Assembly (NCBI GenBank): GCA_020055645.1
Contig: CM034548.1
Span: forward strand, 39,486,296 to 39,550,295
Direction: 5' to 3'
Length of the DNA: 64,000 nucleotides
Source of the DNA: Tomocerus qinae
Taxonomy: Eukaryota > Arthropoda > Collembola > Entomobryomorpha > Tomoceridae
Under the pieces are notes generated by a model. That model saw only the letters and a list, made by a program, of their open reading frames with translations. It was not told where the DNA came from and searched no databases. Positions 1 to 64,000 of the stretch are shown piece by piece (the stretch's first letter is position 1; every line of letters starts with the position of its first letter). Position numbers and translations under genes: made by a program.

Positions 1-560
1 TAGGCAACTGAAATCAAGTTACACTACAGTCAAACGTCAATATCTTATGTACTTCGACCTGACTATTTGATCTAGAACTAAATGAGTAATAAATGACAAC
101 ATAAAGATATACTTAGGGTGATAAGAAGTCCCATGTGCTAGGATTATGGTCAGCTTTTCTGTTCGCAGACTTGTTTTCTCATATAACAGGATTTTTGTCC
201 AACGGAGAAAGTATTAGAAATGTTTTTAGACATGAATATCATTTTGGTGACTTGTGACCTATCAGATTGTTCACACACTTTTATGATACATTTCATTCTG
301 CAATTGTTTTTTTCTTATTTTTATATAGCATAAGCTGTGGGTAAAATATTTTCCTAACACAAATCATATTTTTTTAGTAATAACAATAAATAGTCCCAAA
401 AGAGCCAAATGGCATTTAAAATAATAGTGAAGGGCTCAACTGATTAGTTTCAGTGAAAGTTTATGTGCTAGATTATTTAAAGTTTACGTGTTCACATTCC
501 ATGATTTTGGTTTACGAGAAAGAAAGTGTATTAATTGAGATGATTAAATGTGAATTACAG
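1..560 (+). other. Intronic sequence upstream of the first visible AUTS2-like exon
   Basis: AT-rich and without a convincing reading frame. It ends in the acceptor tgaattacag just before the first visible exon, so it is read as the 3' end of an intron. Nothing else was recognised. Confidence 0.6.
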
Positions 561-3500
561 TGACGCCCACAACAACGAACAAGTCTGCAGCTTTTGGTTC
601 GATCGCCCGCCTTCTGGACTCGCCAACGACGTCTGCCCAAAGTAGGAATAGCCCGACAGTCAACGCCACTGTGACAGCAAGTACAAATCATCATAGTCCT
701 AGTAATATTGTTAATAATCATCCACCACATCATCATCAGCCGCATCCGAATCAAACTCCCCACGCCCACCAACCACCTCAATTACATCAACATTCGCATC
801 CTCACGCACAGCCACAAATTCAGTCCCATCACCATCACCCGCAGTCCGGTGCAGGAAACCCCACAATAAGTTCCAGCAGCACCAACAACCCGTTCGGGTC
901 AAGTGCTCCACTCTCGTGTTCGTCTCGAAGTCACTCTCCAAGGGGACACAGTCCTTCTCGGGAAAGAGACAGTTACAGGTTAGCCTATCTACTTTCTATG
1001 TTAAGTTGTATTTATATTTGATACTTGCACACCAATGTCCACCTTTTTTGATTATGTACCATTGAAATTAAATTCTTTAACTTTCCATAATTAAATTATT
1101 ATTTTTACAGTTGCTTACTGAAGTTTTCATTTATAAATAATGAGTGAATCATAGCACACTTTGTAATGATTATTGCCTAATTTTCCTGTGCGTGTGTGGG
1201 TTATTATGTGTAGGTTTAGTTCATGCGTGCAATAATTTTGTCGCTATGTTAAATGAAGCATTGCTTATGCTCCTGACAGTAAAAGCTTTAAAAGTGGCTA
1301 ATAAATGAGTTTGAGTGTGACACATGCATTTTAAACCTTGCAGTAGCAATGTGAGCAGTCTGAGCCGATCAAGTGTGACGCCGGTGAGTGGGTCTCAGCC
1401 ATCTCAGTTGCCTCCGAACCTTTCACCTCTTCAAAATTTGTCTTACTCAAAAGCGGCGTCTTGGTTGAGGTATGCATATTTATTCTTTAATCTCCTTTTG
1501 CATAAGTTCTCATGACCATTCAAATATTTATCTTGTCTCAATTGCTTGAAAATACATTATTATGTCCTTGGGGGTTAATGAGAAATATGCAAACGTTTGT
1601 ATAGTCCTAAGTTATCAAATTGACTTCAAGTACGTTGTATGTCATATTAAGATAGGTAGCATTTCAGAATGTGCTTAAGTCTTGCTGTCTCATAAAATAA
1701 ACATAAATTACAATAGAAAGGGACTTTATATAGTTACAGGAATGAAAAATGAATATTTAATTTTATGTCGGAATGACTTTAGCTTATAGTTATAAAAAGT
1801 AATCTGACAGTGCAATGTAATTCACAATCCATTAACAAGTACAGCAGTAGTAAGTAGCTACTAAGAGCATTCAATAGAAAGCATTTAAGATTAAGGCAAT
1901 TTAATGTCGGAGTGAGGATTTAGTTAATTAGATTAGACAGAGATAGTGTTTCTATTTACGTAGATATTGTGTCACAGATTAATTCCTTTAGTTTTTTCGT
2001 TCAAAGTGCAAATGTCAGGAACGTAGTGAAGTTGAAGTGCTGTAATCATAGAGAAGCCTCAACAGTTCAGTTGGCTATCAATTCAGACACAGACAAGTGC
2101 AATTCACAGCTTTATACATAAGTAGAGACAAGTAACTACACGAGTAAATAGATAAGATAAATGTTTTTGTAGGTGCTTGTGCGACTGCAAAAGTGTGGCG
2201 ATCTATCCTTCCTGTCTAACCTTACGTTATATTTTCTAATGAGATTATAAGGTGACGAGAATATAAATTCAATTGCTAATAAGCCTGTCTGGAGAATCAT
2301 TGAAATTGAAACTCCACATTTGCTCCGCACTGCTTGTAATAAACGAGATTTTTTATGCGAGACATTCCGCCGAGTCACAGTCACTTGAATTTGTGATGTC
2401 GAATGTGAACTGAAGAGTGACACGTTAAATGGAATGAGAAAATTTGTGTATATGTAAGTAGAGATGAGATTGGGAGACTAACCAAGAAGCGTAAAATGAA
2501 ACGGAGCGGAGAGAACTTATTTAAAGCCATTAAGCATACTTTATATAGACACAAACAGAGATACGTTTTATCGACTCGCACATTTACATAATATCCTATT
2601 AAGTATTTCAACTTTGAAATTATCCAAGCTAACTTGCTACTATAAGTAAGCAGTTCTATGAACCTATATATAAATGCATTGACTCAGCCTGTAGGTACCA
2701 CGGTCACTGATATGTCAGATCATTTACATTTCATTGTACAAAAGAACATCCTGCCTTTTATCTCTTAAAATAAAATGTTTTCTAGGGTTATTTATTTAGT
2801 TTATTTGATTTCAGTTATAGCTAATAGCTACCAGTTTGTCATGCTTATAAAATTCAGGTATTAATTTAGATGATTTTTTGAATGTGTTTGAAAATAGAAA
2901 TCTCAGTATATTATTGCACTGGGCTTGCCCTTGCAAATACCAACTTAAAATAGAATTTTACATTAGATAATATGATGACTTTAATGATTATGTACACACA
3001 TTTCAAGCTGTGATTATTGCATAGAATATTTGGGCTCTGAAGTCTCAACTGCTCGTCGCACATTTGTATTTACATCACAACAACTCATCGCACCAGCAAT
3101 AGGTAGCAATTTGTGCTTTCTGGGCAGCACAACTTAAGCTAAGTATGTAAAAAATGGAAGTCTGCTACATATAATGTTTTTGAAAGGTTCAAACTATTAG
3201 ATGGCTGAAAAATGAAGTGTTATTATCATAGTAATTATGTTGCCGGTCGCTTAATTTCCCAATTGTTTTATCATGTTTCAGGGTAAAACATTTTCTCGAA
3301 ACTATAACAGCGAGTCTCTTTGTTTAAGCAAGGAGAAAAGAAGAGTTAAAAAATGCAAATAGTTGAGAAGTTTTTTGACATATTTTTAGCAGGTCCATCT
3401 CTGGAATATTGAGATTGGTGAGAGTATGCAACTGTTTACTGTTATAGATAGTGTGGTCTTTTACTAATCACTCCGTAGCATAACAGGGTTTTAAATTCCT

Positions 3501-6500
3501 TTTTCCTTGAGAGTGTAAACTTTTTGGTAGTTTGATATTGGTTGTCTCATCTGTTGGCGTCTCGCAGCATCACATTATTTCGATGGGAATTTTAGTCGAG
3601 TAAAATGGGAGTTAAGACTGACGAGATAAATGGTTCAGGAATGGCTTACTTTGTGTATGTGTGTGTTTTTATCTCATCTGTGTCTTTGAGAGAGTGCCAA
3701 GTTTTTGTAATAGGGATGACATGATGCGTAGTAATCTGATGAGTTTCGAGTTTGACTTGACTATTAGAAGATAAGTAGAGGAGAATAGGAGTGTGTGTAC
3801 GTACACAATGCTAACATGCATGCAAGAGATAAGGACATAACTAAACTAAGCTCCGGCTTAAGCCAAAGTGAAGAGAATAGCGAAGAGATGAGAAGGGAAT
3901 TAGGCGAAGGAAACCAAGTCAAGTCGAGCTAAGCTAATCGTAAGTTATGTAAGTAAAAGTAAGGAAGGCGAACCATGAAAAGTTAAACCAAACCAATTCA
4001 AGTCATCTCAAGTGAACCGAACTAAAGTCATGTAAAGTATGTATAAGAGTTCGGGCAAGTCGGCTAGAGTGCTCCGACTTACTTCTCTTGGTTTCAGTTT
4101 CACTCGTTACTTACACTCCGGTGCTTACAGCACACGCACACTGCAATACATAGTCAAATGCAACATCTACACAGCCAAATGTTTAATATCCTATCATCCC
4201 CACCAGGGAGAACTTTTTCTCTAAAGCATCGCTGGAGAGGAATTACGACGCGGCTAAGCATACTTACTCAAATCAGTAATCATGCTACTACATTAAAACT
4301 AGGATGTGAAACAGTATGGCATTGTGTCACTGCCTTTTAAACCACACTTCCTAAATCCTGTAAAAAATCCTGAATAAATAATGCATGCCATATTGATTGC
4401 ATATAACCAAGTTAGACAAGTTAGAAAACATTATATCTTAGTTGTCAGTAGTAGAGTATTGCTTATAGTGTACAGAGTTGTAAATGAATTAATTTCTTTT
4501 TAATTACCAGAGAAAAGTTTTACATATCGTCTACAATATTTTTAAAATTGTAATTAAGATACATACGAAAATGGCAAAATATTTATATATTAAGCAGTTA
4601 AGTTAGGGAGTAACTTAAAATAATATAAATTAGAGTTTGTAGAGTAGTCTGATGTTCTTTGTAAAAGTATATTTTTAAATGGGTATATTAATTGCAGTAG
4701 TGTGCCTGGACTGTCTCCTGTGCCTCGACCGCCACCGGCACATACGCCAGGAAGTCTTGTGAGCAGTGGAGGTGGACAACTGTCTTTGCCAGGAGGGCCA
4801 CCTTCGATACCTTTCAGGGCTCAAAGCCCAGCGATCTACAGCCACAACCAAGGAGGTCCTCATCTGCCGCCGCCTGCCCACGCCCACGCCGCTGCAATGT
4901 TCGCCCCGCCTATTTTACCGCTTAGTTCCATAACGCAACATCCTTCCTCGCAGCCCTCACCTTTCGGACCTTCCAGTGATTCTCTGTTCCATGGTAATTT
5001 AAGTTCCATGTTTCAGCTAGGTAATCCTAAATAAAAATTTAAACCCTCAGGTTAATAATCATTTAAAAGGTTCCGAGTTAAAAGGGAAATAAAATTGCAC
5101 ATTGAATTGATATACTTTCATGTGAATCCTTTGTAGGAATCTGTTGCAATAGTGTTGACCTAGTATTTGATGTGTGTCATTATTTTGTGATTTGCAGGGA
5201 CGTCGTCGAGTGAGATAGTTCGTCGTGACTTGGAATCTCGTTTTCTGGCAACGGACAGAAATGCCGTGACTGGAGCACCCTCTTCCTTCATTACCCGACC
5301 TGGTGATTTACATCCGCATCATCATCCCCTGTTACCACCTCTGTCTGGAGTTAATCATTTACAACCACATAATCCCGCGGGCTCTAATTCTGGCCCGCCG
5401 CCACATTCAGCATTGTTCCCACCGCCCTTGGTAAGTAGACAGAACTTGTTACGCTAAGTAGAAACACTCCGTCGGGTGACTTTTACTTGCCGTTTAGCTT
5501 AGGGAATTCGGATCTGTTCCACTTAGGTCCCTCATTGTTGAGCAGAGGGTTCTGTCGTGGTGCTCAAAAGCAATGTGCTCTCTTTTTCGCCTTCCTAAGC
5601 TCTCCTGTAAATTGCTTGTAATAAAAAACAGAGGTCCATGTCAATTCAAGTTATTCTGAGAGCATCGTGTAGAAAAGACATGTTTTATTGTCATAAAAGA
5701 GTCGACGAAAGTAAGAGAGCGTGCATCACGTCTCTTCTATTTCCAGCAGTCACTTCTTTTTCTCCTGGAGTCTAGTCTACACAGTCTATCTGTTCAACTG
5801 CCGTCTTTACTGCAGGCGTCTCATGTCAGCGGTTAGATGTGAGATTTTGTTTAGTGAGTTCCATTCTACTCCTAGTACTACTTATAATATCCTCAACATT
5901 GGCACTGTTTTGTTCGTCTCGGTTGACTTACAGTCAAACAACCTCCCTACATTACATACCTACCGATATACATATGTACAGCCTACACTCAAATGCACTG
6001 CTCAAAACATCACATATGGCCCTTTATTTATTTTCCATGCATTCGTCTTTTTTCCCTATTTTTCTTCTGCCGATCACACGACGCGTTTATGCAAGTCTTT
6101 TTTTGCGAGAATTTTCTTTTCTCCACAAGCGACATGTACGTACATACTCTTAATACGTATCTGTCTACAGATACAAATAGGACAACCCGTGAAAGTACTT
6201 CCAACAGATTCTCCATCACAGCTGCTCCATGTATTCCAGATTTGACATTGATTTTTTCTTGTTCAGTCAAATTGAGATTTTCACTTTTTTTGCAAGATTC
6301 TTTCTAACTTTGTTGTTGAAATGTCGTAGAATATTCTGGGCATCACTCCTTTCAAAGTTCTTACACTCCTCACTTTACAGCACTGTCAGCCAATTTTTAC
6401 TACAAACTTTTCACGTCTTATAGTACAAGCATGCTAATATAGATATTTCCCGTTTGATAGACTAACAGTATTCTGTTCTAATTATCTCAAGTTTTCAAAG

Positions 6501-9500
6501 TTTTAAATTGCATTTCTTCCACTAAGTATTTACGTGATAGAGTGATGAGCCTTTTTTATGGGCCAAGGAGCGTTTAAGGAATTTATTAGTGATGCTCAAT
6601 ACAGTCTCCCCTCTCTCACATCGAGACCCTCGAGTAATTGACGTTTTCTTAATGTTTTTTCTTGGCATACAGGAAAATTTTGCTAAACAGCTTTGGGATG
6701 CATGGTTGATGTTATGGGCTTAACATTCCCCACTTAATTGCAAATCCTCATAACTTCTACTTACACTCCGTCCTAATATATTCCACGAATTGCTACTTCA
6801 GTCAACTACTGACAGTTACGATTATTAATCGTTTAACGGATACCCTAAACTATTCACCGATAAAACTCCCTCTCAAAAGTCTTTCAAGTGTCTGCATTCC
6901 ATCTTCGATGTAGATGCTAAAGAATGCTAAAAAATTCCTTTCCAAAATATTTTCACTAGTAAATTAAGGGACATTTGATAAGTAATTTAGCAGTGGTTAA
7001 AATTTAAAACCTACGTTTGCATAAAACTTTATAATTTTCTTTTTTTCTATGAATTTCATCGATGCCAAATCTGTTAGTCAAAGGATTGCAGAAGGCATTG
7101 CCTTTTTTAATTAATAAAAATCATATTTTATGATTGTCGATTAGGGGTCATCCTTTGTAAAGATATTTATTTAGTTTAGCTTACTGTTTTAGACTTAAAA
7201 TGTAGGTATTAACATAGGACCAAGTTAAGTTATTTCTAAAATTGGCAGTAATGAATCACAGACGTTCCCTCCGTCAAAATTTGTTTCATGGACACCATTC
7301 TACTATAACTAATAAATTTTTAATTGTCATTGTTACAGTTTAAAGATTTACCTAAATTGGATTCCCCATTTTATCGAGCAAATTTGGGAATGTCGTATCC
7401 TGGCTTTAATGGAATTCTGCCACCTCATAATCTCGCAACACCTTTCGCCCCTCCTAGTCAACTTGCTGCATTCACTCCAAAGGTACGTTTATTTTTAATT
7501 GTTTTTAAAAGTTAATGTTTTACAACATACTAATATTTACACTTAGTAAATTAACATGAACAGAGTTTAAAATATTAATGTTTTCTCAAATTAATGTTAG
7601 TAGACGTAAATGTTACTATTCAGTATTTTATTAATTATGTCAAAAACCACATTGGCAGTCATGTTTTAATGAAATTGCTATTTTAATAATAGTATATAAA
7701 TTTTAAATGTTATTGGCATTGAGTCAGTTAAACAAAGTAATGTTATCCAAGTTTATTTGATATCTAAAAATATAATATGCATTTTACAAGGTATGTAGAA
7801 TCAATTAGTCACGAAAATTCTTTTTGGTTCTTAAGTGATAAGTTCACAATTGTTTTTGAAGTTGAATACTAAAACATTATAGTATAGGTATCATATCAAC
7901 GATATGACAAATATAGAAGATTTGAGTACTTGAGAGATGTAATGTTTGCTTTTAGTGATACTTGACTAAACTGAAAAGATTAACATTGGATTTGATTTTT
8001 TAAAGAGGAAAGGGAGTTAGGTTTGATAGCCTGGGTAGTAGTAGTATTTGTGTTTTGATGTGAATGGTGGATGAACATGAAGTGTATAAAGAGAGAGCCT
8101 TTGTTTAATGGCATTTATATTCATGTGCAGTGCAGGATTTTGTAAGTATAAATAATCAATTCGTGTCAACTGAAAGTCTAAAGGCAATGTCTTACGTATG
8201 CAGAGGGATTTTATGTACACCGTGGGTATTTACTGTGTAGTTAATATTTACTGTTGACGCTTGTCCTGTCGTCATCCTTTTTATTTGTATGTCGTTGAGA
8301 TCAAGGGAAAGAGTTGGTAGAAAAGTTCGTCGACTGTAGGGGAGTATTAGAGTATTGTGTCTAAAACTAGTAAAACCGCACAAGTTCATAAGAAATTGTT
8401 TCGTTGAGCTTTGAGATAGGAAGAGTTTTATGTTTCAGCTCAGATAGTTAAATGTGGTTTTTTCGTCGGATTTATTGTCTCTGTGTACTTACTTACAATG
8501 GGGTGTGTATCTGGATGTATAATTTTTGGCATGATGTATGACCCGGGACATTTGTCATTGTTTTGTAGACAACTGATGCTTGCAAGCCTGCCAAAGTGAT
8601 GGTATGTGGGATTTGTGTCCTTTACCAAGTAAACACGATCCATGTGTTCCTTCCGTTTCATTTCGTTTCCTTCGAATTTTGTTTGTTTTTCCTCCAGTTC
8701 TGTAGAGCTTTAGTTAGTTTAGGCTTTCCGTTGTTATCCCTCCTTTCAACTCGACTCTTACGAAGAGCTCAGACCGATTTTCTCAATACTCTTCTAAATC
8801 GAAATTATTTTTATTCAATTATTTCATTTATGTTTAATTAAAAATTGTTCATTAAAAATTGGGTTAAAAAATACTTCATTTTTATTTCTAACCAATTTTA
8901 TTTTCGGACATAATCACTTATTACGAGTAAAATAATGATTTACAACTGTCCAGTATCTAACAATATTGTGAAACTAGGGTGTTAAAAATAAATATAAAAG
9001 TTGTCATAAAATTTTAATGCCCATTTTACAATGTAAAATCAATGATTCTTAAAATGTCATTAAATCCAACAAAATTGTTACAGTCTTTTCTTTACTGCTG
9101 ATGTTATAATGTTTGTTTTCCTGTGTAGTTTGTCTGCATTGTATTGTAAATCAACTCACAATCAGTTTCACTGTGGCAAGTATGTAGTATATGTTACCAC
9201 AACTCAAGTTACAGCTGAAATAAAATGCTACTTACATTAAAATTGCACTGTAGGGAACTACCATAATGTGCCGTTTTTATGTTACCTGTAGTACTTCACT
9301 TTATACTGCCTAACATGTCGTGCCGTTGTACTTGTAATGATGCTTGTCAAATCTTCACTGTGATCACTTCTACTAGCCGTATTTACTACTTCTCTAATGC
9401 TAAGTGAACTGCAGACAGTTCTCAATTTTAAATTTTTTATTCCATTTAACAATTAGTAAATTAAATGTAATTAACCACGCATTTTGTTGGTTCGAAAGCT

Positions 9501-12399
9501 TTCAAGTTTTCATTTTGTTGGAACAGAAAATATTATTGTCATTTAATTTCTTGTAACAAGCGAATCGTATTCTAAAAATCTTTACATCTGGCCTGTCACT
9601 GTCCGTCTATTTATTGCTACTTATTATCATTCTAAAACGACTGCGATTAGGTAATTATTTCCAATTCAGTAGTTTTTCTCTATTGTAGCGTAGAAAAGCT
9701 GAGTCCAGTGATCTTCTGTCGTGTCTCCATCATTCAGTAGTTTTGCTGTGAATCCACTCACTCTGACTTTAAACCTTCTACTATATAGTTGTATCTAGTG
9801 CCGTAGACTCTATACGTATTCACTTTTCTCTCACATGCCACAGTGTCGACGTGCCAAATGATTAATTTTGTTTGAATTTTATTAGAAATCTGGGCGGTGG
9901 AATGCAATGCACGTGAGAATCGCATGGGAAATTTACCAGCACCAGCAGAAAGGCGGCGGAGGTCATCCGGATGGAGGGAAGGGCGGGAACAGCAGCAACA
10001 GTGGCTCGTCCTCCTCCAAAAGTTCAATGTCCTCGTCTGCCCCGGGTCAACAGAATCTGAGCGGAGGGAGCGGGATTCCGCCGTCACCGCAACAAGCCTC
10101 GTCGAGTCTAGCAGCCGATCTCCTTAGAACTCCTAACCATGTATTTCCAGGACTTAGTCGACCGCCGGAGGTGGGAGGGGGTGGCCCGTTCGGATCTCCT
10201 TTACTATCACCCCATGCTCCTCCCCCTCCACCTACGCACCGAGGAACTCCCTTCGACTCCTCGCACTCTATATTTCTCAACTCTAACCCTCACAACTTAG
10301 GTAGTATTCATTACAAGCCGTCAAAAGCCCTTTCTAATGCTCCTATCCAATTAAGAAGGATAAATAAACCACATCGAGTAGGTGATCTATTGTACTCTGT
10401 TACAGGACCACCTTTGCCGAGATATCCGGGCTTTGGAGGTTTGGGACCAACTTTCGGAGGACTCAGTAGCCTCGGTTCTAGTCTCTTAAGTCGAGATCTG
10501 AGTAGTTTAGCTGCCCTCGGACCATCTCAAGAACAATGGCATAGGTACTCCTTTCTTTAAAACATTTACTCCCTAATCTCATGTTGCTAGAAAGAAATTC
10601 CTTTATCACTCTGAAGTTGACAGAGGCGAAAAATAATGCCTGAATTCCCAATTTGACAAACGTCCTTTTTTCCATTACCTTAGTGACTTCTCCTGTTCTG
10701 TTTTCTGACTGATGTTATATTTTCCACTATTTTGTTTTGAATCTCCCTAATAAGTCCCTGGAATTGTGAATTCCTAATTGTTTCCACCAGAATGATTAAT
10801 TTATATTTAATTGATAGGATGCACAGAGGCCCGCCATTTCCGGGAACGAGTGGTCCTATCGGTGCTGGTTGGCCATTGCAGAGGCCGGAGAGAGACGTGA
10901 AAACTCCGACGGAGTCTCGTCGTCACAAAGAGGAGCGGGGACTGGACAAGAGGCACGAGCCTTCGTATCTGTCGGAGAGCAGTAAAGTTGGAGGGGGTAA
11001 CGTGCGGGATGCCTCGCCTTTCCGCGACCGTTCTCCTGTGCGTCCTGCAAGAACTCCTCTGGAGAACGGGGACACGGACTCTCGCAGTTCTCGTTCTAGT
11101 GATTCCCATTCCGCCGTCCATCCGCCGACATCAAAGTCCATAGCACGGCTCAAAGAAGAGTCTGCCAATGGGGAGCGGGACAAGACGTGTACACCTTTAA
11201 TGTCTTTCGATCGAGACAAAATCCCGCATCCAGCCATTCTGAACGATATTAATAAGCCTCCGACTCACATGACCTCCTCGCACCCCTCCAGGTATTTATG
11301 TCTTTTTTTGATCATTTGCAGTCGGAGGAGCTTAGTCTTCCGCCTGGCTCACCTCCTTATGTGTATGAACTTTCCACTCATGCCCATCTTTAATCTCTTT
11401 ACATATATAAAAGAATTTAATGTCTCTTTCCACTGCCTGTTTGACAGAAACAAGAGCTCCAGATTCAATTTAGCTCATCTTTATTGTCTGTCGTTTTTCA
11501 CGACAGAAAATTAAATTTTCTCTCACTGTTTCTTTCATTAGACTTCTTATGCTCAATCTATTTATACGTAGACTTTCTCAGTGAGTCTTTTGAAAAAGTC
11601 TTCTTATAATGTCCTCTGCTACACTTTTACATATTTATGTAGCTCATTTTCCAATAGAATTATCATTGCTTCGTTGACTCGTCTCATTTTCAGTTCTTTT
11701 AGCAGAACATTAATGCTTCTCTTTCATGGCCTTCTTTTGTACTTGTCTAATCTTAATGCTGTTATCACGAGACGAGTTCATTTCAATGACGTTATTCAGC
11801 TCTAGATGATTTTCTTTAAAATTAAGGGAGACGGAGACACTTTATTATGTTACTTTTCTTTGTGACTCTCTGTATCTATCTAATTGGGACTGAAAAGGGT
11901 TTTTGATGGAGCTGATTATATTTTCAGGTTATTTCACCCAAATTCCCCCCTTGGAGTGCCTATTACAACAGGATGGGACACATTCCCTGGAGTGGTTGGG
12001 GCTGGACCGCGGATGTCTAGTGCGGAATCCTTTCGACTGAGTCTTTTGCAGCTGAGTGAGCGGGAGAGAGAGTTGTCTCGAGTCCCGCCTCACCAGTCTG
12101 CAATGAGACCTCCTTTTTTTGCTAATGGACCTTTTGGAAATTTACCCTTGGGGAGCATGGGTGTGGGGCCCCCGCCCCCTCCGGGCTCCACAGGAAGCAG
12201 TAACAGTTCGAAGAGCAGTCCGTCAAGTGTACCTATTCCACTAATGAATCCCTCTCCGTCACCAGCTCACATGCACGGCCACAGCTTAAGCCACCTCCAT
12301 TCTAGTCAGAATGGACCGAACAGTCCAATGAAATTGGAGGACCAGCCTTCCTCATCTTCAACGTCTAGGTCAAAGGAAGAGTCTCATCAGTCGCGATAG
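561..12399 (+). CDS. AUTS2: AUTS2/Tay-bridge family nuclear protein, 3' portion (5' partial)
   Basis: Exons by splice sites and frame: 561-978, 1344-1469, 4698-4993, 5198-5430, 7339-7482, 9886-10300, 10406-10544, 10818-11291 and 11928-12399 (TAG). They join in phase to about 904 residues; the first opens mid-codon after an acceptor, so earlier exons lie upstream. The diagnostic AUTS2 core is the exon starting at 9886 (KSGRWNAMHVRIAWEIY, then HQQK). Other family blocks are ESRFLATD, a DSPFYR block in exon 7339-7482, and QEQWHRMHRGPPF across the 10544/10818 junction followed by a charged Arg/Glu region. The first exon has a His/Pro-rich tract and a Ser/Arg segment (SRSHSPRGHSPSRERD). Otherwise the protein is Pro/Ser/Gly-rich and mostly disordered. 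Vertebrate AUTS2 acts with a non-canonical PRC1 complex in neuronal transcription and Drosophila tay affects locomotion; a chromatin role here is inferred from family. Confidence 0.9.
4994..5020 (+). other. Alternative 5' splice-site segment (27 nt) of the AUTS2-like gene
   Basis: Two in-phase donors follow each other: CATG|gtaatt at 4993/4994 and CTAG|gtaatc at 5020/5021. Both leave a single G and both join the exon at 5198. Using the distal donor adds nine residues, so two isoforms are possible. Which is used cannot be told from sequence. Confidence 0.4.
8569..8601 (+). other. Possible 33-nt phase-0 microexon in an AUTS2-like intron
   Basis: A pyrimidine-rich acceptor (ttgttttgtag) is followed by 33 nt that are more GC-rich than their surroundings, then a gtatgt donor. 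The segment is open (TTDACKPAKVM) and phase 0 on both sides, so it could be inserted between exons 7339-7482 and 9886-10300 without a frameshift. Vertebrate AUTS2 has extra sequence at this point, but I see no residue match. Confidence 0.25.
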
Positions 12400-15300
12400 C
12401 ATTAGCTCCTCACGCTAAAATCATTTCTCTGTATAGGTATTCACGCTGATTGATATTGTATTCTATCGACGAAAATATTCAACACATTGACAAATATAAA
12501 TATGACTCCGCCAACTCACCAAAGGAAAGTCCTGAACAGGTTGGGCGGAGTTCTATTTAAAAACTGAATCAGTACTAAATTAATTATAAATAATAATACT
12601 GTTTGAAGCATACTGAATTCAATACTTATTATAATAGGTATAGGAACTTCTATATGATAATATTAATTAGGAATTGAGAAACGTTGCGTTATTGGGACAG
12701 CAGCATCCATCTGTAATAATAATATTAAAATAAAAGAAAATTACATACCATTACAAATTATAAAACCCATAAGAAGTACCAGGAAATAATTTTGAGAATG
12801 CAGTCAGAAAGCAGTAACTAAAAATATTCTTTTCTTTAATACTTGGGCATATAAAACTGCAGATACTATAAACAGACTTATTGTTAATGTAAGATATTCG
12901 TAATCGAAAACAGACTACTACTTAAAATAGTAAAACCAAATTACGAGGGATAGACACATGATAAGAAGTACTATTTGTACACATTGACGTGTGTGTAATA
13001 TTTACGATAGCTGATTTATACACCCTAAAATCTTTCATTTTGCATCAAAACAAAGGCAGCTGACTATGAGATCAGTTTTGTAATCGTAATGAGTAATGAC
13101 GGTCACTTTTCAGAGTTGATAACGTTATTGCGGATGTCATGCGATAAGTAGGTGGGATTCTTATAATCAGCCTAGCTTAGTAGCTCCCAATGATCGAGGG
13201 AATAGTCTACGCTGCACATACAGACACATAAATGCACGTGCGTGGATACTTAAACTTGATATCTCTAGGTTATTATTAATTATTATGATATATTGGGAGA
13301 ACCAATTATAAATTATGTAGATAAAATGTAGTGATATATAATAATAGTTGTTGTATAGGTAAGAGTATCGACGAATATCGTTTTTACATGACTTAATAAA
13401 GCAGTAGGTCGTATCTAGTGATAAGTTTACTTCAATGTCTTAAGTATATTAATCAAGTTAGGGAATAACTATTTATTACAATTATTTACTTATTTATTTA
13501 TATGAATACTGTTTGTAGGTACCTAATTACAGGAATTATGTGTCTAGACAGTACTTCGTATTATAGCAATGTTCGTTCACGGAAATATTAGCTGCGAAAT
13601 GGATTATTCTTTTCCATAAAAGTACGTAACAGTATTGTACAGTCATTAAGTTAGACGTTGATTGAAATGGGATGGTGTATAATGGTATGGCAAGGCAAGG
13701 TGTGGCCTAATGGGACCGTAAATCTTTTCTTTTTACATTGGTTAGCAATTAAATATTCTTTTGACATTAATATCTAATTCAGTTTAAGAGATACTTAAAA
13801 GATGCAATTTGCAACAGGTGAATTACTTAGATTAGCTAACCGCAGATTCCTGTCCACATGCTTATCACATACTATTTATTACACGTAGTATCATTATGTT
13901 AATTGTTATTTATTATTATCTCCTTACTTGTTACGCATGCCTAGTGATGCTGTTAAACTATTCCGGTGTTCTGAACTTAGCCAATTATATATCGTACCGA
14001 AACGTCAGTCATTTAGTATTCCCTTTCAAAGTTACTTTATAAAACGCCTTACGAATTGAAAAGTTGTAAGAGCGGTAAAAATGCAAATAATTTAAAAAGT
14101 ACGTATTTATCTGTTCCTTAGAAACTGTCCGTGGGTACTTAACTTTGACTTTATGTACTTATTTCAAGTACCTATTAGCAATTTCTTATCTGTTGAAATC
14201 ATAACTTAAATGCTGTTATTCATTTTAATAGATTTGTAGCACTTTTCATAGCCATCTTCATTTTATTTACTTATTATGCACTTTTTTCAATGTTTTGTTA
14301 TTTGTTAGCTGAATTACAAATTAACTATTATCAATCTATGCTGAAACTTATTTTCAATGTCCCAAATAATTGAAAATCATTAATTACAGTATATACACGT
14401 AGGGTATTTACACGAATTCTTAGTATTCCATATTATTTTTGTAATACATTGGAATCTTTATCTAATTTCTGATTTTATACCAATTTGATGATTACCAGTT
14501 TCAGTAATTACTAGTTGATTTTGATGCTGCCAATGCTGTGTAATCACATTGTCTATATTAAATACAGATAATATTTAAACTGATTTACCAAGACGTGGCA
14601 GTTGTAGTTAAAACTGTTATGTCAGCATACCTTCTTTTGGTTATAATAGTCATTTGAGTCTGAGAACCCAACGATGTGGCCAAGTTCATACCTAAATATT
14701 TTTTGAACTGCTTACTTTTAATTCATCGATAGAGCTGCCACTGTATTCAATGCTTGTATTCATTTTTCTAGTTAGCTTGGCATTAGATATTTAAAATTTG
14801 GATATAGGAAGTTATGATATCCAAGAAATTCAATTACCTAGATATATCGTTTATAAATTGCTTTTTGTACTGGAGCTATTCTTTGGTTGCCTTAATAAGT
14901 ACCTTTTGGACCAAGAAATGAAAACTCTGCATTTTGTATATTGAAATATTTACCCTACAATTACCAATTCATCGCATGGTTTTGAATTACAATTATATCC
15001 ATCGAGTTTTCTTATTTTTACTCAAGAGAGATCTTGTTCCTTAACCCAGAAGCCTTTGATGAAACATATTTGAAATTTAGTAGTGCTAAATTTTAGTTCT
15101 TGTGGTTAAGTATCAATTACACGAGATTTCTAAACTTTTGTGATCCTAAGTTATATTATTGTCAAGTCTTTGTACCAGAATTTTGTACTTTAAAAAATTC
15201 CTTGTTCTATTAATTTACTGCGTTTTTGCGCATATTTAAGAGTTTTAATTAAAACTCATGGTTGTTCATTTTGTTTATTTTTGTCGCAATTATTTTTGTA

Positions 15301-18300
15301 ATATATGTGACTGCTATACGTAGGAAGAAACTTTCTTAATGTTTTGTTTTACACATATAAACCGTCTTATACAATGTATACATAATCATTGGCATAAAAA
15401 TTGGTAGCTATATATTTTAATTAAACTTGGTGTTGCAAATCTATTGTTAACAAAACTAGATGGTGTTACCAATGCTTGATAATTGTGCTTTAAATATATA
15501 GGCGGTGTTATACTATGACTTTTTTTAAACCAAATTAGATAATTTGTTATAGTTTTTCTCAACCGTTTCAGTTTTTATAATTATTTGTTTATATGTATCT
15601 TTTGTTATGCCATTCAGTAATTCAAACCTAGTTTTTTTCATAATTTTTTGATTTCGTTAATTTCTGAAGTTTCACCAACAATTGCCATTCAAATTATGAT
15701 TTAGGTTAATAATTTACTTTTCAATGGGCAAGTATCCGTCTTATTCACTGAGAAATACAAAACAAGTCTAAATATTGGTCGACTCTTAGCAAGTTTTGTC
15801 TTGATTATTAAGATTGAGATAAAGTACTGATTTGAAGGAAGAGACCAAGCATAGGAAGGAGAAAGCGTAAATACTTAAGTGTATTGAGGAGGATAAAATC
15901 AGGTGCTACTGTTTTGATACGCTAATGTACGTTTCGTTGGAATTAACTACTCGGTGATTTTTTGTATCGTTACGTTAACTCTTTTGACGGGAATACTTTG
16001 AGTAGAGAAGTGTTTTTTACATAAATTGCCATTCGGTTTTAAAAATTGTAAATGGTTTGGTATTAATATGAATACAAAAGGTATTAAATGTTTGTCTAGA
16101 CAAGTGTGATGTTAAAGGTTAATTATAATACTACCCATTTATTATGTACACATACCTAATTAGGATTATGTAGACGAATTAATTTATTCTGAATATTTTC
16201 AGCCGATAGAAAGTAATCGACAACCTTGCAGTATAACTACGTGTAATAAACATAATATTCTGTGTAATTGTAATGTTCGTATTATTAAATAGGTGTAGTA
16301 AATTACTATTAGTATATATATAATTATAGCATACCTTATTATATAAGTAGAACGTACGTGGTTGTAATAAATTTATCGTGTAATGTACAGTATCTATACT
16401 TAAACTTTATAAAGGATGAACACTTGTTTGTTAATGTTTCACATTACTAAATATTTGTGAGTATTTACAATATAGCTGTCATTTACCTGTAACTATTGTT
16501 ATGCAATTACAATTGCCACTGATACGGATAATAATAATGATATGAGAAAATGAAATTTAAGATAAACAACACGAGACTTGAAAACAGTGTCTTTTATTTT
16601 ATCCTTATTTCTTTTTTCGAGGGAAGCATTGGTCAGGGCTTTCAGCAAAATATAAAACATTCCTCCTAGTTTCATTATTATTCGTAAATGATCTTTTCAA
16701 CTGTCAAATATTGTTCAGGCAATCAGTACTCATTTTCACAAACACAAATCAACTGTGTACCATTTACTCTATTAGTATTATTAAAATTTATTATTGACTA
16801 TTTAATAAGCTATAATGCATCTGCTCTAAGCAAAACATACTTTTCTATGGGAAACATTTTTGAAATCGTCAAACTACATGTAGGTTAAAATTCTCCTGTG
16901 CCTTCCTACATTATCCTTAATAGTTTTTCAAATATTTTAAATCTAAATGTCACGCTGAACTTTATCATACTGTCGTAATTCAAATTTTTGGTAGCTATCA
17001 TATTATGTTTCCACATTTTTTATTTCGAGAGCATTGAATAACCATTTCTACGTGCTTTGTACATAAAGATTAAAAATAAAAATTCTTTTCCGTGCAACGA
17101 TACCTAATTTCATACAGTCAAGCAGCTAAGAAATCCAGTAACTATACTTATCTGTACTGGCCACAAAAAGAAAGTAAACTCTCTTTGGAAATACTGTAAT
17201 TTTAGATACAATAATAAAGTAAGAAATGAAATCTATAGATTCTTACATGAAAAAAATCGGTATATCTGCATTGTTGCAGAAAAATATTAATAACTAGTAT
17301 AGTACAATGGAAAGAAAATTTTGTGAAAAGAAGAAAAAATTCTTTGTGTGCAATGTTTTTACCACTGTGTAAAGTGCTACTAAAGTAATGCACTTTCCCC
17401 AAAGGTTATATGTACCTACTACCTGAAATTAATAGTTAATACGCAAACATGATATGTCTTGGTACAACATAAAAATTAATTATAGGACAGGAAAAGGTAA
17501 GTGATAAATAAACATTGTTGCATAATTATATGTGTACTTATTTAACTCTAAGTATCTACGACTAAAGTGGAAAAGCCTTTTGTAATGTTTTTGAAACGGC
17601 ACAAAATGCACACAATGCCATTGCGTAGTGGAGTTAACGGAAAGTGCTACTGCATAATAATTGTATCATTGAAAATACACTTATGACTTGTACTTAATTA
17701 ATTTAATCATAAATGCAAATGTATTGACACATACAGTATGTGACTTATTAATGCACTCTTCTAAGTTTATTATAACACATTAGTAAATTAATTAACCGCA
17801 TTACAATTACTTTGTAAGTATGTATATTACTGTAGTTAATCATAACGATTATAAATATTTGCAACAATTAATGCAACACGATGGATAAAAGCAACTGCTG
17901 CATAATATTTAGATATTAATGGATGTCAACTATTACGTGTGGAACGTCAGAACAATGCGCAACACATAAATGCTATCAATTACACTCCGCATTGTACTTA
18001 GAAAGAAGTCACAAGAGAATATGTAATGCTACACCAGTGCGATTACTAATCGTTAGAATTTCAGAGAAACTGCTTCGGTTAAATGTCAAATAATTAATTC
18101 ACTACACGTGCTTACGTGTCGGGGAATTCTCGGCAAAATGTACATTGAATATTCTGTAAGATTATTATGTACTGTAATCTACGATATCTTCTATTGTAAT
18201 ATCTAATCTAGAGTATACACTAAAATTATAACTATAAATATGATAAGTATTGTTCCTCGTGCATCTAGCAATGAAATAAAGAAACGTGAAAGTTTGTTTG

Positions 18301-18900
18301 TAATAGACGAAATACCTAATGTTCATCTATCGTTCACCCTTTCAATCATTTCTATGCATTTTAAGCAGCCTTCATCCTACACACATTATACAATTAACAA
18401 GATTTGAGTTATCAGTGAATTTTAAGTCACGGTGGGATTTTCATATCATTTCTTTTCATTATGTAGTAACATTTTATAAGTAATTAGCTAGGGCTGTATA
18501 GCATTAGGACACTTGGAATTGAAAATAGTTTACCCGTCGTAGTATTAAAACTTAGTTTTCTGGTTTTTAAGTTTGGAAAATTTCGTTACAGCTAAATTAA
18601 ATGCTTAAAACAACTTTTAGGATTGGAAGAGGATGCCGTCTTAATTACAAAAATACGAACATGTAAGTTTCTTAATTGTTGAGCTTTATATTGGACCAGA
18701 AAATTGCGTTCAAAATAAACAGTAGAATCTGTTTCCCAAACTGAATATATCGCATAGTTACAAAAACTGAACATTAAAAATTAAAAAATTTAAATGTTAA
18801 AATTGTTTTTAACGGGAATGAATTACTTTGCTTAACAAATTTTGCCATAATATACCAGTAAATTAAATGCGGAGTAGAGCAATTAAAATTAGTTACGAGA
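12400..18900. other. Convergent intergenic region and 3' UTRs
   Basis: About 6.5 kb of AT-rich DNA between the stop codon of the AUTS2-like gene (+) and that of the channel gene (-). No coding region is supported. Plus-strand AATAAA hexamers include 13395-13400 and 18275-18280; the latter is followed by a T/G-rich tract, as at a poly(A) site. If used, that site would make the AUTS2-like 3' UTR nearly 6 kb. The true transcript ends cannot be set from sequence. Confidence 0.5.
18275..18280 (+). terminator. Candidate distal poly(A) signal of the AUTS2-like gene
   Basis: AATAAA followed within 15-25 nt by a GT-rich stretch (agtttgtttgtaata). It is the last good plus-strand signal before the opposing channel gene. 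Closer AATAAA copies such as 13395-13400 are equally possible. Confidence 0.25.
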
Positions 18901-21900
18901 TTAGTTCGGTGAGGACCTAAAAACGACTTGAACTGTTTCTTGGGGAAGAATTACAATTTGAGCATCTCTATTGACACCATCTTCAATTACAAAACAAGCT
19001 ACTGATTTTCGTCTGACAGATACAGAGCAACTTGGGTTTAAATTGATGGTCTCTACAACAATATTATTTGGAGAATCTGAGACATTATTAGGATTGGAGT
19101 TTTCAGCTAAAGATTCTTTGGTATCATCAAAACAATTTAAAAGTTCTAAGACTAGTATACAATACATATTGGTAACAATTATAAAAACAATGAAGAGATA
19201 TGTCAACAAGAATAATATAGATTTAGTGAAGTCTCCACACTGTACACAGTCGTACTCTTTGCCTATTGCATCCAGAATTGCATCCCAACCTGAGAAAGTT
19301 GTCACTTGGAATATTGTAAGAATTGCGTTATAAAATCTCTCAAAATTAATCATCTCGGGAAGCGTGAATTCTGTAAATACGTTTTTAAAGTGAGACACTC
19401 CTAGTACGCTAAAAGTAAACATAAACAATGCTAGCGTATAAATTAAATTCAGAAGCACAGGATAAATCCGGGATAATCCCAATAAAAAAGTAGAGATCAT
19501 TGATGCACGTCGCAGAAACGGTTTGAAATTAAGGATTCGTAAAATGCGAAGTGTTCGTATCACAGCAACAACTTCTGCATAGATATCGTCATCGATTATG
19601 TAGGCTGGAAAAATTAACCAATTAAGATTTATGCCAAATTATTTTAAAATATTTTGTACGTAAACATTCTTTAAAAAATCATATATAAAATTGTGTAACA
19701 GTTTTACCTGATATAGAAAACAGGACGATTATCAAGTCAATTATATTTAGATAATTCTTTAAAAAATGTTGTTTCCAGGCTATTATCTTTAGCAATAATT
19801 CCACTGTGTATAAAAACGTCACTGTCGCAAATATTAGGTCCAGCAGAGATATTATACGCTAAAAATACAAAAATCATTCATGGAGAAAATTAGACGTTTT
19901 GGTAAATTTTAGGAAATTTTGGGAAAACAAGCAAAAACCTAATTGTTTTCATATCTGATGAGCCTTTAACAAATTTTCAACTCTAAGACATGTTATTAGT
20001 ACATATTACAGTTTAGAAAATAAAAATTTCCATCTTTCAGAAATTGATGTGGAAAAATTAAAGTATCAAGTACATTCAGTTACAAAGTGAAAACCCGACC
20101 AAATCCAACGATAACATTAACAACTGCCAATTGTTAGGTAATTGAGAAAGCTACATGTTCATGTACATTTATGTTTTAAAAATCTTACCTCGGATGCTGC
20201 TAGCGAAGACCCGGCTAAAGCAATAACGTCAACTATAATCACAGCCATCACCAAGCCTTCAAAGGGTGGTGAAAACACCAAATCATGTATGCAAGTGAAA
20301 GGAACGATAGTTGGCTTTTCTATGACAGTGGCAGATGAATTTCCCAACTTCTTTTTGTTGTACTCTTCTACTTGATCAAAAGTCATGAAGTTTTCCTGTT
20401 TCCAATTTTTTATTTTAACAGTTTTAAAATATTGAAGAATATTTTTACAATATTGAATAATACCTTATTATGTTTAACGTGGAATATTAGTGCGCCAAAA
20501 ATGATATTGCAAAGAAAAAATGCTGCAGAAATAAAGATGGCCACAATGTAAATGTTGATGGTTATAGCCTCTATAGGAACGAATCTTTCATATTCCTATA
20601 AATAGGATAACAAATTGTTTACAAAATATTAAATTACATTAAATACAATATATTTTGCTTCAAAAAGAAAGCCAATTGCCTTATGTGAAGTCAAAGCATC
20701 CAACAATATATTTTTCCAACCGTTTCTTGTGGTAATTAGCGCAATACTCAAAAGACTTGATTCTAAATCGTCAAAATTGTGGTCTGCGTTTGTCCAAGTC
20801 AAATTGGCTGCTAAACATTCGTGTTTTGCATATTGTACAGCTTTATACTCTGTTTCTTCCCAACCTAAACACTAATAATTCATAATTTAAGATAATTGTT
20901 GCAAGTTGTTCTTAAGCTGAATATTTTTAGACAAAAAAATTGGAATCTTACGCTGTAAAATAAGCCTCCGTAGATACGAACTCCTTGAATGGCTAAATAA
21001 ATCCACACAAATGCAGCTGCAATGAGAAATCTCAAGAGGAAAGAAAGCTCTCTTGTAATTCCCGAGAAAACTGCCTATAAAAATCAATTTTGTTCTTTAA
21101 ATTGGATTGCTTAGCGAAAATTCTTTATGCATAATTTGATTATGAAACGAATCTAAAATTATAGAAAATCGTAAGATATGGCAGCAGCAAATTTATGGGA
21201 ATCGTGAACTGCAAATTAGATTGTTGCTTCACCAGAAATTATGATAGAACCGTAATTCCAAAAATTGTGCTTATCAGAACATCGTGGTACCTTCAATCGT
21301 TGTACTCTGGAAATGAGCATCAATGGACGGAGACATCGTACAGACATTACTCCATAACTTTGAAAAGTTGAAGAATAAAAGTCAAGTAAAGACAGATTGA
21401 ATATCATCTCCTAAATTTTAAAGACAACAGCAAAAATGACAAATTAACTGTAACATTTTTGTTAATGGGACAATTTGTTATTTTTCATCGTTAAGGAATA
21501 AATGTATCAGATAAATTAGGCGCACCACAAAAGAAGACTCTTACCAAAACAATTATTGTGTCAAATATCCAGTTCAGACTACAAATGGATTTTAGGAAGC
21601 CAGTTGATATTAAAGCCATGATAATATCTATAAGAAAATATGTTGTGAAAACAATCTCAATTATAAATAGGACGATGTTTATGCCTATTTGGTGGTGTTC
21701 ATGCTCGATATCATTTGGAATCTGCAATAAAAAAGCCAAAATCATTTTTGGTAGATTGTGTTGGTATAGGTAGACGCAAAAAAGAAATATTACCAATGCG
21801 ATAGAAGATACAGTAATGACAAAAATTGACAACATCTTGGTGTATTTATTTTGATGAATAGCAGCAATTTTGCATTTCTTTTGTCTAGGTTCACTGGACA

Positions 21901-24900
21901 TATTTTCCTGTTGGGTATTTCCCGATTGCTGCATATCACTAGGAACATCTCCATCTACTGCCGCTGCAGTTTTGTTCGAAAATGTCCTGATTGCTTTCGA
22001 TTTTACAGTGCTAAGTAGAGTTACAAATTTCTGATAAAAGCTTGTGGACTTGCTAGTTGTCTCTGAAGTGAAAATATCATTTTCTTGCATTTTCAACACT
22101 TTATAGGTTGTGAAAATAGTAGAAACACTTAACAGAGTAAAGAATATATTTAGAATAACAACAACACTGAAAAAGTAAACAAAACACGATTTTCCGGACA
22201 TTTGTAAACAATCCCAAAGACTTTCAATCCATTCACCGCATAAAACACGGAATGAAATCATAAACGATGAAAAAAATGTCGAATAATTCCAAATTGGTTT
22301 TCCATACAAATTATCGTTGTCATCATCTGTAATAAAATAATACATACCATCTCTAGAAATTCTCTCCACCCACAGAATTGTAAGTATTATTTTATAGTAC
22401 AAAATACTTATTACCGTAAAATGTGTCTTTGTATAAGAGGACACCCAATACAGTAAAAGAGTATATTGCAAATAATGCCAACACAAAATAGGCCAAATAT
22501 TTTCGTACAACTTGCGACAAAATTATGAATTGTAGTTCTAAAGTCGACCAACGAGATCCTAGTTTAAACATTCTTGCCTGAAAGATTTTTGAGAATGAAA
22601 AATATAATGGAATTGAAATTGAAACTAGTTGTGACTAAAAAAACAAATGCATTTTACCACAAGCATAACATCAAGAGTGTTGTCTTCTATCTCCAACTTT
22701 TTAGTAATTCTATTAGCTAAGTACAAGACGATAATGAAGAAGTCGAATACATTCCAGTAATTTTTGAAATAGTGCAGCGGACTTAGGGAGACAATTTGTA
22801 AAATGAATTCAACAATATAAACAGCAAAGCAGACCTAAAACAATTAAAGATATTTATAGTAACATTTTGAATTATGTTTGGATGGTTGGAATATCCAATT
22901 TTGTTTTATTTTATCACCTTACAAATATAGTAGGACGCTATATACATAATTGGAAGATCTTCAATGCCATAAAAATTATAAGCCATTGTAATTATATCAA
23001 TCAGTATTATTGTGCAGATAAATAATTGTGTCAAGCCATGATCCATGAACTTTTTAAGTGTTTCTCGGACTACTCTGAATGTTTCATTACAATTCCACCC
23101 ACACAACAAATCCAAATATCTTCCTGGTTGTGCTGCAGATGAATTTTCTTCTTTTTCAGCAAATAAATTATGTGTCTCTTCTATGATGGCTCTTGCAATG
23201 ATTGTCATAACGTAGGTTTTCAAAATAAAAGTTCCGAATAGAAATATCCCTATAAAATAAATTACATTCCACGAACCTGCAGATGCCCATATCTGTAAAA
23301 TAATTTTAATTTTATCAAAGGAAATAATTGGAAGCATGATATTTGAAAATTCAACGAGGAATTTCCAATTAGCCCATTGAGACGGGAATAATAATAAGCG
23401 GATACAAAAGAAATAACCTTGTGATATAAATCTTCTGGATAGTCTTGCATGAAAAGTCTTAGTGTTTGTATAAGTGCTTGTGGAAAAGAGTCAAATGATG
23501 TGTATCCGTAGTTTGGATTTGCATTGCCCATCAAGCATGTTAATCCCACTTCGCATTGACTATAATACAATTACAATATATAATCATAAAGGTTGCCACA
23601 AAATGTCACCATTTTTTGGAATACCTTGAGCTAGAGTAGTTTCCACATAATGGTTCTGAATGATCTTGCACAAATATTGGTTCAAGTTGTTCTTTTTCGT
23701 GGTCTAAACCATTATCGATTTGTTCAATGTCATAAGTATGGGTCTCGTTAAAATTTGGAATACATTGCTGCGTTAAACTTCCCTTGAATAAATGGATTCC
23801 TATCGTAGAAAAAAGAACTGACAGAAGTCCGCACGATATAATAGTACTTCGTAGCTTTCCAATTACTTCCAGGAGGAATTCAAAACATAGTTGAAGACCT
23901 GATTTCAATAGAACAATGAAAAAATATGTAGAGATTAAGCAGAAGTAAAATGGATAATGTTTAAATTATACCTACCAGATATATATGGAATAATTTTGAA
24001 TATTCTCAAAGAGTATGCAATTTTATACATCCAAAAGGAATAGTTCAAATACAGCCATCTACACAAACAACCGTGGCAAATTATTTTTTTTCATTTCTAT
24101 TGTTAGAGAATATTTTCTGGATTTATTTGTATGCATGCATAATTGCATATTATTACCCATTGACTATCAGAAATAAATTGAAAACGTTCCATGGAATTCT
24201 CATGCATGAAAACGGGACCAAGATTAATCCTCTTCCTGCTATTGTTATGAGTAGTTCTGTAGTGTAGATAGAGAGAAATACACATCTAGATTCAAACACA
24301 AGACTTTAATAAAGCAAACATTGGCGAGTTGTTAATAAGTTCTTTGTTCGTGTCATAACTGAGTAGATACTTCAGTTTCTGTAGCAATAATAAAAAGTAG
24401 ACTGACCAAAAGATTTTTAAAAAAAATAAGATTCTAACTTAATATGCTTTGTCAATGTTGGTTTTTACTTGGTGAGAAATTTTCATTTTGTTAACATTTA
24501 TTACGTTAAGTATGTTAGTTTACTAGTCTTAGATTGACAAGGGTGATTTGACAAAGTAGTTGGAAGAAATTAATTAATTAGGTACTAATTTAATTAAGTT
24601 TATCTAGAATATATTCTACTACTGGTATAAATTAAGTACCCTATTCCTATTTGTTTATAAGTTAATATAAAATATAAATATACTAACTCTGAGATGAAAA
24701 ACAATGCATTATTAGTTGAAGTATTCTTGAGAGCAAAGAAGCAGTTGAGGAGCACAACAGCTACAATGAAGGCCGAGAAGAACCAATGAGTCAGTAAGTA
24801 AATGGTGGAGCGGCGAAAAGCATTAAATGGACTCAGAGTCAATAGAGTCAGATTTCTGCTAAATCTGTAAATTCTTTGATTTCCGATCACCACAAAAGTC

Positions 24901-26253
24901 TACAAAAATTAATCACAAAAAACTACATTAAAATTAGTATAACATAGAAATATACTTTAGTATACTTACAATATTATGCATAAATGAGTAAGAAAAAGAA
25001 TTGTGACTGAAATTGCTTTTGTCTCGTGATCTAGTTTCTTTAAATTCTTAATTAATGATGCATCAAGTGGGCGTGTAGCTAGAGAATTTACCACATGTAG
25101 TATTTGCCAAGTAGTTTACAAAGTCTCAATTTACAGTATAGTACCATGTAGTTTGTTTCTGCTCAATCGGTGTTTCATTTAAAATGTTGTAATGCTTTTC
25201 TTGATTTTTTATCATGCATTAAACATGTCAATTATAACTCCCTATGTCTACGTTTTCTCAATTAACTTCAAATAAAAAGTTTTGCTTGGGATTCTTTTAC
25301 TCGATGATGTATAACCTAAATTTTAAAGTTACTAAATAAATAAATTAAGTGGAGTTGCTATTAACCATGTTTCGACCCCCATTGTATAAAATTCGATATT
25401 TCAACGACAGCAATAAACAAATATAAAATAAATTCATTTAAATGGGAACAAAGCCAGTAACATTATTTAAACAATAAGTACAGTAAGTAGTATATGACAA
25501 TTACTGTAAGCACTGTCCATGAAAAATTATTAAAAGAAAGTGAATACATCTCTTGCGTTTTGATAGGGAATGCATGAGTTTTTTGTCTCAAGTGCTTTTA
25601 CATTATACTCTGACATACTCACATGGCACAACAACATGGGCAACTAACCAAAATGTTGCAAATGAAAAATGCATCCAAGTTGCTACTGTCATTTGACAGC
25701 AAATTAACGTGCAGTAACCATTGTAGATTCGGAGTGTAATAATAGCGTTCAGAATTGAAGGAGGTACTAAAATATTTAATGGTTAATCGTAAAACTTGTC
25801 TGGTAAATATTTTACAGAACTGAATAGTGTTGACAGATGAGATATGTAATAAGGGTGTCTGTGTATAAATTCGTTACTTTTTGTATTTGGTAACGCGCAG
25901 TTTAACTCTAAAACATTGTTATGACTGCACATAAGTATAACCTTTGAATTTAAGTATTTATCTTAAATTAGCGTGCGTAACAAACGGAAACTTACATTAC
26001 GCTTGAAATAAAATGGATCAATTTCTTCCAGTGGCACATGCACTAATGTGTCTGTCAGTTGAGTTTTTATTTCCTTAGGAAGCGGCATGCCATTGCGGAA
26101 TAAAGGGTTAGGATTCAAAGTAGGCGTCTGAGAAATATTTGCTTCGTTACGGCTGCCCTCTGAACCAGAACTGTTAATTGCAGTCGGCTCAGACTTTGGC
26201 ACACGCTCCCGGGTTAATGGTTTAAGTAATGGACCTTCTTCTCGCACAGACAT
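18901..26253 (-). CDS. Four-domain voltage-gated sodium-channel-like protein with DENS selectivity filter
   Basis: Exons, 5' to 3': 26253-25996, 24899-24688, 24285-24157, 24058-23976, 23898-23625, 23559-23418, 23292-22918, 22834-22658, 22577-22415, 22326-21794, 21721-21545, 21410-21291, 21074-20952, 20871-20680, 20595-20464, 20395-20189, 19858-19708, 19604-18901. They sum to 4152 nt (1383 residues) in uninterrupted frame; the ATG follows an in-frame TGA. Insect Nav (Para) landmarks occur in order: LLKPLTRE and PLEEIDPF at the N-terminus, DI pore [12 protein letters not shown]...[12 protein letters not shown] pore [19 protein letters not shown] pore [10 protein letters not shown], inactivation loop [11 protein letters not shown] pore [14 protein letters not shown]6 [11 protein letters not shown]. 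Filter residues are D, E, N and S where Para has D, E, K and A. S4 charges are reduced, the DI-DII linker is about 30 residues, and the C-terminus lacks the EF-hand/IQ region. It should be a plasma-membrane cation channel, but sodium selectivity and voltage dependence are doubtful. Confidence 0.92.
20596..20679 (-). other. Probable GC-AG intron in the channel gene (DIII pore to S6)
   Basis: The DIII pore exon reads into AAG|gcaatt, and the next exon begins after ttatag at 20595. Both are phase 0. The 84-nt intron needs a GC donor. The only nearby GT donor (AAT|gtaatt) would leave a 42-nt intron, shorter than the others in this gene, and would add 14 residues absent from the family. Confidence 0.6.
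21722..21793 (-). other. 72-nt in-frame intron with open reading frame in the channel gene
   Basis: The intron runs from TTG|gtaatatttc to ttattgcag|ATT, is a multiple of three and contains no stop. Splicing it out restores the spacing between DIII S1 and S2 seen in Para to within one residue. Retention would insert 24 hydrophobic residues. Confidence 0.7.
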
Positions 26254-29130
26254 TTCTTCCAAACTAGATCTGCCTAAACGTCACTTGACTACACTTTCTT
26301 TAGATGTACTTGAAGTTAAAACACTTGCATCCACTTGCTTGTCCCATTAATTTTATCAAATGTACCATACATGCATTCACAACGTACAAAATCATTTCGG
26401 AACTATCCTTGGGAATATCTCCGAAGTTACGCTATTAACTTCCTACTAGATATTTCCACATATTTATAATCTAGATTGGTAACATTTAATTACATGTTAT
26501 CCGATTAACACTATTTTGTATTTTCTTCAATTGGATAGATCTATTTTTAAAATAAAGATATTAGTTTAATCTTAAGTTCAATTGTACACATCCACCACTT
26601 GTTGAAATGGCCCACTATTTGGCGTATATTTTTGAGCAATTTTTAGAAATAATCTTTTTGGTTAATTTTTTCTTGGTTTTTAATATTATTTAAAGTTATT
26701 GCCCGTCAGACATTGATAACACCAACACACGTAAAAGAATTTGAGAATTTCTAAATCCCAATTGCTTCTATGTAAGTGTTACTTTGTTGCACTTCCCGAT
26801 TGTAAACAGAAGTAATCTTGTGAAGTTTTCTGTTATGACAGTAGAAACACTATAATTAATAGGAATGTAAGTTAAATGCAAATTGTTGTGAGGTTTTAAT
26901 CAAGTGTTTAGATTTTATGTAGATTTTATTGAGTGTTTAGTTTACTCTAGGTTTATTGCGACAGGTAATTATGTAGGAAATTCTGTTTGGCAACTGCATG
27001 CAAGCAAAATAGCTCTCTTCGGTGTTGAATATGTTTCCAATATGTAAAGTGGATACTGTGATTTTGGATAGCAGCCGCAGATTCTGCCTATATGTAAAAC
27101 TTTCTAATATGATTCCGTGAATTCTGGTGACAATGAGATTTTTTTTACAAAGGCAATACACACACAGACTTTTCTGTTTGGAGGGAGACAAAAAATTGTA
27201 GGAGAGGAAACGGAAGCCAAACTACAACACTTTTTACTGATGGTCTGGGCACAATTTATATTTGTCAGAGAGAGCTACGGGCTACGGTTGAACTAGACTT
27301 GTTATTTGTAATTCCATTTATTACTGCTTAACAGTATTTGGAGGATGTATTTTAAACTAGAGTAAATATATCACTTATATAGTAATATTACGCTATATGC
27401 ACATGATACGCTGCCAATATTGTGTATAACTTATCTGCACATAGAGACAGAGACGCTAATGTTACAACAGAATAGGTAATACACGTAGAAGAGTCACTAT
27501 TTTTGTAGTTTGTGTGATGATGGAAAAACATGGATGTATTTACTATATTTATCTATTGTTAATACTTCTATTATGTTAAGCTAAGGTTCCAATTTATTTT
27601 TTATTGCACTGCACTGCATTGTTTTGTATGTCAGAGCATGAAATACTATATGAACAAAACGTTGAATGAATTGAAGAGAGCAAGCATAAAAATGCATGCA
27701 AAACGCATATAAATGTTGATACGTTTTACTTGTACAGATAGTAGTAAGTTAACACAAATTGTGCTGAAATTGAAAATGATGATCTAAGTACATGTATTAT
27801 TTACAGTATGGGTTACCTAATATTTGGCTGTGTTGAAATGTGCACTAAAAACTCTATTTCCTCCGCAGAAGCACAAAGCAAAATAATTCAAAGACTGAAA
27901 CTTTTACCAATGATAATATCAAGTAAACTTATCCTAAACTGCTTTAAAGTAGTTTCTGTATCTTGACTAGTTGAAATTTTAAAATATTCGTTTCGTTACC
28001 GTCCCACACAGAATAACAAACGATTTAGTCCCGCATAGTCTCCATTTATTCCACATATTCACAATTCTTCACGAACATTAAACAACCTAATCTTCTCATA
28101 TTCCTATTTTCGCAGGTTATCGCCCACAACACAATTGCTAATTATACACTGACTACAATTAATAATGTTACCCACTTGTTAAGGAATTGAAATATTATGA
28201 TTTTTCATTTTTCGCACGTATTATGTAATTGGAATCAATAGTTATATTTCTAATGTGAAAGCAATGCCGCTTTAAATATAATTTGGATTATTGGATTCAG
28301 ACTTTTAAAAGGGCTATATTATTATTTGTAATTAGGGCCTAAAAATTAAAGCTAATTCACTGAACAGCAAAGCAAGTTTAGTTTGCGACTCGACATTGTT
28401 GGCATCATTTACCACGTTTAACTAATTCGATTTTATTTATAGAAGAGATTCTCGTGCTTCTGCTAAATGTTAAGTGTAGTGAACTGTCGTAGTGTACAGG
28501 GCGGTGGCGGCAGAAAATAGACAATAAATTGGCATGAATCTTGCTATTTACGCATTTTAGGGGTGTAACTCATTTACAATTTTCTATATCATTTACTTGA
28601 ATACTACTTACTAATACCCATACCTATTCTGACATACCTATACTTGATGTCTTTTCTAAATCCTACACTTAATGTTATACCATAGCAAATATAAACTACT
28701 AGATTGCAATTAAATCCGTGAAAATAAATCTGGGGCCAGAATGAGACATCCAATTTAAAAGAGGAAGATGTAAATGGATAAACAGTTTATGCCATGTTCA
28801 TGGGTAAGTTATATTATTGGGATGCTATAAACTTTTCAAATCAACCTTTAATTTCCGGTATTATCTTCTGTTCAATCAAAAAAATCTAATTTGTAAAACT
28901 GTAAATTTGGCATTTTTATTGCACAATTATAACTATTCACATTTTATAGAATTCATTCATTTTTTTCCTGTAAATGCTACATTTTATTATGGTTTAGATT
29001 TCAAATAGTATAAATACCTTCAAATAGAAACAAAAGAATTCTCTACGAACAAGTTTACAGAATCAAATTGGCTAACCTTTTTTAGCAGATATTTTTTGGC
29101 ATATCATGTTATTTTTCAATTCCTTAAATG

Positions 29131-29298
29131 ACGTAAACCAAGTAGCCGAAGGTATTCGGGTCGCAGGTAAACTAACTTCGTAGAATTGGTTTTTAATTTT
29201 TAGTTAATTTAGAGTTAATTTATATTAGATTAGGTGTGAAAAAATCTGTGAAGTTAGATTGCCTGCTGTCGTAACACCTGCGGTTACTTGATTTAAGT
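29131..29298 (+). mobile_element. MITE, copy 1 of a family with 9-bp target-site duplications (Mutator-like)
   Basis: A 168-bp element with terminal inverted repeats: ACGTAAACCAAGTAGCCGAAGGT on the left against the complement of the right end, ACTTAAATCAAGTAACCGCAGGT (printed here in pieces under 24 nt). It is flanked by identical CCTTAAATG at 29122-29130 and 29299-29307. A 9-bp duplication is typical of Mutator-like transposons. It is non-coding, and a second copy lies at 36597-36741 in opposite orientation. Confidence 0.8.
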
Positions 29299-29580
29299 CC
29301 TTAAATGGCATAAAATCACTGGCCATATTAAAAGGCCCCATCCTAAAATAGGGAGCTCCACCAGGCACCCGCAGCACCTCTCCCTACTAACCGAGCATAA
29401 TTTAAAGTAAGTATGAGTCGGGTGGGACCTCTTTAGCCACTGTTAAATAGTAATAAAAAGCAATTTTAATTCAAACAAAATATTTATGCATTTTGCTGTG
29501 TTGGATTTAGTAAGCAGGTCTACGTATAACATGAGCAGACTAACCTAACCTAACCTCACAGGTAGTAGTATAGTAATATC

Positions 29581-29801
29581 CAAGATACCTCCATTACAAG
29601 ATGAAGACATAGAGGGATATTCCCCAAGTTTGCACTCAATTCGAATTCTACCTATACTGCCACAGAGAACTAAGCACCCAAGCCGAAAGTAACCATGGTT
29701 ATTTGATTTGGTTGCCTACCTCTCTTTGGTAGTAAGTAGAATACGAGTTGGGTGCAAAAATCTGGGAAACCCCCTCTATGTATCCACCTTGTAATGGAGT
29801 T
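29581..29801. repeat. Long inverted repeat (foldback, MITE-like)
   Basis: Left arm about 29588-29652 and right arm about 29730-29801 are imperfect reverse complements, sharing CTCCATTACAAG, ACATAGAGGG, TTTGCA and ATTCTAC in the same order. The spacer is roughly 75 bp. A further short match (CCAAGATnCCTC) extends the left arm and appears displaced on the right. No target duplication was identified. Confidence 0.6.
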
Positions 29802-32075
29802 GATATTAAACAAATGCGTTACTATAGAGTGACAAATTCGAGGCATCTTGGTAATATCCATGTTTAATGTCATAACGAACACTGCTAAGGTACCTCGCTT
29901 TCCTGCCAGTTTACTCAAAGCACTTGTTGATACTACTCTGTGGGGATCTGTGGTAGGGGGAATATTAAAGTAACGATTCGATTCTAGGATTTTTTAAATT
30001 TAAACGACAGTGTTTTTACGTTCTAAGTTTCTAGGCTCATACATTGAAAAACTCCATCAACATAATATGATGCATTGAAAAGATTTGCCTTGATGGAATT
30101 AAGTTGGGAACTGCATAACAATATTTACAATTGAATTCTTTTTTTCAAAATCAAGGAATGAATAGGTCATTATTATTATAAATGCACTTCAAAAACATTG
30201 GCTTCAACATGCACCTGCACACAATGGTAACTAAAAACTCTTATATTACTCTATTATACACGCTTTTTGCGAATCGGTCCTGAGAGTTTTACGTATCTCA
30301 AAACCCATAATTTTCTTTAACTAATTACATTCTTAGTTATTATTGCATCAAGTAGGAACCTGCACCAGAAACACAACCAGTATTTAGTACACGGAAAAAA
30401 TTATCTCAAGTTTACATCGGTATGTTTTCCAGCAGATCTCGTAACACATGGCCAACATAGATAGGTATACGTCTATGTCGCAGGTATGCACGCACTGCAC
30501 ACTTCTTACCTATACGGTGTTTATTACAATTTTTCCTCCTTGCTTCGCTCTACGTTCGTCATCAGCTCAAATAAATGTATCTCTCAGATCTTTAAATTTT
30601 GCAATACCTTCGCAGAAGCTACCTAGAGATGTATTTATTTTTAAATCTATTCCGCTCGCACTGACTTTGAGTGTTTCCCCACAAAGTATAAGGTAAAAAA
30701 TGGAAATGTAATATGGAAATCAACAATTTTTGACCTTCACTACTAAGATTTATCTGTGATAACGTGGTTAAAGGCCACAGTGTAACTGAGTGCTATCAAA
30801 CTGCTTAAATTTCTGACGATGCTAAATAAATGTCCTTACACTGACGCAATGTCATAAAATCCCAATTTATTATTAGTCCAATTGTCCTTACAATTTTGGG
30901 CCAAACGGAGCTTACTTTTTCTTTCTTATTTTATCAACAGGGGCAGGATTTTCCATTATCAATAATTGTCTGTGAAGGTTTATAAAAGCGTTGCCTTAAA
31001 GATTAGTATTATTACATTGATATGATCTTTTGATTTTATTCTGACGTAGGTAGTATTAGCATTATCAATTAGCATAATGCTTAAATATTGAAAAATGATT
31101 TATGGGACTACCTTTAGATTTCGATACTAAATACCTACGGAACTAGACATGGAACTAGTTATATAATATAATGGATGATATTGTGAGCATAAAAGCTGTA
31201 ATCAAGAAAGGTAAAACTATTATTGCTAGGTCTGGGAACAAAAACATTAGTTAAAAAGTGGCTTTGAACAAAATAATGAAAATCCTACATAATATTCTAT
31301 GGTATATGCGAGATGTCGTACCAAATGAGCGTAGAGAAGTAGTGCGGAAAAAACCGAGTCCCCTACACTCCTCAACCTTATTAGCATATCAAAGATAGAG
31401 GCTTATCAAAAATTCAACTACTTAGAATAGGACCTTTATTCTGAATATTATAATCGCTAGAGAAGGCAGACGTTTCATATTTCATCTTGTGAATGTTAAT
31501 CTTTATTCTTAGTTATTTATCTCCAGCATTATATTTTGAGGATGGAGCCATCGTTGGATTGGACAAGACAATTGTAATTCCAAAGCCACAAAGCTCTATT
31601 AGACATGTAGCTGGCCATTGTAAAGGAATATTCGAGAGTGTGGACGTCGACAGGAGTTGTTTGTAAGTATTTAGGTAGGGTGACGAACTTAGCTTAGCGA
31701 CTCTGCTTTAAGTAGTTAATTTATTTCACCTTAGGATTCATGTAGCCACTTCGAGAGGAGAGTTGAATTTAGTTGGAATTCGCCAGGCTGGTTCTCAATG
31801 AAATCCGCTTTATATAGGGACATATAGATGAATATAGCAAAAGTCGGCCTAGGCGAGATCGTCAGATTTTGTGCTATAATGTTGGCCAGAGAGTTCTTCT
31901 GGAAAAAGTCGAACTGGGCATGCCTTTGGTAAGAGATATTACAAAGCTTGCTTGCTCCCCTGGCTTTAAGTATATTGGATATAAACGTTATTCTCGCCAC
32001 TACTGGTCTCATTCTCCTCTTCTGTTCTCAGCTCCACTTTTGATATCTATAATATTGGACTAGAATTGCTCGACA

Positions 32076-32208
32076 TATATAAACCAGGAGGATTGGGTTT
32101 GCTTAGTAGCAGACTCCGGTCAGACAGACTGCAGAAGAGGTAGGTACCTAGTTCTGTGTGTATGTCGTGACGTGGGTCTAATAGTAGTACCACACTTTTG
32201 TGAATAAA
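32076..32208 (+). other. Possible solo-LTR fragment
   Basis: A TATATAAA box near 32076 is followed about 125 bp later by AATAAATATCTTTGTATC, the promoter-R-poly(A) spacing of an insect retrotransposon LTR. No paired LTR, primer-binding site or pol sequence was found. Confidence 0.2.
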
Positions 32209-33881
32209 TATCTTTGTATCTATCCTCCGTTTAGTTATAATAATTATGTGTTAGGTCATGCAGACACAGCCAACCCAACCTCATGCATACACACTCTTTG
32301 TAACATTGTAAAAATAAATTGTAACCCCGATTACATTCATTTAGAATAACCATCCTCAGACTCTGTGCAGTGTATTAATCTATACGTATATAAATCTATA
32401 TCAACGACAAACATTTTTATTTTTTCTCTCCTCTCCGTTGTTACAACTTACAAATCCGATTACCTATTCATTTCATGCACGGTCCTGTCAAGCCTACCAC
32501 CACATAAGTATATCTCCAAATTCACGCTCAGCTTCTCCCAAACTTTTCATTTGTGTCACAACCTTTTGTAGCACAACATAGTTACACCAGGTAAGTTCAT
32601 TCTTTATTCTACGGTGGCTAATGTAGCTAAATACAATCAAAAGACTCCTCATTCTGACTGGACTATACTGGACAGGAACTAGAATTAAATAAAAAATATA
32701 GAAGCATGTGAGTATTGCTCACAAATTACAGTTTCTCATTATTAGTACTATAATAAGTATAACGTTATCCTTGTGAATTGCGACATTATCTAATCAACGT
32801 TTCTTATGTTTTAATTAAGAGAAGATGACTGTGTAGGAAGCAAGAAAACGCTCTCATTCAATTCAGATCATGCTAGTCATTTGCATGCATGATTTATGCA
32901 GACAAGTATTTATTCTTACAGCACTATAAACGTTTATGATCAATAAATTTATCTCACTATCCCCATCAAGTAAGATCAAAATTACGCAAATCTTGAGATA
33001 ATTTTTCTGGTGGTAATACAATGTTACTAAAGCTGATTTTCTTATTATGTGCTATGTACAGTGGTAACAGTGGAAAAGATACAATGTTTTAGTTGATACA
33101 TATTACAAATTATTTTTGGGAGAGGAGTCCTACTACATTACTGTATCGACGAGATAAGATAACATTATATTCGCAAATACTGTTTTAATTCTGTAGCTAG
33201 AGTAGGAAATGATAATGAGCGAGTTAGGATAGTAGCGAAGTAATAATAAGTAACAACTCTCTGACTTGTACTTGGACTGACTGACTGAACAACTCGCACA
33301 TTCAGTTGGGCAGGTTAGTACTCTCATCTTAGTCCTGCGTTGCGTTCGTTGTGGTTAGTGAGCTTGTCAGTGAATTGGATTTAAATGCTAATGTGCTCCT
33401 CTCCTGCCTTACTGACTGATCTCTTCTCTTCAAGCCCCTCCGGCCCTCTTTTATTTCCGGTAGCACAACCTAAGTAACCTGCCCTAGCCCCTACATTTTA
33501 ACCAAACCGGATCATCAGCTAAATTCCTAAACTCAATTCTCCTATCTTCAGTGTCGATAGTATCCGTTCACGTACTTAAGTACTTGTAGTAGACTTGTAC
33601 GTAAGTAGGTAACTAGACAAATATTTATTGTGCGAGGCAGGTTTCATTTGCTCTCTGCATAATCTGTACGGGTCTCAGAAAATCTTGAATTACTACAGTA
33701 CTCACAATTTTAAATTATACTAACATACATATATTATATAATTAATTGTGTACAAGTACAAGGTTTTGTATAAGATTTAGTATATATGTTGTTAGATCAT
33801 ATTATACGAATTATGCGTATAATACTACTACTGGTAGTAACATTTTAGGTGCAACTTTTGTACAGTGTATTAACTACTAAC

Positions 33882-34054
33882 CAGGGTTGCGGTGGATGAA
33901 ATAGGATGGATAGTGAAAACTGGACAAAAACAATTTCTTCCTGGATAAAATTGATTTCGTCCAGGACAAAAGTGGACAAAATTAATTTTGTCCATGGACA
34001 AAACTGGTTTCATCCAGGGCAATTTTCATTTCGTCCGGACAATATACAACCCTG
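33882..34054. mobile_element. hAT-type MITE with perfect 8-bp target duplication
   Basis: A 173-bp non-coding element begins CAGGGTTG and ends CAACCCTG, exact inverted termini. It is flanked on both sides by CTACTAAC (33874-33881 and 34055-34062). An 8-bp duplication with CAGGG-type termini is the hallmark of hAT-superfamily MITEs. The interior carries repeated GGACAAAA/TTTTGTCC words forming short palindromes. It lies about 0.9 kb upstream of the DHCR24 start codon. Confidence 0.85.
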
Positions 34055-34992
34055 CTACTAACTATTGTGGGCTTTCCTACTTGTACATTCTAAAGGTAGA
34101 GTTGCGTCTAGACTCTAGCTAACATAAATGAGATTGAGACAGTATATAGCTTATAGTACTACCTTAATTACAGTACAGTAACCAACTATTGCATATGGAT
34201 GGATACCGGGTTTAGTATAGAGTAGCAACATAACGTCGAAATACAGCTACTCAATTGCATTTAAACCTCAATCATTTTTAGTTTATAGCGTGTAGTGAGG
34301 TTGCTCGAAATAACAGAATGTTATTTTTGCATTTTCCAATCTTTTTTGTTTTCGTCTGGGGAGATTTAACACGGGATTGAGGTTATAAAAATCTCTATAG
34401 CCAAAACATTACATATTATGTGTGAGTCTTTAGCTAAAGTATTTTATCATGCACGTCTGAGAATTCTGTTAAGGTGCAGGCAGGATAGGCTGGTTCGATT
34501 CATTGATTGTGAGTTTGTGAGTGCATGCAGGAAAAGTGAGACTCGGAGAGAATAATAGTGGTCATAATTCTGTGCTGCTCATTTGATAATGCATTTTCTG
34601 TTCCGTTTGTTCAGTTCGGCTTGAATGTGGCGTGGAATTGATTGACGGTGATGACCTTTAGGATTTGACTGATTACTGTAAGTGGGGAATGTGCAAGGAA
34701 GTCACGCTGACACTGGCAGAATAGCACTGAGAGCCAAGTTGCATTGCACTTTGGACCCGAACTGCCTGGCTCTGTTTCTTCTAATAATTAAGTGGGTCAC
34801 TTGGTTCCTATCGATTATTTACTCCGAACTAAAAACTACGAGGACATAAGACATATACACCTACTTAAATACTTGCCACTACTACTTATAATAATAGCTC
34901 CTGCTTCGATAACTTACCGAGCCCCGTGATAGTATCCATTGCAGTACGGTGCGTGACTGAGAACAGTCTGCGTCGTTAGAACACCTTTGGCC

Positions 34993-37900
34993 ATGGCTGT
35001 TCCAAAAGCTGTCAACTCTGTCATCGAACATGTAATTGTCAACTATCGATGGGTCTTCGTTTGTTTCTTCTTATTGCCCATGTCGCTCGTCTATGATGTC
35101 TATTTTTACATACGAGCCTGGGTCGTTTTTCAACTTGCGTCCGCTCCGAAACGTCATCACCAAAAAGTTCTACATGTCCAGGAACAGGTGAGCTGCATTT
35201 GACATTGAATATTTCCCATAATTTAATTTAATACCATATAAGTAATTCATGAAAGTAGTTGGGAACTTGTAATATATTATATTCCTGAGAACGAGTGAAA
35301 AATACGAAATTAGTAGGAAATTATTAGTTTAGCATGTTAAGCAAGCATCTTAAAAAGCACATCCAAAACATACGTCCGAGGGTTTGGTTGTCGAGATCTC
35401 TTAACCCATCGTTCGGTAAAAAGAAATCAAATTAAATACTTGCATGTTGTCTGGCATTGTTAATACAAATATGACAGAAATAAAGACAACTTGATGTTAT
35501 GGCGCATAAAGGATGCACATGGATAGCATGAGTTATGGAACCTCTACAGTAAGAAATTGGCAGAAATATAAGTAATGAAATGCAGAAATTGGCAGTCAGT
35601 AACCTCGAACCCGGCAGGTGTAGGGAGTTCAATAAATAATTGCGTTTAGGGCATTTTCTGTAGATCTCCAATCATTTGATAAGTCATAACTCATAAGTGT
35701 TACTGCAAGTGCCAAGTGCATAATAAAATAGCATTTTTGTGTTGAACATTCGCGTTACATTCATCATTCATGGGGATCCTATATGCTGAGGCATAGCAGA
35801 CGAAAATTTTTATAAGGTTAACAACATTTGCATTTAGGAAGATGGAGGAACAAGACTACCTGAACAACACCAAAAATACTTTATAATTAAGGTGTATAGA
35901 TAGTATACTTAATCTGAACAATAGGATGAAGTTGTTTATTTTGGATGCGTTTTATGATGTTAGGGTTTAGTCCTCTGTAGGGAGGATCCCATAGGTAATA
36001 CAGGATGAACGTTTCCTATTATTTCTAAGCGCGTGCAAATATTCATGGAATGCAAGGGTAAAATTCATTAACATTCTGTCACACTGAAATACACTATTCC
36101 AGTCCTTCCTTCTATTCACGCCTCTGCAGAGGCGAGCTCTGTGCATTGCACGTTATCATTCTTTAATGCTATCGTGAATTGAATGGTTCAATATTTAAAT
36201 TATATACTTCACATTATAGATCAGAGGCACACTACACAATTGTAGTATAGCATTTCATGCATCTGAATACATTAGTATTTTTTATTGCTGGTTGGATTTG
36301 TCGAACGTTGATATATTTATTTATGCTCTATATATATTCCTAACTGAGAACCATTTATTTATTTATATTTTAAATATAAATTACCTCAGTTTATATATGT
36401 ACTTAATATTTTATAATGCAAGTAGAATAAAGAAAGTTTGGAGTATTTTTGTAAGATTTTGGTAACATAACTTTTCAGCTAAGTTTTCTGCCATAAAAAT
36501 TGGCTATATGGAAAGGTAATAATATAATCATAAGGCAGGCTTCCCTAAGCTGTGTATTTATGCATTAGCATCGCTGTGCCTAAGTAACACTATAGGACTT
36601 AAGTAAATTAACCGCAGGCAGGTATTAGGACTGTAGGCTATTTAACTTGGCAATTTTTTTCAAACCTAACTAATATTTAAACTAAATTCCACGAAGTTAG
36701 GTTTACTGCGGTCCTAATACCTGTGGTTACTTTATTTACGTCAGTATTGGTACTCTAGTAACCCAAATACTCTAGTAACTCCAGTAATTATTAATACTAT
36801 CATACCACAAAATATTAGCCCTTAAAAACTTTAAATGACTATTTAAAACGCCAATTCTCTCATTGTTCCAGCATTTTGCAATCAGATTATAGATTTGCTT
36901 GCAAAAAAGTCATTCATTTTTGCGAGGTCGAGGTGTTCTTCAAATCGGCTTGGCGAAAGCTTTGAGTTCCATTTTACACTAAAAATTACAGCATACTAGA
37001 TGAGATTTGGGCATTTCAATATTTTCAATGCAAGGCATTGATTTGTTACTCTTTCCGGGGCGTAGTGAGATATGTCTATTGTGGTGGTGGTGGACTGTTA
37101 TTGGTACTGGTACCATGATACCATAATATTAATGTACCACAATATCAATATTACTTCTGTAGTAAAATCTATAATATGCTTGCATTGGACTCTGTATTTA
37201 TCTCATACTCCATACCACCCACCATACCGTATACCGTTCCGAATCCATGTCACGGTATTCGGCATTCAGATTTGTAGTCGTAAGTGGGTAAAACATTGTT
37301 ATGATTGTAAAATAAAAAATATTATAAGTTGTTTATATTTGTACAGTCATGTGGTTATACTTTGTGTCCAGCATGTTATCTGTGTTGTGCTTACATTATC
37401 ATTTGTTTGGCGTATAAGTAGGTGGGTGTGGTGTCCCGTATGTGGAGTGATAGTGATATCTGGAAATTCTTTTCTTATCAATAAATTCCCAGTTTTAATT
37501 TTTGTCGTTTGGGCTATAATTGTCAAGGAAGTTACAAATTGAAGAGTTTATAGCAGTTTTTACACTATTCAGAAAGAATCATATAACTGAATTTGTATTT
37601 GTTAGCGACCGTAATCAGGTATTACAGGTAAATATAAATGGGCAATAAAGAAGTGGCCAATTAACAATTCGTCCTTTTGCTGAATTACATAACACGAGAT
37701 AGCGCTTTTACTATTAATAATTGCACGAACGTAGCTTAACCATGTATTGGATTAGCCATTTAGTTTTATTTTGGTATCATAAATTCAACAGACGGGTTTA
37801 TCACTTGAGAATCATCAAAATATGCTATTGAGATGCTGAATAGATATGCTTTTCAAAATTTCATAATTTAGGTAGGTATTTTAAATTCGTAACAGGTTTT

Positions 37901-40900
37901 ATTACCTCAGAATTAAAAGCCTTCAATGAGCTTAATACATTAGTTCGTATTTTATGTAATTATATTAGTATAGAGTATACAGTTTTCTAAGAAAACTCTT
38001 ACTAATACATTATTATGGTGATATCTTCCATTAAAATAGGTTCAAGAATGGAGTTCCATGGGGAAAAGCAAAAGAATGTGCACAGCAAGACCTGGATGGC
38101 AAACTATCTGTTTCCGAATTCCGACGTACAAGGATTCATTGCACACAATCAAAGTGAATCTCGTAGACATTATTGACATCAACGTCGAAAGAAAGGTTAA
38201 TTAACTTAAATTCAGAATGTAATACATTTGTGTGGTGGGAAAGACCAAGGCCGTTGTTTAATATATTTACCAAATACAATACAGGTGGTCAAATGCGAGC
38301 CTTTAGTGACTATGGGGCAATTAAGTGCAACACTAGAGCCTTTAGGGTGGACTATTCCTGTTTTGCCAGAACTAGACGACCTGACTATAGGTAAGTGTAG
38401 ATCCATCCTCCAATCTCTAAAGATATTTAAGTATTTAATCACAATTAAAAAGTGGGATTTATTTCGCCTAAATCCTGAAAGAATTATAGTTAATACAGGA
38501 TTTAATTGGCTCCAAACCAACCAGGCTGCCAAAAAATTTTGATGCCTGATATACATACGTAGATACATAAGGAATTTAATATGCATGTGTCACATTAAGT
38601 ATATACTATAGTCGTGATATTGTAAAACTAACAAAGATGGCCAAGTAAGTTAGAGGTTAGCACGGGCAGCAAAATGTCTGCCGTTCAATTTTCTGAAGTA
38701 GGTATGCTTTCCAGATACTAATATCTCGTCAGTATCATTATCGTATACTAGTCTCATCCTAATAGTATCAATCAGCGAGCCAGTTCCATCAGTCAGCATT
38801 CAACAAATTCATCATACCACTTATTATGTTACAGATGAATTGCTGACATTAGATATATAGGTATATGCATTTGTCCTAGGACATCTGTATTTCCTATTTT
38901 AGCCCATTGTACCCCAACTTAAACCCATGTAGCATAACTTAAATCAATTTAGACGAACTTAAACCCATATAGCACACCTAAGATCAAATTAGACGAACTT
39001 AGATCAATTTAGACGAACTTAAACCCATATAGCACACCTTAGATCAAATTAGACGAACTTAGATCAATTTAGACAAACTTTGGCCAATTTAGACGAACTT
39101 AGGCCAATTTAGACGAACTTAGGCCAATTTAGACGAACTTAGGCCAATTTAGACGAACTTAAACCCATATAGCACACCTTAGATCAAATTAGACGAACTT
39201 AGATCAATTTAGACAAACTTTGGCCAATTTAGACGAACTTAGGCCAATTTAGACGAACTTAGGCCAATTTAGACGAACTTAGGCCAATTTAGACGAACTT
39301 AGATCAATTTAGACGAACTTAAACCCATATAGCACACCTTAGATCAAATTAGACGAACTTAGATCAATTTAGACAAACTTTGGCCAATTTAGACGAACTT
39401 AGGCCAATTTAGACGAACTTAGGCCAATTTAGACGAACTTAGGCCAATTTAGACGAACTTAGATCAATTTAGGAGAACTTAGGCCAATTTAGACGAACTT
39501 AGATCAATTTAGGAGAACTTAGGCCAATTTAGACGAACAGCTGAACTAAGCCTAATTCGTTTTTATGTTGTCGGATTCTTCACATTTTGGTCTTCAAATG
39601 GTCTTCATTTTAAAAATATACTAATTCTACCTATAGCTTAGTCGAGAGTGCTGAAAATAATGCATATTATGAATATGAAACTGCGTTATGAAAGTGCCTA
39701 CCCTACCAGAAATACATAAATACAGGTATCATTAGATTTCCTCCCAGGTTAGATCAACTCCCTGTATGACTAGCTCCAGATACAAAAAATATAAAGAAAC
39801 GGCAGAAGGAAAATACCTATAAATACATAGATAGATTAGTAGATACATATATAGGTGCATTTATAGCTTTATCAAGTCTACGATTATATTCCTTATGTAG
39901 TATATAGCTTGCAGAATGCAGAATAGTCTTGTAGAAAGCTAATGTTTTGGAATGCTCAATAATGATGGTTACTTTGTAGGTGGACTGGTGATGGGGACTG
40001 GAGTCGAAACATCATCTCATAAATACGGGTTGTTCCAACATATCTGTGTTTCTTTTGAATTGGTCTTGGCGAACGGGGAAATTATCACTTGTTCGAAGGT
40101 ATTTAATTGAATTGTATTTTTATACTTAACTATTGAAATGTATTTATGCTCCGAAATAGTAATTACGCTATGGACTAGACTCGACTATGGGTAGTTACTT
40201 ACATTTCTACGGTACAATGGGTACGCAGACGCATTATGTTCTTTCACCACAGGAGATAAAAATTATGGAAAAAGTGGAAGTAGAAAGCATAATTTTTTGT
40301 AATATGCTTAAAAGATAGAATATGTTTAACAAAATTGGATTTATTTTAATATCATGAAGTAATGACAATTATTGGTATATACACTAATAAGGTTAAATGA
40401 GTTAGTTAATGCTAATGTATTGATTTAATTATAGGACAAAAACTCAGATTTATTTTACGCTGTCCCATGGTCATATGGAACTCTAGGCTTTCTAACTGCC
40501 GTCGAAATTGAAATTATACCAGCAAACAGGTTCGATTTGTTTAAAAATTAATAGTTAAATTAAGCACACACATCATCACATTTGGAAACTTAATTTAATG
40601 TACAAATACTCAATAAATATTTCAGTCTTTTAGCATACCTATTAAATGGCTAAATTGTAGTCGTAGTACTTATGAAGTCTTTAGCCAGTAAAAGTCATTA
40701 ATAATTATATACCTTTGTTTTACTGCCCAATTTTACTCCCACCATTGCTCTAGTGAAGAAACCTGAATTCTAATTATAATAACCGCTATTATCTAATTCA
40801 AAACAATAATTTTATTGCAGTTACATGTCCTCGCTGCTTATTAGTCTACATAGGTTTATTTTTGTGTAACTCCAAGGCATAGACATAGCGTAGTGTCTTT

Positions 40901-43900
40901 ATATGTTACTAAAAGTATATACCAAGTGGTTGGCCATTGATTATGCTTAGCTGAAATCATATCATCTTTATTTCTGCGACAAAATGTTAAAATTTTCTCT
41001 TCTGGCAACGTGTCTTTGATGAATGCTCAATGTAAATTACAGTATACAGAAAGTAATACGAAGTAAACTATATATATCATCGTGTCATATAGATAGAAGA
41101 TAGATTACAATATTATGTCGTCTTCAACAAGATACTTTTAGCACATATCGTTATAACGTTGTATGTATTCAGTATGATACTACAATTTCGTTGAATTTTC
41201 TATGGAAAATTTTTGATTTTAGATTTGTGAAGATGGAATATCACCCAGTTCATTCTTTGGATCACGCTGTCAATATATTCGAAGAGCAGACGTCAAGATC
41301 AGAAGGAAATCAGTTCGTGGAAGGAATAATGTTTAACAAGGATCAAGGTGTAATCATGATAGGAAACATGGTCACGTCTGCAGAACCTGGAAAAGTAAGT
41401 GCACATTTAAATAAAGTCATTTCAATTCCTCCTGAAAAGTGAAACAATATTCGTGTCATATGTAAATGTTTTGTTGGACATTCAATATTGTCGGTATAAA
41501 TATTTATATCTCACTGTGACTTCTGGATGTGACGGATCTTACTGCTATCGTTAAAAGTAGTTGGAAACAAAGGTCTACGATCTACCACATGAATCAACAA
41601 TTATACCTTTACTATTTTCGAGAGCATATTTTATGTTGAGGTGAAAGTTGAATAATTCTTCGCTCAAGTTCCAATGAGCACGACACGCCGGCGAAGCTAG
41701 GCGGCGATATTCGTGCGAATAAATAATTGGCATTTGTGTTTAATTGGCTGTCTCAATGGTTACTCATTTTGCTATAGATATGAAAGAAAGAAACAGATTA
41801 TCAAATTGGCGGAGCTTGATAAACTCTAATCTGACTAAGTTTTATGATGAACATTACATTATAACAGAGGTCGAAAGGCATCATTGATTATGTCGACATG
41901 GTCTATAACAGCACCATTAGGAAACATTGTTATTCATGGTCAAGTTAATACGAGTCTTTTGAGAAAACCGTTTTAATTACCTTTTTTACAAAATGAGAAA
42001 AATTCAATAATGTCCAGCAGCAACACTTGTAGTAGTAGTAGCGTAGTATTATCGACTAGTAATATTAAGTAACACTAAAGCTGGATATACCAAATTATAA
42101 TTAGGTAGGAAAACGATAAGGTAGTAGTATTCCTTATCCAATATGCAATCCAGTATATGAATGATTTTTGATTTTTATATTTATCCCTTTATAGCCTTGG
42201 TCATGGTCTATGTCAAATGGTGATATCAGGATACCAGTGAGACTTTCTAGCACGACAAGTGATCTTTATGCAGCGTTTAACTATAATAAATCTGAATGAC
42301 TTGATGACCTTTCTATCGCATTTGTCTATCGGACATTCTAATGGGAAATTAGTTTCATTGAACCATATTTAATAAACTGTTAACTTGATAGGAATATGAA
42401 AATCTCGAGTTTTGACACAAATCCAGTATTTTTGACATGCACAAACATATAATGTTGTGATTTATGACTTCAACTCTTAATTCCATTGATAGAGATTTCA
42501 GAAGCAATCTTTAAGTCTATATAAATACAATGTGTCTGTATTACAAAAATTCGAGTGGTTATTGATCTCTGATAATATTAGTTTAGATGCTCTATGTCTA
42601 TACCATTAGTACCTACTGTAGAAATATGTATCAAAGATTTGATTATGTATGTACATGGGGTATTTTCCATTAGTCACATAATCATGTCTTGCATGGAAAG
42701 TACAATCACCATAAAACCAAAAATCGCACAATTTGTTGCCTTTGACGGCTTTTTATGCATGTAAAAAGTAGTTTCATTCATTCATTCATTAGATTTGGGC
42801 ATCCATTACACAACCAAGCTCGGCTTAAAGAAACTTGCTTTTCAGCATATCTTGTATTCTGTAATGATATGAAATCTTAAGCAACTTTCTTGTTTTTGGA
42901 TTTACCTATGTTTCTTAAGCCTGATAAATGTGTAGCTTAGCTTATAATTAATTATTGTAGGTAGATCTACTATCTGTAGTACGGATAGGTAGATCTGGTA
43001 GGGATACAACTATTATGACTTAGTACTACTGTATCGATAATAAATGTGTTCGTAAGATGTTTTTACAGATATGTGTTTCTGTATTACAGTGCGGAGTCCA
43101 CTAAGATTTTTTAAATGTTGTCGACCTTGGCGTAATTATTTTTTGCAACATAAACAACTTTCAAAGAGGCAAATAAATATAGTTTTGCTATAAGGAAAGA
43201 ATCGAAAAATAAGTGATATTCATTAAATTCTGTATTAATTTCCGACTATATAAGCTGAAGTTGATGCTAAGTAGGAAATGTTGCATTGTTATATATGCAA
43301 TTAATACTGACAACTTCGATTCTGTAATATTGACAATCAGCAATTTTACACCCAATACTTATAGCAGATATTTATGCCAAAAGTAAGAATGGTATAATAA
43401 TGCTTAGTGGGCACAGCGTAATAATGTTGTATAAATATTATTTTAATTCCAGTTAAACCGGATCGGACTATGGCACAAACCGTGGTTTTTTAAGCATGTC
43501 GAAAGTTTCCTAAGCAATGGCTATGGAGTTGATTACATTCCACTAAGAGATTATTACCATCGACACTCCAGGAGTCTTTTCTGGGAGATTCAAGACATCA
43601 TTCCCTTTGGAAATAATATTATCTTTCGGTACCTCTTTGGATGGATGGTGCCCCCAAAGGTGTCACTGCTCAAGTTGACTCAGCCGGATGCCGTCAAAAA
43701 GCTTTACGACACTCAGCACATGATTCAGGATATGCTTATACCTATGAGCAAACTGAAGGAATCTATTTTGGCATTTGATAAGGAAACACAGGTCTAACTT
43801 TAATCTTTTACTGCTGACTCTTAACTTATTTTAATATCACGTTTACTAGTATTTGCAATATTTAATAATTGGTATCTTTTTTCAGATCTATCCGCTGTGG

Positions 43901-44297
43901 TTATGTCCGTTCAAGTTGGCCAGTCGGCCTGGAATGATTCATCCGTTTGGCTCTCAGGATGAAATGTATGTTGATATTGGTGCTTATGGTGTTCCAAAGG
44001 CAAGTAATTACGATGCCGAGAAAACAACAAGAAGACTAGAAGCTTTTGTTCGGAAAGTTAAAGGGTATGTATTTAGCTGTTGAGACTTTTTTAATTACCC
44101 TGTGTGAAAATGCCATTTAAATAAATGATTGTTTGTTTTTTAGATTCCAGATGCTTTATGCAGATACTTATATGACGCACGAAGAGTTCAGGGAAATGTT
44201 TGATCATAGTCTATACGATCAAATTAGGAAACAATTCGAATGCAATCAGGCTTTCCCAGAAATTTATGATAAAGTGAGCCGCTCTGCAAGGAAATGA
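34993..44297 (+). CDS. DHCR24: Delta(24)-sterol reductase (DHCR24/seladin-1)
   Basis: DHCR24 is an FAD- and NADPH-dependent ER-membrane enzyme that reduces the sterol C24-C25 double bond, as in desmosterol to cholesterol. Exons: 34993-35187, 38040-38195, 38285-38390, 39980-40098, 40435-40529, 41223-41394, 43453-43791, 43886-44064, 44144-44297 (TGA). All junctions keep frame, giving 504 residues against 516 in human. The N-terminus has a hydrophobic membrane anchor followed by [10 protein letters not shown]; then come the FAD-binding block [36 protein letters not shown] and [10 protein letters not shown], and the C-terminal [28 protein letters not shown] and [11 protein letters not shown]. The ATG has a good context (ggccATGg); the in-frame TTG two codons earlier is not needed. 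Insects cannot make sterols de novo, so the likely role is the last step of converting dietary phytosterols to cholesterol (inference). Confidence 0.97.
35188..38039 (+). other. DHCR24 intron 1
   Basis: A 2.85-kb AT-rich intron containing MITE copy 2. A 156-codon open frame around 37072-37542 has no recognisable protein character and lies in GT/TA-rich DNA, so it is not treated as a gene. Confidence 0.7.
36597..36741 (-). mobile_element. MITE, copy 2 of the 9-bp-duplication family, in DHCR24 intron 1
   Basis: A 145-bp element in reverse orientation to the copy at 29131-29298. It shares the termini (ACTTAAG/ACGTAAAT, then AACCGCAGG) and the interior block AACTTCG...GTTTGAAAAAA. Flanks CACTATAGG (36588-36596) and CAGTATTGG (36742-36750) agree at 7 of 9 positions, a decayed target duplication. 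Confidence 0.75.
38901..39538 (+). repeat. 20-bp minisatellite with 140-bp higher-order repeat, DHCR24 intron 3
   Basis: About 32 uninterrupted 20-bp units, in exact 20-bp register. The commonest unit is aggccaatttagacgaactt. Variants include aaacccatatagcacacctt, agatcaaattagacgaactt and tggccaatttagacgaactt. Seven variants in fixed order form a 140-bp block repeated three times without a mismatch at 39021-39160, 39161-39300 and 39321-39460, with one extra unit before the third. The edges are more degenerate. The array ends about 440 bp before exon 4. Confidence 0.97.
41395..43452 (+). other. DHCR24 intron 6
   Basis: A 2.06-kb AT-rich intron. Apart from a short CATT run near 42776 I see no repeat, mobile element or coding sequence in it. 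Confidence 0.6.
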
Positions 44298-44986
44298 CGC
44301 TGGTGAATTATTACCGCCATCAATTGCAAGTTTTAAGATGTTTGTCTGAAGTTTCCATGTAAATGTATTTTTAAGAATACATATTCAGAATACCTGAACA
44401 ATTTTTACGGATTTCCAATATCAGTGATTATAGTCAGATAAACCTTGTAGCTATGTAGAAAAATTCAGGCTAAATATTGTAATGGTGGAATAATAAGATA
44501 GATATAGATAATAATGCATATATATTCCTTCTAGATTCTGATAAATCTTTTGCTCTGTAATGTATTTCTCAGTCCATAGAAAACTAAGACATGTGCTTTG
44601 AATCTCAATCGGTACCTGATGTTGTGGAAATGTGATAATTGGTTATCTAAATTTTTGAGGCAGAATGCAAACGATGCTATCTTCTATCTGTATCAACTCA
44701 AAGCAATGTCCAAGACACGTTATAGCAATGTACCTACCTACCTATATACCTGTTATTTGTGTATGCATCACCTATTCCAACAAAGCTTAAAATTGTATAG
44801 ATTAATTTCCATCTCGTTCATATACATGTGATAAGGCTTGTACTCTTAGTATAAAGCGTACTATATTATATTAATTAATAAGTACTATACAAGTAGTTCA
44901 CAGAAGTATATAATGAAGCTACTTAAAATATCTTTATTTCCATTATGTTTTGTCCTATTCTATAAATTGTTTTGTGACTTTAGATA

Positions 44987-44992
44987 AATAAA
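44987..44992 (+). terminator. Candidate poly(A) signal of DHCR24
   Basis: AATAAA about 690 bp after the stop codon, in the context gataaataaagaataatt. It would give a 3' UTR of about 0.7 kb and end before the next gene on the same strand. Confidence 0.45.
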
Positions 44993-45644
44993 GAATAATT
45001 ATAAAGTATAACTTTTCTCGACTTATTCATTTCATTTTAAGTGGATACCTGCATTAGAATTTGAACCGAAAGAAGCCTAGTCGAAATTAAAATAAGCAAA
45101 TGCCATCATATTCTAATGACGCTTTGACAATTGAGCCCCGGGAAGTAAAAAGACACCATTCTCTTAAATATGTTCCCTCACTCTGCTGTAGACTATGCGC
45201 TTTATCTCTAGTAATTGCAACTTTTTCGCGGGCCGTTCTCGACGCTCTAATCTCACAAAAATTCATACGTTGTAATAATAATTAAACTTAGGCTAGATGA
45301 GTATCTAGCTAAAGCAAACTGATTACTGACTACACGACGGGCCCCAGGTCACAGTTACTGGTTACATGCCACAGCACGATTTCTTTCTCTCTTTATCTTG
45401 TTTGATCGTTTAGAAAGTTGACCTTTGACATTATTGACATGGCGTGTACAGAAGATGAGTTGTTGATGCCCTATTAAACATCAGCTACCAAAAAGGGTGG
45501 ATCACTAATAATGAAAAGCTTCGAATTGTAAGTAAAAGTCAAAAATTGCTCTGCTTTTGTCATCTGATAAAATCAAAAAATGATTTCTGCATAGTATTAA
45601 TTGGCTTTAATCTTGATGTGTATTTTTATCTGTTTTAGAAAACC

Positions 45645-47021
45645 ATGAAGACACTCATAGATAAAAAGGGGGCACTACTTGATTTGATGAATTCAATGCA
45701 ATGTAAAGACAACGCTGCAAGATTGTTTCTGTCCATGAGATGCATCCATGACATGAATACTCCAGAACTTCCAGAAGGAGATGAGAATCGGTTTTTACCG
45801 AAAATTATGTCCGAGTTATTTCAAAGAGGTCTCGCAACGAAAGAAGAAATTTCAGAATTAGTAAGTAAATATTATAGAAAAAATGTTTTATTTTCGCGGG
45901 AGCATTGCATAGCTTTTACATTTTATAATAATAATTTGTGCGCACGTAGTTTAGCTATTAGAAGTTAGTATAATACATCTATATTTAACCCTAGACCTAA
46001 AATTTCCAACATACGACGACAACGTTATTGGCTGACTTGGTCCACCAAAAGATTAGCATACCTATTGCCCATGGATGGCTCAAGTCAGATGTTAACGTAG
46101 GATTGAATTGCGTTAATTTATTTTGCTTAAATATAACCGATTTTCATGAACTTTTTATACACAGTGAGAGACATGAATTTTTGACAAACACAAAAATCCA
46201 CGAGGCTATATTATGGCATATGCTCAGAGCTACGAGAAAGCAAAATCAGAAAATACATAGGCCCTTATGGAAAAAACGTTTTCTCACTGGACAGCTAATG
46301 AATCCGAAAAATTCCTTATTTTTTGTCTTTTTTCCTTGTTATTTCGCTTTTCTTTTTAATATTTCGCCTTTCTTCTTTATTATTTCGCCTTTCTTACTTA
46401 TTTTTCTTCTAAAATTACTATTTTATACCGATTATCAGTGTCCCCGAAATTAAAACATTATCACATTCGTTTGTTCAGTGTCACGTTCGATTGCAAATTG
46501 CAATTATTTAATCAATATTTAAAAATATTTGTGTATTATTTAATAGAATACTCATTTGGTGTGTATGATTTTAATAGAAATGTATGAAAAATTAAGTTTG
46601 ATGTCACATTCGATTTCAACATATTATATACAGAAAATAAATCAAATTTTTACAGGGTTCGCCTACAACTGGATTTTTGACATTTGGTTTATACAAGAAA
46701 TACCTTACTACTCATAAGCCGGGAAGAGGTGACTACTGCTGCATTTGCAAGTTGCCAGATCCAAATTGCAAAATTGGAAAGCACCCCTGTGATCAGTTGG
46801 ATGGCTGGGGCGATACCAAATTAAGGGAACACTATAAAAGTAAGCATTCATGTAGGAAAGTGGCGTTCTACAAATGTTCTGAAAAGGGTTGCGAATCCGA
46901 TGTATTTGGGGCTCAAGGCTCATGTGATAAGTTCCGAGTCATTAGGCACATCGTAAAAGTGCACAAAAAGTCGCTTCGCAAGGCAAAGGAATTAGTTATC
47001 CAAGAAAACAACGATTCTTGA
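45645..47021 (+). CDS. Orphan protein with two zinc-finger-like motifs
   Basis: Two exons, 45645-45860 and 46656-47021, join in phase 0 through a gtaagt donor and a ttttacag acceptor to give 193 residues ending at TGA. I do not recognise the family. The N-terminal exon is helical and charged (LIDKKGALLDLMNSM, GLATKEEISEL). The C-terminal exon has two consecutive Cys/His clusters: CCIC...C...HPC...HYKSKH (CX2C with HX4H), then CSEKGC followed after 18 residues by HIVKVH (CX4C with HX4H), and a basic tail (KKSLRKAKEL). This fits a nucleic-acid- or protein-binding double zinc finger. A splice acceptor nine bases before the ATG suggests an upstream 5' UTR exon. Start and intron are predicted only; an extra exon in the 795-bp intron cannot be excluded. 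Confidence 0.6.
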
Positions 47022-47761
47022 GAAAAATTTATTATAATTATTTTAATGGACTTTGAAAAAGAACCTATATGAATTTTTGACCTTGGATAAAATAACCTCT
47101 GTTTTGTTACATCCGTTTAATCAAAATTTATGATATTTTAGTTTCCAATATTTGTTGTCGGAAATAGAGAAAACCTCCCCCATGGGGAAACCCTGATTAT
47201 TTTTTATGGCTACAAATTAATTTTAAATTTCGAAAATTCATACTAGGAATAAATAAAAGTAAAAATTAAAAAATAATTAATATTCATCCATAATAGATTA
47301 TATTTAAAAATGCTGGTTACAATTATAATTTGGTCTTTATTGTAAACAAACATTGTCATTATATTGTTAAAATGCACTGTAAATACAACAAAAATCCCTG
47401 GAATTAAATAAAATGCATCTAAAAATTATAAATAATTATAGCATACAATAAATTATATATATACATAAATAACCAAAGCAAATTCAGTTAATGTATAGGT
47501 GTATTATATTAACGGTAATAAGTGAATTCGCAGGCAATAAGCTTAGGGCCTAGACATGAAGTGTAATTTTGAAAAACTCTAGTTTTCATACATAAAGTTT
47601 GAAATATAGGTTCATAGCTATAGCTATTTGGTTCATATAGGATTATTTCGTGTTTGCATTTTAATAAAGACATTATTACAATTCCAAAAAGATAAAGATA
47701 CGAAGATATTATTATTATTAATCATCGCATAGTGGCATTTATTAATATTTATTAATCTAAT

Positions 47762-47954
47762 GGCAGTATGCATAATGTCGAGTCAGAGGTTACACCTAAC
47801 CTGGAGTCACAAAATAGTTTAAAACTTGACCTTAGTACAACCTAGGGTCAACTTTTTTGTATTGAAATAGCACTGTAACTATTAGCAACTTACCATGGTT
47901 ACATTTTGGGCTCAGGGTATAGGGTTACTCTAACCCGTCATTATGCATACTGCC
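47762..47954. mobile_element. MITE with GGCAGTATGCATAATG terminal inverted repeats
   Basis: A 193-bp element with perfectly matching 16-bp ends (GGCAGTATGCATAATG and its complement); similarity continues imperfectly for roughly ten more bases. It is non-coding. I could not find a clear target duplication, perhaps because another element abuts its right end. Confidence 0.7.
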
Positions 47955-47960
47955 CTCACA

Positions 47961-48127
47961 CTCAGCATTTTCGCAACGTTGAAAATAGACTTTCATCGTA
48001 GTAAAACTACCAATATTTATTTAACAATATAGGTTAGGCTGGAAAATTGGTCAAAAATTTCCAGCCTCTCTAACCTATTTGTTTAGATTCGCAAAAAGTC
48101 TATTTCAACGTTTTTGAACATGCTGAG
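47961..48127. mobile_element. Foldback element abutting the previous MITE
   Basis: Inverted ends CTCAGCAT...ACGTTGAAAATAGACTTT and the complementary AAAGTCTATTTCAACGT...ATGCTGAG. Inside is a second strong hairpin at 48031-48078 (GGTTAGGCTGGAAA against TTTCCAGCC...CTAACC). The element begins seven bases after the end of the 47762-47954 copy. No target duplication was recognised. Confidence 0.65.
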
Positions 48128-48529
48128 TCATGTCATGCGAATAAATTCCAAATAACTCGAAATATTTCAAAATAATTTGAATAAATTCGAAAACATTATA
48201 ATTAACTAACTAAATAACTAACTCTTAGAAGTATTCTGTAATAGATAAGCTTTATTTATGTCAAAATTCAAATCAAAGTCCTTTTCAAGTTTGCTTTGTT
48301 CGGTTTGTAACTCCAGAAATGATTCTTAATTCTGTATTTGCATATTACAATAATAAAGATTTAGTTGGGGTATGTGGTTCCTTATTTCATTATTTATATG
48401 GGCTAATTTATAATGTTAAAATGTCTAAACTAAATTATTTTCATACATGACACACTCATTTAACTCCATTGAAAATTAGCATTTTGACTCTTTTATATTT
48501 ACAAGGATGCCAAACATTAATTGTACCAT

Positions 48530-48675
48530 TAGAAGGAAAAATTAATAAACCCCTGCTATTTCTTGGTAGGTTAGATGAATCTTTCAAGAAATGGCAGGGC
48601 TCAATGCCAGGCTTCAATATGCTTTCAATATTTCCTTAAGGAATTTCCACAGGGCTTTATTAATTTTTCCTTCTA
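48530..48675. mobile_element. MITE with GAAGGAAAAATTAATAAA inverted ends (Tc1/mariner-like)
   Basis: About 146 bp with near-perfect 18-bp terminal inverted repeats, each flanked by TA, as expected of a Tc1/mariner-derived MITE. The interior is non-coding. The TA assignment is tentative because it could be part of the inverted repeat. Confidence 0.65.
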
Positions 48676-49595
48676 CTAGTAGTTACATTGCTAATTGCAA
48701 ATTACGCTCCTATGGCCCAGTAGTTTTAACATCTCTGTAGGCTAATATGCAGTTGATTTTTTTGTTTCTGCGAAGTTTATGAACATTACAAATACCAACT
48801 TCCTGACTCCGATGGAGCTGTTGCAAGCAAAAACCTCCTTCATTGATTAGAGGATTGAAATGGGATGGAACCGGATAGGATCCCACTGCCAACTATACAA
48901 TACTAACAATGCCACTTAAAGTGAACCAATATAGTAGCTGCAGAGTAAAACGATACAATAGATGCTAAAGACAAGGAGTTAGGAGTCGCCCACACATATT
49001 TCGCCCCAATACAATATCGAATGATAATTATCTCCGAATTTTTGTATAGATACTATGACGCAGGTAAGGCTAGTCAGGTACCACTCATTTAATAATTGTG
49101 ATATTTCTATTAAGTCCTGTTCACTTACCGTAGAATGCATATTGAACTACTGCGTACATCATCCTCTAAATTAAATGCATTCCTTTGACCACACTCTGCG
49201 ATGGAATTTCATTTTATGTTGCCAACAGTATTCAGTAGTTTGATTAACCAAGAAAGAATTTGCGCTTCCATCCTAATTTTATTGGAAGAAAGTACATTTC
49301 ATGTGGTTGACGCTTCGGAGAAAGTGAAAAAGGTAACATCAATCTAAAGTATAGCCAATAAGTCTCATTTCTTCTTGTAATTAATTTGACATTTCGTAAA
49401 TTAAAAGGACCTACTCTCGAATCACCTATAAAAGAGGAAGAGTTGCTCAGGTATTCTTCACTGTGCAAAAGTTGCTCCTTCCTGCAACATTTGCTGGTTT
49501 TTTCAAAAACATTTTATTAACATATTACAATATCATTTTCATCCACATCAACTTTTATCACATTTAAGGCTTGACGTAATCGTTTGGAAATTACA

Positions 49596-50858
49596 ATGAT
49601 GGACGGAAGCAAACTTTTGCAATTCATTTTGCAAGTAGCTTTGGTTACTGGAGGACTAAACTTTGAATGCTTCATGGTGACTGGATCCAATGTCGCTGAC
49701 AGTTCGTCTTACAACTTCTTTGCTAACCATCGCCCTCGTTTCAAGATTCCTAAAGGAAACTTGTCGTAAGATCGTTCTCTCAGTCAATATAAATTTTATA
49801 AATTTTCTTGACAATAAATAATTCTAATATTATTAATTCGTTCTGATATTGTTCTATTTGTAGATTTATCGATGCAATTAGATTTATAATACATAGTTGA
49901 TAAATGAATTCAATTTGTTATACATTTTAGTTATTATCGGCGTCCGCAATGGGAGATAAATTACTTCATGAGATATGGAACTTTCCCTTTTTACGCAACC
50001 TCGTCTCCATTTTTGAATAGGACAGAATTTTGGAACAAAATGCGTGCAATCAAAAATCATTTGGACAGAGAATCTACTGAAACAGAAGATAGCGGAGAGA
50101 CTCCTCAGATTTATACCGGCGAAAACCCACCATCTGCACTATTTGTTCCCATTTCTGGAGAAGATGCAAAGACCCCACAGTATGGTAGTAATACGTACTA
50201 TCCAGGAACTGTGTTGGCTCCGCCATACGCAGACGACAATTTGAAGACGACTCTGAAAAGATCTAATCCAAAAAAGAATGGTAAGAAAAAAGGTAAATGG
50301 TGATTTTTGTATCCAGACAAATTATTTATTCATTCTTTACATTTACATGATATTGATAACAATTAAACACAGAAATTCGTGAAAGACAAAATTTAATTCC
50401 TGTGTCCATATCAATGTAATTTATGGATAAATATTGTTATATTTATTCTATTATTCAAAACATATTGAACATATGATGGAAATGTTCTTTATTTTTTCAT
50501 ATTCAAAGAATAATACAATATGCATGAATATATTGGCAGTATTGGTGTATTTTGCATTAACATTTGAATTTTTAGTTTATTTTTTAAATTTGGTATGGTT
50601 AACAAAAACTGGCATTTAAAATTCCAATGTATCAACTTGTCTTTGTAAAAGTTTGTTTCACGTACATAAATTACTATTTTTTGCTTAGTTGCCATCGATT
50701 TTATCGGGGTACGCCCTCGAGTAAATCAAGACAATGGTCGTCCTCCTGTGGTTTTCTTGGACGGAGACAACGAACCTATTCAAGATAGAAACGTTGCGGC
50801 AGAAATGACTATTGAAAGGAAAGTCGGTAGAAAATTCCAAACTCAAGGGTGGAAGTAA
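49596..50858 (+). CDS. Probable secreted orphan protein
   Basis: Three exons, 49596-49765, 49931-50280 and 50689-50858 (TAA), join in phase to 229 residues. I do not recognise the family. The start MMDGSKLLQFILQVALVTGG has a short charged segment and a hydrophobic core, as in a signal peptide or anchor; no other membrane segment is seen. The mature part begins Ser/Asn-rich with HRPRFKIP, has an aromatic stretch (YYRRPQWEINYFMRYGTFP), an acidic middle (STETEDSGE), a basic KRSNPKKN segment, and ends KVGRKFQTQGWK. It has almost no cysteine after the leader. A second in-phase donor at 50292/50293 would add four residues. Its small exons, leader and lack of known domains resemble lineage-specific secreted insect proteins such as salivary proteins, but that is only a possibility. 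Confidence 0.62.
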
Positions 50859-53800
50859 ATCGAGATGTGCAGAAGAAGAAAATCCACTGATAGTCATTCA
50901 CCTCTGGTAGTCAAGCAGATATTCTGGTCGTTTTACTAGTATTTAGAGGCACATAACTATTACCTATTAATGTGGGAAGGTAGTATGATTTTAGTGGGTC
51001 ATCGTTCTTGTGAATGTGACTGTTAGTTGCCTATTTCTAAAACGCCAGACATGACATCTGCTAAGTTTAAGATGATTTTAATCATTCTACACTAAAATTA
51101 CTAATTGTCATTAAAATGTCGATCAAAGCTCTTAAAACCTCTGAGCTGGTTTACTGCGAATAAATGTGAATAACGTTATTCGATTATTGCCGTTTATTGA
51201 TCGCTAAATAATGAATAAAATGTCTTTAGACGTGATATACTTTTACTGTCTTTGTTACTGCACCATTCTCACGTATTATAAACTAAGTTGCACTAAAGAA
51301 TTTAGTAGCGGTATTTGTCATGAATTTGTGCATGAAATCTCATTCTCCCCCGAGACTCCGCTCTGTATACATACACAATACACACCTATGCTTGTCTTAC
51401 GAAGAGTACTTTTGAAGGAGAATGATTCTCGGCATCTCGACTACAGTTCCAAAATATCTTAAACTGTTTTACTAGCCACTGCTACTAAACAGGACTCGAA
51501 GTCTTTTGCCAAAAAATGCCTTATGGATAGCCCGGTTTAAATTGTCAAGGTTCCTTTTCATTAAAAAATCGGTTTAAATTGTCAAGGTTCCCTTTCATAA
51601 AAAAATCATAAAATAGCTACCGATTCTTTTTTATGCCGTTGTTATGTTCAATGTTTTTGATGTATTAAATGATAGTCAACGAAACACTCGATTATTTCAT
51701 GTTCTTTATTATTTAAATGGCCATTTGTTTATTACACTTCGATACGACTATAGGTTTGATAAGTAATAGGTACCCCATTGCATTCACTGAAAAATTTGAG
51801 ATAAACCATAGGTTTAAATATTAAACTCAATGATGGACTTGTGAGTCTTTGAACCATTAGATAAAAGTCACACTATTGTAAATTAACTAACAAAGTAACG
51901 CAAGGATATGGTTAGAACTTAATAACTAATTATATAAGTAATGGATAAGCGAGTTGATACAAAAATGTTGACAGTTCATTTTAATACGAAAGGGCTACAT
52001 TTACAATAATACGTATTTAATTATATATGCAATAATAACGATTTCATAGTTTTCTACTAAATATTCTAGGTAGCCTATTAACAAAGGTAAGCCATTTAAA
52101 TTGTATTTAATAATTTATTATAATTTCAGAAAATGTTTGACTTCTGCTGTGATGTATTTATGACGAATCGGAGATTTCTATCTTCAGGTACAATTAAAAT
52201 TTTTCAATGGGGTGATGTGCTTGTCAACACAGGTAATAAAAATTACAACCGGTAATAATTTGCATTAAACAATAATTGGTTCATGTGATGCTTCGTTATC
52301 CTTTCAAACTTTGAAGGCCATAAAATTAATTCAATTTTGGCTTTGGCGAGGGTAGCGAAAATAGCAGAAACATTCGGAAATATGATAAAACGGTTCAGAA
52401 ATATTTTCATTAAAGACAACAAACCATAAAATCTGTCCCCAGAAAGATCTAATAAGAAATTAATGCTTACAGTTTCCAAGCACCAGGTTTATGAATTATA
52501 TGAAAGAAATGATAAAGTTTGCCATAAATTTGTTGCCATCCCCTTTCTCGCTCTGACATTCATATTAGCAGTAGTAACAATTAACTCATTTAACATTTGG
52601 ATTCAGAAAAACATTTAATGGCAGACCTAACAGCTCCATAATAACATTATATTAATACATATTCAACAATATACAAATTACATTATGGGGAATCACTCAC
52701 AAACAAAAATAATAAATGGAACTGTAAAAGTCATTATAAGTAGTAGATTTGCGTATTTAAAATTATCATATAATAGTAAATGTTTAATTTAACTTAAGTG
52801 ATATTATGTATATTAGCTATACATCTACGATTACTGATTTTGCTACGAATGTTAAATATTCATCGACCATTGAAATATCAATTATGCTACAACTCTCTTT
52901 TAATTATATTCTTTTACAACAGTTTCTATAACGCTACCGTTGCATAATATTTTTATAGTTAAATGTTAAATTATCTAGTTCAATAATTGTGTTGGCGTAA
53001 TAAAATCGGACAGACAACAACATCTCGGTATTTAGCCTAAGCTTTAAGTATTTCCTTAATATAATAATTAATACTAATATTTATATTATTTACTTTGCTT
53101 TAAATTTACTGTACAATCACTAGCAATATAGTATGCAAAAGCAAAATTAAACATATATATAGTAAATATATTTAATTTTCATCATCACATCACTGAACTA
53201 ACAAACATGAACACATCAATTCAACTTGTCTCTCTCCATTTGCAAAACTCTGCAGGAAAATCATCATAATAATTATTGTAGTTCAACTTAGTAACATAAA
53301 GTTTAAATATAATATTGTGTTTGTGCAGGGTAGAAATTTAGAAATGTCTCCACTACCCAATATCTCAAGACTTTTCAAAATATCGTAACAAAAATTAATA
53401 ATCAACATATTATCCAGTTTCTTTGATGTTTCTAATATAACAAACATAAATTTGTTTTTTTAAACTTTAGACAAATTTTAAAAGATACGCTTTACTTGAT
53501 TTTTGCAAAATGACACTCAGCATTGAATATGTACATCCATGACTTCAATCAAACAATGTACTTGCGAGACAATTGTTGCAGCGAGACGAATCTAAATGAC
53601 TGCCCATTTACTGGGCCCAGTACTTAAATCTATCCAGTAATAACTAGTAACTTTAAATATATTAGTATTAGTACTGTACCCCATCAAGAAACATACTTCT
53701 TTTCAGAACATCATTTATTTTTTGTACAACAAGTATCATTCTTATGCATTGTAACTTTATAGTATTTCAAACAGGTATGTTACGTATGTCGGTTTATTTT

Positions 53801-56800
53801 AATCTGCTTAACATACACTAATAAACAGCCGTGCAGCGTTTAAATTTTAAAACAATCTATATTCTTCACTCACTATACTATATAGACCACTTCTACAATC
53901 ACGGTCAATATGTAGACGAATGTCAATTATTTTAAGCTGACAACCAACATTTATTTTTTTACACTGTAGTAAACTTTTAAGTACCCATCAGCGTGATTGT
54001 GTTCAAAAAATTTTTTGGATATCTTAAATAGGTAGTTCTAACTCAATACTTTTCCACTCCAATTTTTAAAACTAGATCTGTAGTTTTAAAGTACATTTAC
54101 AGTTAGACACATCGGACATAGCTAATGTTCATCTCTGGAAAATTGAAGATGATATTATTTAGGTTGTCCAATTTATAAGATCCACAATACGAGTTTTTGT
54201 CATAAATTGTTGTCCTGTTAAGTATTTCTTTTTAGTAGTACATATTTAATGTTATCTTACTTCCTATAGCACTTACTCTTGATTTTTGTGCATGATTAGA
54301 TAGTGCAGGTAATATTTTAGAGTAGATAATCTATTACGCAGCATCAACATTGGATACATATTTAAATATCTTGAATATTTGTAACTTTAAATATATAATT
54401 TTATAATAGATCTCTTAACACCAACTTGCCGTCGCATCATTTAATCAATAGGTTCTGATTTGTTTTTACTTTTCTAATAAATTAATGCTTGATGTATCGA
54501 CATTCAAGATGGTTTTAATTATGAGCTCAGTTTTAGTAATTCATTAGCGTCGTTGAAGCATCCATTATTTCATGTCCTTAGAAATCACAATTATTTTCAC
54601 TGTACAGGTCTCATATCTATTTAATATTTTACCTCTCTATCATACTTAGTTTAGTATTAGCCAAAATTTACACAAAGTCATTAAAGAATTAATAGTATAT
54701 CTCTTATATTTCCTTCATAAGCGTTTACATTGCAGTTTTTCAAATATTCATGCACTACTGGACATTTTACGTTATTTGACACTTGTCGTACTGCTAAACA
54801 TTAATTTTCCAATAAATGGTTAACGGGGAAGGAATTTTGATAGAAAAAGATGCTTGCTATTCACGAACTTTTTAAACTCATAACACTGTTTTATTTAGAA
54901 CTTAATCTTGTGCTCTAGTTTAACTAAACAACAATAAAACCTATTTCCCAACTGTTACATTCCAATTGTAGCATTTCCAATCCAATTTCAGACTAGGTAC
55001 AATATTGTTTATATCGTTCTAAAACCGAAGCCTATTTATACTTGTCAATTCAATACTTGCTTTTGATGTTTGAGTGTACACTACAATTCAATAACTGCTT
55101 TTTCCTGAATTCCTGTCAATGGTGCCAGTTTTTTATGACAAGATAAAGAATTCATATTGCACATTGCACTGATGAAGCAGCATTAGATAGCAGAAAATGT
55201 AGATATACATAGTAAATTAATATTGAGAGGAGATCCTATATACAGTGCATACTACTACTTGTATCTCTCCGTATACTAAGATGAGGGGGGAATACGATAA
55301 ATGGAAGAAAAATGTGTAATATATCTATGTGGATTTGAGAACAATAAAATAAATTAGTCTGTCGGAATACGTTGTTGAGCATTTTTAGGAAACAGCAGAA
55401 ATGGAAGATTATATTTCCAGTTCTCCTTTCATTACAATGGCGGTTTCGTTGTCATTTGGATGGCATTAAAACCAAGAGAAGAGATGATCTATCATTTTTA
55501 TCATTCAACTTTAATTCCTAGAAGAAATTAACAAAAGAAGGTTTTCCAATAAACAATATGTAATGGTATGTATTTTAACTTGATAGAAATTGTTGCCAGG
55601 AGAAAATGTAATTATTTCATACCTTACAAATAAATGCTCAAAGAATTTTTTAGAAGTCGTGATGCCGACTTTCATTTTGTTTCTTAATATCTGCTATTAT
55701 GTCTCATAATTGAAAACGGAATTGAGACAATGAGAACCGCAAAGAATTTTGTCAGTGGAATCATTCCTCGTCCAGAGAAAATTCCTTTTCACTGAAGGCT
55801 CAACCGAAGGACAATCTTATATAACAAATTGATCAATAGTAAATGTCAGATTCTAACAGAATGTTATTTGCAACCAACTATTTACAATAACAACAAATAT
55901 GAAGTCTGTTTCTGGGAAATGTGACCTGATGCTTCCTTTTTCACAAATACTCGTCTATCTACGCTATCTGTTTAGATAACATCTGCATTCTAGCACATAG
56001 TCAGAACTCTTAAAAAATTGGTTTTCCGAAAAAGGTCCGACTGCTAAAATACGATATTTTCCTTTTGCACGAGCACAGAAGAAGACAGGATTTTCTTTGC
56101 AAACAAAGCATTATTAGATTTTACGATAAAATAAGTACCCGAAAAAGATCTGTAAGAAGGTAAGAAGATAAAACTTCCTTGTACATGTAGTCGGTCAAAA
56201 ATGATGTCTAGATTCTTAGCGTGTGAATTAGATTACCAATTTTACAAATCAAAAAATTGTCAGAAAATAATCAAATCACAGGTCATTAAATAAATAACGA
56301 AGTTACTTATTGTTGGGTTAGTTTCAGTAGACCTTCTGATGATCGATGATCATACAATGTTTAGTTATCTACGTCCCCGTAAGTACATAATAATATGGTC
56401 TAGTTATACATTTAGCCATAACATCTATTCATGTAACAAATGCTACCACTTTATACTACTATGGTAGAGCATGATAGAATTTGCTTAAACATTTAACATG
56501 AGACAGCCCTGGAAGTCTTTTGCCAGGTTTTCAATCACAACAATAATACCTACAACCAATACTCAATAAAAGGTAATTATTATCTAAATAAAACATACCT
56601 CGTAATTTTACCTACACATATCTACAAATTAAATTAACGGCAAGCGTCATGGTTTGCTATAATATAAAGAAAACTTTTAAGGTATACAGTTTCAACAGTA
56701 AACTAGCATCAGTTTCACATCACAATAGAAAGATAATCAATTAAACATCTGTATTGCATCAAATTAACCTTTCCTGATCTGGCTAAGGGCATTCCAGTAA

Positions 56801-59800
56801 AGGCGATTGCCTTGGATTAATAAACAGCGTCTTTTTAATTGTCAGCCATGGATTTTATACATATGCACGTAATTATGAAATACGGATGTGGGAAATAAAG
56901 TGAGATTTTAGAAATACTAAGGCCCATGTGTAAGGCATTTTTCATTTCACTATCTAAATAGCATTAGGCAGAATAGACATTTTCTGTTAAAGAATACCCG
57001 TAGAATGTACTTTTAACCATAAAGTCTGATGAGGAAACTTCGTCATTTCACTCTCAAACAAAAATAATAGATCAGTGAAACTTAGCCTTAAATTTTCCCT
57101 TTTCAGAATTTAATTATAATAAATCAGATTACAGATTTAATTATAAAGGCGCATGACATAATTTAAAGGATTTAGCAACCTTGTGGGTTTTTCCATGTCT
57201 AAAATAGAATTTGATTGAACTGAAAATTCATTAGGGGAGAAAATCTAAAAACAAGAATGTATATCTCCATATTATTATTACATTTGCGAGTTTCTACTTG
57301 ATAATATATACTTCTGTGGGTAACCTGAACGTGATAGAAACAGAAATGTTAATGGGAGTGGCCATTAGATTGGAATTGCAGCCTATGACACCAATTTTAA
57401 TTCATATAATATATATTTAAGAGGATAACTTCGGACAATTCGGTCATAAATGTAAATAATTATACTATCAGGATTATCGCATAGTTTTCTATAAGTATTT
57501 ACTGACATTATGTAGTAATAGTCATCCGGTAAAGTTTTCATACACCCTTGAATAAAAGTTTGCTACAGATATCACTTATTAAAAAAGTATAACAATATGA
57601 CTGTTTCTGAACACATTTTCACATGTACACAATAAAACGAGGGTAGTGCATCCATGCCATTGTTATGAACATTATTTACATGTAGTAGGCATTAATGAAG
57701 CAGATTGAGCAACACAAAAAGACATTTGCCATTGCATTACTATGCTGTTATAATTGCCGCCTAACCATTAGGGATAACCCACTGATTCTTTAATAAGGTC
57801 AATAAATATAATTTATGCATCAACACAGAATCGCATGAAATATTCTAGGGATTCAGGTAATTATCATTTATGTACATATAGTTTCAAACGTATGAATCTG
57901 GATATTCTTATTACCAACATGACATTCGCGTTCATTTATAACTGTCGTAAAACTAATTCGTTGAATGCTTCTCCCTTCCCTAGTCCCAATTTATACGCCT
58001 ATTTAATGTACACCTATTACCCAATAATTTATGTTCATACGAGTTACTGCATCAGAATTCTTTCGTGATTTCGGAAAGGCAATGAATTAGATTCCTGTCC
58101 ACAGGAGTTTTAAATACTACCAGATGGGCATATTTAATCTGCACTATGTTATCCTTCCAAAGTGCCGAAAGTGTAGTATTACATTGGACATTCACTCCAA
58201 GTCTTAAGTTTTAACAATTATTTAAAATAGGACTAACAATTTCCTTTGCAATTTTATATGGTTTATCTTCAGTTCACCTGCATATATTTTCTATGGATCA
58301 AAAAGGACATGTCACAGTAGTTTGAACAGTGCAATGATGACATCAAATTTTGTATCCATGGATTGGAATCATTTTGATGGTTTGTAAAGCCTTCAAAATA
58401 ACCAGTTCCATTTAAATTACATTTAGTCTAATAGAAATAGTAAGGTCACCCGTTGGCAGGGCAAGGGTGCATAGTAAGTGCTATAAATATTCGAGTTTTC
58501 ATGTGATTCGATATAATTTCATAGACTACAATTATGGATTATATATTTCCCACATTACAATATTGTTTAGTACTTTCCTGTCAATTAACATTGATAATTT
58601 TCAATACAATCTAATTCGTAATGTACACAATAACATTTCATTATAAGTTTCAGGTTACTCGTTAATTAGGTGTGTATAATTAGGCAATAACGATTTACAA
58701 TATACTTTGATATAATGGCTGGAAACTTGGACCACTGTGTGCGAAGTGGAAAGGAAATACATTAGAAGAAATTCTTTAGTATAGTAATGTAATCGCAGGT
58801 ACTGTATCTTTTACATTTACATGCTGTTAGGTGATGTACATTATATTTATCTACACTAACCAGCATTCAAGTCTTCAATACGAATATATTTTTCATACAT
58901 TCCATAATAAATATTGTAGTCTATTTACTTTTCTTTTAATTACTCGTATTTTTAATTAATTTAACAAGTAAATTTTGATACTGTACCTTTAATTTAATTA
59001 TGACACCGAATAAGTATAACAATAGACAATAAAATGAGAATTTTTTATCTAAATTATTATATAACATCTTCAGACATATTTCGATGTTCACATTCCTTCT
59101 TAACGTCCTTTCCAATTTTAGATACCTTTTGGTTGGCTACAAAACAAATATTTGAATGACTAAGCATTTTTAAAGACAGCTGCTACAGTAACTACATGGA
59201 CACATTTTATACTATTATGTACAACATTATATCTTCTGATGTTACAGAATAAGTATGCACCTTGTTAAAGCTGTTTACATCAATTTTGATTAGCGTTTAG
59301 TATTTTTTGCCAGATATGGTGTAAGTTCAACTGTTATACACCGTGTCCTCGCTTGAAATCGTAGTACAAAAACTGAACATATTTATGCAACAGACCTAAT
59401 TTTACAAGGTGATACTGCTATAAAGCGAAAGCGTACGTTATGTAATACATTTATCGATAATTACCAAAATATATAGCCAAGCCAGTTGGCAATCATTCTC
59501 AAAGCACCCCTGGTTTGTACGCAGCGATTTTCTTCCATTTCTAACTCTTACGTCTAACATGTCTCTTCCAATAAAACTTATATACCTAACATACCTTAGT
59601 TTTTGCTTTCATACAAAATTGCATTTTCCTGCCAATGTGTCAACCATCATAAGATTAAGTTGACATGGCAGCTCAAGAACAAAAAATCCATTAATTTTTG
59701 TGTACTTAGTACGCCAACCGTTACAATAACCATTACGATTTATGAAGATTGCCATAATACTTTTCAGTTAATTGTAAGTAGGTAGTACATACTTGACACA

Positions 59801-60646
59801 CATACTATAACGTCCAACGTGACACTCCCTAAAAGATTAACATGTGTGCCTTGCATGCAATTAACAATTTCAGGACCCATGTGGGGGATACTTCTATATT
59901 GCTGTTTTTTCTTACAAAAGCTTTGTACAGGAACTATTTGCAGATTTGCCGAATCAAAATACTATTAGCAAGCTCTGGACATTAACGTAGATAAGTTGAA
60001 GATACATTTGCAGTTAGTGTCTCACTTGATCCCATTAAATTTTTAAAATACATACAAAATTAATATTGATATCAATAGCATTTTGAGTGACTCTTCTTCC
60101 TAATTCTTCTCTAGTAGTATTACTTAGTGGTATTGCTTAGTAGTAGGTAGAAGTCTAAGTTAGTAATAATTCCACAATTGTGATGTCCCTTATAGATATT
60201 GAAATTACAGAGCCAAAAGTCATTTTTCTTAAATACGAATTGTTATTTTCTATCTGTATATTATAATAATGTAATTAGGTTAAGCTGCAAATACAAACTA
60301 CATAATAGAAGAAACGTTATGATGTGAGTAGTGATTGACTAATGTGAAAACCTGGAGAGATACATTTTGTTCTACTTACACGTTAATATGCCTTGCTCAC
60401 ATATTCACGTACTCTTTCTCTTATCTGCAGAAGAGTAGCAAGCAATAGTAATTAGTAATTTTCCCACAAAGAGAGATACTGTGTTGTTACACTGACTTAC
60501 AAAGTCAAACTTAGCAATTGCCCTTCTATTATCATAATATAGTAGTTATTATTCATGAAGTGTGTGATTTGGTTTACTATGGAAAGCTAATTGTCATTAT
60601 CATACTGTGAAGATTTCCTACGGCATCAGATGTATTGGATGAGTTA
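50859..60646. other. Gene-poor AT-rich region, possibly including the REPTOR 3' UTR
   Basis: Nearly 10 kb with no supported coding exon. The right part lies directly downstream of the REPTOR stop codon on the minus strand and may be transcribed as a long 3' UTR, but no poly(A) site could be chosen. A 37-bp direct duplication lies at 51533-51606. The exon-like 52132-52188 segment is discussed under rejected items. Confidence 0.5.
51533..51606 (+). repeat. Tandem duplication of a 37-bp unit
   Basis: Two adjacent near-identical copies, each beginning cggtttaaattgtcaaggtt and followed by cctttcat and an A-rich run. They differ by one or two bases. Confidence 0.85.
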
Positions 60647-63600
60647 CTACAGTTCGTTGATTCCACCGTCAGGAACACCTTGTTTGACTTTTTCCAGGAC
60701 TTTGTTGACAAACTCTGTCGTATGGCCACCGATCTTGTGTCCTGCTTTAAATTAGACAAAACCAAACCAAGACTATTAAATCAAAGCCTTCTTTCATTTT
60801 CATAATTTAATAAACCGATGATTGTGAAATTGTAGAAAACAATCAGTTAGTCTGTAAACTCCTTACTTGTTCCATATTTAGAGATTCTTTCAACTTTAGC
60901 AGCTACAGACTCTGATTGGTCTGCTATACTTCCATCCATTTTGGCAAAAACCAATTGTCTCGACTGCTCGATAGCTGCCATCAGTCGCTCTAAAAACAAT
61001 GAATAATTTATGTTTATTCTCAAATATTTAGAATAGAAAGGGGTTTCTAGTATTAGGAGGGCTGAAACATTCCTTCTCTTCGAAATAGGGAACAATGTAT
61101 TGTAGTAATAAATGGGATGGACATTGCAAGAATACTGAAGCACATAAAGTAATTAACACAGGATTATTACTGTCAATCATTGGGAAAATATTCAATCAAA
61201 GATAGACAAATAGTAACAGCACAATATTATTATGAAGTAAACAAACAATTCCGGTTAGTTGGTAAATGACGTACAGAAAAGATTGCATGCACTTCTGTAA
61301 ATAATACAGATCAGAATGACATCTAACCAGACATCATACAAAATGATTTACGTCAGAGAAGAACATAAATAGCATCCCAGCTCAATAACATTGGGCAATC
61401 CATCTGGATTCACCATAAAACTGTTGCTATCTTTTCGGTTGATTTTATTTGCCAAATAATACTAACTGCCAGCAGATTATTATTGCACATGCATTGGAGT
61501 TGTAGTACAAGTACATACCAAATAAAGGATATGTATCATTGGAATTACGTTAATGGCACAATTCTCCATTTGTTCATTTTTACAAATGTGAGATAACCTT
61601 ATACTTTTCTATTTAAAATTGATAGCTAGATATACCTAGCGTTTTAAACATGAACTCATTTTTCCTTGTTTGGGGAGTTTATTAAAATTGGTAATTGCAT
61701 AAATTACAGTGGTGAACAACTAATGGTTTAGTAGTAATTTACATGTAAGTGGCACGAAGCAGTCAGTCAGTAATAATACATCTTTTTAGTATGTGCAGCA
61801 GTACTTAGCAGTAATTTGGTGGCATTAATAGTTAATATGGAGAGTATTGGAAGTGAAGTCGTAATTTTCTAATTACCAACGCTGACATTTATTTGAACTT
61901 ACTATGTTCTTGTTCCAGTCCATAAAGTTTCAGCTTGTTTGCTTCATGCTGAGCCTTCTTCTTCAAACGACAGGCTCTGCAATAAAACAAATTTAATATC
62001 GGCATTACTAGAGTTGCAATGATGACGTCGGTTAATACAGACACGACACAGACCACCACATTCTCATTTTCGTTTAGCCCCAACAATACAAACTCTATGA
62101 GCTATGTAATCGTAACTCTTAAGTCACGATAAGCCTTGCTCAAAGTATCACAATTTTATCAATTATCATTGTTTCATCCCACAGCAACCCAAACAAGTTA
62201 ACTGCCTGTCTGTGAGCAAAACTACTTTTATAATATGCAATCTCTTTGATTGGCAAACATTGTAATGCTATTCACTGTAAACCATACATTACACTTTCAA
62301 TGTACACATAATTAATAAAATCCTGAATGTATTACAGAAAAAATGAGGAGATAAGGCGACTCCTTTCAATTAATTGCACTATACAGCCAAAAAACCAGAT
62401 CTGGTTCTATCTCGTCTCTACATTATACCGTTGACAAAGAGCTTTTAGTTCAGTGCAGATAATATTACAAATTAGCATTGCTACGTGGCTTAAAAACTAT
62501 CGATGACACAAAACACATCCGTATTTGACAAGGCAATGCAAGCCAAACAAGTTTGTAACAGATACCCAACCAACTAACAGTGGTTTCTCATCGGTATCGT
62601 GTGTAAGGAGATTTTTCGTCAAGTACTAACCTCGAAGCGAGCTTATTCTTCTCTTTTCTGGAACGTGACTTGACTGCACTAGGAAGATCAGCAACAGGGG
62701 TCATTTCAGCTATCACTTTATTCAATCTATCCAGCTCTTTCCCAATTGCCCATAGTTTACGAGGATTCGGAGTAAGGTCGTTACCATCGCCTTTTCTTGC
62801 TTTTCCACTGAAAATTTAATCAGAAAATGTATTAGAATCCCAGGAATTAATTCAAAACCATGCACTTAATATTATACACTAAACGCAATCCTATTAAATA
62901 GTTCCCTGATCCGATTACTGACTTTTTAATGGTTTCAGTGTAATTTCAATTTAATCCTTTCGTACTAGTATTACCACCAAGCACATTTACTCCCATGTGC
63001 ATCTTCCATTATCGGATGATACCTAAGCCTTGATGGATAGCTTACACTGAAATCTACGTGTCTCAAACCCGAGAACACAACGAACAAAACGATATCAGGA
63101 AAACATAATTACACCAGGTATATTGCAGTTTATCTATCCATACAGTAGGTAGTTAACCATGTTCCTTTAAGTAAAAAATTCAATCTAACTTAAATTAGTT
63201 CGCCTCTTGAAATAGTTCACTCACCCTGGGGTAAAATATTCTTTTCTTGAACTTTTGGGCTCCAAAGCAAAATAGTTCATGTGTAATTTGTTCATGTAAT
63301 AGATCACCTCATCTGGCGTGTTAAAAATTATATGAAAATTTTAAGCAAATAAATTAAAAAAGAGCTATCCAACAACTACTTTCAAATAACCACTCTCAGG
63401 TGTTGTATTTATAGCCTTTATTTACCCAAAATTAAAATGTTATATCATAACAAACTTTTTGCTTGGTGTGCTAAGATACCTCTCGACGTATCGGACACTG
63501 GTAATATTTATCTGAGTACGGACATAAGGAGGCTTTTACTGAGCCTTTTCATATAAGTAGAATTGAGATTAATTTGATTAATTTTGCACAATTATTTGCA

Positions 63601-63992
63601 CGAGCAACGTCACATGCAAGTTAATATGCATAAATGGATGTGCTCACCTGTGCTTAATGCCCTGTATATGACATAGAGGGCTGAAGACGGGATCAGTTGG
63701 ACGTTGAAGAACGTGAGGGTCTTCTTGCGTGGGAGCGAGAACCAAACGTTGTCCCTTCGGCCCTTTAGCTTGAACATTGTACTGCCAAAAAAACCTTTCT
63801 CGTCTTGACGCGCCGGTCGTGCTTCCAGCATTGCTCTCCGTATCACTTACTTCCGACTCTAATTTCCCAATCGAAAAGATTTAAATCATTTTTAACCTAC
63901 ACATACATAAATATTGGATGAAGTTTTCCTACCTTCATCACTAGAGTCGTGGTCACTGAGGTCATCTGAATCAAATCCTTCGTCCATGGACA
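60647..63992 (-). CDS. REPTOR: REPTOR/CREBRF bZIP transcription regulator, C-terminal part (5' partial)
   Basis: In Drosophila, REPTOR is the main transcription factor acting downstream of TORC1; on TORC1 inhibition it enters the nucleus and drives starvation-response genes. Its vertebrate relative is CREBRF. Exons, 5' to 3': 63992-63933, 63858-63648, 62807-62631, 61976-61903, 60989-60867, 60744-60647 (TAG). They join in phase to 246 residues; the first opens mid-codon after an acceptor at the window edge, so the gene continues beyond it. Blocks in order: acidic [61 protein letters not shown], the bZIP basic region [20 protein letters not shown] with its NX7R signature, a short leucine-zipper-like helix, and the conserved tail [12 protein letters not shown]. 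The last exon is read in a different frame from the longest local open frame; the tail match decides it. Confidence 0.95.
63225..63312 (-). other. Possible alternative first exon of REPTOR
   Basis: Between two regular REPTOR exons lies an open stretch with an in-frame ATG ([16 protein letters not shown]...) ending in a strong donor (CCCAGG|gtgagt). Its phase fits the next exon at 62807. It cannot be an internal exon, because joining it to the exon ending at 63648 creates a stop. It could only be a first exon giving a short bZIP isoform. Confidence 0.25.
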
Positions 63993-64000
63993 CTGAAAGT

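Follow-up and report, generated by a model that had tools for sequence, protein, structure and literature searches.

The window (the whole stretch of DNA that was analysed, 64,000 nucleotides) carries a sodium channel (Nav)-like gene with the selectivity filter letters DENS, which are also those of the two half-channels, H1 and H2, of aphids. The initial annotation offered two explanations, namely, that the gene is an unsplit form of the aphid-type channel or that it is a second paralogue. We therefore asked where this gene comes from, what its filter most resembles, and what the coincidence with aphids amounts to.

Gene architecture and descent from Nav1

The gene occupies positions 26253-18901 of the minus strand and consists of 18 exons separated by 17 introns, with 1383 codons and no internal stop (Table 1). 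All 17 acceptors are AG, and the donors are GT in 16 introns and GC in one (exon 14). A splice-aware alignment made with a custom script, for which the only driver was the Drosophila Para sequence, yielded the same 18 exons, with edges deviating at exons 1, 12, 15 and 18. Four Nav-type domains are encoded in a single frame, and Pfam recognized four Ion_trans domains and no other family. Exon 10 bridges the DII pore, the linker and DIII S1, as previously noted, so that, at the genomic level, the four domains make up one gene. No Na_trans_assoc, GPHH or IQ domain was found by Pfam in the exons of the window gene, including the DII-DIII linker of exon 10 (about 94 residues; Na_trans_assoc) and the tail of exon 18 (about 80 residues; GPHH and IQ). 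In the control, the Para protein of the same genome, Na_trans_assoc and GPHH scored above the cut-off, and IQ only below the model cut-off.

Table 1. Positions in the window of the Nav1-derived gene and its main features
Feature	Position	Strand
Whole gene; Nav1-derived DENS channel, four Ion_trans domains, 1383 aa	18901..26253	-
Exon 1; N-terminus including the start codon, PLEEIDPFY stretch that aligns to Nav	25996..26253	-
Exon 6; pore loop of DI, Tyr and Pro after the filter Asp (D358, GAC, 23444-23442)	23418..23559	-
Pro in exon 6; the Para residue at this place is Trp	23438-23436	-
Exon 10; DII pore (filter Glu E636, GAA, 22234-22232), DII S6, DII-DIII linker, DIII S1	21794..22326	-
Exon 14; DIII pore, filter Asn (N972, AAC, 20724-20722), GC splice donor	20680..20871	-
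Exon 16; DIII-DIV linker and start of DIV, NFM with Asn at 20392-20390 (MFM in Para)	20189..20395	-
Exon 18; DIV S4-S6 to the stop, Phe (19296-19294) followed by filter Ser (S1254, TCA, 19293-19291)	18901..19604	-

Among the solved structures, the best match of the window protein was the cockroach channel NavPaS (530 bits, E 1.1e-157), which excludes a chance resemblance to Nav. The best calcium channel of known structure reached 197 bits, and calcium channel identity was thus ruled out. A retrocopy was ruled out by the 17 introns, mostly located at Para positions, and contamination by the Para-like introns and the location of the gene on a 51.6-Mb contig.

The same genome encodes an unsplit DEKA orthologue of Para (C1:122.426-122.4365 Mb) that has the MFM motif, lacks none of the 25 S4 charges and is 77-81% identical to the fly Para in the domains; in the same comparison, the window protein is 28-32% identical. 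The window gene shares with the Para/Nav1 channels of arthropods the four domains, the pore loops, the N-terminal stretch, and 13 of its 17 introns, which match Para introns in phase and lie at most 3 columns apart. One further intron is in the Para phase, 8 columns off; two are common to seven divergent paralogues (see below) and one DSC1-like gene and are absent from the genome's Para; and one is common only to two other paralogues. In phylogenetic trees, the seven paralogues, including the window gene, are monophyletic (support 100/100), and the window gene is set apart from two DSC1-like sequences (100/100) and falls with Para. Thus, as the shared introns and the tree indicate, the window gene is derived from Nav1. 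Whether the clade branched off before or after the Para genes diverged was unsettled with one outgroup; with two outgroups, the clade became the sister of both Para genes (92/95; p-AU 0.025 and 0.034 for the nested alternatives), a weak placement for which long branches may be the cause.

The DSC1/Nav2 channels are likewise four-domain relatives of Nav, with three intron positions in common with the window gene, one of which is common to all nine genes compared. However, they have the filter DEEA, with Glu in DIII where the window gene has Asn, and a Nav2/DSC1 origin is ruled out by the filter and the tree. More than one Nav1-type gene in an arthropod is also known from the copepods Labidocera and Calanus, but their NaV1.1 and NaV1.2, unlike the window gene, were recognized by DEKA and reach full length, at 2069-2094 aa.

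Filter, voltage sensor and the resemblance to NaX

All four filter codons lie where the initial annotation had placed them, and both the codons and the alignment put Asn and Ser, rather than Lys and Ala, in the DIII and DIV positions. The filter is therefore DENS, neither the DEKA of Nav1 nor the DEEA of Nav2/DSC1. The window protein combines the three filter changes of human NaX (SCN7A, 7tj8/7tj9): Trp to Pro in DI, two residues past the filter Asp; Lys to Asn in DIII; and Ser to Phe in DIV, immediately preceding the filter residue. The corresponding NaX sequences are QDYPEVLYHQI (DI), TFNGW (DIII) and IFAGW (DIV), and the window protein shares the DI pattern Q-D-Y-P-E-x-L-Y-H. In DIV, NaX has Ala where the window protein has Ser, so that the ring of the latter is DENS and not DENA.

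With the 76-residue DIV pore of the window protein as the query, NaX ranked first of 44 PDB matches (E 9.6e-8). With an 85-residue DI query, it came only 29th of 59 PDB sequences, after NavPaS and many Navs, and a 22-residue DI core query gave two matches, an unrelated glucoamylase (E 0.32) followed by NaX (E 0.65). Over the full length, NaX scored lower than NavPaS (422 vs 530 bits). NaX belongs to the vertebrate SCN7A lineage, whereas the introns of the window gene point to an arthropod Nav1 origin (the tree comprised no vertebrate sequence). PMC8931054 describes a structural role of these NaX filter residues and an opened NaX mutant without monovalent selectivity. Because NaX is silent unless its S6 gate is mutated, the analogy is no proof of conduction by the window channel. 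When placed in the fly Nav, DENS compromises Na+ selectivity (Amey 2015).

The voltage sensors have changed as well. The window protein retains 13 of the 25 S4 charges of Para (3/5, 2/5, 4/7 and 4/8 in DI to DIV), whereas both Para proteins examined retain 25; reduced S4 charges have also been described for murine NaX. Five K/R residues remain in S4 of DIII and six in that of DIV, so some voltage dependence may remain. The inactivation motif is NFM, compared to MFM in Para and V/I/L-F-M in the six other paralogues. By eye, DI S3 reads WNVFN in the window protein vs WNWLD in Para, with Asn for Asp.

We consider it fairly probable that the window gene encodes a Nav1-derived, NaX-like, weakly voltage-dependent and poorly selective cation channel, with the likeness to aphids being convergent. 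Given the NaX-type pore signature, the channel probably lacks ordinary sodium-selective nerve currents, and the intact para presumably retains the nerve sodium-channel role. The selectivity, gating and expression that we infer for the channel would have arisen as follows. Duplication of the arthropod Nav1 gene (para) would have produced the divergent four-domain clade alongside an intact para. Loss of the DIII lysine would leave a filter poor at telling Na+ from other cations, and Asn, Phe and Pro would change the packing where DI, DIII and DIV meet, making the filter wider and more negative, as in NaX. With fewer S4 charges, opening would be weakly or not at all driven by voltage, and the channel would then not carry action potentials but conduct cations in the background, in sensory function or in response to some other signal.

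An unlikely alternative, resembling the proposal made for aphids, is a less selective but still voltage-gated channel that serves excitable cells and is specialized by tissue. It would account for the charges that persist in each S4, the filter Asp and Glu, and the hydrophobic-Phe-Met motif of the other paralogues, but fits poorly with the loss of about half of the S4 charges, the Asn in DI S3, the NFM of the window gene and the missing C-terminal domain match.

A family of divergent paralogues

The genome encodes at least seven divergent four-domain Nav1 paralogues, including the window gene, with the filters DENS (three), DENG (three) and DEDA (one). Counting Nav genes, as the initial annotation had proposed, thus gave at least eight Nav1-type genes and, by hits, at least four DSC1-like ones, all these counts being lower bounds. 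The seven frames span 1294-1479 aa and 16-22 introns, and a second paralogue used as a query of the genome revealed no additional paralogue locus. The paralogue models come from a custom homology-guided script applied to genomic sequence only; several include doubtful exons of 13-24 bases, the C2:14.74 model starts one residue ahead of the first Met, and no start codon was found for C1:91.674. The candidate at C2:29.48 Mb was rejected as another Nav1 because its DIII sequence, TFEGW, is DSC1-like. Further Ion_trans clusters outside the count (e.g. C5:2.43, C1:100.70, C2:5.81, C1:79.84 and C1:131.82 Mb) were absent among the listed matches of three protein queries.

Filter Asp and Glu are present in all seven paralogues, and all have reduced S4 charges and lack Trp after the DI filter Asp. 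DIII Asn is found in six, the exception being the DEDA member, and the NaX pair of DIII Asn and DIV Phe also in six, whereas DI Pro is limited to two, the window gene and the paralogue at C2:44.98 Mb. No GPHH or IQ match was obtained by Pfam in any of the five paralogue C-terminal stretches tested. Tentatively, and with somewhat less confidence than for the window gene itself, we suggest that an arthropod lineage, probably springtails, evolved its own multi-gene counterpart of NaX, with at least seven Nav1-derived, weakly voltage-dependent channels, two of which would have reached the full NaX set independently of NaX.

Two other readings of this divergence have to be weighed. Relaxed duplicates on the way to being lost, that is, a decaying pseudogene family, could show the long end branch (1.26), the depleted S4 charges, the lost C-terminal domain and the missing start codon of C1:91.674. 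The dN/dS values, measured between clade members other than the window gene, are 0.457 (the youngest pair), 0.266 and 0.369 for three recent copies, and 0.144 for an older pair with dS saturated at 3.6. The highest value would be compatible with relaxation, but all three recent pairs remain below 0.5, and seven long open frames have persisted, with filter Asp and Glu in each, although several branches exceed one substitution per site, which makes decay improbable. Slightly more improbable still is a subunit that does not conduct or is regulatory, and that acts by pairing with Para, trapping it or modulating it. Such a subunit could retain the Nav scaffold while losing gating and C-terminal parts, and the conserved S6 Asn of Para is, by eye, absent from DI and DII of the window protein and present in DIII and DIV; however, the four filter loops are recognizable, and their changes give the impression of coordination, not of chance.

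Searched with the window protein, the protein database yielded 9 distant relatives, of which all that carry an organism name come from algae or protists, leaving no other arthropod protein for comparison. No description of divergent Nav1 paralogues in a hexapod was recognized among the papers listed by searches of an open-licence full-text library. Of two springtail papers, PMC4468109, in the sections covered, mentions sodium channels only as ENaC and in the references, and the searched text of PMC5490193 mentions no sodium or ion channel.

Some observations concern the genome at large. A locus at C4:0.57 Mb, outside the modelled set, matches Para (E 1.3e-17) and appears calcium-channel-like by eye. 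By translation, no mitochondrial or rRNA contig was recognized in 19 small-contig slices (8 also scanned with Rfam). COI was found in nuclear contigs only, and isopenicillin-synthase-type genes are present. The COI is unlike that of aphids and, together with these genes, tentatively suggests a springtail; the unsplit DEKA Para also fits poorly with an aphid host.

The aphid filter and its meaning

The aphid H1 and H2 share with the window gene the filter letters. They are two genes, split at the DII-DIII linker, whereas the window gene is one, with a single exon across the linker on genomic evidence; and they are near-ordinary Para sequences and the only Nav of their genomes, whereas the window gene is divergent and accompanied by a DEKA Para. 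Published identities to fly Nav1 are 64-68% for aphid H1/H2, which have the MFM motif and lack none of the S4 charges (Amey 2015), and 64.0-64.1% for those of Rhopalosiphum padi (Zuo 2016). With Para as the query, no split Nav arrangement was found, the sole Para-like gene detected being confined to a single strand and to about 10 kb. That the window gene is the unsplit orthologue of the aphid DENS channel, as the main Nav or its direct ancestral state, is rejected as very improbable, despite the identical letters and the four domains in one gene, given the separate unsplit Para with 25 S4 charges and MFM, the identity of 28-32% as against 64-68% for the aphid proteins, and the recurrence of DENS in two sister paralogues and of DENG in three more.

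Accordingly, the initial description of an unsplit, four-domain, Nav-related gene with a DENS filter is borne out by the gene model and codons, and its suggestion of a paralogue distinct from the main channel holds, although there are at least seven such genes instead of a single extra one. Convergence on the filter ring only is the simplest explanation of the match with aphids, the two being set apart by the published aphid figures.

DENS by itself should thus not be taken for an aphid trait. One genome that retains an ordinary Para holds seven natural sodium-channel filter variants, so the effect of lysine loss is open to study separately from nerve function, and, because the NaX substitutions recur in the window gene, the hypothesis that Asn, Phe and Pro jointly repack the filter is directly testable. 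If the proposed reading is true, the Nav scaffold offers one structural route that can be followed repeatedly once the filter lysine is lost. Vertebrates and this arthropod clade would both have followed it, and so would aphids as far as the filter ring is concerned.

The window gene and the Nav-type genes of the genome

The manual model of the minus-strand channel gene comprises 18 exons encoding 1383 residues in a stop-free frame. A splice-aware alignment script, guided solely by a Drosophila Para (Nav1) sequence, yielded the same 18 exons, with edges differing at exons 1, 12, 15, and 18. In Pfam, the protein matched Ion_trans four times and no other family, and its closest solved relative by sequence is the cockroach channel NavPaS (530 bits, compared with 197 bits for the best calcium channel). 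The initial annotation had placed D, E, N, and S at four filter codons, all of which agree exactly with the gene model; the exon that it described as joining the DII pore to DIII S1 is likewise present in this 18-exon, four-Ion_trans gene.

Coordinates of the window gene and its filter codons
Feature	Position	Strand	Source
Window gene	26253-18901	minus	manual model
Filter D (DI)	23444-23442	minus	window gene codon
Filter E (DII)	22234-22232	minus	window gene codon
Filter N (DIII)	20724-20722	minus	window gene codon
Filter S (DIV)	19293-19291	minus	window gene codon
DII pore, linker, and DIII S1 (one exon)	22326-21794	minus	window gene model

The 334 Mb assembly, with five large contigs of 140, 72, 52, 34, and 24 Mb (the window is on C3), was queried with the window protein, fly Para, and one paralogue; all gene counts are lower bounds. 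At least one canonical Para was found (C1:122.426-122.4365 Mb), unsplit and with every domain on the same strand, with a DEKA filter, the MFM motif, 25 of 25 S4 charges, and 76.8% (DI-DII) and 81.3% (DIII-DIV) identity to fly Para. Divergent four-domain genes number at least seven: the window gene, C2:14.74, C2:44.98, C1:58.77, C1:91.654, C1:91.674, and C1:123.79 Mb; the paralogue used as the third query retrieved no additional paralogue locus. The earlier view of the window gene as a paralogue and not the main channel thus holds, given the DEKA Para in the same genome, but that of a single extra gene gives way to at least seven divergent members.

At least four DSC1-like (Nav2) loci were detected, at C2:66.79-66.80, C1:99.64-99.65, C1:105.68-105.69 (called from search matches alone), and C2:29.48-29.51 Mb (called from pieces), with a DIII filter Glu observed in three (C2:66.8, C1:99.65, and C2:29.48 Mb). 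Insects have usually been described with one DSC1. In other insects, Para carries the exon duplicates c/d and k/l, spliced in a mutually exclusive manner; by eye, the Para described here (C1:122432322-122432484 and C1:122433843-122434262) seemingly lacks the second copies, because none would fit into the adjoining introns of 75-173 bases.

Other observations concern the window and the wider assembly. A plus-strand open frame at window positions 9886-10557 weakly matches the Auts2 family (27.4 bits, cut-off 23), and the plus-strand frames at 38210-43794 presumably resemble delta(24)-sterol reductase; two of these, compared with Pfam, gave no match. Mitochondrial DNA copies lie in large contigs at C1:36670928-36672268, C1:139.1 Mb, and C81:11659-12892; in one of them, translation with the invertebrate mitochondrial code leaves a long COX1 frame and its neighbours open. 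The frames of a nuclear copy run ND2-COX1-COX2-ATP6, all but COX1 being named by eye. The encoded COI protein appears springtail-like and differs from aphid COI, a springtail being the probable host and an aphid very unlikely, since Para is unsplit and has DEKA. An open frame at C100:3000-3500 reads, by eye, like a polyketide-synthase acyl-carrier domain. DIOX_N matches at C1:120031248-120031619 and C2:4509309-4509719 (best E 1.2e-27) fall within lengthy open reading frames (374 and 368 aa). These genes are perhaps isopenicillin-N-synthase-like, a type assigned by interpretation of the family, and of horizontal origin, as has been reported for springtails; genes of this type are reported in the springtail Folsomia candida (PMC5490193), but such reports are not confined to springtails, an annelid abstract naming isopenicillin as well.

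Descent and shared features of the paralogues

The seven paralogues form one clade with 100/100 support in both trees. Among the 17 introns of the window gene, 13 coincide with Para introns (same phase, at most three alignment columns apart), and one has a Para intron of the same phase eight columns away; two are common to all paralogues and one DSC1-like gene and absent from the Para of this genome, and one is common only to two other paralogues. Intron sharing with Para, together with the clade, indicates that the window gene is derived from Nav1 through DNA duplication. Most simply, this duplication would have preceded the loss of the two missing introns from the Para of this genome. The tree favours, without settling it, a duplication that predates the separation from the fly lineage: the paralogue clade falls outside Para with support of 92/95, and nested placements have p-AU values of 0.025 and 0.034. 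The clade has a stem length of 0.95, so that long-branch pull is possible in this placement, and a tree with one outgroup left the position of the clade relative to the Para split undecided.

The paralogue frames encode 1294-1479 residues each and all end at a stop; in C1:91.674, no initiation codon could be located. The filter is DENS in the window gene, C2:44.98, and C1:123.79, DENG in C1:58.77, C1:91.654, and C1:91.674, and DEDA in C2:14.74. All seven retain the DI Asp and DII Glu, and the DIII filter lysine is gone from each (Asn in six, Asp in one). Directly before the DIV filter position, all seven carry Phe where Para has Ser. The Para Trp that lies two residues past the DI Asp is absent throughout (Thr in three, Pro in two, Ala and Leu in one each). 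In place of MFM, the window gene has NFM and the six others V/I/L-F-M.

Resemblance to the aphid channel and to NaX

An unsplit form of the aphid-type channel had also been proposed. According to Amey et al. (2015, PMC4332693), the aphid halves H1 and H2, encoded by two separate genes, share 64-68% identity with fly Nav1, keep all S4 charges along with MFM and DENS, and together constitute the only Nav of aphids; for R. padi H1/H2, the values are 64.1 and 64.0% (Zuo et al. 2016, PMC4954994). The window protein shares the filter letters, whereas its identity to fly Para is 32.1% and 27.9% in the two halves, the aphid channel being compared by its published description, and T. qinae, unlike aphids, also has a DEKA Para. 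The low identity and the separate DEKA Para make it very unlikely that the window gene is the aphid channel. The shared DENS is best read as convergence.

The human NaX chain reads QDYPEVLYHQI in DI, TFNGW in DIII, and IFAGW in DIV; the window gene matches it in DI in the pattern Q-D-Y-P-E-x-L-Y-H, has the DIII Asn, and reads TFSGW in DIV. The DI Pro of NaX also occurs in the window gene and C2:44.98 and is absent from the other five paralogues. With the DIV pore as query (76 residues), NaX was the best among 44 PDB matches, whereas with 85 residues of DI it was 29th among 59. A 22-residue DI query retrieved, at E up to 10, two PDB sequences, an unrelated glucoamylase (0.32) and NaX (0.65), both weak scores for a short query. 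With the full-length protein, NaX (422 bits) ranked below NavPaS. The NaX resemblance points to local convergence at the filter, with no kinship.

Predicted conductance of the window channel

Scaffold, filter, lost S4 charges, and lost tail are directly observed in the window gene. At the Para positions, S4 charges number 3/5 in DI, 2/5 in DII, 4/7 in DIII, and 4/8 in DIV. In a Pfam control, the Para of this genome scored above the cut-off for Na_trans_assoc and GPHH and below it for IQ; window exons 10 and 18 matched Ion_trans alone, with no match to these three families, as did the C-terminal stretches of four further paralogues (all but C1:58.77 and C1:91.674), those of C1:91.654 and C1:123.79 stopping short of the stop codon.

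Voltage gating of the window channel is predicted to be weak or absent. By analogy with fly DENS mutants (Amey 2015) and with NaX, in which opening of the S6 gate by mutation is described as giving a voltage-insensitive channel that does not discriminate among monovalent cations (Noland et al., PMC8931054), the selectivity of the window channel for Na+ would be poor. A channel that is still voltage-gated, yet unselective, is unlikely, although it is the strongest of the alternatives. Decaying duplicates are improbable: selection on the window gene, whose end branch is 1.26, may be inferred from a frame intact despite high divergence. Among three recent paralogue copies, dN/dS is 0.457, 0.266, and 0.369; the pair C2:44.98 and C1:123.79 gives 0.144, with dS (3.6) saturated. 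A non-conducting modulatory subunit is slightly less probable still.

Most invertebrates are described as having a single Nav1 gene (PMC6259924). Two copepod Nav1 genes have been reported on the basis of their DEKA filter, and Calanus yielded six assembled NaVs (PMC5655441), so that more than one Nav1 per arthropod is not new in itself; our full-text literature search recognised no description of divergent hexapod Nav1 paralogues. Judged from sequence, the window gene classifies as a Nav1 by descent that lies, by the features tested, outside the sodium-selective voltage-gated class and is NaX-like through convergence. Weak or absent voltage gating combined with poor Na+ selectivity would make its product a background, sensory, or signal-gated cation conductance, and not an action-potential channel.
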